DNA of 64,000 bases from Anianabacter salinae (GTDB taxonomy: Bacteria > Pseudomonadota > Alphaproteobacteria > Rhodobacterales > Rhodobacteraceae): assembly GCF_019061145.1 (NCBI RefSeq), contig NZ_JAHQZS010000003.1:372001-436000 (forward strand). Direction: 5' to 3'. Position numbers and translations under genes: made by a program. This document shows, one piece after another, positions 1-64,000 of this stretch; position 1 is the first letter of the stretch, and each line of letters opens with the position of its first letter. Below the pieces are notes generated by a model, which worked only from the letters and a program-made list of their open reading frames with translations, had not been told where the DNA came from and made no database searches.

Positions 1-57
1 ACCAAAGATGACCAGGGGTGCCGCCCTTGCATCTTTGGTCCCGAAATACTCGGGAGA
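1..57. repeat. dispersed intergenic repeat, copy A (with hairpin)
   Basis: The segment carries a perfect 10-base inverted repeat, ACCAAAGATG at 1-10 and CATCTTTGGT at 30-39, and continues as AAATACTCGGG. The same core (CATCTTTGGT, then AAATAC, then a C/G-rich run) recurs near 4380-4452 and 27039-27098. It lies just downstream of the leftward gene that ends at 138, so it may end or protect transcripts. The role is inferred. Confidence 0.6.
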
Positions 58-137
58 GTGCGAGAGGGAACGGCTCGCACGTACCGTAGCGGGCTCGATG
101 CCCGCAAGGGGCGTTCCCCCGGCACGGCGTCTGCCGG

Positions 138-1133
138 TCAGCGCATCCAGAGATTCTCGGACTTGATTCGGTTGCGGATCACCTGCTCGCGGGTCGGCAG
201 GCTGGACCGGTCGAAGAGGGCGCGCACCTTCTCGCCGCGTTTCTGGAACACGAAGCGCTTGATCGGTTCGTGCTGTTTGACGATCTTCTTGACCTTGTTG
301 GGCTGGGTGATCGCCTCGAGAACCTCGACAACGCGGTCGCTTTCGCGGGCGTAGAGCAGGGGGAACATCCGGTAGTGGCAGCTGACGCTGCCATCGAGGG
401 TGCCTTCGGGGATCGTGCGGCGTGCCCCGCCGAAGGAATGGATCACCAGCGGAAGCACGATCTGGTCGAGCCAGGGGTAGAGTTCCTGGCACACCAGTTC
501 TTCCGGCGGGTCGTCGCGCACGGACCTGGCGTAGTCGAGAAACCGCTGTCCAAAGGCCTGCGGGTCTTCGTGGAAGAACCAGCCGGCGTTGAAATACATG
601 AACCGCGCCCAGTATTCCTCGGGTTGGGCATTGTCGATGGTCGGGCCGATGTCGAGGTCGAAGCGGTCGTAGAGCGCTTTCCATGTCGCGTGGTAGCCGG
701 GGCCGTAGAGTTCGATCTGCGGCCATGTGCCTTCGCGGCGCAGCGACGCGCAGGGGCGCGCGAAGTCGAAGGGCACCTCGGACAGCGCCCCGGTGATCAG
801 GGTATCGGTGTCGAAGAAAACGAAGGGCTCGCCCGTCGGCAGCGCGGCGAGGCCTTCGATCTTGTTGCCGTTCGGGTAGGACGTGCCGAATTCGCGGGTC
901 TCGAAGGGGACGATCTCGGCACCGAATTCGCCGGTCAGAAGCGCGCGGGCGTCGTCGTTCTGGATCCGTGGATCGTCTTTCCAGCGGGGGCCCGGCTGGG
1001 GTTCCAGCACGATCAGGCGGCCCGTAAAGCCGGGGTCGGAATGGCGCAGCGACGCGGCGAAGAGCACCGCCTCGTAGGTCAGCCGACCGCCCTGCGCGAC
1101 GATGGCGACGTTGAAGGGATTTGCCGCTGACAT
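138..1133 (-). CDS. glycosyltransferase-like protein of unknown substrate
   Basis: This is a 331-residue soluble protein without a signal peptide. It opens with a Rossmann-like segment (NVAIVAQGGRLTYEAVLFAASL, beginning at residue 7) that resembles the start of nucleotide-sugar-dependent glycosyltransferases. Near residue 106 it has FFDTDTL, a DxD-type metal and nucleotide-sugar site as in GT-A fold enzymes. The C-terminal part holds HYRMFPLL and a basic tail. I infer a glycosyltransferase, perhaps for a surface polysaccharide, but cannot name acceptor or donor. It is transcribed alone, away from its right-hand neighbour. The ATG at 1133 is the only obvious start and has no strong Shine-Dalgarno sequence. 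Confidence 0.6.
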   Translation of the reverse strand: MSAANPFNVAIVAQGGRLTYEAVLFAASLRHSDPGFTGRLIVLEPQPGPRWKDDPRIQNDDARALLTGEFGAEIVPFETREFGTSYPNGNKIEGLAALPTGEPFVFFDTDTLITGALSEVPFDFARPCASLRREGTWPQIELYGPGYHATWKALYDRFDLDIGPTIDNAQPEEYWARFMYFNAGWFFHEDPQAFGQRFLDYARSVRDDPPEELVCQELYPWLDQIVLPLVIHSFGGARRTIPEGTLDGSVSCHYRMFPLLYARESDRVVEVLEAITQPNKVKKIVKQHEPIKRFVFQKRGEKVRALFDRSSLPTREQVIRNRIKSENLWMR

Positions 1134-1224
1134 GAGAAGGTGCTGCCTGTGCCCGTGTTTTGAGGCAGTATAGGCGGTGTGGGCCGTTCCCGATAGTCCA
1201 AGCCGTCACTTGAGGAGCCTGAAG

Positions 1225-1635
1225 ATGCGTGTTCTGAGCCTTGCCCTTTGCCTGCCGCTGACCCTCGGCGCCGGGTCCGCCGCCGCCCAGTTCGAAGGAA
1301 TGTCTGTGAAACCGATCCTCGAGATGACGCGGGCGAACTGGATCGCCGTGCGTGAATGGGACGGGCAGGACCTGATCTATTTCACCCATATCGAAGTCTA
1401 CCGCTGCGGGCTGTCCCGCATCGACTATTCGGTGAATGACGGCAAGGCGCAGTCCTATGCGGCGGAGCCGTGTCACGAGGGCCGCACGCCGCCCAACGCG
1501 ATGACGCTCGAGGGGCATCTGCCTTTCGTCGCGCAGCCCCTGGGATCGGTCGACACGGTGACCGTGCGCCTGACCTTCGAGGATGGCAGCGAGGCGTCGG
1601 CGCGCTTTGACCGTGCGGGCGCGCTGATCGACTGA
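1225..1635 (+). CDS. small secreted protein, function unknown
   Basis: This is a 136-residue protein. The ATG at 1225 is preferred over an upstream in-frame start because TGAGGAG lies 8 bases before it and the protein then begins with a clean signal peptide (MRVLSLALCLPLTLGAGSAA, cleaved near AAA-Q). The mature part has two cysteines, in YRCG and EPCHEG, that could form a disulfide, and a beta-rich pattern ending in TVRLTFEDGSEASARFD. It is probably periplasmic. I do not recognise a family. It is followed at about 80 bases by another exported protein on the same strand. Confidence 0.7.
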   Translation: MRVLSLALCLPLTLGAGSAAAQFEGMSVKPILEMTRANWIAVREWDGQDLIYFTHIEVYRCGLSRIDYSVNDGKAQSYAAEPCHEGRTPPNAMTLEGHLPFVAQPLGSVDTVTVRLTFEDGSEASARFDRAGALID

Positions 1636-1713
1636 TCGCCGCGGGGGCGGAAAACGCTTCGTGCAGGAGCCGGGCTGCGGTTAGGCTGGGCTTGCCAGAC
1701 AGGAGGCCTGCCG

Positions 1714-2331
1714 ATGCACCGCTTTTCCCTTTCCCTTGCCGCCTGTTTCGGCGCCGTGGTCGCCGCGGCGGACGCCGCACAGGCCGCGCAAGCGGTGTTC
1801 GTTTGCGACGGGATCGGCGATGGCAGCTACATCGTCATGATCGAGTCGCCCAACACCGATAGCGCGCAGGCGATCTATCTGCTTGGCATGGACAACGGTG
1901 GCGGCGCGTCGGTGACGCCGATGCAGGCCGCCGTGACGGGATCTGGGTTCCGCTATGTCGGCGGCGCGCTCGAATTGCGCGGCAAGGGGGCTGCGGCAAC
2001 CCTGACCGACAACGGGTTCGAGGTGCCGTGCGAGACCTTTGAAAAAGTCGCGGGGGCGCCGGTTCCCTCGGGCGCCGCGACGGACGCGTTTCCCAAGCGT
2101 GCCTTGGCGATGGGCGGCAACCTGCGGGCGGGGCCGGGTACGCAGTTCTCGGATGTCGGGTCGGTCGCCTATGAGACAGAGATCGTCCTGCTGCAGGATA
2201 CCGGCATCGTGATGGACGGCTACACCTGGTTCCGCATCCAGCTTCCGAATGGGGTCAGCGGGTTCCAGTGGGGCGGCATCATCTGCGCCCCGTTCGAGCC
2301 GGTCGCCGGTCTGCTGGAAGACTGCGTCTGA
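1714..2331 (+). CDS. secreted SH3-like domain protein
   Basis: This is a 205-residue exported protein preceded by an AGGAGG Shine-Dalgarno sequence and starting with a signal peptide that ends near AAQA (residues 1-25). Residues about 25-115 form a beta-rich domain with cysteines in VFVCDG and VPCET. Residues about 130-195 look like a bacterial SH3 domain: LAMGGNLRAGPGTQFSDVGS followed by EIVLLQDTG and YTWFRIQLPNGVSGFQWGG. Such domains commonly bind cell-wall or protein ligands in the periplasm. The precise role is unknown. Confidence 0.75.
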   Translation: MHRFSLSLAACFGAVVAAADAAQAAQAVFVCDGIGDGSYIVMIESPNTDSAQAIYLLGMDNGGGASVTPMQAAVTGSGFRYVGGALELRGKGAAATLTDNGFEVPCETFEKVAGAPVPSGAATDAFPKRALAMGGNLRAGPGTQFSDVGSVAYETEIVLLQDTGIVMDGYTWFRIQLPNGVSGFQWGGIICAPFEPVAGLLEDCV

Positions 2332-2363
2332 ATGGCTGCCGCGCGCGGTCATCTTGGGGAAAA

Positions 2364-2447
2364 TGGTGGGCGACCCAGGAATCGAACCTGGCGTGGGTCT
2401 CCCCGGCGGAGTTACAGTCCGCTGCCGCACCTTGCAGCCCGTCGCCC
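2364..2447 (-). tRNA. tRNA-Tyr (GTA)
   Basis: Read on the minus strand, the sequence folds as a class II tRNA: acceptor GGGCGAC pairs with GTCGCCC, the anticodon arm is GCGGA-CTGTAAC-TCCGC with anticodon GTA (complement of 2413-2415), there is a variable arm, and the T arm contains GGTTCGATTCC. The 3' CCA is encoded. Length is 84 bases. It lies between a convergent secreted-protein gene and the divergent rlmB-like gene. Confidence 0.95.
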
Positions 2448-2536
2448 ATCGTGAGGGGCTGATTAATGCCGCCCCTCTGGCCCGTCAACCGGAAAATCCC
2501 TTGCGGGCCACAGGCCGACAGGGCAAGGCAGACGCC

Positions 2537-3310
2537 ATGAAAAAACCGAAATGGATCATCGAGAAAGAGCAGGCGCGGCGGGCCGAGGCGGCGGAAACCG
2601 TCTGGCTGTTCGGCTTGCACGCGGTGCGCGATGCGCTGGTGAACCCCCGGCGCGAGAAGCTGCGGCTGATCGTCACCAAGAACGCCGCCGACCGTCTGGG
2701 CGAGGCGCTGGCGGCGGGCGGGCCGGAGCCCGAGATTGTCGATCCGCGCAAGTTCACCGCGCCGCTCGATCCAGGCTCGGTGCACCAGGGCGCCGCGCTC
2801 GAGGTTCGGCCGCTGGACTGGGGCGGGGTGGACGCGCTGGCCGATGCGGGGCCGAGGGCGACGGTGGTGCTGCTGGACCGGGTGACCGATCCGCACAACG
2901 TGGGTGCCATCCTCCGCTCGGCCGAGGTGTTCGGTGCGCGCGCGGTGATCGCGCCGAAGCGGCATGCGGCGCCCGAGACCGGCGCGCTGGCCAAGACTGC
3001 GAGCGGCGCGCTGGAGCGGCAGCCCTATCTGCGGGTGCCCAACCTTGCGAACGCGATGGAGACGCTGCGCGAGATGGGGTTTCACCTGCTGGGCCTCGAC
3101 GGCGAAGCGACCGCAACCTTGGCCGAAGGGCTGGGGCAGGCGGGCGATGCGCCTGTCGGGCTGGTGCTGGGCGCCGAGGGCCCCGGCCTGCGCGAGCGCA
3201 CGCGCGAGACCTGCGACACTCTGGTCCGCATCCCCTTTGCGGGACAATTCGGATCGCTCAACGTCTCGAATGCGGCGGCGGTGTCCCTATATGCTGCGGG
3301 GACACGCTGA
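2537..3310 (+). CDS. rlmB: 23S rRNA 2'-O-methyltransferase, RlmB/TrmH family
   Basis: This is a 257-residue SPOUT methyltransferase. The N-terminal substrate-binding domain (VWLFGLHAVRDAL, about residue 23) is followed by the catalytic domain with all three SPOUT motifs: LLDRVTDPHNVGAILRSAE with the catalytic Asn/Arg, LVLGAEGPGLR, and IPFAGQFGSLNVSNAAAVSL, which forms the trefoil knot. The family methylates ribose of 23S rRNA (G2251 in E. coli) using S-adenosylmethionine. The ATG at 2537 begins the lysine-rich MKKPKW; the upstream in-frame extension runs through the tRNA and is not real. Another TrmH-family target is possible. Confidence 0.88.
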   Translation: MKKPKWIIEKEQARRAEAAETVWLFGLHAVRDALVNPRREKLRLIVTKNAADRLGEALAAGGPEPEIVDPRKFTAPLDPGSVHQGAALEVRPLDWGGVDALADAGPRATVVLLDRVTDPHNVGAILRSAEVFGARAVIAPKRHAAPETGALAKTASGALERQPYLRVPNLANAMETLREMGFHLLGLDGEATATLAEGLGQAGDAPVGLVLGAEGPGLRERTRETCDTLVRIPFAGQFGSLNVSNAAAVSLYAAGTR

Positions 3311-3325
3311 CAGCGACGGGGACAG

Positions 3326-3637
3326 ATGCCGCACGGAACCAAGATCGCCACTTGCTGCTATTGCGGCACCCGCGCCGCGCTGGTGCTGACGGGGCAGACC
3401 CGGCACGAGCTGGCCTGTTCGGCTTGCGGCGCGCCGCTGCATGACATGAAGGCCCTGCGCCCGGTGTCGCAGCGACCGGACGACCATGAATTGGTGCGGC
3501 CCAGCCGGGTCCGGGGCGGCAAGCCGAAACCGGAGCCGCGAAAGTCGACGGGAGACAAGCGCAAGAAGAAGCGCAAGTCGCCGATGAAGCGGTTCCTGTC
3601 GGAGGCCTTTGACGTCATCGAGGATATCTTCGACTGA
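3326..3637 (+). CDS. zinc-ribbon protein with basic C-terminal tail
   Basis: This is a 103-residue protein starting 15 bases after rlmB, so probably in the same operon. Residues 10-36 contain two CxxC pairs (CCYCG and CSACG) that look like a zinc ribbon. Residues about 60-90 are extremely basic (KPKPEPRKSTGDKRKKKRK), and the end (FLSEAFDVIEDIFD) is acidic and hydrophobic. A nucleic-acid-binding role, perhaps with rRNA given its neighbour, is an inference. The function is unknown. Confidence 0.7.
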   Translation: MPHGTKIATCCYCGTRAALVLTGQTRHELACSACGAPLHDMKALRPVSQRPDDHELVRPSRVRGGKPKPEPRKSTGDKRKKKRKSPMKRFLSEAFDVIEDIFD

Positions 3638-3649
3638 CTGCGACCGGGG

Positions 3650-3834
3650 CCTGCGCGCGGAAATATGGTCGAATTGTGTTTTTCAATCACGTTTTCATGA
3701 CGCGGCCTTTAAAGCGGCGCCGTGTTACCTATTTCTCACACATGGACGCGGGTTCGGAACACCCGCGCTTCACTTCACTGTCCCTCGTTCCGTGACTGGC
3801 GCCCAAGGTTCACCTTGGGCGCTTTTTTCTTTTC
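3650..3834 (+). ncRNA. candidate small RNA or structured 3' UTR
   Basis: The 220-base gap between two rightward genes is not coding. It contains a hairpin CGCGGGT (3747-3753) / ACCCGCG (3761-3767) and ends in a strong intrinsic terminator with a pyrimidine tail. A terminator this strong so far from the upstream stop, and just before the next gene, fits a separate small transcript. No convincing promoter was identified, so the start is arbitrary. An alternative is a structured 3' UTR of the zinc-ribbon gene. Confidence 0.35.
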
Positions 3835-3835
3835 G
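3799..3835 (+). terminator. intrinsic terminator
   Basis: A perfect 10-base-pair stem (GCGCCCAAGG / CCTTGGGCGC, loop TTCA) is followed directly by TTTTTTCTTTT. It separates the upstream transcript from the CoA-binding protein gene that starts at 3858. Confidence 0.9.
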
Positions 3836-3857
3836 TGGCGGTGATAGAAGGCAGGCC

Positions 3858-4331
3858 ATGAGCTATTCGGATGCCCATCTCAGGGAGGTCCTGACGCGGA
3901 CGCGGACCATTGCCTGCGTCGGCGTGTCGATCAATCCGGTGCGGCCAAGCTATTATGTGGCGCGCTATCTGACGCTCAAGGGCTTCGTGGTGCACCCGGT
4001 CAATCCCGGTCATGCCGGAACCCGCCTGTTCGGCCGCGAAATCCGCGCGTCGCTGGGGCAGGTGCCGGACCCCGAAGCGGTGGACATGGTGGACATCTTC
4101 CGCCGGTCCGAGCATGTGCCCCCGGTGGTGGAGGAGGCGCTGGAGGTGTTTCCCAACCTGTCGACGGTCTGGATGCAGATCGGGGTCGAGAATTCCGAGG
4201 CCGCCGCGATGGCCGAGGCGCGCGGCGTGACGGTGATCCAGAACCGCTGCCCCAAGATCGAATACCAGCGCCTGTTCGGAGAGCTGCGGATGGGCGGGTT
4301 CAACACCGGGATCATCTCGTCGAAGCTGTAG
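3858..4331 (+). CDS. CoA-binding (YccU-type) protein
   Basis: This is a 157-residue protein consisting of a single Rossmann-like CoA-binding domain. Near residue 18 it has IACVGVSINPVRPSYYVARY, the usual CoA_binding start, followed by GFVVHPVNPG and VWMQIGVENSEAA. The ending VIQNRCPKIEYQRL is typical of the YccU group, close relatives of the alpha subunit of succinyl-CoA synthetase. The biological role of this group is not settled. The ATG at 3858 is chosen because upstream in-frame sequence crosses the terminator. It is transcribed alone, convergent with hisE. Confidence 0.85.
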   Translation: MSYSDAHLREVLTRTRTIACVGVSINPVRPSYYVARYLTLKGFVVHPVNPGHAGTRLFGREIRASLGQVPDPEAVDMVDIFRRSEHVPPVVEEALEVFPNLSTVWMQIGVENSEAAAMAEARGVTVIQNRCPKIEYQRLFGELRMGGFNTGIISSKL

Positions 4332-4378
4332 GTCTTGCGCCGCCTTTGGCGTCGATGCTTTCAGTTTGGCGTCGCGGG

Positions 4379-4452
4379 GGGAAGGGGGGCGCTGCCCCCC
4401 TCTTGGCCTTCGGCCAATTCACCCCCCGGAGGTATTTTCAGACCAAAGATGC
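4379..4452. repeat. dispersed intergenic repeat, copy B
   Basis: Between convergent genes lies GGGGGGCGCTGCCCCCC, then a small GGCCTTCGGCC hairpin, then CCCCCCGGAGGTATTTTCAGACC and AAAGATG. On the minus strand this reads CATCTTTGGTCTGAAAATACCTCC followed by G-rich hairpins, the same order as copies A and C. Its G/C hairpins probably act as a terminator for one or both flanking genes. Confidence 0.7.
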
Positions 4453-4470
4453 GAGGCGCGTGCGTGCGGG

Positions 4471-4787
4471 TCAGCCTTTCCGGGCGGCCTTTTCGTCGAT
4501 GCCTGAAGTGCCTTCGCGGCGGTCGAGTTCTGCCAGCACATCCGCGAGGGCCACGTCGCGGGCGGCGAGCATCACCAGCAGGTGATAGAGAACGTCGGCG
4601 GCCTCGGCGGTCAGTTGCGCCTTGTCGCCCGCCACGGCGGCGACGATCGCCTCGATGGCTTCCTCGCCGAATTTCTCGGCGGCTTTCTGCGGGCCCTTGG
4701 CGAGCAGGCGCGCGGTCCAGCTGCTGTCGGGATCGGCGCCCTTGCGGGCGGCGATGGTGGCGGCGAGGCGGTCGAGCGTGTGCATCA

Positions 4788-4788
<1 letters not shown>
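4471..4788 (-). CDS. hisE: phosphoribosyl-ATP pyrophosphatase
   Basis: This is a 105-residue enzyme for the second step of histidine synthesis, hydrolysing phosphoribosyl-ATP to phosphoribosyl-AMP and pyrophosphate. The MazG-like helical motif is clear: [20 protein letters not shown] followed by [18 protein letters not shown], which supply the acidic magnesium ligands. It is a stand-alone HisE, not fused to HisI. Its ATG shares one base with the hisF stop (TGATG), so translation is coupled. An in-frame second ATG follows immediately. Confidence 0.95.
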
Positions 4789-5570
<782 letters not shown>

Positions 5571-5622
5571 GGCGATGGGGTTACGGTATAGCGCGGGTCT
5601 TGGAAAGAGGCGCGCGCCAGGC

Positions 5623-6342
5623 TCACGCCGCCAGCGCGGCTAGCGCCGCACGCAGGTCGAGCGCCCCGTCATAAAGCGCGCGGCCCGAGATCGCGCCCGC
5701 GATGACGCCGGTCTGCTTCAGCGCGATCAGATCGCCCATCGACGACACGCCGCCTGAGGCGATCACCGGCACCGACACGGCGCGCGCCAGTTCCTCGGTG
5801 GCGTGCACGTTCGGGCCACCCATCGCGCCGTCGCGGTCGATGTCGGTGTAGATGATCGCGGCGATGCCGGCGTCCTCGAAACGCCTCGCCAGATCGGTGA
5901 CCATCATGTCCGTCTCTTCCGCCCAGCCGCGGGTGGCCACGCGCCCTTGCCGCGCATCGAGGCCCACCGCCACCTTGCCAGGGAAGGCGCGCGCCGCCTC
6001 GATCACCAGATCGGGGTTCTCGACCGCCACGGTGCCGAGGATCACGCGGGCGAGCCCCTTGTCCAGCCACATGCCGATCGTGTCCATGTCGCGGATGCCG
6101 CCGCCCAGCTGGCAGGGGACAGAGACGCGCGCGAGGATCGCCTCGACCGCTGCCGCGTTCACCGGTTGACCAGCGAAAGCGCCGTTCAGGTCGACGAGAT
6201 GCAGCCATTCGCAGCCCGCCTCCTGGAACGACAGGGCCTGCGCGGCAGGGTCGTCGCCAAATACGGTGGCCTTGTCCATGTCGCCTTTCAAAAGCCGGAC
6301 GCACTGGCCATCCTTGAGGTCGATGGCGGGGTAGAGGATCAT
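5623..6342 (-). CDS. hisA: phosphoribosylformimino-AICAR ribotide isomerase
   Basis: This is a 239-residue TIM barrel homologous to HisF. It opens ProFAR to PRFAR. Visible signatures are [16 protein letters not shown] with the general base Asp at residue 8, [11 protein letters not shown] at the first phosphate site, [14 protein letters not shown] with the second catalytic Asp, and [10 protein letters not shown] at the second phosphate site. It heads the hisA-hisF-hisE operon; hisB and hisH are not upstream, where a divergent DUF2147 gene lies instead. Confidence 0.97.
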
Positions 6343-6495
6343 GGCGGGCTCCGTCCTGTCAGTGTCGGGCGCCGTCTTGCCACGGGCGGGCGGAGGGCGC
6401 CAGTGGGCGGTGCATGCAGGTCATGACGCAAGGTCGCACTTGATGCGGCGGGGGGCAGGGCGCGATGATGCGGGCCATCTCAAGGGAGGAGACCC

Positions 6496-6885
6496 ATGAT
6501 GAAGTTTGCAAGCGTTCTGGCGCTGGCCCTCGGGCTGGCATCGCCCGCCTTCGCCGCCGATCCGGTCGAGGGCATCTGGAAGACCGAGGTCGATGACGGT
6601 GCCTATGCGCATGTCGCGATGACGCCCTGCGGCGACAAGCTGTGCGGCACGATCCACCGCACATTCAACGCCTCGGGTGAATACGAGTCGCCGAACAAGG
6701 GCAAGGTCATGGTCATCAACATGGTGCCGCAGGGCGGCGGCAAGTATGCGGGCAAGGTCTGGCGCCCGTCGAACGACAAGATCTACACCGGCAAGATGGA
6801 ACTGCAGGGCGACGCCCTCAAGCTGTCGGGATGCATCGCGGGTGGGCTTCTGTGCTCGGCGCAGGACTGGCAGCGCGTTCAGTAA
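6496..6885 (+). CDS. DUF2147 exported protein
   Basis: This is a 129-residue periplasmic protein. The signal peptide (MMKFASVLALALGLASPAFA) ends at AFAA-D, and the mature part reads DPVEGIWKTEVDDG, then CGDKLCGTIH and YAGKVWRPSNDKIYTGKMEL, the pattern of the DUF2147 family. Those proteins form small beta barrels of uncertain function. There are two cysteine pairs that could be disulfides. A good AGGGAGGAG site precedes the start. It is divergent from hisA. Confidence 0.88.
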   Translation: MMKFASVLALALGLASPAFAADPVEGIWKTEVDDGAYAHVAMTPCGDKLCGTIHRTFNASGEYESPNKGKVMVINMVPQGGGKYAGKVWRPSNDKIYTGKMELQGDALKLSGCIAGGLLCSAQDWQRVQ

Positions 6886-6910
6886 CCTGCCTTGGCAGCG
6901 CACCATTGCA

Positions 6911-6942
6911 AAGGCCCCGGAGATCGCTCTCCGGGGCCTTTT
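6911..6942. terminator. bidirectional intrinsic terminator
   Basis: A 13-base-pair perfect stem (AAGGCCCCGGAGA / TCTCCGGGGCCTT, loop TCGC) is flanked by A and T runs on both sides. It serves the DUF2147 gene from the left and the RND efflux operon from the right. Confidence 0.92.
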
Positions 6943-6943
6943 G

Positions 6944-9900
6944 TCATTCGGCGGCGCGCAGGGCGGGCGCCATGGGCTCTCCGTGCGGCGGCGACGGCGC
7001 CTGTTCGGTGTCCCACAGGATCGTCGGGGATTTCACCTTGCGGGCGGCGCGGCGCAGCGCCCAGTCCTCGGCGGCCTTGCTGCCGCGTCCGAAAGACAGC
7101 CGCCCCAGCAGCCGTGACAGGGCCAGAACGTAGGTGTTGAACCAGACCCGGACCGCCAGCATCGACGGCGTGAAGACCAGCGTAAGGACCGTTGCGATGC
7201 CAAGGCCGAACACCACGGCGGTCGCAAGCTGCTTCCACCAGAGCGACGTCGGCGAGTCGATCGCATAGCCGCCGCCGATGAAATCGAGCGACAGGCCGAA
7301 CATCATCGGCGCAAGCCCCGCCATCGTGGTGATCGTGGTCAGAAGCACCGGGCGAATGCGATCCTCGGCGGTGCGGATGATCGCCTCGCGCCGGGGCATG
7401 TAGCTGGAATATTCCTGGTAGGTGTCGATCAGGACAATGTTGTTGTTCACCACGATCCCTGCCAGCGCGACGATCCCGGTGCCCGTCATGATGATCGAGA
7501 ACGGTTGCTGCATCACCAGCATCCCGATCAGCACGCCCGCAGTGGACAGCACCACCGCCAGAAGCACCAGCACGGCGTTGTAGACCGAGTTGAACTGCGC
7601 CAGCAGGATGATGAACATCAGGCCAAGCGCGCCTGCAAAGGCGGTTTGCAGGAAGGCCTGGCTTTCGGCCTGGTCCTCCTGGTCGCCGGTCCATTCCCAG
7701 TCGACCCCGGCGGGCAGCGGTTTCTCGGTTTCAAGCCAGGTCGTCAGCGCCGCAATGCGCTCGTTGGCATTCAGCGGCGACAGGCTTGCCTCGCCGGATG
7801 CCACGGCGTCGATCAGCGCGGCGCGGTCTGCGGCCTCGATCACGCGGTAACCGGCGCCGTCGGTATCCCGCACGGCGGGCGCGGCGGTGCTGCCGTCCTC
7901 AAGGGCCTGAACGATACCCAGAGTGGCGCCGTCCGGTCCGCTGACGATGGACATGCGTTCGGCGACGGCGGCCTTGATGTCGAAATAACGCTCCTGGTCG
8001 ACGCGGTTGATCTCGCCCAGCTTCTGCACCGGCGAGCGGGTGACGAAGTTGGACAGCGGCACCAGACCGTCCGCCGTGCGCAGTTTCAGGCTGTCGAGCG
8101 TCGAGAGGACGCGGTCGTCTTCGGGAAACCGCACGCGGATGTCGATTTCCTCGTCCGAGGTGTCGACGCGCATGGTGTCAAGAAGCAGGCCACGGGTGAC
8201 AAGCTGCACCATGCCGCCGACCGTCGCCACATCCGCGCCGTAGCGGCCCGCCGCCTCGACATCGACATCGATCTGCCAGTCGATGCCGGGCAGGGGGCGG
8301 GTGTCGTCCACGTCGGCAAGGCCCGGCATCTGGTCGAAATAGCCGCGCGCGGTGGCGGTCGCGGTCAGAAGATCGTTCCAGTTCTCGCCTTTGACGCGCA
8401 GCGCCACCGGCTTGGGCGAGGCAGGCCCCATCGCAAGGTTCAGGATCTCGGTCTGGATGCCGGGGATCGTGGCCAGCTTTTCCTCGAGCCGCGCCAGAAC
8501 GGCGTCGCCGTCATAGGCGGGATCGATCTCGGTGTCTTCGAAGGGCAGGATGCCGAACAGCCGGATTTCGTTGGTCACGCGCGGGCGATCCTCCCATCGC
8601 ACCAGTTCCATCTGGACCTGCCCGATGGCGTCCTTGGGGCCCTCGGCGCCGCCGGTGTTGGAATTCAGCCCGCCGTCGCCCGCGAAGGAGAACGCGCTTT
8701 CGACGCCTTGGGTCGACAGCACGGCCGCCTCGACCTCGCGCACCAGCGCGTCCTTTTCCGCAAGCGACAGGTTGCCGCGCGCCTTGACGTAGACAAGTGC
8801 CTGCTCGGGTTCGCTTTCGACGAAGAACTCGACGCCGTAGTTGTTCTGGCCGAAGTAGGTGAAGGTCGAGATCACGAAGCCGATCACTGCCGCGATGGTC
8901 ACGATCGGCATGATCGGATTGCCGACGATGAAGCGGATGAAATAGCCGAACGGCGTACGGCCGTGACCCGCCTTGATCCGGCGCGGCTTGCGCTCGATCT
9001 TGGCTGCGCCAAGTGTGACCGAGGTGAGCACGGCACCGCCAAGGAACAGCACAGCGCCGGGCAGCCAGGCGATGGCACCGGGCATGGGCGACTGCGTGCC
9101 GCCGAAGACATAGCCGGGGTTCAGAAGCTGCATCGCGCCGACGAAGACCATGTAGGCGGAGGGGATCACCAGCGCCGCGCGCAGGGCCCACCACGGAACG
9201 CTGCGCTTGAGCGCGGTTGACGCGCGTTCGAACGTGCGGCTCAACCGGCCTGCGACGCCGCCCATGACGGGAAGGAAGATCAGCGCCACGATCAGCGACG
9301 CCGACAGCACGAAGATCAGCGTGACCGGCAGCATCCCCATGAACTGCCCCGGCACGCCCGGCCAGAACAGCATCGGCAGGAACGCGCACAGCGTCGTCGC
9401 GGTGGAGGACACGATCGGCCAGAACATCCGCTGCGCCGCCTCGACATAGGCGGTCATCGGGCCAGAGCCTTCCTGGATGCGCTTGTCGGCGTATTCCACG
9501 ACGACGATGGCCCCGTCGACCAGCATCCCCACGGCCAGGATCAGGCCGAACATCACGATGTTCGACACCGTGACGCCCATCGCCGCGAGGAACACGAAGC
9601 ACAGCAGGAACGACGTCGGGATCGCGAAGCCGACCAGGAGCGCGGACCGGGTGCCAAGTGCCGCCAGCACCACGATCATCACCAGCGCGATGGCGGTCAG
9701 GACCGATCCCTCAAGCTGGCTGACCATCGAGGCGACGGTGAAGCTTTGGTCGTTCGAGGTGCCGACATTGACGGCGGCCTGAAGCTCTTGTGGCCAGGAC
9801 ACCTGCGCTTCGGCCACCTCTGCGCGCACCAGCGCCGCGGTGTCGATCAGGTTGTAGCCCTTGCGCTTGACCACCTGCAGCGCGATCGTCGCGTCACCGT

Positions 9901-10720
9901 TGAAGCGTGCGGTGCCGACGCGGTCCTCGAACGTCAGGCGGATGTCTGCGAGTTCGCCCAAGGTCACCACGCGGTCGCCGTTCACCTTGACCGGCAATTC
10001 GTAGATGTCCTGCTGTTCGTCGAACGAGGACGGGATCTTGACGCTGAACGCGCCGTTCTCGGTCTCGACCTCGCCCGCGGCGATCAACTGGTTGTTGTTG
10101 CGCACGACGTTGATCAACTCGCCCGCGGTCACGTTGTAGGCTTCCAGCCGCAGCGGGTCGATCACGACCTCGAGCATCTCGTCGCGCGAGCCTGCGATGG
10201 CGGCCTCCAGCACCGGCTCCAGCCCTTCAAGGCGGTCCTGCAGGTCCTTGGCGACACGCAGCAGCGTGCGTTCCGGCACAGGGCCGGACAGGTTCACGAT
10301 GACGATGGGGAATTCGGAAAAGTTGATCTCGTTGATCGAATACTGCTCGGCGCCCGAGGGAAAGCTGGCCTCGGCGTTGCTCATGGCGTCGCGGACATCG
10401 GCCATGATCTTGGTCTTGTCCCAGCCGAATTCGAATTCCAGCGCGACGCCCGCATAGCCTTCGGCGGCGGTCGAGGTCATCGTCTTCAGCCCGTCCAGAT
10501 CGGACAACTCGGTTTCCATCGGCTTGACCAGAAGCGTTTCTGAATCCTCGGCCGAGATGCCGGGGAACGGCACCGACACGAACAGCGCCGGGATCTCGAT
10601 ATCCGGCTCGCCCTCCTTGGGAAGGCTGACATAACTGTAGGCGCCCACGGACAGGGACAGCACGATCAGCGCGATGATCATGCGGGCGCTGTCGCCCGCC
10701 CATTTCACGATGCCGGTCAT
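6944..10720 (-). CDS. RND efflux permease (inner membrane)
   Basis: This is a 1258-residue proton-driven RND pump of the AcrB/MexB superfamily. The N-terminal helix and PFPGISAEDSETLLVKPME begin the first porter domain. TM4 carries GMLVDGAIVVVEYAD with the key Asp, and TM10 carries GIVVNNNIVLID, so the AcrB lysine is Asn, as in several other RND subgroups. It is longer than AcrB (about 1050) because of an extra roughly 70-residue membrane insert before the second half, near residues 510-590, and a hydrophilic C-terminal tail. The substrate is unknown. It overlaps the adaptor gene by four bases. No outer-membrane TolC partner is adjacent. Confidence 0.92.
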   Translation of the reverse strand: MTGIVKWAGDSARMIIALIVLSLSVGAYSYVSLPKEGEPDIEIPALFVSVPFPGISAEDSETLLVKPMETELSDLDGLKTMTSTAAEGYAGVALEFEFGWDKTKIMADVRDAMSNAEASFPSGAEQYSINEINFSEFPIVIVNLSGPVPERTLLRVAKDLQDRLEGLEPVLEAAIAGSRDEMLEVVIDPLRLEAYNVTAGELINVVRNNNQLIAAGEVETENGAFSVKIPSSFDEQQDIYELPVKVNGDRVVTLGELADIRLTFEDRVGTARFNGDATIALQVVKRKGYNLIDTAALVRAEVAEAQVSWPQELQAAVNVGTSNDQSFTVASMVSQLEGSVLTAIALVMIVVLAALGTRSALLVGFAIPTSFLLCFVFLAAMGVTVSNIVMFGLILAVGMLVDGAIVVVEYADKRIQEGSGPMTAYVEAAQRMFWPIVSSTATTLCAFLPMLFWPGVPGQFMGMLPVTLIFVLSASLIVALIFLPVMGGVAGRLSRTFERASTALKRSVPWWALRAALVIPSAYMVFVGAMQLLNPGYVFGGTQSPMPGAIAWLPGAVLFLGGAVLTSVTLGAAKIERKPRRIKAGHGRTPFGYFIRFIVGNPIMPIVTIAAVIGFVISTFTYFGQNNYGVEFFVESEPEQALVYVKARGNLSLAEKDALVREVEAAVLSTQGVESAFSFAGDGGLNSNTGGAEGPKDAIGQVQMELVRWEDRPRVTNEIRLFGILPFEDTEIDPAYDGDAVLARLEEKLATIPGIQTEILNLAMGPASPKPVALRVKGENWNDLLTATATARGYFDQMPGLADVDDTRPLPGIDWQIDVDVEAAGRYGADVATVGGMVQLVTRGLLLDTMRVDTSDEEIDIRVRFPEDDRVLSTLDSLKLRTADGLVPLSNFVTRSPVQKLGEINRVDQERYFDIKAAVAERMSIVSGPDGATLGIVQALEDGSTAAPAVRDTDGAGYRVIEAADRAALIDAVASGEASLSPLNANERIAALTTWLETEKPLPAGVDWEWTGDQEDQAESQAFLQTAFAGALGLMFIILLAQFNSVYNAVLVLLAVVLSTAGVLIGMLVMQQPFSIIMTGTGIVALAGIVVNNNIVLIDTYQEYSSYMPRREAIIRTAEDRIRPVLLTTITTMAGLAPMMFGLSLDFIGGGYAIDSPTSLWWKQLATAVVFGLGIATVLTLVFTPSMLAVRVWFNTYVLALSRLLGRLSFGRGSKAAEDWALRRAARKVKSPTILWDTEQAPSPPHGEPMAPALRAAE

Positions 10721-12024
10721 TCGGATGCCTCACGATAGGTGGGGTTCACGGCGACGCCTTCGCTGACGTATTCCTGCCCGACGACGATCACGTCGACCGA
10801 TGCGGGCAGGCCGGATACATAGATGCCGTCCGTCGCATCGCGCAGCACGCCCACCGGCAGGAACACGACATGGTTGGTGTCCTCGACCGCCCGAATGCCA
10901 AGCGTGCCGTTGTCATCAAGCGTGAGGGCAGATTGCGGCACGATATGTGCATCCTGGCCTTCGGTGCGAATCAGGATTTCCACGGTCTGCCCGTCGCGGA
11001 TCGACAGATCGTCGTTCGGCACGGTGACCTCGACGCGGAAGGTGCGGGTCTGCGGATCGGCGGAGCGCGACAGGAACGTGACCTTGCCCAGCACGTCGCT
11101 GCCGCTGGCAAGGCGGGCGCCTGCCTGCGCATCCAGTTCCACGCGGTCGACCTCGGTTTCGGGGACAAAGCCGACCAGCTTGATCGGCGACAGCTGTATC
11201 ACCGTGGCGCAGGACATGCCCGGCTGCAGCAGCGCACCCAATTCGGCGGCGTCCGATTCCAGCAGGCCGTCGAACGGCGCGCGGATCGTTAGGCGCTCGA
11301 TCTCTTTTTCGGCAGAGGCGACGGCGGCCTCGGCAGACTGGATACCGGCCTGCGCGTTCTCGACGCCCGCCTTGGCAGACGCCACGCCCGCCTTGGCGCT
11401 TTCCAGCCGCGAATTGGCCGTTTGCACCGCGGCGCGCGCGCTTTCAACGGCAGCCTCGGTCGCGGCGACGCGAGATTGCGACGCGAAGCCGTCAGCACTG
11501 AGCGAGGTGGCGGCGTTGTTGTTGATCTCGGCTTCGCGCAGACGCGACTTGGCCTCGATCACGCCAGCTTCGGCGGCGGGCACCTGCGCGCGGGCCTCTT
11601 CAAGACGCGCTTGCGCTTCGGGCACGCGCGACCGCGCCTCGGCCAACCGCGCCTCGGCATCGGCAAGGCTGACCTGCCGCGTGCCGGGGTCAAGTTCGCA
11701 CAGGATATCGCCTGTGGTCACGAATGCGCCCTTGCGCAGCGGGTCCGACACGACCTGGCCGCTGGTCTCGGCCTTGACGTCGACCTGCCGCGCCGCCTCG
11801 GTCCGGCCGCGCACCAGCACCGCTTGCTCGATGGGCGCGGCCTTGGACGATACGGCAACCACGCGCACGGCAGAGGACGCGTCCGCGTCTTCGGCGGCCT
11901 CGTCCGCGCCGCTTTGTGAAACGGGCTCACCTGCCGCGAAGGCCAGAAGCGCCTGACGCTCGAACACGAGCATGTACAGTGAACCGATGACCAGAATGGC
12001 GGTCAGGATTGGAAAGAGTTTCAT
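10717..12024 (-). CDS. RND periplasmic adaptor (membrane fusion protein)
   Basis: This is a 435-residue adaptor linking the RND pump to an outer-membrane channel. It starts with a membrane anchor (residues 1-30) and has a lipoyl half-motif near residue 85 (VKAETSGQVVSDPLRKGAFV). A long alanine-rich coiled coil spans about residues 115-230, followed by the second lipoyl half (LTIRAPFDGLLE) and a beta-barrel domain (GKVTFLSRSADPQTRTFRVE). The coiled coil is longer than in AcrA. The ATG at 12024 is taken rather than the TTG one codon earlier. It is the first gene of the operon. Confidence 0.92.
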   Translation of the reverse strand: MKLFPILTAILVIGSLYMLVFERQALLAFAAGEPVSQSGADEAAEDADASSAVRVVAVSSKAAPIEQAVLVRGRTEAARQVDVKAETSGQVVSDPLRKGAFVTTGDILCELDPGTRQVSLADAEARLAEARSRVPEAQARLEEARAQVPAAEAGVIEAKSRLREAEINNNAATSLSADGFASQSRVAATEAAVESARAAVQTANSRLESAKAGVASAKAGVENAQAGIQSAEAAVASAEKEIERLTIRAPFDGLLESDAAELGALLQPGMSCATVIQLSPIKLVGFVPETEVDRVELDAQAGARLASGSDVLGKVTFLSRSADPQTRTFRVEVTVPNDDLSIRDGQTVEILIRTEGQDAHIVPQSALTLDDNGTLGIRAVEDTNHVVFLPVGVLRDATDGIYVSGLPASVDVIVVGQEYVSEGVAVNPTYREASE

Positions 12025-12116
12025 CAAGGCCTCGAAGTTCGTTCCTGCCCGCCCCGTGCCGCCCGGTCCGCAAAACTCTGGCGTCGTGTCGGCGCAAGTG
12101 GGTATGGGTTCATACG

Positions 12117-12134
12117 CTAAACCGTTCGGTTCAG
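12117..12134. promoter_or_regulatory. candidate operator upstream of the efflux operon
   Basis: An inverted repeat AACCG-TT-CGGTT (12120-12131) lies about 95 bases upstream of the adaptor start, in the gap shared with the divergent yfgM-like gene. TetR-type repressors of efflux operons often bind such sites, but no regulator gene is nearby. Assignment is inference from position and symmetry. Confidence 0.35.
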
Positions 12135-12258
12135 ATTAGTCTTTTCTGCAACGCAGCGCAACAGGACTTCCCTTGGGTCAGATTCGTGCCGCTTTTCCTT
12201 GCAGCCGGGATCGGTTAGACCCCCGGGAAACAGGCGATGCCGCACGGGAGACACGCGC

Positions 12259-12915
12259 GTGAGCGATAGCGACAGCTTCATCGAGGAAGTCAACGACGAA
12301 GTCCGGCGTGACCGGCTCTACGGCTATATCCGCGAGTATGGCTGGATTGCCGTGCTGGCCGTCGTGCTGCTTGTCGGCGGCGCCGCCTACAGCGAATGGC
12401 GCGCCGCACAAGAACGCGCGGCGGCGCAGGCGACGGGCGACGCGATCCTGTCGGCGCTGGAACTCGAAGAGGCCGAGGCGCGCGTCGAGGCGCTGGACGC
12501 CATCCCGTCCGATGATCCCGGCGCCCGCGCCATCGCCGGGCTGATGCAATCGGCCGCCGCGCTGGATGCAGGCGGGACCGAGGAAGCGGCGGATGCCCTT
12601 CAGGCGATGGCGAACACCCCGGACCTACCGGACCACTACCGCGAACTTGCGATCCTCAAGCGCGCCATCCTGCTGTCCGGCAGCCTGACGCCCGAAGCGC
12701 GGATCGAGATGCTGGGTCCGCTGACCGCACCAGGCGCGCCCTATGCGCTGCTGGCGGGCGAACAGATCGCACTGGCCGAGGCCGAACAGGGCGACACGGA
12801 CGCAGCGATATCCCGCCTGCGTGCCATCCTGGACGAGGAAGGGGTCAGCGCGGGCTTGCGTCGCCGGGCCTCGCAGTTGATTGTCGCCCTGGGTGGCGAT
12901 CTGTCTGCCTCTTGA
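12259..12915 (+). CDS. YfgM-like membrane-anchored TPR protein
   Basis: This is a 218-residue protein with an N-terminal cytoplasmic stub, one membrane helix (residues about 30-48, IAVLAVVLLVGGAAYSEW) and a periplasmic alanine-rich helical domain of TPR type. This is the layout of YfgM, an ancillary partner of the SecYEG/PpiD translocon. Gene order yfgM-bamB-der matches E. coli and supports the call. The start is GTG at 12259, giving VSDSDSFIEEVNDEVRRDRL; the longer frame upstream lacks sense. Its stop overlaps a long alternative start of the next gene. Confidence 0.82.
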   Translation: MSDSDSFIEEVNDEVRRDRLYGYIREYGWIAVLAVVLLVGGAAYSEWRAAQERAAAQATGDAILSALELEEAEARVEALDAIPSDDPGARAIAGLMQSAAALDAGGTEEAADALQAMANTPDLPDHYRELAILKRAILLSGSLTPEARIEMLGPLTAPGAPYALLAGEQIALAEAEQGDTDAAISRLRAILDEEGVSAGLRRRASQLIVALGGDLSAS

Positions 12916-12986
12916 CCATGACTTCCGGGGAAAACCGCGATATCTTCGGACCATACACCCGAAAGACAACAGGGGGGCGCGCGTCC

Positions 12987-14315
12987 ATGAACCGGGCCAC
13001 GAACATCTTCAGGAACATGGGGCTTGTAGCCGGGCTGGCCCTGCTTGCGGCCTGCGGCGACCGTGAGGTGATCCTTCCGGGCGAGCGGATCGACGTGCGA
13101 TCTGACCGTGTGCCGGACAATCTTGCGCCCGAGGCCGCAGAAGTGGACCGCGCCTTTGCGATGCCCGCGCAGACGGTTCTGTCCGAATGGACCCACGAGA
13201 ACGGCTCGCGCGTGCACCGTGTCGATCATCCCGCGCTAGGCACGCAGCTGACCCGCGTGTGGTCTGCAGACATCGGTGCGGGCAACAGCCGCCGCGCCCG
13301 CATCTCTGCCGATCCCGTCGTGGCGGGCGGCATCGTCTACACGCTCGATTCGAGCGCCGGCGTGGTGGCGACATCCGCGAACGGCGAACGTTTCTGGGCG
13401 CGCAGCCTTGTTCCCGAAGGTGAAAGCGACCGCGATTCGACCGGCGGCGGCATGGCTGTCGACGGCTCCACGCTTTATGTCACATCGGGCTTCGGCACGC
13501 TGACCGCGCTGGACGCCCGCAGCGGCGCCGAGAAGTGGCAGCAGGATCTGGGCGCCCCGGCGACTTCGGCGCCGACGGTCTTTGACGGGCTGGTCTATAC
13601 GGTCAGCCGCGACAACAAGGCCTGGGCGCTTGATGCGCAGAACGGCCGTATCCGCTGGACGCTTCAGGGCACCCCGTCGGTCACTGGTTTCGAAGGCGGG
13701 TCCGGTCCTGCCGTAACCGATACCTACGCGGTCTTTCCATTCTCTAGCGGCGAGCTGGTGACCGCGCTTCGGCAGGGCGGCGTGCGGATCTGGGGCAACC
13801 AGATTTCGGGCGACCGGGCAGGGCGCGCCTATGCCAACATCACCGACATCGTCGCCGATCCGGTTGTGGTGGACGACGTGATCTACACCGGCAACCAGTC
13901 GGGCCGCGCCGTGGCGCTGGGCCTTGGGTCGGGCGAACGCATCTGGACCGCGAACGAAGGCGCCTATGGCCCGGTCTGGGTGTCGGGCGGATCGGTGTTC
14001 CTGATCTCGGACCGCAACGAGCTGTTGCGCCTCGACGCCGCGACCGGCGCGCGCATCTGGGGGGCAGAGCTGCCCTATTACCGCCGCGAGCGGGCCAAGC
14101 GCCGCGAGGACATCTTTGCGCATTACGGCCCCGTTCTTGCGGGCGGGCGGCTTCTGGTGGCATCGGACGACGGGCTGATCCGGTCGTTCTCGCCCGAGAG
14201 TGGCCAGCTTGTCGGCACGACGGAACTGCCGGGCGGCGCGGCGTCCAGCATGGCCGTGGTCAACCGCACGCTTTATGTCGTGTCGCGCAACGGGCAGCTT
14301 CACGCTTTCCGCTAG
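12987..14315 (+). CDS. bamB: BamB-like outer membrane assembly lipoprotein (PQQ-type beta propeller)
   Basis: This is a 442-residue lipoprotein. The ATG at 12987, preceded by AGGGGGG, gives a signal peptide with lipobox LLAAC at residues about 18-22. The body is a series of PQQ-like propeller blades with recurring pieces such as LDSSAGVVA, LTALDARSGAEKWQQDL, WALDAQNGRIRW and LRLDAATGARIWGAEL. BamB supports insertion of beta-barrel proteins by the BAM complex. An in-frame start at 12912 exists but would bury the signal peptide. It sits between yfgM and der as expected. Confidence 0.88.
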   Translation: MNRATNIFRNMGLVAGLALLAACGDREVILPGERIDVRSDRVPDNLAPEAAEVDRAFAMPAQTVLSEWTHENGSRVHRVDHPALGTQLTRVWSADIGAGNSRRARISADPVVAGGIVYTLDSSAGVVATSANGERFWARSLVPEGESDRDSTGGGMAVDGSTLYVTSGFGTLTALDARSGAEKWQQDLGAPATSAPTVFDGLVYTVSRDNKAWALDAQNGRIRWTLQGTPSVTGFEGGSGPAVTDTYAVFPFSSGELVTALRQGGVRIWGNQISGDRAGRAYANITDIVADPVVVDDVIYTGNQSGRAVALGLGSGERIWTANEGAYGPVWVSGGSVFLISDRNELLRLDAATGARIWGAELPYYRRERAKRREDIFAHYGPVLAGGRLLVASDDGLIRSFSPESGQLVGTTELPGGAASSMAVVNRTLYVVSRNGQLHAFR

Positions 14316-14363
14316 GCGCAAAGACGTGTATGCGGGCCGCTTGATCCGCATGAGTTGGCTGAA

Positions 14364-15830
14364 ATGAGCTTTACCCTCGCCATCGTGGGCCGCCCCAACG
14401 TGGGCAAGTCCACCCTGTTCAACCGCCTTGTCGGCAAGCGTCTGGCGCTGGTTGATGACCAGCCCGGCGTGACGCGCGACCTGCGCGAAGGCGACGCGCG
14501 GCTGGGCGATCTGCGCTTTACCGTGATCGATTCGGCGGGTCTTGAGGATGCCACCGACGACAGCCTTCAGGGCCGCATGCGCCGCCTGACCGAGCGCGCG
14601 GTCGAGATGGCGGATGCCTGTCTGTTCGTCATCGACGCCCGCGTCGGCGTGACGCCCGTGGATGAAATCTTCGCCGAGATCCTGCGCCGCAAGAGCGCGC
14701 ATGTGATCCTTGCCGCCAACAAGGCCGAGGGCCGCGCGGGCGAATCCGGCCTGCTGGAAGCTTTCTCGCTGGGCTTGGGAGAACCGATCCGCCTGTCCGC
14801 CGAGCATGGCGAGGGCATGTCGGAGCTTCTGGAAGTGCTGACCCCGCTGGTCGATGCCGCCGACGAGGCCGCGTTCGAGGAGAACACGCCGCAACTGGAC
14901 GTCGATGTGGACGAGGACGGCGAAAGCCCGAACGGCCTGCCGATGCCCACCGACAAGAAGCCTTTGCAGATTGCCGTCGTGGGCCGCCCGAACGCCGGGA
15001 AATCCACGCTCATCAACAAGCTGGTGGGCGAGGACAGACTTCTGACCGGGCCAGAGGCTGGTATCACCCGCGATGCGATCTCGCTCAAGATGGATTGGAA
15101 CGGCACGCCCACGCGCATCTTCGACACTGCGGGCATGCGCAAGAAGGCGCGCGTGCAGGAAAAGCTGGAAAAGCTGTCGGTCGCGGACGGTCTGCGCGCG
15201 GTCAAGTTTGCCGAGGTCGTGGTGGTGCTGCTGGACGCCGCGATTCCCTTCGAGCAGCAAGACTTGCGCATCGCCGATCTGGCCGAGCGCGAAGGCCGCG
15301 CCGTCATCATCGCCGTGAACAAGTGGGATCTGGAAGACGAGAAGCAGGACAAGCTGCGCGTCCTGAAAGAGACGTTCGAGCGGCTGTTGCCGCAACTGCG
15401 CGGCGCGCCGCTGGTCACCGTGTCGGCCAAGACGGGCCGGGGCATGGACCGGCTGCACGACGCGGTGATGAAGGCCTACGAGGTCTGGAACCGCCGGATT
15501 TCCACCGCGCGGCTGAACCGCTGGCTGGCCGGAATGCTTGAAGCGCACCCGCCGCCTGCGCCGGGCGGCCGCCGCATCCGCATCCGCTACATGACGCAGG
15601 TGAAAACGCGCCCGCCGGCCTTTGTCGCGATGTGCTCGCTGCCCGACGATCTGCCCGAAAGCTATCGCCGCTATCTGGTGAACGGTCTGCGCGAAAGCTT
15701 CGACATGCCGGGCACGCCGATCCGGCTGACGATGCGCTCGCAATCGTCCGCCAACCCGTTCAAGGGGCGCAAGAAATCGACGCCGTCACGGCTGCGCAAG
15801 CATCTGGACAAGCCGTCGTTCAAGGACTGA
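14364..15830 (+). CDS. der: ribosome assembly GTPase Der (EngA)
   Basis: This is a 488-residue protein with two tandem GTPase domains. The first has GRPNVGKS near residue 9 and NKAE; the second has GRPNAGKS near residue 213 and NKWD. They are joined by an acidic linker ([13 protein letters not shown]) and followed by a KH-like domain ending in a basic tail ([15 protein letters not shown]). Der acts in maturation of the 50S ribosomal subunit. The ATG at 14364 is used; an in-frame TTG three codons earlier is less likely. Confidence 0.97.
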
Positions 15831-15840
15831 TCCGGGCCGC

Positions 15841-17616
15841 CTATTCGGCGGCCTGCATCGCCTCGATCGGCTCTACCGGCTCAAAGCTTTCGCGCAGGAT
15901 CCAGTCGCGGCGTTCCTTGAAGTCGGGCAGCCGGTTCAGCATCTCGATCCGTTCGGCATGGGCCTCGCAGCAGGCGCGGTGCAGGCGCATCAATTCGGCG
16001 TCGGCCTCGAACGTGGCGTGATAGCCTTTGGCCCGTGCGATGCCGGGGGCCATGTCGGACGACAGCCATTCATTGCGGTTGCGCTGGCGCCAGTAGCGTT
16101 CGCTGACGCGCTTGCCCTTCACCACCACGTCGCCGCGGAACATCTTGACCAGGTAGCTGTCGAGCGAGCGCAGCGGGTAGTGGTCCAGCGACACCAGGTT
16201 GAACCGGCCCCGGCAATCGCAGCCGTTCTCGCCCGAATCCTCGATCAGTTCCGGCAACGGGCCGCCCGATCCGTCCAGCCAGATCGGGGTGTCGATGCCG
16301 CCCACAAGGTCGGGGCGGTGGTTGCGGATCTTCTGCAGGCGCTCTGACACGCGGACGATGCTTTTCACGCCAGCGCGGGCCTTCCAGCGGCCCGGCGCCT
16401 CGGTGCTGTGGCGGGGAAACTGCTCTGTCACCCAGCCCGGTTCATAGTGTTCCTGCGCGTTCGATCCGTGGTTGATCTCGCAGGCGGACAGCACGTCGAA
16501 GCGCGGCACGGCATCGAACAGCGCGCCGAAACTGCCGTCGCCGACGCGCACGTTGAAGAATTCGTCGACGTCGAACGAGATGAAGAAATCCGCCTCGCGG
16601 AAGGCGCGGAACTGTTCCATGTAGGCCAGCGCCATCGGCTGGAAGTATCCGCTGTCGGTGATGAGCGCGGGGTTCGGCAGGTGCACCAGCTCGCCCATCT
16701 CGGCCAGCCGGTCCAGCAGCGCGTCCGACCCGTCCGAGCAGTCGTTGGTGAAGACGTAAAGGTCGGTCAGCCCCATCGCCTTGTGCCAGGCCACCCATTC
16801 CAGGATGAACGGCCCTTCGTCCTTCATGCAGGTCGCGGCAAGGATGCGGGGGGTGCGCGGCGGCCATTCGGCGTCGGTTTTCCGGGCGGCGTTGGCCGGG
16901 GCGGCGAGGCGTTCGAACACGCGCACCGAGCCGGGCTTTTCCTCGGCCCGCTGTGCAAGGCCCTGCCGCTGGATCGTGGCGATCACGTTGGCCTTGCCTT
17001 CGGGGCCATAGACCTTTGGGTGCAGCTCTACGATGATCTGCCGGACGCTCGACAGATCGACCCCGTCGAACAGCCCCAATTCGCCGCCCTCGATGTCGCA
17101 GCAGATGACCGTAGGCTTGAAGTCCTCGACCGCGGCCGCGACATCCAGCATCGGCACTTCGGCCTTCTGCACGTATGGGCGCGAGTCGGGCTCCATCGAC
17201 GAGGCCCAGAAATCGCCGCGCACATAGAACGGCGCGGTGCCGGTCGACCCCTTTGGCGCGGCGATGGCATTGACGAGCGTGGAATTTCCGATGCCGTTGA
17301 TGCGATAGGTCTCGCGGATCAGGGGCAGCATCTGCGGATTGGCCTCGACCGCCATCACCTCGCCGTCGGGCACACAGCGCGCGGCGATGGAGCTGACAAG
17401 TCCGACCCCCGCACCAAGGTCCAGCACCCGGTCATTGGGGCGCAGGATGTCCTGCAGGTGCATGCACTCGCCCGCCTCGTAGCGGTTGTTGCGCATCGGG
17501 CGTTCGATGTTCGGGGTGATGATCGCGGGCACGAAGGGCACCGAGATGCCGCGCGTCTCGATCACCTCGTCATAGGCGATGTGCGGCGCATCTGCGCCCG
17601 CCTGTCCTGCGGTCAT
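15841..17616 (-). CDS. FkbM-type methyltransferase fused to a glycosyltransferase family 2-like domain
   Basis: This is a 591-residue two-domain protein. Residues about 40-235 are an FkbM-family SAM methyltransferase: RVLDLGAGVGLVSSIAA is motif I, VMAVEANP the acidic loop, and VICCDIEGGELGLFDGV a later conserved strand. Residues about 260-560 resemble a glycosyltransferase 2-like domain that begins ILAATCMKDEGPFILEWVAW and has the metal-binding FFISFDVDEFFNV. The fusion suggests sequential modification of a surface glycan. The frame extends upstream to 18213, but that part is the antisense of the TspO-like gene; ATG at 17616 is used. Confidence 0.8.
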   Translation of the reverse strand: MTAGQAGADAPHIAYDEVIETRGISVPFVPAIITPNIERPMRNNRYEAGECMHLQDILRPNDRVLDLGAGVGLVSSIAARCVPDGEVMAVEANPQMLPLIRETYRINGIGNSTLVNAIAAPKGSTGTAPFYVRGDFWASSMEPDSRPYVQKAEVPMLDVAAAVEDFKPTVICCDIEGGELGLFDGVDLSSVRQIIVELHPKVYGPEGKANVIATIQRQGLAQRAEEKPGSVRVFERLAAPANAARKTDAEWPPRTPRILAATCMKDEGPFILEWVAWHKAMGLTDLYVFTNDCSDGSDALLDRLAEMGELVHLPNPALITDSGYFQPMALAYMEQFRAFREADFFISFDVDEFFNVRVGDGSFGALFDAVPRFDVLSACEINHGSNAQEHYEPGWVTEQFPRHSTEAPGRWKARAGVKSIVRVSERLQKIRNHRPDLVGGIDTPIWLDGSGGPLPELIEDSGENGCDCRGRFNLVSLDHYPLRSLDSYLVKMFRGDVVVKGKRVSERYWRQRNRNEWLSSDMAPGIARAKGYHATFEADAELMRLHRACCEAHAERIEMLNRLPDFKERRDWILRESFEPVEPIEAMQAAE

Positions 17617-17672
17617 GGCGTGTCCTGCTCGGGGTCGTGTTTCGGCCAGTATCCTCTTGCCACGCCCTTGCG

Positions 17673-18398
17673 TCAATTCCGTGGCGCGGGCCGCGTTGCC
17701 CAAAGCGCCAGAAGCGCCACAGCGCCCGCCGCCGCACCGATCGCCAGCGGCAAGACGGTGCCGAGGTTCTGCACCATGACACCTACCAACGCCCAGGCAG
17801 CGGCCAGCGCAAATGTCAGCGGCGCACGAACCCGGCGGATCATCGCCGCGCCGATCACAAGCGCCAGCGCCAGCCCGACCCAGGCCCAGCCCCGTTCGCC
17901 CAGCACGATCCCCCAGCCCGCGCCGACCAGCGCCACCGAAACGCAGGACGCCGCCGTCAGCCACCCGGCGTAGAGCCCGATGGGCGCGGCCAGTAGCCAG
18001 GGATCGCGGCCGTGATCGAGCCGCGCCACGGCAATGAGCGCCGGGACCAGCATCGCCCAGATCAGCGCCGTTGCCGCCAGGGGCGAGGTCTGCGCCACCG
18101 CGATCCATGGCGCGCCAAGCGCCAGCGACGCGATCATCGGCCAGCGCACCCGGTCCCAGGCCGCATCCGCATCGCGCTTCACAAGGCCGAAGACCGCATG
18201 CACCACCAGCCACAGGTAGATGACGCCCCAGATGGCAAAGGCATAGCCTGCGGGCTGCACCGGCGGGTCGTCCTGCGGGATCGGAAAGGCGTTCGGATCG
18301 AACCCGCCGAAGCTGCCCGAGGCATAGGGAGAGACCACGAAGGCCAGCGTGGCGGCGACCAGCAGGATCGCGCGCATCCGGGCGCCGTCGGCGGTCAT
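17673..18398 (-). CDS. TspO/MBR-like (tryptophan-rich sensory) membrane protein
   Basis: This is a 241-residue protein with about seven predicted membrane helices. It carries [22 protein letters not shown] near residue 50, resembling the TspO/MBR signature, but is longer than TspO (about 160 residues, five helices). TspO homologues in Rhodobacter affect tetrapyrrole-related signalling; whether this divergent protein does so is unknown. Its start overlaps the serS stop by four bases (ATGA), so it is translated with serS. Confidence 0.65.
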
Positions 18399-19681
18399 TC
18401 CAGCGCGCCTGTCGCCGTGATGCGGGTCGCGCCGCGCAGGTAGGGCGCGAGGACCTCGGGCAGGGTCACGCTGCCGTCTTCCTCCTGCCCGTTCTCCAGC
18501 ACCGCGATCAGGCAGCGCCCGACCGCAAGGCCCGAGCCGTTCAGCGTATGCACGAACTGCGGCTTGCCGCCTTCATCGCGCACCCGTGCGTTCATCCGCC
18601 GGGCCTGGAAATCACCGCAGGTCGAGACGGAGCTGATCTCGCGGTAGGTGTTCTGGCCGGGCAGCCACGCCTCGATGTCAAAGGTCCGCCGCGCGCCGAA
18701 ACCCATGTCGCCGGTGCACAGCTCGACCGTGCGGTAGGGGATGTTCAGTCGTTCCAGAATCCCCTCGGCACAGCCCAGCATCCGTTTGTGCTCGTCGTCC
18801 GACGTCGCGGGCGCGCAGATCGTCACCATCTCGACCTTCTCGAACTGGTGCTGGCGCAGCATCCCCGCGGTGTCCTTGCCCGCGCTGCCCGCTTCGGAGC
18901 GAAAGCAGTTGGTGTGCGCACACAGCCGCAGGGGCAGGGCGCCCGCGTCCAGCATCTCGCCCGCGACGGTGTTGGTCAGCGTCACCTCGGAGGTCGGGAT
19001 CAGCCACCAGCCGTTGGTCGTCTGATAGCTGTCTTCCGAGAACTTCGGCAGCTGCCCGGTGCCCAGCATCGCCTCGTCGCGCACCAGCACGGGGGTGATC
19101 GTCTCGGCGAGGCCATTCTCGGTGACATGGGTGTCGAGCATGAACTGCGCCAGCGCCCGGTGGACCCGCGCCATCGCGCCCCGCAGCACGACAAAGCGCG
19201 CGCCCGACAGCTTGGCGGCGGTCTCGAAGTCGAGGCCCCCTGCGGCGGCAAGCTGGTAATGTTCCTTGGGCTGGAACGGGAAATCGCGCGGGGTGCCCCA
19301 GCGCTTGATCTCGACGTTGCCCGTCTCGTCCGCGCCGTCCGGCACGTCATCGTAGGGCAGGTTGGGGATCGTCAGCATGAGGTCGCGCAGGCGGGCGTCC
19401 TCGGCGCGGGCTTCCTCCTCCAGCCGGGCGATCTCGGCCTTTTTCTCGGCCACCAGCGCGCGCAGGCGCTCGAATTCGGCGTCATCCCCGCGCGCCTTGG
19501 CCGCGCCTACCTCTTTCGAGGCCGCGTTGCGGTCCGCCAGCGCCGCCTCGGAGGCCGCGATCTTTTCGCGCCGGGCGGCGTCGATGGCGAGGATCGCCTG
19601 CGACATCGCCGCATCCCCCCGGCGGGTCAGGGCGGCGTCGAAGACGCCGGGCGCCTCGCGGATCAGGCGGATGTCGTGCAT
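18395..19681 (-). CDS. serS: seryl-tRNA synthetase
   Basis: This is a 428-residue class II aminoacyl-tRNA synthetase. The N-terminal coiled coil (about residues 30-105) that grips tRNA-Ser is followed by the catalytic domain. Motif 2 is visible as [20 protein letters not shown] and motif 3 as [17 protein letters not shown]. The serine-site TSEVTLTN is present. The ATG at 19681 ([12 protein letters not shown]) is chosen because this is the usual start; a frame extension upstream adds only seven residues. Confidence 0.97.
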
Positions 19682-19747
19682 GGGTCGGCCCCTTGGTGTC
19701 ACTCGCGCCGAGGGATAGGCGAGGGGCGGGGGGCGGTCAACGGCGGG

Positions 19748-21319
19748 TCAGCGTTCGTCGTAGGGGATGTAGCCCTGGGCGCGTTGCCATTCGCGCCAAG
19801 CGCCGAGGAAGTCGCCGTGTAGTGCGAGGTCATCCTTGGGCCAGTGCGCTGGTCGTTCGATACCCTGTGGCAGCTTCGTACTCGGATCACCGTCACCAAA
19901 TGTTGAGTTGACCTGTTCCTGATTAAGATTGGCCCTCCCGAAGTTGGTCGATTTGATCGCCGCATATTGGATGAAAGTAGCAATGAAGTTTGTGTTTTGA
20001 TCGAAACGCACTCGTCGGAGGTCAGCCCCCTTCAATCTAGCCAAGCTGAGATCCGCCCCTTCGATTCCCGCCCCAAACAAGTCGGCTCCCTCCATATTAG
20101 CTTGGTAGAGGAATGCCCAATCCATCCGTGCCTCGCGAAGATTGGCCCCATCCATCCTGGCCTCGTGGAGAAATGCCCTCTCCAACCGCGCTTCCACTAG
20201 GAACGCACCTTCCATCTTCGCCCCGCTGAGGATCGCCCCCTCCATTCGTGCGCCCTTTAGGTTCGCGCGCTCTATCCGTGCGTTGATCAGGGTCGCGCCA
20301 TCCATCCGCGCCTCGTTCAAAAATGCTCCGTCCAGCCGCGCCCCGTTGAGCTTCGTCCCCTCCATACGCGCCGCGCTGAATAGCCCCATCTCATAGTCAA
20401 GCTGCCCTAGATCGAAGCCCTGCAGGTTGGCGCGGCGCAGGTCGATCGGTAGAATTCGCTCGGTGATCTCTTGCAGTCGTCCGAGGGTCTGAACCGCCTT
20501 TTCCATATCAGATCGTATCGGTTCCAAATGGCGTGCCCACTCCTGCAGCGCCTCGGTCGTGTTATCCTCGGGGTTCTCGAACAGGTCTTTCGCGACAGTC
20601 TCCGGGTCTTCCCCGGCATCCACGCGTTGCCACCAATCTTGTCTAGGGTGGCTTTTCGGTTCCAAGTCTTTCTGTCTCGACAACTCCCGCACATAGATCG
20701 ACAGCAGACGCGCCACACGGTCCCCGGCGTCATGGTTTTCCTCGACCAGCCCTTCCAGCCGGTCGATAGCAGCGGCACGGGTGACGACATCGTCTTCCCA
20801 TTCCGTCAGGACCTTCTGTTCCTCACCCTCGCCGATGACCCGCGTCACCTGCCGCCGCGCGGCAAGGTCCGTTGCGGCCGCGTTGATCTTTTCGTTGAAC
20901 AGCGATTCCTCTGCCGTGAGCACCTGCCGCCTGTTGTAGTGCAGCCGCACCAGCGTGAAGGGAAAGGCGACCGCCGCGCCAAGGGCCGCGACCGAGGCGG
21001 TGAAGCTGAAGATCGTCGCGCCCAGTTTCGTAGCGGCATCCTCGCCGTCCTCGAACTGGCGGAACAGGATCACGCTGAAGAGGAACAGCGCGCCGCACAG
21101 AAGCGTCACGACGATCAGGCACCAGATACCGGCGATCAGCCATTTGACGAGGCGCGGCCAGCCCTCGGCCCCGAACCGTTCCGCAAAGCGGTCGAGCGCG
21201 TCGCGCGGGCGCGGTCCCTCGGCCTTGGCGCTGGCGAGAAGGAGCGCCGTCACGGCGGCAAGCAACGCTGCGGCCATGACGGCAAGCGGCCAAGGCACTA
21301 CTCCGAACAAAGGATTCAT
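19748..21319 (-). CDS. membrane-anchored pentapeptide-repeat protein
   Basis: This is a 523-residue protein. Residues 1-125 contain three hydrophobic segments. Residues about 125-290 are helical and charged. Residues about 300-450 are pentapeptide repeats of the A(D/N)Lxx type (ARLDGAFLNEARMDGATLIN and so on), which form a right-handed quadrilateral beta helix. The C-terminal 60 residues return to a non-repeat fold. Known pentapeptide proteins include DNA mimics and scaffolds; no specific role can be assigned. The segment encoding the middle and repeat parts (19900-20800) is visibly less GC-rich than its surroundings, which may indicate acquisition. Confidence 0.85.
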   Translation of the reverse strand: MNPLFGVVPWPLAVMAAALLAAVTALLLASAKAEGPRPRDALDRFAERFGAEGWPRLVKWLIAGIWCLIVVTLLCGALFLFSVILFRQFEDGEDAATKLGATIFSFTASVAALGAAVAFPFTLVRLHYNRRQVLTAEESLFNEKINAAATDLAARRQVTRVIGEGEEQKVLTEWEDDVVTRAAAIDRLEGLVEENHDAGDRVARLLSIYVRELSRQKDLEPKSHPRQDWWQRVDAGEDPETVAKDLFENPEDNTTEALQEWARHLEPIRSDMEKAVQTLGRLQEITERILPIDLRRANLQGFDLGQLDYEMGLFSAARMEGTKLNGARLDGAFLNEARMDGATLINARIERANLKGARMEGAILSGAKMEGAFLVEARLERAFLHEARMDGANLREARMDWAFLYQANMEGADLFGAGIEGADLSLARLKGADLRRVRFDQNTNFIATFIQYAAIKSTNFGRANLNQEQVNSTFGDGDPSTKLPQGIERPAHWPKDDLALHGDFLGAWREWQRAQGYIPYDER

Positions 21320-21514
21320 TGCAGCACGCTCCCCGCTTCCCGCGCCCGACTATCCCCCACCGCCCGCACTCTGCCAAGGCGTGTGTTGCCGCCGCTGCCC
21401 TCCCCCACTCTGTATTCCGCACCGCCCCGCCTTGCGCCGACCCGTCCCAGCGCATAGGTTCCGGCGCAATTCCGGATGGGCTGTTTCGCGGCCTTCAACG
21501 ACAAGGACCAATCG

Positions 21515-21838
21515 ATGTTCGTAACTCCCGCCTACGCACAGGCCGCCGGTGGCGCGGCCGGGGCCTTCACCAGCTTCGTTCCGCTGATCCTGATCTTCGC
21601 GATCATGTATTTCCTGCTGATCCGTCCGCAGCAGAAGAAGGTGAAGGATCACCAGAAGATGGTCGAGGCGCTGCGCCGGGGCGATCAGGTCGTCACCCAA
21701 GGCGGCATCATCGGCAAGGTGTCCAAGGTCAAGGAAGACGGCGAGTTGGAAGTCGAGATCGCCGAGAACGTCCGCGTGCGCGTCGTGAAATCGACGGTCG
21801 CGCAGGTCCTGTCCAAGACCGAACCCGCCGAGAAATAG
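21515..21838 (+). CDS. yajC: preprotein translocase subunit YajC
   Basis: This is a 107-residue protein with one membrane helix (FVPLILIFAIMYFLLIRPQQ, about residues 22-41) and a basic cytoplasmic tail. The RPQQKKVKDHQKMVEALRRG and GDQVVTQGGIIGKV segments are the YajC signature. It associates with SecDF and SecYEG. The ATG at 21515 is chosen because the longer frame lacks a ribosome site. Confidence 0.95.
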   Translation: MFVTPAYAQAAGGAAGAFTSFVPLILIFAIMYFLLIRPQQKKVKDHQKMVEALRRGDQVVTQGGIIGKVSKVKEDGELEVEIAENVRVRVVKSTVAQVLSKTEPAEK

Positions 21839-21856
21839 GCGCCACCGGACCGGATC

Positions 21857-21957
21857 GGTCCGATCCAAGCCCCGGGCCGCATCGGTCCGTTCCAAGCCCC
21901 CGGACCGCCCAGGTTCGTTCCAAGCCCCGGACCGCCAAGGTCCGTTCCAAGAAGGCC
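21857..21957. repeat. tandem repeat of about 27 bases between yajC and secD
   Basis: Three full units (21857-21883, 21884-21911, 21912-21938) and a partial fourth share GGTCCGTTCCAAGCCCC-GGACCGC. Each junction can form a short GC hairpin, for example CGGACC-GCCAA-GGTCCG. The array ends about 10 bases before the secD start, so it could influence secD translation or mRNA processing. Confidence 0.85.
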
Positions 21958-21965
21958 AGACAGAC

Positions 21966-23627
21966 ATGCTGCAAATCCCGCTCTGGAAGCGCGTGGTGAT
22001 CCTGGGGGTCGTCCTGCTGGGCGTGCTCTATGCGATGCCCAACGCGTTCTACAGCCGGGTCGAGGCGCATAACGACGCCGCGGCCGCCATTGAAGCCGCG
22101 GGCGCCACGCCCGAGCGCGAGGCGGCAGCGTCCGCATGGCCCGATGTCCTGCCGTCGTCGCTGGTGAACCTGGGCCTCGATCTGCGCGGCGGCGCGCATC
22201 TTCTGGCCGAGGTGCAGGTCGATCAGGTCTACGCGGCGCGGCTGGATTCGCTGTGGCCCGACGTGCGCGACGCGCTGCGCGAGGTGCGCGACGAGGTCGG
22301 CACGATCCGCCGCGTCGACACCGAGGACGGCACGCTGCGGGTGCGGATCTCGCAGGCAGGCGGCATGGCCGCCGCGCTGGAGACCGTGCGCGCGCTGTCG
22401 CAGCCGGTGGGCACGCTGACGGGCGGCACGCAATCGACGCTGGACGTGTCGGGGTCGGGCGACACGATCACGGTGCAGCTGTCCGAGGCCGAGCGCGCGG
22501 CGACCGACGACCGCACCATGCGCCAGTCGCTGGAGATCATCCGCCGCCGTATCGACGAGGTCGGCACGCGCGAACCGACGATCCAGCGTCAGGGCGAGGA
22601 CCGTATCCTGATCCAGGTGCCCGGCATCGGATCGGCCGAGGAGTTGAAGGCGCTGATCGGCACGACGGCGCAGCTGACGTTCCTGCCGGTCGTCGGCCAG
22701 GCCGCCAGTGCCGAGGCGGACGCAGGACCCGGCAACATCATCCACCCGTCGCTGGACGAGGAGGGGGTGTTCTACATCCTCGAACGCTCGCCCGTCGTCA
22801 CCGGCGAGGACCTGACCGACGCGCAGCCCGCCTTTGACCAGAACGGCCGCCCGTCCGTCACGTTCCGCTTCGGCCCCTCGGGCGCGCGCGCCTTCGGGCA
22901 ATACACCGCCGAGAACGTCGGCAATCCCTTCGCCATCGTGCTGGACGAAGAAGTCATCTCGGCCCCCGTCATCCGCGAGGCGATCCCTGGCGGATCGGGC
23001 CAGATCACCGGCAACTTCACGGTCGAGGACTCGACCCAGCTTGCCGTGCTGCTGCGCGCAGGTGCGCTGCCTGCGGAAATGACGTTCCTTGAAGAACGCA
23101 CCATCGGCCCCGAGCTGGGACAGGATTCCATCGAGGCGGGCCGCATCGCCTGCATCGTCGCGGGCATCGCGGTGCTGCTGTTCATGGCGCTCAGCTATGG
23201 CTGGTTCGGCATCCTTGCCAACGTCGCGCTGATGCTGAACGTGGCGATGATCTTCGGCATCCTGTCGGCCATCGGCGCCACGCTGACGCTGCCAGGCATC
23301 GCGGGGATCGTGCTGACCATCGGCATGGCGGTCGATGCCAATGTGCTGGTGTTCGAGCGGATCCGCGAAGAGCTCAAGACCGCGCGCGGCCCGGCCCGCG
23401 CCATCGAGCTTGGCTACGAGCGTGCGCAATCGGCCATCGTGGACGCCAACATCACCACCTTCATCACGGCGACGATCCTGTTCCTGATGGGCTCCGGCCC
23501 GGTGCGCGGCTTTGCCATCACGCTGGGCGTCGGCATCCTGACCTCGATCTTCACGGCGATCTTCGTGACGCGCCTCTTGATCGTGTTCTGGTTCGAACGC
23601 CGCCGTCCCAAGACCATCGAGGTATAA
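21966..23627 (+). CDS. secD: protein translocase subunit SecD
   Basis: This is a 553-residue RND-superfamily membrane protein. There is an N-terminal membrane helix, a large periplasmic region beginning with LGLDLRGGAHLLAEV, and then five C-terminal helices with GFAITLGVGILTSIFTAIF. With SecF it uses the proton gradient to pull secreted proteins out of the Sec channel. It is preceded by an unusual tandem repeat and followed three bases later by secF. Confidence 0.97.
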   Translation: MLQIPLWKRVVILGVVLLGVLYAMPNAFYSRVEAHNDAAAAIEAAGATPEREAAASAWPDVLPSSLVNLGLDLRGGAHLLAEVQVDQVYAARLDSLWPDVRDALREVRDEVGTIRRVDTEDGTLRVRISQAGGMAAALETVRALSQPVGTLTGGTQSTLDVSGSGDTITVQLSEAERAATDDRTMRQSLEIIRRRIDEVGTREPTIQRQGEDRILIQVPGIGSAEELKALIGTTAQLTFLPVVGQAASAEADAGPGNIIHPSLDEEGVFYILERSPVVTGEDLTDAQPAFDQNGRPSVTFRFGPSGARAFGQYTAENVGNPFAIVLDEEVISAPVIREAIPGGSGQITGNFTVEDSTQLAVLLRAGALPAEMTFLEERTIGPELGQDSIEAGRIACIVAGIAVLLFMALSYGWFGILANVALMLNVAMIFGILSAIGATLTLPGIAGIVLTIGMAVDANVLVFERIREELKTARGPARAIELGYERAQSAIVDANITTFITATILFLMGSGPVRGFAITLGVGILTSIFTAIFVTRLLIVFWFERRRPKTIEV

Positions 23628-23630
23628 GCC

Positions 23631-24599
23631 ATGCGCCTGCGTCTTGTCCCGCAAGAGACCAACTACGATTTCTTCCGCTGGCGGAAGACGACCTTCGGCG
23701 CGTCGATGGTGGCGATGGTGCTGTCGCTGGTCGTCTGGCTTTCGGTCGGCCTCAACTTCGGCATCGACTTCCAGGGGGGCACGACGATCCGCACGGAATC
23801 GACGCAAGCCGTCGATGTCGGCGCCTACCGCGCCGCGCTGCAGCCGCTGAACCTTGGCGATGTGTCGATCACCGAGGTGTTCGATCCGTCCTTCGGCGCG
23901 GACGAGAATGTCGCCATGGTCCGCATCCAGGCGCAGGACGGCGAGGAAAGCGTGACCGCCGAGACGGTGAACGCCGTCGAGGCGGCGCTGCAGCAGGTCG
24001 ACCCGTCGATCACCTTCCCGTCGGTGGAATCCGTCGGTCCAAAGGTGTCGGGCGAATTGGTGCAGGCGGCGGTCCTTGCCGTCGCCGCCGCGCTGGTCGC
24101 GATCATGTTCTACATCTGGCTGCGCTTTGAATGGCAGTTCTCGATCGGCGCGGTGGTGGCACTGTTCCACGACGTGCTGCTGACGATCGGGCTGTTCTCG
24201 CTGTTCCAGATCCGGTTCGATCTTGCGACCATCGCGGCGCTGCTGACCATCGTCGGCTATTCGATCAACGACACCGTGGTGATCTTTGACCGGGTGCGCG
24301 AGAACCTGATCAAGTACAAGAAGAAGCCGCTGCAAGAAGTGATGAACCTGTCGGTGAACGAGACCCTGTCGCGCACCGTGATGACTTCGGGCACCACGTT
24401 GATCGCGCTGATCGCGCTTCTGGTGCTGGGCGGCGACGTGATCCGCGGCTTCGTCTTCGCGATCACCTGGGGCATCGTCGTGGGCACCTATTCGTCGGTC
24501 TACGTCGCCAAGAATATCGTCCTGATGCTGGGCACCAAGCGCGACTGGTCGAAGCCCGACGAAGGCGCAGGCACGAATTTCGGCACTCCGAATGCCTGA
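23631..24599 (+). CDS. secF: protein translocase subunit SecF
   Basis: This is a 322-residue partner of SecD with six membrane helices and a short periplasmic domain. The SecF signature is present: LNFGIDFQGGT near residue 41, and the helix with YSINDTVVIFDRVREN near residue 210. The translated end overlaps the following TauE-type gene by eight bases. Confidence 0.97.
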   Translation: MRLRLVPQETNYDFFRWRKTTFGASMVAMVLSLVVWLSVGLNFGIDFQGGTTIRTESTQAVDVGAYRAALQPLNLGDVSITEVFDPSFGADENVAMVRIQAQDGEESVTAETVNAVEAALQQVDPSITFPSVESVGPKVSGELVQAAVLAVAAALVAIMFYIWLRFEWQFSIGAVVALFHDVLLTIGLFSLFQIRFDLATIAALLTIVGYSINDTVVIFDRVRENLIKYKKKPLQEVMNLSVNETLSRTVMTSGTTLIALIALLVLGGDVIRGFVFAITWGIVVGTYSSVYVAKNIVLMLGTKRDWSKPDEGAGTNFGTPNA

Positions 24600-25350
24600 G
24601 GGGCTGGCTCTGGCTCTGTCAGAGCCGGGGCTGATCTGGGTCTGCGCCGCCTCGCTGGTCGCGGGGCTGGTCTACGGCTTTGCAGGCTTCGGCTCGGCGC
24701 TGGTGTTCATGCCGCTGGCCACCATCTTCATCGCACCCGCGCTTGCCGTCGCAGCCTTTGCGCTGTCGGCGCTGGCCTCTCTGGTCACCGTGGTGCCGGG
24801 CGCCTGGCGCGCGGCGGACCGGCGCGGCACCCTGCTGATGATCGCCGCCTGCCTCGTGGCCACGCCGCTTGGCGTCGCTGCCTTGCGCCTGGCCCCCGAA
24901 GACGCGATCCGCACCGCTGTCTGCCTTCTGACGCTCGCCACGCTGGCGGCGCTGGTGTCGGGCTGGCGCCTGCCCTTGCGGGGCGGGCTGCCGCTGCGGC
25001 TTGGCGTCGGCGCATTGGCGGGCATCACGGGCGGCGCCACCGGCCTCAACGGCCCGCCGGTGATCCTGTTCAACCTCGCCAGCCCCGGCCAGCCGGTTGC
25101 CACCACGCGCGGCAACCTCGCCGTGTTCCTGACGCTGACCTCGCTCAGCTTCGTGCCGCAGCTCTGGCTGCAGGGCCTTGCGCCGCCGCGTGCGCTCTGG
25201 CTCGGCGCGATCCTGCTTGGCCCTTATGCGCTGGGAACCTGGACCGGGGCGCGCCTGTTCAATCCCGCCCGTACTGGCCTATATCGGTGGGGAGCCTATG
25301 GCCTGATCGGTGCCGCCGGTCTGGCCGGGCTGCCGGTCTTTCACGGATAG
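24592..25350 (+). CDS. TauE/SafE-type anion exporter
   Basis: This is a 252-residue membrane protein with seven or eight hydrophobic helices. The family marks are LVAGLVYGFAGFGSALVFMPL near residue 22 and the internal second repeat VGALAGITGGATGLNGPPVILF near residue 140. Members export sulfite, sulfoacetate or related small organosulfur anions; the substrate here is unknown. It overlaps secF by eight bases, so it shares that transcript. Confidence 0.85.
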   Translation: MPEGLALALSEPGLIWVCAASLVAGLVYGFAGFGSALVFMPLATIFIAPALAVAAFALSALASLVTVVPGAWRAADRRGTLLMIAACLVATPLGVAALRLAPEDAIRTAVCLLTLATLAALVSGWRLPLRGGLPLRLGVGALAGITGGATGLNGPPVILFNLASPGQPVATTRGNLAVFLTLTSLSFVPQLWLQGLAPPRALWLGAILLGPYALGTWTGARLFNPARTGLYRWGAYGLIGAAGLAGLPVFHG

Positions 25351-25360
25351 GAGACGCGCC

Positions 25361-25714
25361 ATGCGCCTCAACGAAGTCACCTTTTCCGGCTCGCTGCCGG
25401 TCGACGGCTACGGCCCCGGCTTTTTCCGCGTCGGCGGCACGGTGCACGAGGGCGCGGTCGTGATCCTGCCCACCGGCGTCACCCCCTGGGGCGGCATGGC
25501 CGACGCGGATCCGCTATTGGCCGCGGTCGGCGAGGTGGACGTTTTGTTCATCGGCACCGGGGCAGAGCCTGCGCATATCCCGCGCGCCCTGCGCGACCGG
25601 CTCGAGGCCACCGGTCTCGGGGTCGAGACGATGGCCTCCGGTCCCGCCGCGCGCACCTACAACGTGCTTCTGGGCGAGGGGCGCCGCGTCGGAGTAGCGC
25701 TGTTGCCGGTGTGA
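25361..25714 (+). CDS. Mth938-type (DUF498) domain protein
   Basis: This is a 117-residue soluble protein. It shows [21 protein letters not shown], then [16 protein letters not shown] and [20 protein letters not shown], the pattern of the Mth938/NDUFAF3 fold. The mitochondrial relative assists complex I assembly, and alphaproteobacterial copies lie next to secDF as here. The bacterial function is not established. The start is ATG at 25361 after GGAGACGCG. Confidence 0.85.
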
Positions 25715-25751
25715 CCTTCCCCGGCCCGCGCGCATCCGCTATGGCGAAGCG

Positions 25752-26378
25752 ATGCTGACGGTTCATGATCTCACCTGCACGCGCGGCGGCCTTCCGGTGC
25801 TGTCGGGGGTGTCCTTCACCCTCGCCGCCGGCGAGGCGCTGGTGCTGCGCGGCCCGAACGGATCGGGCAAGACGACGCTCCTGCGCACGATCGCGGGGCT
25901 GCAGCCGCCACTCACGGGCCGGATCGACGCCCCCGAGGGCGGCATCGCCTACGGTGCCCATGCCGACGGGCTCAAGGCGACGCTGAGCGTGGCCGAGAAC
26001 CTGGCCTTCTGGGCGGGCATATACGGCACCGGCGACATCGCCCCCGCACTGGACGCCTTCGACCTCGGCGCCCTGCAAACCCGCGCGGCGGGGGCGCTGT
26101 CGGCAGGGCAAAAGCGCCGCCTCGGCCTGGCGCGGCTGCTGGTGACCGGACGTCCCGTCTGGGCGCTCGACGAGCCCACCGTCTCGCTCGACACCGCCTC
26201 TGTCGGCCTCTTCGCCGCGGCGGTGCGCGCGCATCTGGACGGCGGCGGCGCCGCGATCATCGCCACTCATATCGACCTTGGCCTTGACGCGCGGGTGCTC
26301 GACGTGACGCCGTTCCGCAGCGCGGCGCGCGCGGACGCGGGCGGCGACTTCGACGACTTCGACGAGGCGTTCCTGTGA
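25752..26378 (+). CDS. ccmA: cytochrome c maturation ABC transporter, ATP-binding subunit CcmA
   Basis: This is a 208-residue ATPase. Walker A is GPNGSGKTT near residue 35, the signature is [15 protein letters not shown], Walker B is [12 protein letters not shown], and the switch His is in ATHIDL. With CcmB it drives release of haem-loaded CcmE in the CcmABCD complex. The order ccmA-B-C-D-G matches helABCDX of Rhodobacter. Start is ATG at 25752. Confidence 0.96.
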
Positions 26379-27031
26379 TCCGCCTGTTCCGCCGCGACCT
26401 CGCGCTGGCCACAAGGGCAGGCGGCGGCTTCGGCCTTGGTCTGGCCTTCTTCCTGATCGTGGTGACGCTGGTGCCCTTCGGCGTCGGCTCGGACACCGGG
26501 CAGCTTGCCGCCATCGCCCCCGGCATCCTGTGGCTCGGCGCGCTCCTGTCCTGCCTCCTGTCGCTCGACCGCCTGTTCCAGCTCGACTTCGAGGATGGCT
26601 CGCTCGATCTGCTGGCGACCGCGCCGATCCCGCTTGAAGGCGTGGTCGCGGTCAAGGCGGCGGCGCATTGGGTCACGACCGGCCTTCCGCTGACCCTCGC
26701 CGCGCCCGTCCTCGGCGTCCTTCTGAACCTCTCCGGCCCCGGCGCCGTCTGGCTGGTGATCTCGCTGGCGCTCGGCACACCCGCGCTGTCGATGATCGGC
26801 GCGTTTGGTGCCGCGCTGACGGTCGGGTTGAAACGCGGCGGGCTGCTGCTGTCGCTGCTGGTCCTGCCGCTCTATATCCCGACGCTGATCTTCGGCGCCG
26901 AGGCGGTGACGCGCGGACAGCAGGGCCTCTCCGCCACAACCCCGCTCGCGCTGATGGCCGCCGTCACCCTTGGCGCGCTGGCGCTCCTGCCCTTCGCCGC
27001 CGCCGCCGCGCTGCGCGTCAACCTTCGCTGA
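26375..27031 (+). CDS. ccmB: haem exporter membrane subunit CcmB
   Basis: This is a 218-residue protein with six membrane helices. The Q-rich [15 protein letters not shown] loop near residue 70 is typical of CcmB. It overlaps ccmA by four bases (ATGA-like junction). It forms the membrane part of the CcmA2B complex. A gap of 170 bases with a repeat element separates it from ccmC. Confidence 0.95.
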
Positions 27032-27038
27032 GCCTGCC

Positions 27039-27098
27039 CCATCTTTGGTCTTCAAATACCTCCAGGGGGTCTGGGGGACAGCGTCCCCCAGCCACGGG
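27039..27098. repeat. dispersed intergenic repeat, copy C
   Basis: The sequence reads CATCTTTGGTCTTCAAATACCTCC followed by GGGGGTCTGGGGGACAGCGTCCCCCAG, which contains the hairpin CTGGGGGACAGCGTCCCCCAG. It is collinear with copy B read on the minus strand. It lies just downstream of ccmB and upstream of ccmC, so it could attenuate transcription between them. Confidence 0.75.
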
Positions 27099-27199
27099 CC
27101 AAAGGCGCCGCGGCCACCCGACTGGCGACGATTTGACCACCTCCGTCTTGCCGTCCGGTCCGGTATCTGGAAACACTCTGGCGCAAAGGACACGAGCAC

Positions 27200-27928
27200 A
27201 TGTCGATCTGGGAATATGCCAACCCCAAGAAGTTCATGGCGACCACGGATGCCGTGCTGCCCTGGGTCACCGGGTTGGCCGCGCTTGCGCTGGTGACCGG
27301 GCTGGTCTGGGGCTTCTTCTTCACGCCCGACGATTTCCGGCAAGGCTCGACCGTCAAGATCATCTACCTGCATGTTCCCGCCGCGCTGATGGCGATCAAT
27401 GCCTGGGCGATGATGCTGGTCGCCTCGCTGATCTGGCTGATCCGGCGCCACCATGTCTCGGCGCTGGCGGCCAAGGCGGCGGCGCCTGTGGGCGTCACGA
27501 TGACGCTGATCGCGCTGTTCACCGGGGCGATCTGGGGCCAGCCGATGTGGGGCACCTGGTGGGCGTGGGATCCGCGCCTGACCTCGTTCCTGATCCTGTT
27601 CCTGTTCTACCTCGGCTACATCGCCCTTTGGGAGGCGGTGGACAGCCCCGACACCGCCGCTGACCTGACCAGCGTGCTGTGCATCGTCGGCTCGGTGTTC
27701 GCGTTCCTCAGCCGCTACGCTGTGAACTTCTGGAACCAGGGCCTGCACCAGGGCGCGTCGCTGTCGATGGATGCCGAGGAAAACGTGGCCGACGTCTTCT
27801 ACCTGCCGCTTCTGGTGTGCATCGCGGGGTTCGTGGCGCTGTTCGTCGCGCTGGTGCTGATCCGCACCCGCACCGAAATCAGGCTGCGGCGCCTGCACGC
27901 CATCGAATTGAGGGAGCGTCTGGGATGA
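27200..27928 (+). CDS. ccmC: haem handling protein CcmC
   Basis: This is a 242-residue protein with six membrane helices. The tryptophan-rich haem-binding signature WGTWWAWDPRLTS lies near residue 115, and the flanking histidines are visible (IYLHVPA before it and HQGAS after it). CcmC loads haem onto CcmE at the periplasmic face. Its stop overlaps the ccmD start. Confidence 0.96.
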   Translation: MSIWEYANPKKFMATTDAVLPWVTGLAALALVTGLVWGFFFTPDDFRQGSTVKIIYLHVPAALMAINAWAMMLVASLIWLIRRHHVSALAAKAAAPVGVTMTLIALFTGAIWGQPMWGTWWAWDPRLTSFLILFLFYLGYIALWEAVDSPDTAADLTSVLCIVGSVFAFLSRYAVNFWNQGLHQGASLSMDAEENVADVFYLPLLVCIAGFVALFVALVLIRTRTEIRLRRLHAIELRERLG

Positions 27929-28086
27929 TGCTTGATCTGGGAAAATACGCCGGAACGGTGCTGTCGGCCTATGGCGTCAGCCTTGCGCTGCTGGCGGTCA
28001 TCGCGCTGGCCTCGTGGCGCGGCGCGGTGCGCTCGCGCGCGCGTCTGGCCGAGGCGGAAGCCCGAAAGGCTGCGCGCAATGGCTAG
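27925..28086 (+). CDS. ccmD: haem exporter protein CcmD
   Basis: This is a 53-residue single-pass protein starting at ATG 27925, four bases inside ccmC. One helix (LSAYGVSLALLAVIALASW) is followed by a basic and alanine-rich cytoplasmic tail. CcmD stabilises CcmE within the CcmABCD complex. The short length and the position between ccmC and ccmG make the call secure even though the sequence is poorly conserved. Confidence 0.88.
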   Translation: MMLDLGKYAGTVLSAYGVSLALLAVIALASWRGAVRSRARLAEAEARKAARNG

Positions 28087-28624
28087 GCTTTCCCCCTTGA
28101 TGATCGCGCCGCCGCTGGTGTTCGCTGCGCTCGCGGCAACCTTCTACGTCGGCATGTACCGCGACGATCCCGACAGCCTTCCGTCCGCCGTCGAGGGCCG
28201 CGCCGCGCCGCCGGTCGATCTGGTGCAGCTTGGCGACAGCGCGCCCTTCACCGACGAGGCGCTGCGCGGCGGCGGGGTGAAGCTGGTGAACTACTGGGCA
28301 AGCTGGTGTGCGCCCTGCCGGGCCGAGCATCCCAACCTCGAGGCGCTCGCGGACGAGGGGATTCCGATCTACGGCATCAATTACAAGGACGACGCGGACA
28401 AGGCGCTGGCGTTCCTTGCCGATCTTGGCAACCCCTACGCCGCGCTCGGCGCGGACGAGGGCGGGCGCACGGCTCTCGATTGGGGCCTTTACGGTGTGCC
28501 CGAGACCTACGTGATCGACGGTGACGGCACCGTGATCCTGCGCTTTGCCGGGCCGATCACCCAGCGCACGCTTGAAGGCAAGATCCGCCCGGCAATTGCG
28601 GCGGCAAGGTCATCCGGCGAATAG
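28079..28624 (+). CDS. ccmG: cytochrome c maturation thioredoxin CcmG (DsbE)
   Basis: This is a 181-residue membrane-anchored periplasmic thioredoxin. There is one N-terminal helix, then the redox motif WASWCAPCR at about residue 76, the cis-Pro loop GVPETYVID and the buried acidic groove typical of CcmG. It keeps apocytochrome c cysteines reduced for haem attachment. It overlaps ccmD by eight bases and is the last gene of the ccm operon. ccmE, ccmF and ccmH are not in the window. Confidence 0.96.
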   Translation: MARLSPLMIAPPLVFAALAATFYVGMYRDDPDSLPSAVEGRAAPPVDLVQLGDSAPFTDEALRGGGVKLVNYWASWCAPCRAEHPNLEALADEGIPIYGINYKDDADKALAFLADLGNPYAALGADEGGRTALDWGLYGVPETYVIDGDGTVILRFAGPITQRTLEGKIRPAIAAARSSGE

Positions 28625-28636
28625 GGGTGTGCCGGC

Positions 28637-28744
28637 TTAGCCGGACGCGCTCAGCGCAAGGATCATCAGGACGAAGAAGCCCAGTTCCATAACAGGTGCA
28701 CTCACGAAAAGCTGTCTTGCGACAGCACGAATGGCAACAGACAT
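28637..28744 (-). CDS. 35-residue membrane peptide
   Basis: This ORF encodes about 35 residues starting MSVAIRAVARQLFVSAPVME and ending in a hydrophobic stretch of about 14 residues. The start has an excellent site, GGAGGAAG, seven bases before ATG. It would be a single-pass membrane peptide with a basic N-terminus. It ends just after the ccmG stop on the other strand. A longer frame reaching 28885 exists but has no good start. It is probably translated; the role is unknown. Confidence 0.55.
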   Translation of the reverse strand: MSVAIRAVARQLFVSAPVMELGFFVLMILALSASG

Positions 28745-28883
28745 CAACTTCCTCCAGTCCGGTATCGGGCCGGTATGAAGCATCTGCGCCGAGGCTCGCA
28801 GGAAACAGTGCGTTTCGCGATTTTCGATGCACAAACCGCGCTTGCCGCCGGTGTTTGTACGCACCGCGCGATCAATCCGGCAC

Positions 28884-28904
28884 ATTCCCGACGCGGTCGG
28901 GAAT
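28884..28904. promoter_or_regulatory. inverted repeat of unknown role
   Basis: A perfect 9-base inverted repeat ATTCCCGAC-GCG-GTCGGGAAT lies between the small membrane peptide and the aconitase terminator. It could be an operator or part of a terminator (CAGGTTTTC follows). No protein partner is apparent. Confidence 0.3.
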
Positions 28905-28948
28905 CAGGTTTTCAAAAGCCCTTGGCTGGCCAGCGACGGGAAAACGCG

Positions 28949-28978
28949 AAAGGGCCGCGCAGTTCAGCGCGGCCCCTT
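28949..28978 (-). terminator. intrinsic terminator of acnA
   Basis: The stem GGGCCGCGC / GCGCGGCCC (loop AGTTCA) lies 26 bases after the aconitase stop. On the minus strand the stem is followed by TTTCGCGTTTT. Confidence 0.8.
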
Positions 28979-29003
28979 GTCGTTCCGGTTCGGGCGTTTG
29001 CTC

Positions 29004-31793
<2,790 letters not shown>

Positions 31794-31875
31794 CGCGGGG
31801 CCTCCATCAATGGCGAAGGGGTGAATTTGCCCTGACGTATAGCCGGTTGCCCCTTGGCATCAAGGGTGAACTCAC

Positions 31876-31891
31876 CAATTGTATACGATTG
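31876..31891. promoter_or_regulatory. candidate GntR/FadR-type operator
   Basis: CAATTGTATACGATTG is a 16-base near-perfect palindrome with one mismatched pair. Its centre TTGTATACGA matches the TNGT-ACNA pattern bound by many GntR/FadR regulators. It lies between acnA and the divergent DUF1223 gene. No regulator is adjacent; the call is from the pattern alone. Confidence 0.45.
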
Positions 31892-32010
31892 TGCACAGAA
31901 AAGCGGGCACACTGGCGTGCGCCGGTGTTACCGTTTTCTCGCCAAAGCTTGATTGGCGGGTGTTCAGGGTGTCGACTAGGTCTGGCGGGGCAACAAGGCG
32001 GGAACCCAGA

Positions 32011-32709
32011 ATGAAGAACGTCATCGCGGCAGGGCTGTTCGCGGCAGGATTGATCCCCGGCGTCGCCGTTGGGGACGAGCATCCGGTCGTTGTCGAACTC
32101 TATACCTCGCAGGGCTGTTCGTCCTGCCCGCCCGCTGACGAGCTTCTGGCGCAGCTTGCCAACCGGGACGACGTGATCCCGCTGTCGCTGCACGTCGACT
32201 ACTGGGACTACATCGGCTGGAAGGACGTCTTTGCCGATCCGGCCTATACCGCCCGGCAAAAGGCCTATGCCCGCGCAGCCGGGCACCGCACCATCTATAC
32301 GCCGCAGATGATCGTCGGCGGTGTCGACAACGTGGTCGGCTACAAACCCATGATGCTGGCCGATTTCATCGACACCCATCAGGAGACGCCGGAAAAGGTC
32401 GAGTTGGCGCTGTCGCGCGTGGACGGCAACGCCGTGATCCGCGCCGAAGCGCCAGAGGGCGGCGCCGGGACGATGATTGTCCAGCTTGTGCGCTACCTGC
32501 CGTCGCAGACCGTCGAGATCGAGCGTGGCGAGAACGCCGGAAAGACGATCACCTACCACAACATCGTCACCGACTGGCGTGTGGTGGCCCAGTGGGACGG
32601 GATGGAGCCGCTGTGGCTGGAGATCCCGATCGAGGGGCCAGAGCCGGTGGTCGCTTTGGTGCAGGCCTCGGGGAACGGCGCTATTCTGGGCGCGGCACGG
32701 TTGCGCTGA
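32011..32709 (+). CDS. DUF1223 exported thioredoxin-like protein
   Basis: This is a 232-residue protein. A signal peptide is followed by VVVELYTSQGCSSCPPADEL, a CSSC motif in a thioredoxin-like position, and by SLHVDYWDYIGWKDVFADP and YTPQMIVGG, all typical of DUF1223. It is predicted to be periplasmic with a redox or metal-binding role; function unknown. The ATG at 32011 gives MKNVIAAGLFAAGLIPGVAV as the signal. Its end overlaps the convergent EamA gene by 29 bases. Confidence 0.88.
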   Translation: MKNVIAAGLFAAGLIPGVAVGDEHPVVVELYTSQGCSSCPPADELLAQLANRDDVIPLSLHVDYWDYIGWKDVFADPAYTARQKAYARAAGHRTIYTPQMIVGGVDNVVGYKPMMLADFIDTHQETPEKVELALSRVDGNAVIRAEAPEGGAGTMIVQLVRYLPSQTVEIERGENAGKTITYHNIVTDWRVVAQWDGMEPLWLEIPIEGPEPVVALVQASGNGAILGAARLR

Positions 32710-33598
32710 CCGGACGCGCAGGCGGGATCGCCTTGACCCGGCTTTCACGCCACCAGACATAGACCCCCGCCGCGACGATCAGGCTGCCGCCTATGGCTGT
32801 CATGCTGTCCGGCACCTCGCCGAACAGCAGAAACCCCCAGAGCGTCGCGAACAAAAGCCCGACATATCCGAAGGGCGCGACGATGCTCGCCTCGGCGGTC
32901 ATCAGCGCGCGGATCATCAAGAGCTGCCCTCCCGCGCCAATGGCCCCGATGATGACCATCAGCACCGCCGAGAGGGGATCGGGCGTGACCCAGAAGCGCG
33001 GGATCAGCACCGACAGGATGACCGCGCCGAACAGCGCGGTATACAGCAGCGACGTCCACGCGTCCTCGTCCCGGCCCACGAAGCGGGTGGTCAGCGTGTA
33101 GGCGGAAAAGCAGATCGCGGCGCCAAGCGGCAGGATGGCATAGGGCGAGAACACTGCCGTGCCGGGGCGGATGATGATGAGCGCGCCGATCAGCGCCACG
33201 GCGACACCGATGGCGCGGCGCGGGCCGAATTTTTCTTTCAGGATCAACGCTGCGCCCAGCGTCGTCAGCACCGGGTTCAGGTCGATGATCGCCGTCGCCT
33301 CGGCCAGCCCGATAAAGCTGATGCCGAAGAAGAAGCATGTCGTCGCCGACAGAAGGAACACCGAGCGCAACGCCTGGAGGCCGGGGTAGCTGGTGCGCAG
33401 AACGCCGGGCAGCTTTGGCATCACGATCAGGGCGACGATCACCGTCTGCCCCAGATAGCGCGCCCAGAGCGCCATCATGGTGTCGGTGCGCAAGGAGACC
33501 ATCTTGGCCAGGGCGTCCATCACCGAGAAGGACACGATCGCGGCGATCATCAGCAGAATGCCCCGGGAGTTGTCCCCGAGGCGGGAGAATGCGCTCAT
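32681..33598 (-). CDS. EamA (DMT superfamily) transporter
   Basis: This is a 305-residue protein with ten predicted helices formed by two EamA repeats (residues about 10-150 and 160-290). The first repeat ends with IDLNPVLTTLGAALILKEKFGPRRAIGVAVALIGALIII and the second with FGYVGLLFATLWGFLLFGEVPD, in line with the family. Substrates range from amino acids to metabolites and cannot be predicted. Its 3' end overlaps the convergent DUF1223 gene. Confidence 0.85.
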   Translation of the reverse strand: MSAFSRLGDNSRGILLMIAAIVSFSVMDALAKMVSLRTDTMMALWARYLGQTVIVALIVMPKLPGVLRTSYPGLQALRSVFLLSATTCFFFGISFIGLAEATAIIDLNPVLTTLGAALILKEKFGPRRAIGVAVALIGALIIIRPGTAVFSPYAILPLGAAICFSAYTLTTRFVGRDEDAWTSLLYTALFGAVILSVLIPRFWVTPDPLSAVLMVIIGAIGAGGQLLMIRALMTAEASIVAPFGYVGLLFATLWGFLLFGEVPDSMTAIGGSLIVAAGVYVWWRESRVKAIPPARPVSATVPRPE

Positions 33599-33602
33599 CC
33601 CG

Positions 33603-34253
33603 TCACGCAGGGGCCTTGGGCAGCCCTGTGCCGATCATCGAATCGCGGGTTACAAGGGCGGCAAGGCGATCCTCGGGCCAGCCGTCGGTGCCCGGCGGCT
33701 GCGCAGGCAGCACGATATAGCGCATGTCGGCGGTCGAATCGTGGACGCGCAGGGTCACGTCATCCGGCAGGTCCAGGCCGAATTCCGACAGCACCGCGCG
33801 GGGTTCACGCACGGTGCGAGAGCGGTAGGCGCGCGACTTGTACCAGTCGGGCGGCAATCCCAGAAGGTTGCGCGGATAGCACGAGCACAGGGTGCAGACG
33901 ATGACGTTGTGCACGGCGGGCGTATTCTCGACCGCGATCAGGTGCATCGGGCCGATGTCGAAGCCCATCTCGCGGCTGGCGTCGCCCGCGTTGTCCAGCA
34001 GGCGCGCCTTGAAGGCCGGATCGGCCCAGGCGCGGGCAATGACGGCGGCGCCGTTTGCGGGGCTGCGCGAATCCATCGCGTCGATCTGGCGCTGCACGGC
34101 TTCGGCGCTGGTCTCGCCTTTCTCGATCAGCAGCTCGCGCACCGCGATCTCCATCGCCTGCCAGTAGGACAGGGCGGTGTCGTCGTCGGCGCGGTACGGG
34201 TGGCCCGAGGGCGACATCCCCTCGTGATGGTGTTCGGGATGATCGTGGGGCAT
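33603..34253 (-). CDS. nitrile hydratase alpha-like subunit, cobalt type (or thiocyanate hydrolase gamma)
   Basis: This is a 216-residue catalytic subunit. The metal-binding motif VCTLCSCYP at about residue 104 is the cobalt form (Thr after the first Cys), whose two outer cysteines are oxidised in the mature enzyme. WYKSRAYRSRTVREPRAVL follows, as in NHase alpha and thiocyanate hydrolase gamma. The N-terminus is His-rich (HDHPEHHHEG), possibly for metal binding. The ATG shares one base with the stop of the preceding gene. It would hydrate nitriles to amides or hydrolyse thiocyanate; the choice cannot be made from sequence alone. Confidence 0.9.
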   Translation of the reverse strand: MPHDHPEHHHEGMSPSGHPYRADDDTALSYWQAMEIAVRELLIEKGETSAEAVQRQIDAMDSRSPANGAAVIARAWADPAFKARLLDNAGDASREMGFDIGPMHLIAVENTPAVHNVIVCTLCSCYPRNLLGLPPDWYKSRAYRSRTVREPRAVLSEFGLDLPDDVTLRVHDSTADMRYIVLPAQPPGTDGWPEDRLAALVTRDSMIGTGLPKAPA

Positions 34254-34522
34254 CAATCCTCCAGCGGTTCCAGCCAGTGGGCATAGATTTCGGCGTCGAG
34301 CGTATCCGCGGGGCGTTCCGCCGCGTCGCCCCACAACTCGGCCATGGTGAACCGCACGCGGTAGAGCGGGCGTTTCTCGGCGGGCAGGCGATAGGCCAGT
34401 TTCTCGGGGTTGGCGAAGATGCCGAGCGGGCGCTCGATCACGCCGGTCTTGCCGCGCAGGTAGGCCGGCGCGCGGACATGGCCGGGCGGCATCATCGACC
34501 GGATGCGCACCCGTTCAGCCAC
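34253..34522 (-). CDS. nitrile hydratase beta C-terminal domain as a separate subunit (thiocyanate hydrolase alpha-like)
   Basis: This encodes about 89 residues from GTG 34522. The sequence RVRIRSMMPPGHVRAPAYLR, then GKTGVIERPLG, YRVRFTMAELWG and HWLEP, matches the SH3-like C-terminal half of NHase beta. It lacks the N-terminal half, which is the separate gene just upstream. The GTG overlaps the previous stop by eight bases (GTGGCTGA), so it is translationally coupled. No ATG in a sensible place competes. Confidence 0.82.
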   Translation of the reverse strand: MAERVRIRSMMPPGHVRAPAYLRGKTGVIERPLGIFANPEKLAYRLPAEKRPLYRVRFTMAELWGDAAERPADTLDAEIYAHWLEPLED

Positions 34523-34847
34523 CCGCAGCCTCGCCGTAGGTGGTGGCGCGCGCCTGCACCTCTTCCATCTTGCGGCCAAGTTCCTCGATCGAATAGACGC
34601 CCGCCTCGATCAGGTTCTGGTTGATCGCGGCGATCCAGCGTTCGTAGTAGGTCATCGTCTCAAAGGCATCCTCGCCCATGTCCTCGAGCGCGCGGCGCAA
34701 GCCGTCGACGGTGAAGTGCCCCGCCTGGCTGCCAAGGATCATCAGCGCATCGACGCGCTTTTCCCAAAGCGCGAAGTCATGCCCTGCCTGCGGGACCGGG
34801 CCGGCATCCTGCCCGCCCATATCATGCCATCTGCGTCCATCCGTCAT
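34515..34847 (-). CDS. nitrile hydratase beta N-terminal domain as a separate subunit (thiocyanate hydrolase beta-like or NHase accessory protein)
   Basis: This is a 110-residue helical protein. WHDMGGQDAGPVPQ at residue 7 corresponds to the start of NHase beta, and FALWEKRVDALMIL, YYERWIAAINQNLIEAGVYS complete the N-terminal half. The same fold is annotated as NHase accessory protein in other genomes, so an activator role is also possible. It is the first of three tightly overlapping genes. The order N-half, C-half, alpha copies scnB-scnA-scnC of thiocyanate hydrolase. Confidence 0.82.
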   Translation of the reverse strand: MTDGRRWHDMGGQDAGPVPQAGHDFALWEKRVDALMILGSQAGHFTVDGLRRALEDMGEDAFETMTYYERWIAAINQNLIEAGVYSIEELGRKMEEVQARATTYGEAAGG

Positions 34848-34893
34848 GTCGGCAGGCTAGGGGGGCTCTGCGCCGGTGTCCACGGGGGATGCG

Positions 34894-35931
34894 TCAATCC
34901 GCGACCGGCAAGAGACGGATTTCACCGCGTTCTTCCAGCGCGCGGATGGCGGCGGTGACCTCGGCCATGGCTGCCTCGCCCTCGGCAGGGGGCAGGGCGA
35001 GGGCGCTGTCGATCTCGTCGCGGAGCTGCTGCGCCATGCGGCCTGACATGTTCGCAAGGATGAAATCGCGCGCCTCGGCCTCGGCGCCAAGGGTTGCGGC
35101 GGCCAGTGCGCGGGTCAGCGCCGCGCCCTCGACCGCGCGGGTGATCTTGGGCACTTCGCGCGCGTCGATGCGGGCGGGGATATGCGCGAAGGTGAAGATT
35201 GCGCGGCGCACGGCATCGCCCAGCACCGAATCCTCGGAGGTGAGGGCGCCCAGAAGGTCGTTGCGCGTAGCGGAGGTGGCGGCGTTGAGAACGCTGCCGA
35301 CCCGTTGTTCCGGCGCGCCGCGAAAGGCGCCGCTCGGCGCGGCGTCCAGCCGGTCGGCCAGCGCGCGGCCGACGCGGGCCACGGTATCGGGGGACACCGG
35401 GCCAAGCCGTGCCATCGCCAGCGTCATCCTGCGCGCGATCGGTCCGGGCAACTGACCCAGAAGGTCGGCGGCGCGCGACACCTTCAGCTTGGACAGCACG
35501 ATCGCGGCAACTTCGGTTGATTCGTCGGTCAGCGCGGCGGCGAGGGTGGCAGAGGGCAGGTCGGACAGGCGCACCCAAGGGTCGGGGGCGGCTGCACCAA
35601 GGACGAGGCGCAGGCGATCCCCGGCCTCTGCCCCGAGCGCATCGCCCAAGAGCGCCAGAGCGCCGTCAAGGCCAGAGGGAAAGGCCAGCCCGAGGCTTTC
35701 CAGATCGGCGGTGAAATCGGCAATGGCGGCATCCAGTGTCGCCCGGTCCACCGTGCGCAGCGCCGCCATTTCCCGCGTCAGGGCCGCCTGCAGGTCGGGG
35801 GGAAGCCGGTCAAGGCGCAGCGCGATCCCCTCGGCCAGTGCGAGCCGAACGATGATCGCGGCCTTGCGCCTGCGGGACAGGGGCGCAGGGCGGACCTGCC
35901 CGGGGGGGAACGATACATCGGTGTCTGCCAT
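34894..35931 (-). CDS. FliG-like protein (orphan flagellar motor-switch homologue)
   Basis: This is a 345-residue helical protein. LSRRRKAAIIVRLALAEGIA near residue 18 resembles the start of FliG, and the C-terminal FILANMSGRMAQQLRDEI near residue 290 matches the conserved FliG C-domain motif NMSxRxAxxLxxEl. The middle is divergent and alanine-rich. FliG binds MotA/B on the motor rotor. No flagellar gene is nearby, so this may be a stray motor part or a homologue with another role. Confidence 0.6.
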   Translation of the reverse strand: MADTDVSFPPGQVRPAPLSRRRKAAIIVRLALAEGIALRLDRLPPDLQAALTREMAALRTVDRATLDAAIADFTADLESLGLAFPSGLDGALALLGDALGAEAGDRLRLVLGAAAPDPWVRLSDLPSATLAAALTDESTEVAAIVLSKLKVSRAADLLGQLPGPIARRMTLAMARLGPVSPDTVARVGRALADRLDAAPSGAFRGAPEQRVGSVLNAATSATRNDLLGALTSEDSVLGDAVRRAIFTFAHIPARIDAREVPKITRAVEGAALTRALAAATLGAEAEARDFILANMSGRMAQQLRDEIDSALALPPAEGEAAMAEVTAAIRALEERGEIRLLPVAD

Positions 35932-35991
35932 GGCTCGGGGACCGTGGCAGACACCGGTTAACGCATTGCTATCGTTCGAGCTTTAACGGCC

Positions 35992-36528
35992 TTAATAGCT
36001 ATAGCCACGCCCTGTCTCGATCGCGCTTGCCAGCGCCGCTTCGGGCCATGTGCCTTCGCCGCCGCGCGCCCTTATTTCCATCAGTTGCACGCGGGCCGCG
36101 GCGATGGCGCCGGTCTCGGCAAGGTGCTGACCCATGTAGGAGCGCACCAGCAGATTGCCCGGGTTGGTGTCGATGGCTTGACGATAATAGACCATGCCAA
36201 GATCGGCGTTGCCCAGCTTGCGGTGGGTGAAGCCCCAGTAGGTCAGCACGCGGTCGGCGCGCTGGTCCGACATGGTCGCAAGCACGCGCTGGGCATTTTC
36301 CAGCTGTCCGGCGTAGGCGAGTTCACGCACCGCGCCATAGCGCTCGTCGTCGTCCAGCAGGTTGCTTTCGGCATCGACGCAGGTCTGCGATTCGCTGTCG
36401 TAAACCTGACCGTCGGTGCACTCTGTGGTTGTCGGCGTCGGCGCGGGCGCGGAACTGTCGCCAGAGCCGACGGCGAGGGCAGGGCCTGCTGCGGCGATGC
36501 CGAGCGCGAGAAGGAAGGGGCGAAGCAT
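35992..36528 (-). CDS. secreted TPR protein with cysteine motif
   Basis: This is a 178-residue exported protein. The signal peptide (MLRPFLLALGIAAAGPALAV) is followed by a Thr/Pro-rich spacer, a short motif CTDGQVYDSESQTCV (residues about 41-55), and then TPR-like helices about residues 60-160 (VLTYWGFTHRKLGNADLGMV). The cysteine motif is shared with the next two genes. ATG at 36528 is chosen because it begins the signal peptide. Function unknown. Confidence 0.72.
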   Translation of the reverse strand: MLRPFLLALGIAAAGPALAVGSGDSSAPAPTPTTTECTDGQVYDSESQTCVDAESNLLDDDERYGAVRELAYAGQLENAQRVLATMSDQRADRVLTYWGFTHRKLGNADLGMVYYRQAIDTNPGNLLVRSYMGQHLAETGAIAAARVQLMEIRARGGEGTWPEAALASAIETGRGYSY

Positions 36529-36613
36529 GTCAGTCTCCCGTGTTGAACGATCCCTTTGACGTAGCGTGATGCCTGCGGGCGTCACGCGGCCAGAGCGCCT
36601 CAACACGCAAATG

Positions 36614-36772
36614 TCAGCCGACGATGCAGCGCTTGTAGCTGGTGTCGTAGTGGCTGTTCGCCGGGCAGGTTTGCGCGCCCATCGCGGGTTCGCGGTAGGG
36701 GCATTCGGATGCGGCGACAGTGGTGACGGACGCGGCGCTGAGAATCAGCGCGATGGTGGCGATGCGGAACAT
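36614..36772 (-). CDS. small secreted cysteine-motif protein
   Basis: This is a 52-residue protein with a signal peptide (MFRIATIALILSAASVTTVA) and a mature peptide of about 30 residues. It contains ECPYREP and CPANSHYDTSYKRCI, the second matching C-x2-[GN]-x2-[YW]-D-x5-C-[VI] found in both neighbours. The cysteines likely form disulfides in the periplasm. The longer upstream frame has no useful start. Confidence 0.65.
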   Translation of the reverse strand: MFRIATIALILSAASVTTVAASECPYREPAMGAQTCPANSHYDTSYKRCIVG

Positions 36773-36884
36773 GGTGAACCCCCCGGACATTGTGGTTGAC
36801 GCGACGGTAGCATGGCCGCAGCGCGGCGCGCCCGGCGCGTGTGGAAACAGATCGTTTCCGATTTCGGAACGGTGGCGTCCCGGA

Positions 36885-37037
36885 TCAGCTGGTGATCGGG
36901 ACGCAAGAGGCGCTTGGCGCGTCCCACATCTGACCCTCGGCACAGGATTGCGCGGTGACGTGGCCGCTGCTGCACTGTGCGAAGGCCGCGAGCGGCGCGG
37001 CGGTGACGAAGACGGCGGACAGGAAGACCTTGAACAT
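36885..37037 (-). CDS. small secreted cysteine-motif protein, paralogue
   Basis: This is a 50-residue exported peptide: signal MFKVFLSAVFVTAAPLAAFA, then QCSSGHVTAQS and CAEGQMWDAPSASCV. The last segment has the same spacing of G, aromatic, D and C as its two neighbours. It probably arose by tandem duplication. It is separated by 112 bases from its sister gene. Function unknown. Confidence 0.65.
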   Translation of the reverse strand: MFKVFLSAVFVTAAPLAAFAQCSSGHVTAQSCAEGQMWDAPSASCVPITS

Positions 37038-37096
37038 GGGACACCTCGTTTGTCGCATGCCCCTAAGTCTAGCACAGCGGCGAGCACCGCCCAAAA

Positions 37097-37149
37097 CGAA
37101 ACGCGCGCCCCGGCCGGAACGCGCGCCCGTCTGCCCGATTTGCGGGCAG
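37097..37149 (-). terminator. probable terminator region of purB
   Basis: Two hairpins follow the purB stop: CTGCCCG-ATTTG-CGGGCAG (37131-37149) and a GCGCGC / GCGCGC stem (37103-37108, 37121-37126). On the minus strand the second is followed by TTTCGTTTT. The arrangement fits an intrinsic terminator, though the second stem is short. Confidence 0.5.
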
Positions 37150-37150
37150 G

Positions 37151-38458
37151 TCAGTCCGTCCCGAACACCCGCGCAAAGATCGTGTCGACGTGTTTCGTGT
37201 GGTAGCCGAGGTCGAACTTCTCCTCGATCTCGGCGGGCGTCAGCGCCTTCGTCACGTCGGCGTCGGCCAGAAGCTCGGTCTTGAAGTCCTTGCCCTGTTC
37301 CCAGACCTTCATCGCGTTGCGCTGGACCAGCGCATAGGCGTCCTCGCGGCTGACCCCCGCCTGCGTCAGCGCCAAAAGCACCCGCTGGCTCATCACGAGG
37401 CCGCGGAACTTGTGCAGGTTGGCCAGCATCGTGTCGGGGTAGATCACCAGCTTGTCGATCACCTGCGTCAGCCGGTGCAGGGCGAAATCCAGCGTCACGG
37501 TGGCGTCGGGGCCGATGCCCCGCTCGACCGAGGAATGCGAGATGTCGCGTTCATGCCAGAGCGCCACGTTCTCCAGCGCCGGGACCACGGCGGACCGCAC
37601 CAGCCGCGCCAGCCCCGTCAGGTTCTCGGTCAGCACCGGATTGCGCTTGTGCGGCATCGCGGACGAACCTTTCTGGCCCGCCGAGAAGAATTCCTCGGCC
37701 TCCAGAACCTCGGTGCGCTGCATGTGGCGCACTTCGGTGGCGACGTTTTCGATGCTGCTGGCGATCACGCCGAGCGTGGCAAAGAACATCGCGTGGCGGT
37801 CGCGGGGGATCACCTGCGTGCTGATCGGCTCGGGCGTGAGGCCCAGCTTGGCGCAGACGTGTTCCTCGACGCGCGGGTCGATGTTGGCGAAGGTGCCGAC
37901 CGCGCCGCTGATCGCGCCGGTGGCGATTTCCGCCCGTGCGGCGGCAAGACGGGCGCGGTTGCGGTCCATCTCGGCGTAGAAGCGCGCAAAGGTCAGGCCC
38001 ATCGTGGTGGGTTCGGCGTGGATGCCGTGGCTGCGCCCGATGCGGACGGTGTCCTTGTGTTCAAGCGCGCGCCGCTTGAGGGCCGCCAGAAGTGCGTCCA
38101 TGTCCGCCAGCAGGATGTCGGCGGCGCGGGTCAGCTGGATGTTCAGCGTGGTGTCGAGCACGTCCGACGAGGTCATCCCCTGATGCACGAAGCGCGCGGC
38201 ATCGCTGCCGACGATCTCGGACAGATGGGTGAGAAAGGCGATGACATCGTGCTTGGTGACCGCCTCGATCTCGTCGATGCGCGCGACGTCGAATTCGACA
38301 TCCTGCGCCTTCCACACGGCCTGCGCATTCTCGCGCGGGATCACGCCCAGATCGGCCATCGCGTCGCAGGCATGCGCCTCGATCTCGAACCAGATGCGGA
38401 ACTTGGTGGCGGGCTCCCAGATAGAGACCATCTGCGGGCGGGAATAGCGCGGGATCAT
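37151..38458 (-). CDS. purB: adenylosuccinate lyase
   Basis: This is a 435-residue enzyme that acts twice in purine synthesis, releasing fumarate from SAICAR and from adenylosuccinate. The fumarase-superfamily signature GSSAMPHKRNP with the catalytic Ser lies near residue 262, and TSSDVLDTTLNIQL near residue 93 is also typical. RSHGIHAEPTTMGL carries the catalytic His. It is transcribed alone on the minus strand. Confidence 0.97.
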   Translation of the reverse strand: MIPRYSRPQMVSIWEPATKFRIWFEIEAHACDAMADLGVIPRENAQAVWKAQDVEFDVARIDEIEAVTKHDVIAFLTHLSEIVGSDAARFVHQGMTSSDVLDTTLNIQLTRAADILLADMDALLAALKRRALEHKDTVRIGRSHGIHAEPTTMGLTFARFYAEMDRNRARLAAARAEIATGAISGAVGTFANIDPRVEEHVCAKLGLTPEPISTQVIPRDRHAMFFATLGVIASSIENVATEVRHMQRTEVLEAEEFFSAGQKGSSAMPHKRNPVLTENLTGLARLVRSAVVPALENVALWHERDISHSSVERGIGPDATVTLDFALHRLTQVIDKLVIYPDTMLANLHKFRGLVMSQRVLLALTQAGVSREDAYALVQRNAMKVWEQGKDFKTELLADADVTKALTPAEIEEKFDLGYHTKHVDTIFARVFGTD

Positions 38459-38564
38459 CGGCGGGCCTTCGTTGTGGGCGGAACGAGGGCGGTCTTACTG
38501 CGGGGCAGGGGCGGAGTCCAACCCTGGCGGGTTTGCCGTGCCTGGAATGACAGCGAACCAGTCG

Positions 38565-38906
38565 CTACTCGGACACCTTCTTGACGAACTGCGATTTCAG
38601 GCCGATCTGGCCGACGCCGGGGATCTTGCAGTCGATGTCATGGTCGCCCGCCACCAGCCGGATGCCGCGCACCTTGGTGCCGACCTTGACCACCTGCGAC
38701 GTGCCCTTGAGCTTGAGGTCCTTGATGACCGTTACGGTGTCCCCATCTGCCAGCACGTTGCCGACGCTGTCGCGCACGGCGCCCTCGGTGTCGGTGGATG
38801 CGTCCGACGACCATTCATGCGCGCATTCGGGACAGACCAGAAGCGCGTCCATCCGGTAGGTGAAGGCGCTGGCACAGTCGGGGCAAGGCGGCAGGCTGTC
38901 GGTCAT
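38565..38906 (-). CDS. PhnA/YjdM-type zinc ribbon protein
   Basis: This is a 113-residue protein. Two CxxC pairs (PPCPDCASAF and LVCPECAHEW) make an N-terminal zinc ribbon, followed by DSVGNVLADGDTVTVIKDLKLKG and the end VGQIGLKSQFVKK, the PhnA/YjdM signature. The name comes from an old link to phosphonate use; the family role is unclear. ATG at 38906 is chosen because upstream residues are shadow sequence. Confidence 0.88.
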   Translation of the reverse strand: MTDSLPPCPDCASAFTYRMDALLVCPECAHEWSSDASTDTEGAVRDSVGNVLADGDTVTVIKDLKLKGTSQVVKVGTKVRGIRLVAGDHDIDCKIPGVGQIGLKSQFVKKVSE

Positions 38907-38958
38907 GGCTTTGCCTTTACGGGGATCGGAGCGCGCTGGCCAGAGGTATGAGCGCCCT

Positions 38959-40173
38959 TCACTCCGACAGCCGCGTGACCACCTCTTTCGACCGTTCCAG
39001 CGTGCGGTGGACGGGGCACTTGTCGGCGATCTCGAGAAGCTTGGCGCGCTGGGCGTCGTCGAGGTCGCCCTCCAGCGTGATGACCCTGCTGAAGCGGTCC
39101 ACCTTTGCGTCCGCCGGGGTGGCGGCGTCTTCGGCATGGGTCTTGTCGTGGCAGACATCGACGCGGACATGGGTCAGCGGCCAGCCCTTGCGGCGGGCAT
39201 ACATGCGGATCGTCATCGACGTGCAGGCGCCAAGCCCCGCCGAGACAAGGCCATAGGGGGTCAGGCCGCGGTTGGTGCCGCCATAGGCCACAGGCTCGTC
39301 CGCGAGGATGTGGTGGTGCGGGCCGTTCTGGATGTCCTGCAGAAAGCCGTCCGGCGCGGCCTCGGACACGCGCACGACGCCCTCGGGCGCGTCCGCAGGC
39401 GCGGCGGGCGGGTCGAGCGACAGGTAGCGCGCGGACCAGGCGGCGATCACCTCGGCAGCGTATTCGGCGTCTCCTGCGTCCGAAATCAGGTGATCGGCGC
39501 CGTCGAGGGTGACAAAGCTCTTGGGGTGTTTTGCGGCGGTGAAGATCTGCGCGGCGTTGTCGATCCCGACGGTCGCATCGCGCGGCGCATGCATCACCAG
39601 AAGCGCGGCGTGCAGCCGTCCCAGCGCGCGGGTCAGGTTGGCCGCGCGCGTATCCTCGACAAAGTCCTGCCTGATGGTGAATGGACGCCCGGCCAGCGTC
39701 ACCTCGGCGCTGCCCTTCTCGGCGATCTCGTCCAGCGCGGCGCCGAACTGGTGGGTGACATGGCCGGGATCGAACGGCGCGCCCAGCGTCACCACCGCCC
39801 GCACCGAGGCGATGTCGGGCGCCGCCGCCAGCACCGCCGCGCCGCCGAGCGAATGGCCGATCATCAGCGACGGCGCCATGCCGCGCCCCGCCAGCCACTC
39901 GGCCGCCGCCCGCAGGTCGCCCGCGTTCGAGGTGAAGGTGGTGTTGGCGAACTCGCCGCCCGAATGGCCAAGGCCGGTGAAGTCGAAGCGCAAGACCGCG
40001 ATGCCCATCGCCGCCAACCGCCCCGCGATCCGCCGCGCCGCCGCGATGTCCTTGCCGCAGGTAAAGCAATGCGCAAACAGCGCGGTCGCCAGATGCGGCC
40101 CCTCGGGCAGGTCGAGCCGGGCGGCCAGATCGGCGCCGCTGTGCCCGGTGAACGTGACTTTCTCCATCGGCAT
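38959..40173 (-). CDS. bifunctional alpha/beta hydrolase-OsmC fusion protein
   Basis: This is a 404-residue fusion. Residues about 1-245 are an alpha/beta hydrolase with nucleophile elbow GHSLGG and the downstream APRDAT and GADHLI acid/His region. Residues about 270-404 are an OsmC domain with its two reactive cysteines in LGACTSMT and KCPVHRT. OsmC reduces organic hydroperoxides. The pairing suggests an esterase linked to peroxide detoxification; this fusion is seen in other bacteria. It is divergent from the CaCA gene. Confidence 0.9.
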   Translation of the reverse strand: MPMEKVTFTGHSGADLAARLDLPEGPHLATALFAHCFTCGKDIAAARRIAGRLAAMGIAVLRFDFTGLGHSGGEFANTTFTSNAGDLRAAAEWLAGRGMAPSLMIGHSLGGAAVLAAAPDIASVRAVVTLGAPFDPGHVTHQFGAALDEIAEKGSAEVTLAGRPFTIRQDFVEDTRAANLTRALGRLHAALLVMHAPRDATVGIDNAAQIFTAAKHPKSFVTLDGADHLISDAGDAEYAAEVIAAWSARYLSLDPPAAPADAPEGVVRVSEAAPDGFLQDIQNGPHHHILADEPVAYGGTNRGLTPYGLVSAGLGACTSMTIRMYARRKGWPLTHVRVDVCHDKTHAEDAATPADAKVDRFSRVITLEGDLDDAQRAKLLEIADKCPVHRTLERSKEVVTRLSE

Positions 40174-40325
40174 GGCGGGGTCCTTTTCAACGCTGCGGCG
40201 ACGGTGACCGGCTTTCGGGATCGCCTCAAGGGGCCGTAACAGAGTGTCGCGCCAAGGTGAGATATGTGTCGTGTCGCTGTGCCTGCCTTGGGAACCCGTT
40301 GCGCCTGCCCCCGCGTTGTCGCGTC

Positions 40326-41354
40326 ATGTTCGCTGCGCTGTCCACGCCCGCCCTTGTCGCCGCCTTCGCCGCCGCCGCGCTGGTTGTCCTGATCCTCGGC
40401 ACCCGCATGACCGGGCTCGCCGACCGCATCGCGGATCGCACCGGGCTGGGCGAGGCGCTGGTGGGGGGCGTCCTGCTTGGCGCGTCGACATCGCTGTCGG
40501 GGACGGTGGTGTCGGTGACATCCGCGCTGGAGGGGCAGGCGTCGCTGGCCTTTGCCAACGGGATCGGCGGGATCGCGGCGCAGACGGCGTTCCTGGCGGT
40601 GGCTGACCTGATGTACCGGCGCGCGAACCTTGAACACACCTCGGCCGAGATCGCGAACGTCGTGCAGGGGGCGTTGTTGTTCCTGCTGCTGTCGGTGCCG
40701 CTGGTGGCCTACACCTTGCCGGAATGGTCGGTGTGGGGCGTGCACCCGGTGTCGGTGGCCATGTTGGTGATCTACGCATCGGGGGTCTACGTGACCCACC
40801 GCGTCCGCGAGAACCCTATGTGGCGGCCTGTCTCGACCGGCGACACGCAAGAGGATACGCCCGACGAGGCACAGCACAGCGGCGCGGCCTGGCGGCTGGT
40901 TGGCGGCTTTGCCGTGATGATGGCGGTGCTGGCGGTGGCTGGCTACGTCATTGCGCAGACCGGCGGCCAGATGGCTGCGCGGTTCGGCCTTTCGCAGACC
41001 ATCGTCGGCGCGTTGATGACAGCGGTGGTCACGTCGATGCCGGAGCTGGTCACGACCGTGGCGGCGGTGCGCCGGGGCGCGTTCCAACTGGCCGTGGGCG
41101 GGATCATCGGCGGCAACACCTTCGACACGCTGTTCTTGAGCCTGTCGGATTTCGGCTATAGGGACGGGTCGATCTATCATGCGATCCAGACCGCGGATCT
41201 GTTCTGGCTGGCGATCGGGCTGGTGATGACGGCGGTCCTGATGATCGGGCTGATCGTGCGTGAACGCGGCGGGCCGCTGCGGATCGGCACCGAGAGCCTG
41301 CTGCTGTTGCTGATCTATGCCGGGGCCATCGCGGCGCAGATCGCGCTGGGCTAG
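40326..41354 (+). CDS. sodium/calcium exchanger-like (CaCA) membrane protein
   Basis: This is a 342-residue protein with ten or so helices and two alpha repeats: GEALVGGVLLGASTSLSGTV near residue 40 and VGALMTAVVTSMPELVTTVA near residue 225, the cation-binding signature of the CaCA superfamily. A hydrophilic loop in the middle (STGDTQEDTPDEAQHSG) is short. It probably exchanges Ca2+ or another cation for Na+ or H+. The ATG at 40326 is used; an in-frame GTG at 40257 is not convincing. Confidence 0.85.
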   Translation: MFAALSTPALVAAFAAAALVVLILGTRMTGLADRIADRTGLGEALVGGVLLGASTSLSGTVVSVTSALEGQASLAFANGIGGIAAQTAFLAVADLMYRRANLEHTSAEIANVVQGALLFLLLSVPLVAYTLPEWSVWGVHPVSVAMLVIYASGVYVTHRVRENPMWRPVSTGDTQEDTPDEAQHSGAAWRLVGGFAVMMAVLAVAGYVIAQTGGQMAARFGLSQTIVGALMTAVVTSMPELVTTVAAVRRGAFQLAVGGIIGGNTFDTLFLSLSDFGYRDGSIYHAIQTADLFWLAIGLVMTAVLMIGLIVRERGGPLRIGTESLLLLLIYAGAIAAQIALG

Positions 41355-41393
41355 GGGCTTGTCCTGCGCTCAGATCCGGGCGATGCCGGGGAC

Positions 41394-41810
41394 ATGGAAC
41401 GACCGAACATCGATGCCTTTGCCGGAGACTGGGCGCTGTCGCGCCGCATCGAGGATGCGCGGGCAGGCGAGACATTGACCTTTGCCGGGACGGCGCAATT
41501 CGTGCCCGATGCCGCAGGGTTCACCTATATCGAGGACGGGCTGCTACAGGCGCCGGACCGTCCGGCGATGCGCGCGCAGCGGCGCTATCTGTGGCGGCAG
41601 GGCGCGGCGGGGATCGAGGTGTATTTCGCGGACGGGCGGTTCTTTCACCTGATCGGCGCGGGGCCGTCGCCTGCGGCAGAGCATGACTGTGCCCCCGATG
41701 TCTACCGCGTGCGCTATGACTTCATCGGCTGGCCGGACTGGCGTGCGGAATGGCGCGTGACGGGGCCGCACAAGGACTATGTCCTGCGCTCGGAGTATCG
41801 CCGCGCGTGA
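41394..41810 (+). CDS. DUF6314 family protein
   Basis: This is a 138-residue soluble protein. FAGDWALSRRIED near residue 9, YLWRQGAAGIEVYFADGRFFH in the middle and DVYRVRYDFIGWPDWRAEWRV, ending in KDYVLRSEYRR, give a lipocalin-like beta barrel pattern that I associate with DUF6314. It would bind a small ligand; nothing more can be said. It is followed 37 bases later by the DUF3445 gene. Confidence 0.72.
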   Translation: MERPNIDAFAGDWALSRRIEDARAGETLTFAGTAQFVPDAAGFTYIEDGLLQAPDRPAMRAQRRYLWRQGAAGIEVYFADGRFFHLIGAGPSPAAEHDCAPDVYRVRYDFIGWPDWRAEWRVTGPHKDYVLRSEYRRA

Positions 41811-41847
41811 CTTCCCCGCGCCTGAACTTGGCGCTAGCGTGCGGTCC

Positions 41848-42642
41848 ATGACACAGATTCTGCAATCCCGCCTGCCCGAGGGCTTGTGGGGCGATCCCCG
41901 CCTTGGCCGTCTGCCGGGCATCCAGCCGGTGCGCGACGGCGAGTGGCTGATTGTCGACGATGCCTTTGCCGCGCAGATGGCCGAGCGCGAGCGGCTGGTG
42001 GCCGAAGCGCGCGACAAGGTGATCGCCGCGCTGCCGGGGTCAGAGCCTGCCTGCGCCGAATTGCTGGAGGTCGTGCTGGAGGACCTTGGCCGCCGTCCCG
42101 ATTTCGCCGTCGCCTCGGAGCGGGTCACGCGGCCCGACGGGGTCGAGGTGGCGATCCACCGAGAGGACCCGCTCGGCTCGCTGGCGCGGCTGGTGCAGGA
42201 GGACCTGTGCCTGATGGAGGCGCAAGGGGACGAGCATGTCCTGACGGCGGCGGTGCTGTGCTTTCCGTCAAGCTGGACATTGGCGCAGAAGATCGGCCGC
42301 CCACTGACCGGCATTCATACGCCGGTGCGGGTTTATGACGAGGATGTCGCACGGCGGGTGCAGCGCCTGTTCGACGGCATTCGCGCGGGCCAGCCGCTGT
42401 GGCGGGTGAACGTGCTGCCCTACGACACGGCGGCGCTGTTCACGCCGCAGCGCGAGGAGGCGCGCCGCCCGCGCCCGTCGGAGGCGGCGCCGTTCATCCG
42501 GTCGGAACGGCAAAGCCTGATACGGCTTCCTGTCAGTGGCGCGGTGGTGTTTGCGATCCACACCTTCGTCGTCCAGCGCCTTGCCCTGCGCGAGCACGAG
42601 ATCGAGGTGCTGCGGCGGCTGCGGCCCGAACCCTGGCTTTAG
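41848..42642 (+). CDS. DUF3445, haem-dependent oxidative N-demethylase-like
   Basis: This is a 264-residue protein. It has LVQEDLCLMEAQGDEHVLTAAVLCFPSSW in the centre (residues about 110-140), then KIGRPLTGIHTPVRVY and LWRVNVLPYD, ending in FAIHTFVVQRLALR. This is the DUF3445 pattern; a characterised member is a haem-dependent N-demethylase that acts on dimethylamine-type compounds. The ATG at 41848 is chosen for its position after GCGGTCC. The C-terminus converges with the first of the tandem paralogues, overlapping by four bases. Confidence 0.8.
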   Translation: MTQILQSRLPEGLWGDPRLGRLPGIQPVRDGEWLIVDDAFAAQMAERERLVAEARDKVIAALPGSEPACAELLEVVLEDLGRRPDFAVASERVTRPDGVEVAIHREDPLGSLARLVQEDLCLMEAQGDEHVLTAAVLCFPSSWTLAQKIGRPLTGIHTPVRVYDEDVARRVQRLFDGIRAGQPLWRVNVLPYDTAALFTPQREEARRPRPSEAAPFIRSERQSLIRLPVSGAVVFAIHTFVVQRLALREHEIEVLRRLRPEPWL

Positions 42643-43181
42643 CGTTCGACCGCTCTGGGGGCCGCGACGAGCAAGGGCGGCGAGAACACGTTGTCATCGA
42701 ATGACAGGTTGGCGCGGGCGAATTCGTCTGCGGTGAACAGCGTGTCGGTATCGCACCAGAACACGAGGTCGGCGTGCGTTTCCTCGGCCAGAAGGTCGGC
42801 GACCTCGCAGCAGATCTCCAGCCGGTCCGCGCGGCTGGTCCGTGCACCATGTTCGGGCGCGACAGTGACGATGACCGTCAGGCTTTCCGCGTGATCCTCG
42901 AGCATCGACAGAACGGCGTGGTCCATGTCGTTGTCGCCGTCGGGGCGGGTCACGCCCTCGAACTGGTCAAGGTCAAGCGGCACCGGGCAGCGTGCTGCCA
43001 GCACCTGCACATCCGGGCAATATAGGATCAGGTATTCCTCGCGCACGAAGCGGGTTTCGAGAATCGGCTGGTCGAACTGCGCAAGACAGGCATCCAGACC
43101 TTCGACAAGGCTCGACAGCTCGACGCCAAGGGGGTCCGAATACAGAAGGGTTGCCTCTGCCGAAGCGGGCGTCTCGGTCAT
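42639..43181 (-). CDS. unknown protein, tandem paralogue 1
   Basis: This is a 180-residue soluble protein. Residues 9-14 (EATLLY) start a beta/alpha pattern, a middle strand is TVIVTVAPEHG, and near residue 139 is LVFWCDTDTLFTADEF. The N-terminal [ATE]xLLFY and the later aromatic-x-x-T-L-x-x-x-E-F motif occur at matching positions in the next two genes, so the three are paralogues. I do not recognise the family. It is acidic and has no signal peptide. Confidence 0.65.
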   Translation of the reverse strand: MTETPASAEATLLYSDPLGVELSSLVEGLDACLAQFDQPILETRFVREEYLILYCPDVQVLAARCPVPLDLDQFEGVTRPDGDNDMDHAVLSMLEDHAESLTVIVTVAPEHGARTSRADRLEICCEVADLLAEETHADLVFWCDTDTLFTADEFARANLSFDDNVFSPPLLVAAPRAVER

Positions 43182-43232
43182 CGCGTGTGTCCCTGCGGGC
43201 GGGCCGGTCTTCTGCCCGCCCGCTTCAGTCTA

Positions 43233-43970
43233 TCAGCTTGCGTGGGCGCCTTGCGAGAAAATCCGCAAGATCGGCAGTGACGAGGCCAGGCTCGCGACCT
43301 GCGCAAGGCGGCCTGCGCCTTTCGAGGCCTGAACCATATCGGTTTCGCCCGTTTGCGCGGCCATCTGCGCGTCTGCCTGTGCCTCGCGCATCGCTGCGGC
43401 GAGGACATCGACAGAGGCGGCGACCTCGGGCAGTTGCGCGCGCACGCGGGCCGGGGCCGGACGCGGCGCGCGGGTCAGTTGCCGTGCCATGACGCGGCGC
43501 GGGCGCACCGGTTCGCTGCTGGCGCGAGCCGACAGGAATTCGCGCGGGGCAAAGGCGACAGCCGACGAGACGCAGTAGATCGCGGCTACGGGCATCCGCC
43601 CGATAAGGCAGGCCGTCAGGCGCGCCAGCGCCTCGAGATGCCCTTCGCCTTCGCCGCGAAACCGCAGCACGATGGCAGCCTCGTGCAGGGCGATGGCGGT
43701 AAAGACATCGTCGTCGTCCTGTTCAGGGGCTTCGGGGCGGCTGCCCTTGAGGAAATCCTGCGTTGCCAGCGGCGTGTCGCAGATCGACATGGTGATCTGG
43801 ATGCCAGGCCCGGTGATCACGAGATCAAGCGGGCCGACCATTTGCGCGCTGTCGGGATCGGCGCCAAGCGCGCCCGCGATCTCGACGAACCGCTCTGCCG
43901 CATTGGTCAGGTCTATGTCGTCCGTCGTTGCGAAGAACAGAACCGTCTCTTCGGTCTTTGCGTCAGTCAT
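43233..43970 (-). CDS. unknown protein, tandem paralogue 2
   Basis: This is a 245-residue soluble protein. It begins MTDAKTEETVLFFATTDDID, has an acidic EQDDDD run near residue 84, and carries IYCVSSAVAFAPREF at about residues 131-145, the counterpart of the motif in paralogue 1. The last 100 residues are alanine-rich and basic, with a linker RAPRPAPARVRAQ, and may be disordered. The start at ATG 43970 is preferred over one five codons upstream. Function unknown. Confidence 0.65.
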   Translation of the reverse strand: MTDAKTEETVLFFATTDDIDLTNAAERFVEIAGALGADPDSAQMVGPLDLVITGPGIQITMSICDTPLATQDFLKGSRPEAPEQDDDDVFTAIALHEAAIVLRFRGEGEGHLEALARLTACLIGRMPVAAIYCVSSAVAFAPREFLSARASSEPVRPRRVMARQLTRAPRPAPARVRAQLPEVAASVDVLAAAMREAQADAQMAAQTGETDMVQASKGAGRLAQVASLASSLPILRIFSQGAHAS

Positions 43971-44106
43971 GGTTTCAACCCCCACTCTTGTCCGATGATC
44001 AAGGATCGCAGGCGCAAAAGGAAAGACTGAGGCCGTTGTGGGGTGGTTTATGGTTCCCTCGGGTCACTTTCCGGCAAGGATGTGGCGGGGCGAGCTGACA
44101 GAAAAC

Positions 44107-44135
44107 GAGGGGCTGTGCGCCTGGCACAGCCCCTC
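44107..44135 (-). terminator. intrinsic terminator of tandem paralogue 3
   Basis: A perfect 12-base-pair stem GAGGGGCTGTGC / GCACAGCCCCTC (loop GCCTG) lies 25 bases after the stop. On the minus strand it is followed by GTTTTCTG. It separates paralogue 3 from paralogue 2, which therefore needs its own promoter. Confidence 0.85.
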
Positions 44136-44160
44136 GGACCCTCCCCAGGGCGCGCAAGGA

Positions 44161-45510
44161 TCAGATGTTGGTCGCGGCTGCTGCGCGGGCGATACCGCTG
44201 AGCAGGATGTGGCTCTCAAAGCCGAAATGCGGCGAGGCCATGAACAGAGCGACCACCGCGCCGAAGGCGGCGAGCGTGACATAGAGGTTCGGACCCCGCA
44301 CCAGGTTCCACAGGAAGATCGCGGCGGCGGGGATCGGCGTGATGACGGCGATGCAGCCGCACAGCGCGTAGGACCGCATGGCATGGCTGCGGCGCGTGGC
44401 CAGCTCCATGGCGATCAGCTGTTCGTTCGACAGGGTGGCGTCGAAGAGGTCTTCCTCTTGCGTGTCCTCGGCTGACATCACCGGCACGGGAAGGCCGAAC
44501 GCCAGCGGGCGGCGGGGATCATGGCGGGCGAGCATCGGCGCTGGCGCGTCCTCTTCCATCGGTTGGGGCGCGGCGGGCTCGGGCGCGGGCGCCGGGTCTG
44601 CGATGAAGGCGACGGCGTCGGCGACGGCGGCGATATCCTCGGGGCTGGGGCCGGTGTCGCGCGCGGCGTAGGACGCAGCAGGCGCCTCGGGCTCGGCGGT
44701 CAGCCTGTCGAAGCGTCCCAGAAAGGCAATGCTGCCGTCCTCCAGCGACTTGCGTTCGACCAGAAGGCGCCAGTCGGGGCCAAGATCGACCTCCTTGACG
44801 GCGCCCGGCCCGATCGTGGAGAGCACCATTCTGCTCAGGACGTCCGCCAGCGCGGACAGCGCCTCTGACAGGGGCAGACCACTGCGCGGGCGTTCGACCA
44901 TCAGCGTGTGGCCGATCAGGTTCTCGGCGCCGCCAGCGTGCAGCACGTCAGCGGACGTGCCATTGGCAAAGACGACGCGGCCCGGTTCGGGGCGGATCGC
45001 AAGCGCTGCGGGGAACGCCGTGGTCGCGGTGCTGTCCAGCTCGTCCGCCGACAGAAGCGTTTCGGACTGCGGCCAGTAGAGCAGCGACGCGCGGGCGCGT
45101 TCCGCGATCAGCAGCACCGTCCGGTGCAACGCGATCAGCTTGAGCACCTCGGAGACCGGCTGTTCGGCCGGTTTGCCCGGCGCGGCGCCATCGCAGACCT
45201 CGATCCGGACGACATCGCGGTGACGGGCGACGGCTGCGGTATAGTTGAAGCCCTTGATCCGGGTCAGAGGCGCCGACAGGGCCGCCGACATGCGCGACGG
45301 GCCAAGGGGCTTGTCCTCGATCGAGAGGGTGATGTGCAAAAGACCCGCGCTGTAGACCGCGCGGCGCGCGCTGGGGCAGGGGATCGAATGGAAGTGCAGG
45401 TCCAACGGTTCCAGAGCCTCGGACAAGGCGGCGCGGACTTCCTCGAACACGACCATCGGGCGGTGTTCGAACAGCAGCATCGCTTCCGTCTTGTGTGCAG
45501 GCAGTGTCAT
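44161..45510 (-). CDS. unknown protein, tandem paralogue 3 with membrane C-terminus
   Basis: This is a 449-residue protein. MTLPAHKTEAMLLFEHRPMV opens the shared domain, and LLYWPQSETLLSADEL at residues 143-158 is the shared motif. The family-like domain covers about residues 1-290. A Pro/Ala/Glu-rich linker (about 300-345) follows, then two hydrophobic segments near the C-terminus (FLWNLVRGPNLYVTLAAFGA region). It is the longest of three paralogues and the only one that looks membrane-attached. The ATG at 45510 is used; an in-frame TTG upstream is weak. Confidence 0.68.
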   Translation of the reverse strand: MTLPAHKTEAMLLFEHRPMVVFEEVRAALSEALEPLDLHFHSIPCPSARRAVYSAGLLHITLSIEDKPLGPSRMSAALSAPLTRIKGFNYTAAVARHRDVVRIEVCDGAAPGKPAEQPVSEVLKLIALHRTVLLIAERARASLLYWPQSETLLSADELDSTATTAFPAALAIRPEPGRVVFANGTSADVLHAGGAENLIGHTLMVERPRSGLPLSEALSALADVLSRMVLSTIGPGAVKEVDLGPDWRLLVERKSLEDGSIAFLGRFDRLTAEPEAPAASYAARDTGPSPEDIAAVADAVAFIADPAPAPEPAAPQPMEEDAPAPMLARHDPRRPLAFGLPVPVMSAEDTQEEDLFDATLSNEQLIAMELATRRSHAMRSYALCGCIAVITPIPAAAIFLWNLVRGPNLYVTLAAFGAVVALFMASPHFGFESHILLSGIARAAAATNI

Positions 45511-45651
45511 TGTGCCGGGTCCATTGGTTTTCAATTGCAAGGAAACCGCGAATTCCCGGCTAAATTGTGGCCCGCGGCGGGTCGTTTCGGGGATTTGGCG
45601 GGGCAACAGGGGGGCCGTGACCGGCGGCGCGGTGACCCCCAGAGACGAAGA

Positions 45652-45690
45652 AAGGCGCGCGATCGGGGAGATCGCGCGCCTTCTCCTGAC
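45652..45690 (-). terminator. strong intrinsic terminator
   Basis: A perfect 13-base-pair stem (AAGGCGCGCGATC / GATCGCGCGCCTT, loop GGGGA) can work in either direction, with TTTCTTCG on the minus side and TCTCCT on the plus side. On the minus strand it ends the transcript from the small membrane protein at 46149, or from the short ORF between. Confidence 0.75.
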
Positions 45691-45700
45691 CGGCCCGTCG

Positions 45701-45829
45701 TCACGCCAGCACCTTTGGCGTCTGGGTCGGCTGGGTCCATGCTGTCGGCGCGGCCTGGGGAAAGCGGGTCGCCGATACGCCTCGGGAGGAGCGTGCCCGC
45801 ATGAAGAGAGTCGGGGGCGGGCTCAGCAT
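45701..45829 (-). CDS. possible short ORF of 33-42 residues
   Basis: On the minus strand an ORF of 42 residues from 45829, or 33 from 45802, ends TRFPQAAPTAWTQPTQTPKV. It ends 19 bases before a strong terminator, and 230 bases of the transcript after the preceding gene are otherwise empty. There is no good ribosome site, so evidence is weak. The 370-base stretch 45511-45879 holds only this ORF and the terminator. Confidence 0.25.
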   Translation of the reverse strand: MLSPPPTLFMRARSSRGVSATRFPQAAPTAWTQPTQTPKVLA

Positions 45830-45879
45830 GGGTAATTGGGGAGGTCCAGGTCCCCGGGTAACTGCGGTGCGGTGTTCCT

Positions 45880-46149
45880 TTACAGCGGCAGCGACGTCAG
45901 GGCGTGGGCCATGCCCACTCCGGCGCCGAATGTGCCAAGCGACACGGCCAGAGCGACGACCAGATCGATACCGTAGCCCGTGACCCTTGCGAGGTTCAGG
46001 CCATGCGGGCGGCGATTGCCACGATAGATGTCGATCCGTTCGATGGTGTCGAACAACGCGCGTTCGTCCGGGCTGGGCCAATGCGCGATCGTCGAGCGAC
46101 GCGGAGTGGTCGGCTTGAACGGGGCAGTGCGTTCAGCAGAGCGGTCCAT
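45880..46149 (-). CDS. small membrane protein, function unknown
   Basis: This is an 89-residue protein. The first 55 residues are polar (MDRSAERTAPFKPTTPRRST), and the last 30 contain one hydrophobic segment (GIDLVVALAVSLGTFGAGVG). A ribosome site AAAGGAAA precedes ATG 46149. It sits in the promoter side of a Crp/Fnr regulator gene. A tail-anchored protein is likely; role unknown. Confidence 0.65.
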   Translation of the reverse strand: MDRSAERTAPFKPTTPRRSTIAHWPSPDERALFDTIERIDIYRGNRRPHGLNLARVTGYGIDLVVALAVSLGTFGAGVGMAHALTSLPL

Positions 46150-46279
46150 GTCAGTTTCCTTTCCAATGAGTGGCAGCTCATCTTCTGGGATCATGTCTGA
46201 CAGATTCGCCCCCTGTCCTCTGTGAACGGGATCACAGAAGACCTTTCTTTCTGAATTTCGCGTTAAGCGGGTGGAGCGG

Positions 46280-46930
46280 TCAGACGCCGCCGGTCTCGGC
46301 AAGCGTCTCGAGCGCCTCGCGGTCGAGGATGGCAAGGCCGCCGCGGGACACTTCGATGACCCCGGCCGCCTTCCAGTCGTTCAGCACGCGCGACACCGCT
46401 TCGCGAGTGGCGCCGGTGAATTCGGCGACCTCGGCCTGGCTCATCGACAGGCGGTTGGTGCCGTGCTGTGTCAGATACAGCAGGCGCCGCGCCAGCCGGG
46501 TGGGCATCGGCAGGAACACCTGGTCTGACATCTGCGCGTTCATCCAGCGCATCCGCTGGCCCGCCAGACGGATCAGCCCCAGCGCGATGTCCGGTTCGCG
46601 CCGGATCGCAGCGGTCAGATCGGGATTGCGGATGCGGTAGAGCCGCGTCGGTTCGGTCGCGGTGACGGTCGCGGTGCGCTCGCCCGGATCGAACAGGGAA
46701 ATCTCGCCGAGGACCGACCCTTCCCGCATGATGTCGAGCGTGAGTTTCTTGCCTTCTTCGGACAGGACGCTGATTTCCAGCGTGCCCGAGATCACGGAAT
46801 AAAGCGCGTCGCCCTCGTCGCCTTGCTCGAACAGAACCTCGTTCTCGGCAAGCCGAACCTCGTTCGCCAGCGTCTTGAGCGAGGCGCGCAGTGCTTCGGG
46901 TGCGCTGGTCAGAAACCCCTGCGTGAACAT
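46280..46930 (-). CDS. Crp/Fnr-family transcriptional regulator
   Basis: This is a 216-residue regulator. The N-terminal cyclic-nucleotide-like domain has VLFEQGDEGDALYSVISG and GSVLGEISLFDPGERTATVT, a nucleotide-pocket-like stretch. The C-terminal winged helix is SQAEVAEFTGATREAVSRVL. The cysteines of Fnr are absent, so it is not an oxygen sensor of that type. The ligand is unknown. It could regulate its neighbours. Confidence 0.9.
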   Translation of the reverse strand: MFTQGFLTSAPEALRASLKTLANEVRLAENEVLFEQGDEGDALYSVISGTLEISVLSEEGKKLTLDIMREGSVLGEISLFDPGERTATVTATEPTRLYRIRNPDLTAAIRREPDIALGLIRLAGQRMRWMNAQMSDQVFLPMPTRLARRLLYLTQHGTNRLSMSQAEVAEFTGATREAVSRVLNDWKAAGVIEVSRGGLAILDREALETLAETGGV

Positions 46931-47010
46931 CTGCCTTCCCGTGTCATCCCCGCACGAAGGCTAACACGCCCGCGGCGTCAGGCCACAGGAAATCCGGCGC
47001 GGCAAACTGA

Positions 47011-47040
47011 AAAGGGCGCCCGAGGGCGCCCTTTGCTGTC
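47011..47040 (-). terminator. intrinsic terminator of glnA
   Basis: An AAAGGGCGCCC / GGGCGCCCTTT stem lies 24 bases after the glnA stop. On the minus strand it is followed by TTTTCAGTTT. It separates glnA from the Crp/Fnr gene. Confidence 0.9.
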
Positions 47041-47056
47041 TGTTCTGCCGGTTTGA

Positions 47057-48463
47057 TCAGCAGCTGTAGTACATCTTGAACTCGATCGGGTGCGGCGTGT
47101 GCTCGTAGGCGTAGATCTCTTCCCACTTGAGCGCCATGTAGCCCTCGATCTGGTCGCGCGTGAACACGTCGCCCGCCAGAAGGAACTCGTGGTCCTTTTC
47201 CAGCTCGTCCAGCGCTTCGCGGAGCGAGGCGCAGACGGTCGGGATGTCGGCCAGTTCCTCGGGCGGCAGATCGTAGAGATCCTTGTCCATCGCGGGGCCC
47301 GGGTCGATCTTGTTCTTGATGCCGTCGAGACCGGCCATCAGAAGCGCGGCGAAGCACAGGTAGGGGTTCGCCGACGGATCCGGGAAACGCGCTTCAACGC
47401 GCTTGGCCTTGGGCGATTCCGACCACGGAATGCGCACGCAGCCCGACCGGTTGCGGGCCGAGTAGGCGCGCAGAACGGGGGCTTCGAATCCCGGGATCAG
47501 GCGCTTGTACGAGTTGGTCGACGGGTTGGTGAAGGCGTTGAGCGCCTTGGCGTGCTTGAGGATACCGCCGATGTACCACAGCGCCTCTTGCGACAGGTCG
47601 GCATACTGGTCGCCCGCGAACAGAGGCTTGCCGTCCTTCCAGATCGACATGTTGACGTGCATCCCGGTGCCGTTGTCGCCCGCGATGGGCTTGGGCATGA
47701 ACGTCGCCGACTTGCCATAGGCTTGCGCGACGTTGTGGATGACGTACTTGTATTTCTGAATCTCGTCGGCCTGCTTGGTCAGCGTGCCGAAGATCAGGCC
47801 AAGCTCGTGCTGGCACGACGCCACCTCGTGGTGGTGCTTGTCGACCTTCATGCCCATGCGCTTCATCGTCGACAGCATCTCGCCGCGGATGTCCTGCGCA
47901 TCGTCGACCGGGTTCACCGGGAAATAGCCGCCCTTGACGCCGGGACGGTGGCCGGTGTTGCCCATCTCGTATTCGGTGTCGCTGTTCCAGGACGCGTCGA
48001 GCGCGTCGACCTGATAGGACACCTTGTTGATGCCGACCTGGTAGCGGACGTCATCGAACAGGAAGAATTCCGCTTCGGGGCCGAAATAGGACGTGTCGCC
48101 GATGCCCGAGGACTTCAGGTAGGCCTCTGCCAGCTGCGCGGTGCCGCGCGGGTCGCGGTTGTAGGGCTCGCCGGTATCGGGTTCGACCACGGTGCAGTGA
48201 ATGCACAGGGTCTTTTCGGCATAGAAGGGATCGACGTAGATCGAGTCGGGATCCGGGATAAGCTTCATGTCGGACTGGTCGATCGACTTCCAGCCCGCGA
48301 TCGACGAGCCGTCGAACATGAAGCCTTCCTCGAGAAAATCCTCGTCGACCTGATCGGACATCAGGGTGACGTGCTGAAGCTTGCCGCGCGGGTCGGTGAA
48401 ACGGATGTCGACATACTCGATGTCTTCGTCCTTGATCGTCTTAACGACGTCAGCTTTGCTCAT
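47057..48463 (-). CDS. glnA: glutamine synthetase, type I
   Basis: This is a 468-residue enzyme making glutamine from glutamate, ammonia and ATP. Signatures include [19 protein letters not shown] near residue 47, [15 protein letters not shown] in the centre and [13 protein letters not shown], which contains the Tyr adenylylated by GlnE. It is a dodecameric enzyme under nitrogen control. It lies downstream of glnB on the same strand, a common operon in alphaproteobacteria. Confidence 0.98.
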
Positions 48464-48538
48464 CGGTGCATGGTCCTTTGCTGTCCTGTCCCGCTCGGGC
48501 GGGCGTTGTGTGGTTTCAGATGGGCGGCGGCGGGCGCG

Positions 48539-50562
<2,024 letters not shown>

Positions 50563-50627
50563 TCCGCCCCGGCGGCGCGAAATCCCCCTCGCCCCCGCGC
50601 GCGCGGTTTGCTAAGCGGTGCGGCGAT

Positions 50628-50711
50628 GCGGGTGTGGCGGAATTGGTAGACGCACCAGATTTAGGTTCTGGCGCCTTTGGCGTGGGGGTTCGAGTCCCTT
50701 CACCCGCACCA
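50628..50711 (+). tRNA. tRNA-Leu (TAG)
   Basis: The sequence folds as a class II tRNA. Acceptor GCGGGTG pairs with CACCCGC, the anticodon arm is CCAGA-TTTAGGT-TCTGG with anticodon TAG at 50662-50664, there is a variable arm and a GGTTCGAGTCC T arm, and CCA is encoded. It lies between nnr and tig. Confidence 0.96.
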
Positions 50712-50834
50712 GCCCGTCGCGGGCGCCTGTTCGCCCGGCGAATCAGGGTTGATCCCCCGTTTTGCCCCCTCTAGTAAAGCGCAAATCTCCCGGAGGGCGG
50801 CTGGGCCGCCCCCTTATGTATTGTGAGGAATCCC

Positions 50835-52166
50835 ATGCAGGTCACCGAGACCCTCAACGACGGTCTGAAGCGCGGCTACCATATCACGGTCACCGCCAGC
50901 GAGCTTGACGCGAAGGTCAATGAAAAGCTGGCCGAAGCGCAGCCCGAGATCGACATGAAGGGCTTTCGCAAGGGCAAGGTGCCGATGGCGCTGCTGAAAA
51001 AGCAGTTCGGCCAGAAGCTGCTGGGCGAGGCGATGCAGGAAGCCGTGGACGGCGCGATGTCCGAGCATTTCGAGCAGACCGGCGACCGCCCCGCGATGCA
51101 GCCCGAGGTCAAGATGACCAACGAGGACTGGAAAGAGGGCGATGACGTCGAGGTCGATATGACCTACGAGGCGCTGCCGGAGATCCCGGAATTCGACGCC
51201 TCCTCGATCACGCTGGAAAAGCTGGTGGTCAAGGCGGATGAGACTGCAGTCGACGATGCGCTCAAGGGTCTGGCCGAGAACGCCCAATCCTTTGACGACC
51301 GCGCAGAGGGCGCTGCGGCGGAAGACGGCGACCAGATCGTGATCGACTTTGTCGGCAAGGTCGACGGCGAGGCATTCGAGGGCGGTGCGGCCGAGGATTA
51401 TCCGCTGACGCTGGGCTCGAATTCCTTCATCCCCGGCTTCGAAGAGCAGCTTGTGGGTGCCAAGACGGGCGATGACGTGACCGTGACGGTGTCGTTCCCC
51501 GAGGAATACGGCGCAAGCCATCTTGCCGGCAAGGAAGCGACGTTCGACTGCACCGTGAAGGCCGTCAAGGCGCCGAAAGCGGCCGAGATCGACGACGAGC
51601 TGGCCAAGAAATACGGTGCCGAGAGCCTCGATGCGCTCAAGGGCCAGATTCGCGAGCGTCTTGAAGCGGAATACGCCGGGGCCGCGCGCGCGGTGATGAA
51701 GCGCCGCTTGCTCGACAAGCTGGACGGGGCGGTCAGTTTTGATCTGCCGCCGTCGCTGGTCGATGCCGAGGCTAGCCAGATCGCGCACCAGCTGTGGCAC
51801 GAAGAGAACCCCGAGGTTCAGGGCCACGACCACGCGCATGTCGAGCCGACGGACGAACACAAGACGCTGGCCGAACGCCGCGTGAAGCTGGGGCTTCTTC
51901 TGGCCGAGATCGGCCGGGTGAAAGAGGTTCAGGTGACTGACGCCGAGATGACGCAGGCGGTGATGAACCAGGCGCGCCAGTATCCGGGCCAAGAGCGCCA
52001 GTTCTTCGAGTTCGTCCAGCAGAACGCCCAGATGCGCCAGCAGCTTCAGGCGCCGATCTTCGAGGACAAGGTCGTAGACCACATCTTTGAAGAGGCGACG
52101 CTGACCGAGAAGGAAGTGTCCAAGGACGAGTTGCAGGCCGAGGTCGAGAAGCTCGACGAGGAGTGA
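50835..52166 (+). CDS. tig: trigger factor
   Basis: This is a 443-residue ribosome-bound chaperone. The N-terminal ribosome-binding domain contains [17 protein letters not shown] near residue 45. The central FKBP-type PPIase domain holds [20 protein letters not shown] and [19 protein letters not shown], and the C-terminal arms are helical and charged. The start is ATG 50835 after TGAGGAAT. It is followed by a strong terminator. Confidence 0.97.
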
Positions 52167-52190
52167 TCGGTTCCGCCTGACGGATGACAC

Positions 52191-52219
52191 AAAGGCCGCC
52201 CTCCGGGGCGGCCTTTTTT
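52191..52219 (+). terminator. intrinsic terminator of tig
   Basis: AAAGGCCGCCC / GGGCGGCCTTT with loop TCCG is followed by a run of T (TTTTTTC). Confidence 0.95.
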
Positions 52220-52350
52220 CGTCGGTGCCTGTTCACTCTTGCGGCGCTGGAAAGGCAAGGCTGCCGCGATCTCGCCGCGAGCTGTCCGTATCCAGTCCAT
52301 ATTCGCGTGCGACTACTCTTGCCCTAGGGGAAACTGCGGGGAGTGCGGGG

Positions 52351-53043
52351 ATGGACATGAGTTTCGAACCTGGCGGATGGACGGCGGACAGATCCTGCTC
52401 GACATCCGGCGCGACATCCGGGGCGCCCGATCTGGCTGATCTGGCCAACGTCTCTGATGCGGCGCAGGGGGCGGACAATAATCCCGGCGTGCCCTGCTTC
52501 ACCGTCGGCAGTATCATCGCCACCGCGCGAGGCCCGAAGCCCGTCGAAGACGTGCAGCCGGGCGAGCGCCTGTTGACCCGTGACAACGGATTCCAGCCCG
52601 TCCTTTGGGTCGGGCGGCGGCGGATCGGCAAGCGCAAGCTGGCGGCCGAGCCGGATCTCTTGCCCGTGGTGATCGCCAAGGACAGCCTGGGCGAGGGGGT
52701 TCCGAGCCGTGACATGCGCGTCTCGCCCAGTCACGGGCTGCTGTGCAAGGGGTCCGAGGCTTGCGGGGAAGAGCGGCTTGGAGACGCTCTCGCCCGCGTG
52801 GGCGCGCCTGGCATTCGGACCGAACGGGCCGATGCCGTGACCTATGTGCATATCCTGTTCGAACAGCACGAGATCGTTCTGGCCGATGGGGTCTGGAGCG
52901 AGTCGTTCCGGCCGAACTCTGCCCTCATCGCGCGGATGACCGGCGCGCAGCGCGCCGAACTGGTTGAGTTGTTTCCCGCCCTTGCCGGCGCTGGCGGCGT
53001 TGCCTTCAGACCTGCCCGCCAGGTCGTGCCGGCTGTCTTCTAG
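52351..53043 (+). CDS. Hint-domain protein 1
   Basis: This is a 230-residue protein. A polar N-terminus of about 45 residues leads to PCFTVGSIIATARGPKPVED, the start of a Hedgehog/intein (Hint) domain, with GERLLTRDNGFQPVLWVGRR following. The C-terminal part is VTYVHILFEQHEIVLADGVW. These modules are common in this family of bacteria, but most lack a known function. It is probably a parologue of the next gene. The start is ATG 52351 after GCGGGGAGTGCGGGG. Confidence 0.8.
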   Translation: MDMSFEPGGWTADRSCSTSGATSGAPDLADLANVSDAAQGADNNPGVPCFTVGSIIATARGPKPVEDVQPGERLLTRDNGFQPVLWVGRRRIGKRKLAAEPDLLPVVIAKDSLGEGVPSRDMRVSPSHGLLCKGSEACGEERLGDALARVGAPGIRTERADAVTYVHILFEQHEIVLADGVWSESFRPNSALIARMTGAQRAELVELFPALAGAGGVAFRPARQVVPAVF

Positions 53044-53270
53044 CTGAACACCGTTGCCGTTTGCGCCCGCATCGACGAACAGGTCATCCGCGCTGGGGAT
53101 GGCACGTCACGGCGTCCGATTTCTGCCACCGTGCCCGCTTGTTCTGACTGGTAGGCATGTTCGCGCGACGCAAAAACATCTTTCAATTTTCGTGCTTTAA
53201 CCCCGTTGGCGCCTGATTGTGTCGCTATCCAGTCCTTGGGTTCAGCGAATGAACCGCAGGGGGACATGCC

Positions 53271-54320
53271 GTGGCGATCCGTGAATTCTTTGCATTCGAC
53301 AACCAGGCGCTTGTCGTCGACGGCACTTCGCCCTCGCTGGCGCCGGGATCGGCGATCATCAACGAGAGCGATACGCCGAACGGCACGATCTTTCGCTATA
53401 CGGCGGGGCAGGGCAGCCGCATCTCACTGAACGATACCGGCGGAAGCTCGAACACCTTCGAGGACGACAACGCGGCCAACCATGTCATCGTGAATGGCAA
53501 GGGCATGGTGGCGAATGGCCAGACCGTCGAATCCGAGAGCTTCCACACGCTTCAGCAGATCGACGACCTCGGCAACCCCGTCGGCGCGCCGATCACGCTG
53601 TGGGTGTTCAGCCAGGGCGGTGTCACGCAGAACGTCTGGGGCTTTGGCACCAATGCGGTTCTGGTCGACGGGGCGCGCTATCAGAAGACCGGCGGCAGCA
53701 TCACGGGCGGCACCGGCTATGGCAGTTTCGTGCCCTGCTTCACGCCGGGAACCCGTGTGACCACGATCACCGGGGAAAAGCCGATCGAGGACATCGTTGC
53801 GGGGGACAGGGTGCTGACCCGCGACAACGGCTTTCAGGTGGTGCGCTGGGCCGGACGGCGTGCGGTGACTGCCCGTGAGTTGGCCACTTCGCCCCGACTG
53901 AGGCCGGTGCGGATCGCGCGGGGCGCCTTTGGCGAGAACGTTCCGTCGCGCGACATGCATCTGTCGCCGCAGCACCGGGTGCTGCTGACCGACCGCAGAT
54001 GCGGTGTCTATTTCGAGGAAGGCGAGATGTTCGCCCCGGCCGATTTTCTGTGCGGAGTCACGCGGGGCGTGGCGCGCGATGAGGTGCCGGAGGTGACGTA
54101 TGTGCATATCCTGTTCGACCGCCACGAGATCGTTCTGAGTGACGGTATGTGGTCGGAAAGCTTCCACCCCGGCACCTACAGCGTCGGGGCGATGGGCGCG
54201 GCGCAGCGGGCCGAGATCCTGGCGCTGTTCCCGCAGCTTTGCGGTGGGCAGGAGCGCGAGGCCTTTGGCGCTGCGCGCCCCTCGATCAAGCGGCGCGAGG
54301 CAATTCTTCTGGCAAGTTAG
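53271..54320 (+). CDS. Hint-domain protein 2 with N-terminal beta domain
   Basis: This is a 349-residue protein starting at GTG 53271 (AIREFFAFDNQALVVDG). Residues about 1-150 are a glycine/asparagine-rich beta domain. From residue about 158 the Hint domain is PCFTPGTRVTTITGEKPIED and AGDRVLTRDNGFQVVRWAGRR, and VTYVHILFDRHEIVLSDGMW is its counterpart to the end of Hint protein 1. The two genes are tandem paralogues with the second carrying an extra domain. Function unknown; self-processing is possible but not shown. Confidence 0.8.
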   Translation: MAIREFFAFDNQALVVDGTSPSLAPGSAIINESDTPNGTIFRYTAGQGSRISLNDTGGSSNTFEDDNAANHVIVNGKGMVANGQTVESESFHTLQQIDDLGNPVGAPITLWVFSQGGVTQNVWGFGTNAVLVDGARYQKTGGSITGGTGYGSFVPCFTPGTRVTTITGEKPIEDIVAGDRVLTRDNGFQVVRWAGRRAVTARELATSPRLRPVRIARGAFGENVPSRDMHLSPQHRVLLTDRRCGVYFEEGEMFAPADFLCGVTRGVARDEVPEVTYVHILFDRHEIVLSDGMWSESFHPGTYSVGAMGAAQRAEILALFPQLCGGQEREAFGAARPSIKRREAILLAS

Positions 54321-54336
54321 GCCTGGTCGAACGTCA

Positions 54337-54370
54337 AGGGGCCGCATCCTTTCGGATGCGGCCCCTGTTT
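54337..54370. terminator. bidirectional intrinsic terminator
   Basis: A perfect 13-base-pair stem AGGGGCCGCATCC / GGATGCGGCCCCT (loop TTTC) lies between the convergent Hint protein 2 gene and rplI. T and A runs flank it. Confidence 0.92.
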
Positions 54371-54393
54371 TCGTCGTCCGGTTGCGGAAACGA

Positions 54394-55014
54394 TCAGGCG
54401 TCGTCGTCGTCGGTGTTTGACCGCGACGGGCGCTGGTCGTCGCCATCGTCGTCCATGCCGGCCGAGCCGATGTCGTCGAACAGTTCCGCGATCTCGAATT
54501 CGGCTTGCGCTTCTTCCTCGGCCGCGAGTTGCTGGATCGACTTGCCCGATGCCTGAAGTTCGGCCTCTTCGGGCGAGCGTGCGACGTTGATCTCGACCGT
54601 CACCTCGACTTCGGGGTGAAGGCGGATGGTCATCTCGTGCAGACCCAGTTCCTTGATCGGCTGGGGCTGGATGACCTGGCGGCGGTCGATGGTGATACCG
54701 CCTTCGCTGACCACGTCCGACACGTCACGGGTCGAGACGGAGCCGTAAAGCGCGCCCGAGTCCGATGCGGACCGAATCACGATATACTGCTGGCCGTCCA
54801 GCTGTTTGCCAAGCGCCTCGGCCTCCTTGCGGGTTTCGAGGTTCTGGGCTTCGAGCTGCGCCTTCTGCGATTCGAAGGCCTTGATGTTGTCCTTGGAAGC
54901 CCGGAGCGCCTTTTTCTGCGGAAGCAGGAAATTGCGCGCGTAGCCTTCCTTGACGTTCACCACTTCGCCCATCTGGCCAAGCTTGGCGACACGTTCGAGA
55001 AGAATGACTTGCAT
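54394..55014 (-). CDS. rplI: 50S ribosomal protein L9
   Basis: This is a 206-residue L9, longer than the usual 150. [20 protein letters not shown] and [17 protein letters not shown] are the canonical N-domain, followed by the long connecting helix and the C-domain ([20 protein letters not shown]). The extra C-terminal 55 residues are acidic ([18 protein letters not shown]), an extension shared by relatives. It is last in rpsF-rpsR-rplI. Confidence 0.97.
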
Positions 55015-55026
55015 GTGCCTGTCTCC

Positions 55027-55254
55027 TTACTTCACGGCGTAGGGCAGAAGGGCGAGGAAGCGGGCGCGCTTGATCGCGCGGGCGAGTTCACGCTGCTTCT
55101 TTGCCGATACTGCGGTGATACGGGACGGCACGATCTTGCCACGCTCAGAGATGTAGCGCTGCAGAAGGCGGGTGTCCTTGTAGTCGATCTTGGGTGCATT
55201 GTCGCCGGAGAACGGGCAGACCTTGCGGCGGCGGAAAAATGGTTTAGCTGCCAT
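55027..55254 (-). CDS. rpsR: 30S ribosomal protein S18
   Basis: This is a 75-residue basic protein. [15 protein letters not shown] at the start and the central [20 protein letters not shown], then [20 protein letters not shown], are the S18 signature. It pairs with S6 on the small subunit. It is 12 bases upstream of rplI. Confidence 0.98.
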
Positions 55255-55277
55255 GGTTTAGCTCCTTTTTCTCTGGA

Positions 55278-55667
55278 TCAGCGACGGCGATCGCCGCGGT
55301 CGGGACGGTCGCCACGATCAGGGCGGTCACCACGATCACGCTCGTCGCGCTTCTGCATCTGGACCGAGGGGCCTTCCTCGTGGGCGTCCACCGCGATTGT
55401 CATGACGCGCATGACATCGTCGTGGAGGCGCATCAGACGCTCCATTTCCTGCACGGCCGGCGCGGGCGCGTCGGTCTTGAGGAAGGCGTAATGGCCTTTG
55501 CGGTTCTTGTTGATCTTGTAGGCCATCGTCTTGACGCCCCAATACTCGTGCTCGACGACCTTGCCGCCGTTGTCCGCGAGGATGGTGCTGAAATGTTCGA
55601 TGAGGCCTTCGGCTTGCGTGTTGGACAAGTCCTGACGCGAAATGAACACATGCTCGTAAAGCGGCAT
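55278..55667 (-). CDS. rpsF: 30S ribosomal protein S6
   Basis: This is a 129-residue S6. [20 protein letters not shown] and [20 protein letters not shown] are typical. The C-terminus is an extension of GDRPDR repeats (about residues 108-129), charged and probably disordered. It is the first gene of the operon, and the upstream 300 bases hold a tandem repeat. Confidence 0.97.
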
Positions 55668-55806
55668 GGTCTCTCCATCTTTTTCAAGCGCACTTCACAG
55701 GGCATGGCCGTTTGGCCTTCCGCCGGCCGCCCGCGAGAGGTCACGCTGGTCAAGGGGTATACGGAAGGATGCGGCCTTATACAGGGCGACCTCGCCGATG
55801 CAAGCG

Positions 55807-55871
55807 ATGATGCAAGGGCATGCTGCAGGGCCATGTTGCCGGGACATTGTGCGGGGTCATGATCCGGGTCC
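55807..55871. repeat. five tandem 13-base repeats
   Basis: Between rpsF and the divergent gene at 55980 lies a perfect-period array: ATGATGCAAGGGC, ATGCTGCAGGGCC, ATGTTGCCGGGAC, ATTGTGCGGGGTC and ATGATCCGGGTCC, each 13 bases. The 313-base gap holds no gene apart from this array. Consensus AT-G-x-TGC-x-GGG-x-C is well kept. A binding-site array or an amplified motif is possible. Confidence 0.85.
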
Positions 55872-55979
55872 GTCTTGGAAGTTCCGCGATATCGCGCGGA
55901 ACCGGCCCGAAACTTGCCACGTTCCGGCAGCACATATGGGAGGAACACCGCTGCCCCCAATGACCGAGGTTCCGTTCCC

Positions 55980-56624
55980 ATGATCCGTTTTGCCCAGTCC
56001 GTTCTCGCCCGCCTGTCCGCCCCGACCAACTTGTCGGTGCGCGAGACCTACTGGGGCTACACGATCGAGACGGGCAAGCAGATCCCCCGTCACTACCTGC
56101 TGTCGGGGCGGGCGATCTTTCTGGCGCTGTTCTATGCGTCCTGGCTGGTCATGCTGGGCGCCTGGCTTGCCCTTTTGTCGAGCGTGACTAGTGCGGCGCT
56201 GGTGCCGGGTTTCGTGCTGCTGTGGCTGGCTGTGGCCTTTGCGTTCTGGCGGCTGATGCTGCGGCAGGTCGGCGTCGGCCATATCGTTCAGGTCGATCTT
56301 GCACGCGAGACGCTGCGCGTCGGGGCTCGCTGCGGCGACACCAAGGATCAGGAGTGCCAGCACATCCCCTTTGGCGAGATCGGCGATCTGGTGATGGAGC
56401 ATCCGCGTGATCCGGGGGTGCGGCAGGCTCTCAAGCTGCGGCGCAAGCAGGGCGGCGTGCCGGTGCTGATCGCCACGGGGGACGAGGCGTCGCTGCTGGC
56501 GCTGCATGACAGGCTGTCGCACGACCTGACCCCGATCGAGCAGCGCATGGCGTCCTATCGGCAGCCGCGCACGCAGGCGCGGCCGGTGTTTCCGCCGCTG
56601 GGCCCGTCCGAAATCTCTGCTTGA
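55980..56624 (+). CDS. hypothetical membrane protein
   Basis: This is a 214-residue protein with two hydrophobic segments (about residues 40-70 and 75-90) and a soluble C-terminal domain (VRVGARCGDTKDQECQHIP-like stretch). A longer frame from 55875 has an unlikely start. It lies divergent from rpsF and upstream of fabD by 83 bases. Function unknown. Confidence 0.6.
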   Translation: MIRFAQSVLARLSAPTNLSVRETYWGYTIETGKQIPRHYLLSGRAIFLALFYASWLVMLGAWLALLSSVTSAALVPGFVLLWLAVAFAFWRLMLRQVGVGHIVQVDLARETLRVGARCGDTKDQECQHIPFGEIGDLVMEHPRDPGVRQALKLRRKQGGVPVLIATGDEASLLALHDRLSHDLTPIEQRMASYRQPRTQARPVFPPLGPSEISA

Positions 56625-56707
56625 CGAAAGCAGGTGCCCCGCGCGCGATTGCGCCGCCGGGCACTGCGCGTTATCCGCTCTGACACGCCACGCGAGGAGG
56701 AGCCGAC

Positions 56708-57649
56708 ATGACCCGTGCATTCATTTTTCCCGGACAGGGAGCGCAGACCATCGGCATGGGCCGGGCGCTGGCCGACGCCTATCCAGCGGCGAAGGCTGTG
56801 TTCGACGAGGTCGATGAGGCTTTGGGCGAGGCGTTGTCGGCGCTGATCTGGGACGGCGAGGCGGACGATCTGACCCTGACCCGCAATGCGCAGCCCGCGC
56901 TGATGGCCACGTCGATGGCGGCGATGCGCGCGCTGGAAGCGGAGGGCATCGAGGTGACGGCGGCGGGGTTCGTGGCGGGGCATTCGCTGGGCGAGTATTC
57001 GGCGCTGTGCGCGGCGGGCGCGATCTCGCTCGCTGACACGGCGCGCCTGCTGCGGCTGCGCGGTCAGGCGATGCAGGAGGCGGTGCCGGTCGGTGTTGGC
57101 GCGATGGCGGCGCTGCTGGGCCTGGACTTCGAGACGGCGGAAGCGGTGGCGCGTGAGGCGGCAGAGGGCGATGTGTGCCAGGCGGCCAACGACAACGACC
57201 CCGCACAAGTGGTGGTCTCGGGGCACAAGGCAGCGGTCGAGCGGGCGGTCGAGATCGCCAAGGCGCGGGGCGCCAAGCGCGCGATCCTTCTGCCGGTGAG
57301 CGCGCCGTTCCACTGTGCACTGATGGAGCCTGCCGCGCGGGCGATGGCAGAGGCGTTGGACGGCGTGACGATCGCAGCGCCGAAGGTGCCGGTGGTGGCG
57401 AACGTGCGGGCCGCTGCCGTGGACACGCCCGCGGACATCCGGGCCTTGCTGGTGGAACAGGTGACGGGCTCGGTCCGCTGGCGCGAGTCTGTGGCCTGGA
57501 TGGCGGGCGAAGGCGTGACCGAGACCTGGGAGATCGGGGCGGGCAAGGCGCTGTCGGGCATGGTCCGCCGGATCGACCGCGAGATCGCGGTGCGCAACAT
57601 CGGCACGCCGGACGAGGTCAGGGCTGCCGTGGAGAGCCTCGGCGCCTGA
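56708..57649 (+). CDS. fabD: malonyl-CoA:ACP transacylase
   Basis: This is a 313-residue enzyme that loads malonate onto ACP. The nucleophile motif GHSLGEYSAL lies near residue 95, with the active site completed by the His in PVSAPFHCALM near residue 200; FPGQGAQTIGMG is the N-terminal substrate loop. It initiates the fatty acid synthesis cluster with fabG, acpP and fabF, although a divergent gene intervenes. Confidence 0.97.
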   Translation: MTRAFIFPGQGAQTIGMGRALADAYPAAKAVFDEVDEALGEALSALIWDGEADDLTLTRNAQPALMATSMAAMRALEAEGIEVTAAGFVAGHSLGEYSALCAAGAISLADTARLLRLRGQAMQEAVPVGVGAMAALLGLDFETAEAVAREAAEGDVCQAANDNDPAQVVVSGHKAAVERAVEIAKARGAKRAILLPVSAPFHCALMEPAARAMAEALDGVTIAAPKVPVVANVRAAAVDTPADIRALLVEQVTGSVRWRESVAWMAGEGVTETWEIGAGKALSGMVRRIDREIAVRNIGTPDEVRAAVESLGA

Positions 57650-58355
57650 GACGGGCAACGATGGCGTTGGCAGATGCATCGGGAGACGCATCCGCCTCGA
57701 TCTCCATCCATTCGGCCCCGGACTTGCGGATGACTTCACGCTTGATTGCATCACGGGCAAAGGCACCGCCTTGGTAATGTCCGTGTCCTTGATACTCGAC
57801 CGCGACCGCCAGGTGACCGGCGCCGTCAATGACTGCAAAGTCGATGCGGCGCGTGTTCAGCTCCCAGATTGCGGCCTTGGCGGCGCGCTCGTCGTTCGAG
57901 ACGGGACGCATGATTTCGGCAAGGGACACCTGAGCCATGACGCGGTAGCCGGCCTTGAGGTCGCATACACGCCGTTCGATGGCGCTGAACTGGCGATACT
58001 CGGATTTGTTCATCAGGGGCTGCGTTCTGAAATCAACAGCGTCCACGATGGCCATTGCCTTTGCACGGTGTTCCATACGTTGCCTGTCCTTGTCGGAGAT
58101 GGCCGACGGGTAGATCACGGTCGGGCGCCAGTGACGGTTTGGGCGGCGCGACGCTGACGAAGACGTTCGGCGTGGTCCTCCGCTGCGTCTTCTGGCGGGT
58201 GCGAAGAGCGCACTTGTGAGAATAAGAAATGCGCCAAACACGAAGCATGCGACGATCAAGTTGCGCGTCTCGCCACTGAGACCTGCAGGTAGCAGACTGT
58301 CCAGAAAGGACGGTTGTGCAGTGAACTGTGTCTCTACGGAAATGAACTTCGCCAC
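57618..58355 (-). CDS. DUF2726 protein with N-terminal membrane helix
   Basis: This is a 245-residue protein with one helix (NLIVACFVFGAFLILTSALF) near the start. The C-terminal part has WELNTRRIDFAVIDGAG followed by LAVAVEYQGHGHYQGGAFARDAIK, the nuclease-like DUF2726 pattern. The GTG at 58355 has GGAAGG upstream and is preferred over the TTG at 58373. It overlaps the end of fabD by 32 bases, and its base composition is lower in GC. It looks inserted between fabD and fabG. Confidence 0.72.
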   Translation of the reverse strand: MAKFISVETQFTAQPSFLDSLLPAGLSGETRNLIVACFVFGAFLILTSALFAPARRRSGGPRRTSSSASRRPNRHWRPTVIYPSAISDKDRQRMEHRAKAMAIVDAVDFRTQPLMNKSEYRQFSAIERRVCDLKAGYRVMAQVSLAEIMRPVSNDERAAKAAIWELNTRRIDFAVIDGAGHLAVAVEYQGHGHYQGGAFARDAIKREVIRKSGAEWMEIEADASPDASANAIVARLRRRGSPRQP

Positions 58356-58507
58356 GAGCTTTGCCTTCCACAACCATGCCGCAGGGGCACCATTCCTGAT
58401 TACAGGGGATTTTGGCGTTCATGAGGTATAGCCGCGACCGTTCTAGGCCATTGAATAGGAGCGCGGGCATCGGGTAGCTGTCCGCAACGGGCTTTAAGGA
58501 GACGACC

Positions 58508-59245
58508 ATGTTCGACCTGACGGGAAAATGCGCGCTGATCACCGGGGCGTCGGGGGGGATCGGTGGGGCGATCGCCTCGGCGCTTCACGGCATGGGGGCG
58601 ACGGTGGGTCTGTCCGGCACGCGGGTCGAACCGTTGGAGGCGCTGGCGGCGGAATTGGGCGAGCAGGCGCATGTGTTGCCGTGCAACCTGTCGGACGCCG
58701 ATGCGGTCGAGGCGTTGCCCAAGCAGGCGGTCGAGGCGATGGGCGCGGTCGACATTCTGGTGAACAACGCCGGGATCACGCGCGACAACATCTTCATGCG
58801 GATGTCGGATGAGGAAATCCAGTCGGTGATCGACGTGAACCTCGTGTCCTCAATCCGGCTGATGCGCGGGGTTCTGCGCGGGATGATGAAGGCGCGGTTC
58901 GGGCGGATCGTGAACATCACATCGGTGGTGGGGGCGACCGGCAATCCGGGGCAGGTGAACTATGCTGCCGCCAAGGCCGGGCTGGTCGGTGCGTCGAAGT
59001 CGCTGGCCTACGAGGTCGCAAGCCGCGGGATCACCGTCAACTGCGTCGCGCCGGGGTTCATCGCCACCGCGATGACCGAGAAGCTGAACGACGACCAGAA
59101 GGGAAAGATCCTGACGCAGATCCCTGCCGGTCGCATGGGCGATCCGGTGGAAATCGCCAGTGCCGTCGCCTATCTGTCCAGTGCCGAGGCCGGTTACGTC
59201 ACCGGGGCCACGCTGCACGTCAACGGCGGAATGGCGATGCTTTGA
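58508..59245 (+). CDS. fabG: 3-oxoacyl-ACP reductase
   Basis: This is a 245-residue short-chain dehydrogenase that reduces beta-ketoacyl-ACP with NADPH. GASGGIGGAIASAL is the cofactor site, and the Ser/Tyr/Lys triad is in NITSVVGATGNPGQVNYAAAKAG. VAPGFIATAMTEKL and the end TLHVNGGMAML are standard. Its AAGGAG start site lies eight bases upstream. Confidence 0.97.
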   Translation: MFDLTGKCALITGASGGIGGAIASALHGMGATVGLSGTRVEPLEALAAELGEQAHVLPCNLSDADAVEALPKQAVEAMGAVDILVNNAGITRDNIFMRMSDEEIQSVIDVNLVSSIRLMRGVLRGMMKARFGRIVNITSVVGATGNPGQVNYAAAKAGLVGASKSLAYEVASRGITVNCVAPGFIATAMTEKLNDDQKGKILTQIPAGRMGDPVEIASAVAYLSSAEAGYVTGATLHVNGGMAML

Positions 59246-59263
59246 GGGCGCTTGCGAAAGCGT

Positions 59264-59291
59264 TTGCGCCCCCCGTGCGATGTGCTATAGG
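59264..59291 (+). promoter_or_regulatory. candidate acpP promoter
   Basis: TTGCGC (59264-59269) and TATAGG (59286-59291) are spaced by 16 bases, about 125 bases before acpP. The gap contains a long, structured leader. It is supported by sequence pattern only. Confidence 0.5.
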
Positions 59292-59416
59292 CGGCCCATC
59301 TTGCCGGGGGCGCGTTTTCGCGTCGGGCATGTTCCGTGCCAGCCGCGGAACCTGAGCCGCCCCTGAGGGGGCAAGGAAATACGGGAACGGACCCCGAAGA
59401 ACTGTGAGGAACGGAT

Positions 59417-59650
59417 ATGAGCGACATCGCAGATCGCGTCAAAAAGATTGTCGTCGAGCACCTGGGCGTTGAAGAGGAAAAAGTGACCGAGTCGGCGTCG
59501 TTCATCGACGATCTCGGCGCGGACAGCCTCGACACGGTCGAGCTTGTGATGGCGTTCGAAGAAGAGTTCGGCATCGAGATCCCGGACGACGCGGCGGAAA
59601 CGATCCAGACCTTTGGTGATGCCGTCAAATACATCAAGGAAGCGCAATAA
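59417..59650 (+). CDS. acpP: acyl carrier protein
   Basis: This is a 77-residue acidic helical protein. The phosphopantetheine attachment site is [10 protein letters not shown], with Ser at residue 37. It carries growing acyl chains between the Fab enzymes. The start has AGGAAC upstream. It is followed by a terminator, so fabF needs its own promoter or read-through. Confidence 0.98.
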
Positions 59651-59681
59651 GCGCCTTCCTCCGAGAGATCGGACAAACGTG

Positions 59682-59712
59682 CGGCGCCCCTTTCGGGCGC
59701 CGTTTTCGTTTT
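59682..59712 (+). terminator. intrinsic terminator of acpP
   Basis: The stem CGGCGCCC / GGGCGCCG (loop CTTTC) is followed by TTTTCGTTTT. It lies 32 bases after the acpP stop. Confidence 0.9.
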
Positions 59713-59834
59713 CCGGCGCCCGGGCTGGGCGGATTGTGACCGCGTGCTGCCGCCGATTGGCTGCCGCGCCCTTGCGACTTTCCCCCGCGCCGGGGTAATT
59801 GGACGCAACATCTGGAACAAGAAAGGGCGTGTCG

Positions 59835-61097
59835 ATGCGTCGAGTGGTGATCACGGGTCTGGGTCTGGTAACTCCGCTGGCATGCGGGGTCGAGGAAAGC
59901 TGGAAGCGTCTTCTGGACGGCGAGTCCGGTGCGGACCGGATCAAATCCTTCGACCCGTCGCGGGTGGCCACGACGTATGCCTGCGAGGTTCCACGCGGCG
60001 ACGGGTCGGACGGGACGTTCAACCCGGACGACTGGATGGAGCCCAAGGAACAGCGCAAGGTCGATACGTTCATCATGTACGGCATGGCGGCGGCGATCCA
60101 GGCGGTGCGGGATTCGGGCTGGATGCCCGAGACCGATGAGGACCGCGAGCGCACCGGCGTGATGATCGGGTCGGGGATCGGCGGGCTGAACACGATTGCC
60201 GAGACGGCTGTGCTGATCAAGGAAAAGGGTCCGCGCCGGGTGTCGCCATTCTTTATCCCGAGCGCGCTTATCAACCTCGTGTCGGGGCAGGTGTCGATCA
60301 AGTACGGCTTCAAGGGGCCGAACCATGCGGTCGTGACGGCCTGTTCCACCGGCGCGCACGCCATCGGGGATGCGGCGCGGCTGATCCAGTGGGGAGATGC
60401 AGAAGTGATGGTCGCGGGCGGCTGCGAGGCGTCGATCTCGGAAATCGGGATCGCGGGCTTCAACGCCTGCAAGGCGCTGTCGACCAAGCGCGCGGACGAT
60501 CCGAAGACGGCCAGCCGGCCCTACGACGCGGACCGCGACGGGTTCGTGATGGGCGAGGGCGCCGGGATCGTCGTGCTTGAGGAATACGAGCACGCCAAGG
60601 CGCGCGGCGCGAAGATCTATGCCGAGGTGCTGGGCTATGGCCTGTCGGGCGACGCCTATCACATCACGGCCCCGGCAGAGGATGGCGACGGCGGCTTCCG
60701 CGCGATGAAGGCCGCCCTGGCACGCGCCGGGCTGGAGCCGTCGGATATCGACTACATCAACGCGCATGGCACCTCGACGATGGCGGATACCATCGAGCTG
60801 GCAGCGGTCGAGCGGTTGCTGGGGGATGCGGCGGACACGGCGACGATGTCGTCGACGAAATCTTCGATCGGGCATCTTCTTGGGGCCGCTGGATCGGTCG
60901 AGGCGATCTTCTGCGTGCTGGCGCTGCGCGATCAGGTCGCCCCGCCGACGATCAATCTCGACAATCCCGCCGTGACGCCGAGGCTGGACCTTGCGCCGAA
61001 CGCCAAGCGGGAACGCAAGATCGACGTCGCCCTGTCGAACAGCTTTGGCTTTGGCGGCACCAATGCGTCTCTGGTCATCGGGAAGGTGAAGCCCTGA
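59835..61097 (+). CDS. fabF: 3-oxoacyl-ACP synthase II
   Basis: This is a 420-residue condensing enzyme. The active-site Cys lies in TACSTGAHAIGDA, with the histidines in NAHGTST and SSIGHLLGAAGS. NSFGFGGTNASLV is the C-terminal signature. It elongates acyl chains and is important for cis-vaccenate formation. The ATG at 59835 is preferred. Its stop overlaps the mltG start by one base. Confidence 0.97.
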   Translation: MRRVVITGLGLVTPLACGVEESWKRLLDGESGADRIKSFDPSRVATTYACEVPRGDGSDGTFNPDDWMEPKEQRKVDTFIMYGMAAAIQAVRDSGWMPETDEDRERTGVMIGSGIGGLNTIAETAVLIKEKGPRRVSPFFIPSALINLVSGQVSIKYGFKGPNHAVVTACSTGAHAIGDAARLIQWGDAEVMVAGGCEASISEIGIAGFNACKALSTKRADDPKTASRPYDADRDGFVMGEGAGIVVLEEYEHAKARGAKIYAEVLGYGLSGDAYHITAPAEDGDGGFRAMKAALARAGLEPSDIDYINAHGTSTMADTIELAAVERLLGDAADTATMSSTKSSIGHLLGAAGSVEAIFCVLALRDQVAPPTINLDNPAVTPRLDLAPNAKRERKIDVALSNSFGFGGTNASLVIGKVKP

Positions 61098-62251
61098 TGT
61101 GGCGGTCCGTTGCCTCCAACACCCTGACATTGCTGATTGTCCTGATGATCGGGGCGGGGGCTTTCGTGGCTTGGGCGCAGAGCCAGTACACCAGCGCCGG
61201 ACCGCTGGATGAGGCGATCTGCCTGCGGGTCGCGCCGGGGTCGAACCTGACGGCGGTGTCGAGCGAGTTGGCCGAGCGGGGCGCGGTTTCGAACGGCCGC
61301 ATCTTCCGCGTGGGGGCGGATTATTCCGACAAGGCGGACCAGTTGAAGGCGGGGAGTTTCCTTGTTCCGGCGGGGGCGTCGATGGAAGAGATCGTCGACC
61401 TGGTCACGGTCGGGGGTCAGTCGACCTGCGGCACCGAGATCGTCTACCGGATCGGCGTGACGGCCAGCAGCGTGCAGGTGCGCGAGCTTGACCCGGCGTC
61501 GAACCGCTATGTCGAGCGCGCGGAGTTCTCGCCGGGCGAAGGCGAGGCGCCGGAGCTGTTCACCGAAATGCGGCAGCGGCAGGATACCCGCTACCGGATC
61601 GCGGTGGCCGAGGGCGTGACGAGTTGGCAGGTGGTCGAGGGGCTGAAGGCCGTCGACGTGCTGGAGGGCGAGATCGCGGCGGTCCCGGCCGAGGGGGCGC
61701 TTGCGCCCGACAGCTACGAGGTGCGCGTGGGAGCGCAGCGGCAGACGCTGCTGGACCAGATGCAGGAGCGCCAGACAGCGCGGCTGGACGAGGCCTGGCG
61801 CAACCGCGACGACGGGCTGCCGATCGAGACGCCAGAGGAGGCGCTGATCCTCGCCTCGTTGATCGAGAAAGAGACCGGCGGTGCAGACGAGCGCGGGCTG
61901 GTGGCGAGCGTCTTCGTCAACCGGCTGGAGCAGGGGATGCGGCTGCAGACCGACCCGACGGTGATTTACGGCATCACCAATGGGCAGGGTGTGCTGGGGC
62001 GCGGCATTCGCCAGAGCGAGTTGCGTGCCGAGACGCCGTATAACACCTATGTCATCAACGGCTTGCCGCCGACGCCGATTGCCAACCCGGGCTTGGCGAG
62101 CATCGAGGCGGCCGTGAACCCCGATGAGACGGACTATGTGTTCTTTGTCGCCAAGACGCTGGACCCGCGCGACGGGCACAATTTCGCGGAGACGCTGGAC
62201 GAGCATAACCGCAATGTCGCGGCCTATCGGGCGCTGGAGGCGAACCAGTAA
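61097..62251 (+). CDS. mltG: endolytic murein transglycosylase
   Basis: This is a 384-residue membrane-anchored YceG-like enzyme. One helix at the N-terminus, then a LysM-like region, and the catalytic domain with LASLIEKETGG (the Glu is catalytic) and LQTDPTVIYGITNG. It cuts nascent glycan strands. It ends the fab-mltG block and lies directly upstream of the GTA cluster, an arrangement I recall from other Rhodobacterales. Confidence 0.95.
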   Translation: MWRSVASNTLTLLIVLMIGAGAFVAWAQSQYTSAGPLDEAICLRVAPGSNLTAVSSELAERGAVSNGRIFRVGADYSDKADQLKAGSFLVPAGASMEEIVDLVTVGGQSTCGTEIVYRIGVTASSVQVRELDPASNRYVERAEFSPGEGEAPELFTEMRQRQDTRYRIAVAEGVTSWQVVEGLKAVDVLEGEIAAVPAEGALAPDSYEVRVGAQRQTLLDQMQERQTARLDEAWRNRDDGLPIETPEEALILASLIEKETGGADERGLVASVFVNRLEQGMRLQTDPTVIYGITNGQGVLGRGIRQSELRAETPYNTYVINGLPPTPIANPGLASIEAAVNPDETDYVFFVAKTLDPRDGHNFAETLDEHNRNVAAYRALEANQ

Positions 62252-62288
62252 AGCGCGGTGATGTAACTAACTGGAAACGCTTGTTTTC

Positions 62289-62317
62289 TTGACTTTGCGC
62301 ACGGTTGCGCGTACTGG
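62289..62317 (+). promoter_or_regulatory. candidate promoter of the GTA cluster
   Basis: TTGACT (62289-62294) and TACTGG (62312-62317) are separated by 17 bases. An inverted repeat GCGCA-CGGT-TGCGC lies in the spacer, as an operator might. It is the best sigma-70-like match in the 162-base gap. Confidence 0.5.
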
Positions 62318-62341
62318 TCTGGACAAGCTGGAAGACGTGGG

Positions 62342-62382
62342 CGGGCGGCCCGGGGTGACCCGGGACCGCCCGTTTTCGTTTC
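62342..62382 (+). terminator. strong hairpin terminator before the GTA genes
   Basis: The stem CGGGCGG-CCCGGG / CCCGGG-A-CCGCCCG (one-base bulge, loop GTGA) is followed by TTTTCGTTT. It follows the candidate promoter by only about 25 bases. It may end the mltG transcript or act as an attenuator for the GTA operon. Confidence 0.85.
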
Positions 62383-62412
62383 TCGTGCGGGCAGCAGGAG
62401 AGAGGCACCAAA

Positions 62413-62739
62413 ATGGCAACGAAGAAGGCCAGACGAAAAACCTGTGACAGGCGCAGGAGGCTGCAGATCGCCGCGAAGAACCTCAACCGCCTGTCAGGAT
62501 CGCTGGATGCCCTGATCGAGCGGATGGAAGCGGGCGAGGTGGTGACACCCGGCGATGTGACAGGCGCGGTCACGGGACTCTCGAAGGCGCTCAACAATGT
62601 GGTCAGCGAAGGAGCGAAGGTCGATGACGCACTTGCAAGGGAAGACGGGATCGAAGGCGGATACGCCCTCGATCTCGAGGCCGCCCGGGCCGAGATCGGG
62701 GGCCGCCTGGATCGCCTCCGGCGGGCCGGAGCGGACTGA
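62413..62739 (+). CDS. GTA gene 1-like small protein (probable small terminase)
   Basis: This is a 108-residue protein with a very basic start (MATKKARRKTCDRRRRLQIA) and an otherwise helical, coiled-coil-like body. Size, location in front of the large terminase, and overlap with it match GTA g1, the small terminase in Rhodobacter capsulatus. The AGGAG site sits 12 bases before ATG. The call rests mainly on position; sequence alone is not distinctive. Confidence 0.7.
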   Translation: MATKKARRKTCDRRRRLQIAAKNLNRLSGSLDALIERMEAGEVVTPGDVTGAVTGLSKALNNVVSEGAKVDDALAREDGIEGGYALDLEAARAEIGGRLDRLRRAGAD

Positions 62740-64000
62740 GGCGTTCCTTGGCGGACTGACGGAGGGAGGGCTTTTGGCCCTCCCTTTTCTGTTCGAGTTC
62801 TGGGCGCTTCCGCACCAGCTGCCGCCCGGCGGTGACTGGCGGTCCTGGGTGATCCTTGGCGGGCGCGGGGCGGGCAAGACCCGCGCGGGCGCGGAATGGG
62901 TGCGCGGCATGGTCGAGGGCGCGGGGCCGCGCGATCCGGGGAAGGCGCACTGTGTGGCGCTGGTGGGCGAGACGATTGCGCAGGTGCGCGAGGTGATGGT
63001 GTTCGGGCCGTCCGGCATCCTGGCCTGTTCACCCAAGGACCGGATGCCGAAGTGGGAGGCGACGCGGAAACGGCTGGTCTGGCCGAACGGGGCGGTGGCG
63101 CAGGTGTTCTCGGCGCATGAGCCAGAGGCGTTGCGGGGGCCCCAGTTCGACGCGGCGTGGTGCGACGAGCTGGCGAAGTGGCGCAAGGCGGGGGAAACCT
63201 GGGACATGCTGCAATTCGCGTTGCGGCTGGGGGATCGCCCGCAGGCGGTGGTGACGACGACGCCGCGCAACGTCGATGTCCTGAAGCGGCTGCTGGCGCT
63301 GCCGTCGACGGTCATGAGCCACGCGCCGACCGAGGCGAACCGGGCCTATCTGGCGGAGAGCTTTCTTGAGGAAGTGCGCGCGCGCTATGGCGGCACGCGG
63401 CTTGGGCGGCAAGAACTGGACGGGGTGTTGCTGGACGACGTGGAGGGCGCGCTGTGGACGTCGGCGCGGCTGGAGGCGTGCCGGATCGAGCGGGCGCCTG
63501 TGCTGTCGCGGATCGTCGTGGCGGTCGATCCGCCGGTGACGGGGCACGGACGCTCGGACGCCTGCGGGATCGTGGTGGTCGGCGCGGTGACGGAGGGGCC
63601 GCCGCAGGACTGGCGTGCGGTGGTGCTGGAGGATGCGTCGGTGCAGGGCGTCTCGCCGCTGGAATGGGCGCGCGCGGCGTTGGAGGCGATGGAGCGGCAT
63701 GGGGCGGAGCGGCTGGTGGCCGAGGTGAATCAGGGCGGCGATCTGGTCGAGGCGGTGGTGCGGCAGCTGGACCCGGTGGTGGCCTACCGCGCGGTGCGGG
63801 CGGCGCGCGGCAAGGCGGCGCGGGCCGAGCCGGTGGCCGCGCTTTACGAGCAGGGGCGGGTTGCGCATGTGCGGGGACTGGGCGCGCTTGAGGACGAGAT
63901 GTGCCGGATGACGGCGCAAGGCTACCGCGGGCAAGGATCGCCCGACCGGGTGGATGCGCTGGTCTGGGCCGTGCAGGAGTTGATCCTTGGTCCGGCGGCG
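62624..64000 (+). CDS. large terminase subunit, GTA g2-like (truncated by window end)
   Basis: The ORF starts at ATG 62624, inside the preceding gene (116-base overlap, different frame), and runs off the right edge with 459 codons visible. Walker A is ILGGRGAGKTRAGAEW (about residue 76), Walker B is FDAAWCDELAKW, and VAVDPPVTGHGRSDACGI fits the start of the nuclease domain. It is the ATP-driven DNA packaging motor. The overlap with a small upstream gene and its position beside mltG point to a GTA rather than an ordinary prophage. Confidence 0.88.
   Translation, partial: MTHLQGKTGSKADTPSISRPPGPRSGAAWIASGGPERTEAFLGGLTEGGLLALPFLFEFWALPHQLPPGGDWRSWVILGGRGAGKTRAGAEWVRGMVEGAGPRDPGKAHCVALVGETIAQVREVMVFGPSGILACSPKDRMPKWEATRKRLVWPNGAVAQVFSAHEPEALRGPQFDAAWCDELAKWRKAGETWDMLQFALRLGDRPQAVVTTTPRNVDVLKRLLALPSTVMSHAPTEANRAYLAESFLEEVRARYGGTRLGRQELDGVLLDDVEGALWTSARLEACRIERAPVLSRIVVAVDPPVTGHGRSDACGIVVVGAVTEGPPQDWRAVVLEDASVQGVSPLEWARAALEAMERHGAERLVAEVNQGGDLVEAVVRQLDPVVAYRAVRAARGKAARAEPVAALYEQGRVAHVRGLGALEDEMCRMTAQGYRGQGSPDRVDALVWAVQELILGPAA

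Follow-up and report, generated by a model that had tools for sequence, protein, structure and literature searches.

Gene content points to an RcGTA-family gene transfer agent at the right edge of an Anianabacter salinae window, with a covarying terminator-like hairpin in the leader of its first gene

The window analysed here is a stretch of 64,000 nucleotides from Anianabacter salinae (G000:C9:372001-436000). It breaks off inside a large terminase gene (terL, g2), which ends at L002:3036, 36 bases past the window edge. The question raised by this locus is whether its two overlapping terminase genes begin a gene transfer agent (GTA), a domesticated phage packaging host DNA, as the initial annotation had proposed, or belong to a prophage. 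To judge from the genes alone, a complete GTA of the family of the Rhodobacter capsulatus GTA (RcGTA) almost certainly starts near the right edge, and the window reaches into its second gene. The initial annotation is thus correct, and the cluster as such is ordinary: a new instance of a well-known element. The part that may matter is the leader of g1, where a hairpin may explain how the whole operon is switched on. The coordinates of all features are collected in Table 1.

Table 1. Features of the cluster, its flanks and the g1 leader. Positions refer to the window unless marked L002 (window position = L002 position + 61000).
Feature	Position	Strand	Basis
mltG/yceG, housekeeping left flank outside the element	61097-62251	+	Pfam YceG, 261 bits
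-35 TTGACT	62289-62294	+	TTGAC without variation across 58 aligned leaders; distance to the box 32-34 nt in 88/88
GCGCACGGTTGCGC in the -35/-10 spacer, candidate binding element of GafA/GafZ type	62297-62310	+	Likeness to Caulobacter ZBE
-10 TACTGG, 17 nt after the -35	62312-62317	+	Leader alignment
Conserved initially transcribed box ACAAGCTGGAAGACGTGGGC, 20 nt	62323-62342	+	Box search
GC-rich leader hairpin, terminator-like	62339-62375	+	Fold, covariation, T tract
T tract TTTTCGTTTC following the hairpin; TTTTTCATTTC in the consensus	62373-62382	+	T run nearly invariant in 58 leaders
g1 ribosome site AGGAGAGAGG	62396-62405	+	
g1, small terminase (TerS), 108 aa	62413-62739	+	Ribosome site, gp1 similarity, three-helix model
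g1/g2 overlap, 116 bases	62624-62739	+	Encodes the C-terminal helix of g1 and, in a second frame, the N-terminus of TerL (RSGAAWIAS)
g2, large terminase (TerL)	62624-64000	+	Pfam Terminase_6N/6C, identity to R. capsulatus gp2, tree
Portal	L002 3149-4384		
Protease	L002 4377-4937		
HK97 capsid	L002 4963-6159		
Connectors	L002 6211-7645		
Major tail protein	L002 7669-8082		
g10	L002 8086-8400		
Tape measure	L002, end 9243		NF058675
g12	L002 9258-9887		
Hub	L002 9884-10768		
NlpC peptidase	L002, end 11211		
Megatron	L002 11208-15143		NF048004
DUF2793 tail fibre	L002 15136-15828		
DUF7742	L002 15832-16140		
cysE, right flank	L002 16304-17125		

Gene content and relationships of the cluster

The 14 kb that follow comprise head and tail genes in the RcGTA order g1-g15, tail fibre and g16, with g3.5 as the sole absentee. 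The initial annotation had expected portal, protease, capsid and tail genes in GTA order within about 14 kb to the right, and this is the arrangement found. Two RcGTA-specific NCBIfam models match above their cut-offs, namely the model NF058675 of the short tape measure (about 220 aa; 339 bits, cut-off 220) and the megatron model NF048004 (1887 bits, cut-off 800). For the capsid, portal and megatron, the best solved relatives are RcGTA proteins. The DUF2793 protein, a domain reported as the GTA tail fibre (PMC10883770), matches a 230-residue chain of 8gtc, which is present in nine copies, was deposited as 'Ribonuclease III' and shares the entry with a megatron.

The comparison locus for R. capsulatus SB1003 is L238 (G421), with a capsid match of 100%; the strain assignment is our own. 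It shows the same order, g1-g15 and g16 between mltG/yceG and cysE, as also published (PMC9552610). The g2-g15 proteins of the two clusters are 52-82% identical, with 73% for gp2, and g1 matches gp1 with 43% identity across the C-terminal 53 amino acids (E 3e-7). As in R. capsulatus, the activator GafA and the lysis genes are encoded in trans: GafA (DUF6456, 190 bits) is a 360-residue reading frame on contig C8, while the lysis pair on contig C1 consists of a GTA_holin_3TM protein (101 bits) and an adjacent endolysin-like reading frame. The two clusters differ in the tail fibre gene, which lies between g15 and g16 here and is unlinked (rcc00171) in R. capsulatus; several relatives also carry it in cis. 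They further differ in g3.5 (rcc01685), present in R. capsulatus and absent here, where portal and protease overlap by 8 bases (L002:4377-4384).

The missing g3.5 and the abundance of truncated clusters among relatives raise the prospect of a decaying, non-functional cluster, which we consider very unlikely. All other frames of the cluster are open, comparison with L008 gives pN/pS values under 1 for the structural genes (g2 not counted), and promoter, leader, GafA and lysis genes are all present. Elsewhere, g3.5 was undetected in 5 of 75 other loci, and its non-detection is recorded for L008, L021, L037, L056, L070 and L194. An R. capsulatus g3.5 knock-out still makes oblate capsids (PMC7296036).

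The host location of the cluster is fixed. The initial annotation had placed mltG directly upstream, as the YceG match bears out, and mltG precedes the cluster in 67 of 80 related loci and likewise in R. capsulatus. cysE follows the cluster in R. capsulatus and, where the region reaches far enough, in most relatives; beyond it, pdh genes occupy the opposite strand in L002. Most relatives share the gene order as well as these flanks. A fixed location running from mltG through g16 to cysE fits vertical inheritance. In a tree of 62 TerLs, the window's protein falls within a clade with 100/100 support that holds 38 Rhodobacteraceae rows, and all 13 phage TerLs lie outside it, which answers the earlier proposal to compare the terminase with GTA and phage homologues. 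No integrase, att site or replication module was found at the cluster, in line with what had been reported for its left side: the contig's closest tyrosine recombinase lies some 400 kb leftwards, and no flank repeat exceeds chance expectation. Neither the last 13 kb of the window nor the 36 kb to the right (L002, L003) contains a tRNA, the sole one between 40000 and 64000 being a tRNA-Leu at 50628.

An origin of the terminase from an active or recent prophage is accordingly of negligible probability and was rejected: every part is phage-derived and phage records contain TerL homologues of up to 54% identity, but the complete RcGTA order, the GTA-specific models above cut-off, the host flanks shared with R. 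capsulatus (cysE and the pdh genes on the right), a TerL clade free of the tested phages and the lack of a nearby integrase, att repeat or tRNA all stand against it. None of the signs that the initial annotation had named as speaking against a GTA, a linked integrase or replication module or a terminase clustering with prophages, was encountered. RcGTA order, family models, flanks, TerL clade and trans genes together indicate that its GTA reading was right. The capsid of the cluster is present in 321 of 395 family genomes searched.

By analogy with RcGTA, GafA would switch on the g1 promoter (62289-62317) in a few cells, and the g1 and g2 products would fill small capsids, made from g3-g8, with random host DNA. 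The tails would form from g9-g15 together with the DUF2793 fibre, and the holin/endolysin pair would lyse the cell.

TerLs of this type also occur in public virus collections. Among the IMG/VR viral contigs L084-L163, many, 10-17 kb long, carry a window-type TerL (66-76% identity) near one end; they resemble GTA clusters that have been entered as proviruses. Of the metagenomic 'Bacteriophage sp.' records, two (L216 and L217; MW091529 and MW462191) show a GTA-like order, one of them with host-like genes by the terminase, and may be GTAs of other Alphaproteobacteria.

The overlapping terminase genes

The large terminase carries a Walker A motif (GGRGAGKT) and a Walker B motif (AAWCDE), both recognized by the initial annotation, and matches Pfam Terminase_6N (99 bits) and Terminase_6C (67 bits). 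Its frame is open from 62597 to the window end. We chose the start at 62624, with an AAGGAG at 62609-62614, 9 nt upstream; this start with its ribosome site sets the overlap with g1 at 116 bases. The initial annotation had given the same 108-residue g1, overlapped by 116 bases in another frame, and coordinates and ribosome site agree with it. Likewise, the resemblance in order and overlap to g1 and g2 of R. capsulatus that it noted now extends to a complete cluster in RcGTA order.

On comparative sequence grounds, the overlap is not a product of chance. In all 81 loci compared, a reading frame with this relative phase stops close to one particular TerL codon, between -9 and +27 nt from it. Wobble positions in the overlap are constrained for both frames, unlike those of singly coding stretches. 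This wobble test was anchored on a TerL motif and somewhat favours conserved TerL residues; the bias is limited, since the motif was matched in 73 of the 81 loci. The same DNA encodes a conserved C-terminal helix in the g1 frame (consensus LDLDAARxEIGRRLARLR) and the conserved motif (R/K)SGAAW(L/I)AS in the TerL frame. In RcGTA, the C-terminal helix of gp1 is reported to bind TerL (PMC6854486).

The g1 protein is modelled with three helices (residues 8-39, 46-78 and 88-106; pLDDT 77), and RcGTA gp1 is also reported as a three-helix protein (PMC6854486). Residues D87, A91, R92 and R103 are invariant among 31 homologues. Searches of Pfam, PHROGs and PDB with g1 gave no match. Short, predicted to be three-helical, placed directly before terL and equipped with a conserved C-terminal helix, g1 has the features expected of a GTA small terminase. 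Its description as basic in the initial annotation is weakly true: the net charge is +3 and the N-terminus is basic, whereas three inspected homologues range from -4 to 0.

Promoter and leader of g1

Between mltG and g1 lies a compact promoter and leader (Table 1). In 88 of the 95 loci, the conserved box adjoins g1 with at most six mismatches to its consensus; further leaders that the box search had missed, such as those of L045, L034 and L021, were picked up with a covariance model. The window spacer GCGCACGGTTGCGC is identical at 11 of 14 positions to the Caulobacter ZBE palindrome GCGCCCG-CTGGCGC (PMC11150451), a value equalled by 0.1% of shuffled spacers. Across the family, the GCGnnCG part alone is recurrent, and the mean ZBE match is 6.5 against 5.9 in shuffles. 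The palindrome was therefore rejected as a family-wide feature, as a good match is seen for the window only and the family mean is barely above shuffles.

The hairpin is well defined. The 91-nt segment 62330-62420 folds at -50.6 kcal/mol (z -4.6), and for eight stem pairs 95.2% of alignment cells are paired, a proportion that falls to 38-71% when the partners are slid against each other. Double-sided changes in the stem number 39 compared with 11.2 in shuffles, of which none in 500 was as high. Of 88 leaders, 86 contain a hairpin and, after it, at least four T in five positions; once an energy limit of -12 kcal/mol is imposed, 86 of the 88 count as terminator-like, compared with 3% of shuffled ones. 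The two that fail (L064 and L076) are both from Ruegeria, and L076 is a truncated cluster. The T tract of the window is weaker than the consensus, and a simple consensus terminator scan called the R. capsulatus hairpin but not that of the window. An Rfam search with the leader returned nothing near a gathering score. In many leaders, a second inverted repeat, also short (CTCGTGC...GCATGAG), immediately precedes the ribosome site of g1; the window preserves this repeat poorly (62376-62410).

Position and persistence show, at the level of sequence comparison, that the leader element goes with g1 rather than with mltG. The distance from box to g1 has a median of 98.5 nt and is at most 101 nt in three quarters of the loci; mltG lies 0.16-3.9 kb from the element. 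The element also persists in Ruegeria loci (L044, L066 and L068 among them) whose best upstream gene, coding for a DEAD-box helicase, is oriented away from it. In the divergent loci L213 and L214 the sequence of the hairpin differs and its position is kept. In one fragmented genome, the leader element follows mltG and no TerL was found (L252, G119).

R. capsulatus has a leader with the same promoter, box and hairpin as the window. There, a GafA-bound fragment with the -10 and the start site was mapped 76-125 nt upstream of g1 (PMC6363796), which corresponds to 3065-3114 in L238; the hairpin then lies at about 3114-3138. Published mapping thus places the start site upstream of the hairpin (PMC6363796, PMC9638019). 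Because the fragment with the start site precedes the hairpin, the R. capsulatus hairpin is probably transcribed, at the fragment-level resolution of this mapping.

Possible roles of the leader hairpin

While conservation, covariation and position of the leader are observed here, its role has to be derived from related systems. In Caulobacter, GafZ is a demonstrated antiterminator that binds between the -35 and -10 of the GTA promoter (PMC11150451). The C-terminal domain of GafA is homologous to GafZ and binds the RcGTA promoter, and GafA is known as an activator acting via RpoZ (PMC9638019). That R. capsulatus GafA antiterminates has only been a speculation of the Caulobacter authors (PMC11150451), and our full-text literature search found no leader terminator described for RcGTA. 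A covarying terminator-like hairpin just after the mapped RcGTA start site offers this idea a concrete target.

We postulate that RNA polymerase leaving the GTA promoter would run into the hairpin after no more than ~50 nt and, unless GafA intervenes, would seldom get as far as g1. GafA would load at the promoter and make the polymerase read through the hairpin. Leader termination relieved by GafA is a specific and testable hypothesis, in which both termination in vivo and GafA-dependent read-through are inferred, and we judge it about equally likely to be right or wrong. Its broader form, to which we likewise give an even chance, is that most Rhodobacteraceae GTA operons, that of R. capsulatus included, are held off by an intrinsic terminator in the g1 leader, with GafA serving as activator and as processive antiterminator that loads at the spacer, like phage Q proteins. 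If true, leader termination would explain the tight silencing of a lethal 14-kb operon. Against it, activation by GafA through RpoZ may suffice.

GafA is present in the genome of the window, in R. capsulatus and in other tested leader-keeping genomes. A recognizable terminator is lacking, despite GafA and GTA genes, in L215, L260 and L261, and partly so in L212, L259, L262 and L263. The terminator therefore cannot be essential for GafA action, and a correlation between terminator and GafA presence was discarded, as terminator-negative GTA genomes also have GafA.

Compared to the known antitermination systems, the proposed arrangement shows both parallels and differences. Caulobacter crescentus has a GafZ homologous to the DUF6456 regulator found here and a GTA promoter with -35 and -10 separated by a similar GC-rich spacer element (PMC11150451). 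Its early-operon terminator consists of 150-bp repeats after the first gene (PMC11150451), whereas a single short hairpin ahead of g1 would take that role here; GafY and GafZ are separate proteins there (PMC11150451), while GafA is one fused protein. The proposed layout also resembles that of lambda Q and AlpA, with a regulator element at the promoter, a terminator soon downstream and a long late operon. GafA, whose antitermination is hypothesized, has no sequence relation to these proteins.

Alternatively, the hairpin could be an insulator only, ending read-through from upstream, unrelated to GafA. This is possible, if rather doubtful. The hairpin is terminator-like and sits between mltG and g1, and no transcript spanning yceG and g1 is seen in R. 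capsulatus (PMC9552610). However, the GTA promoter lies upstream of it, which puts it in the path of GTA transcripts as well; it also stays at g1 where mltG is 0.8-3.9 kb off, and in Ruegeria loci whose best upstream gene is reversed. A somewhat weaker candidate, which we regard as unlikely, is a 5' element for mRNA stability or translation, formed together with the second hairpin by the g1 ribosome site. The recurrence of the second inverted repeat in many leaders agrees with such a role, but the T tract that adjoins the stem hardly varies, and stability alone needs none.

The leader was rejected as a marker of complete GTAs, as it is also kept at the truncated clusters of G067, G079 and G103. 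These three capsid-less genomes (loci L254, L255 and L256, respectively) belong to three genera and retain promoter, leader and g1. In each, TerL is fused in frame from Walker B (AAWVDE) to about residue 650 of the megatron (GCAAIDKG), with the same junction. The fusion frame is open over 845 and 832 amino acids in two of the genomes and interrupted in L255. The fusion probably arose by repeated deletion at a short shared sequence, which does not by itself account for the intact frames. Other clusters (L198, L190, L066, L076, L258 and L199) are truncated by internal deletions and keep g1 and terL, and mostly g15 and g16 as well. An otherwise intact-looking cluster (L197, G031) carries an insertion of about 5.9 kb between g2 and g3, at 3746-9618 of the reverse complement of the locus.
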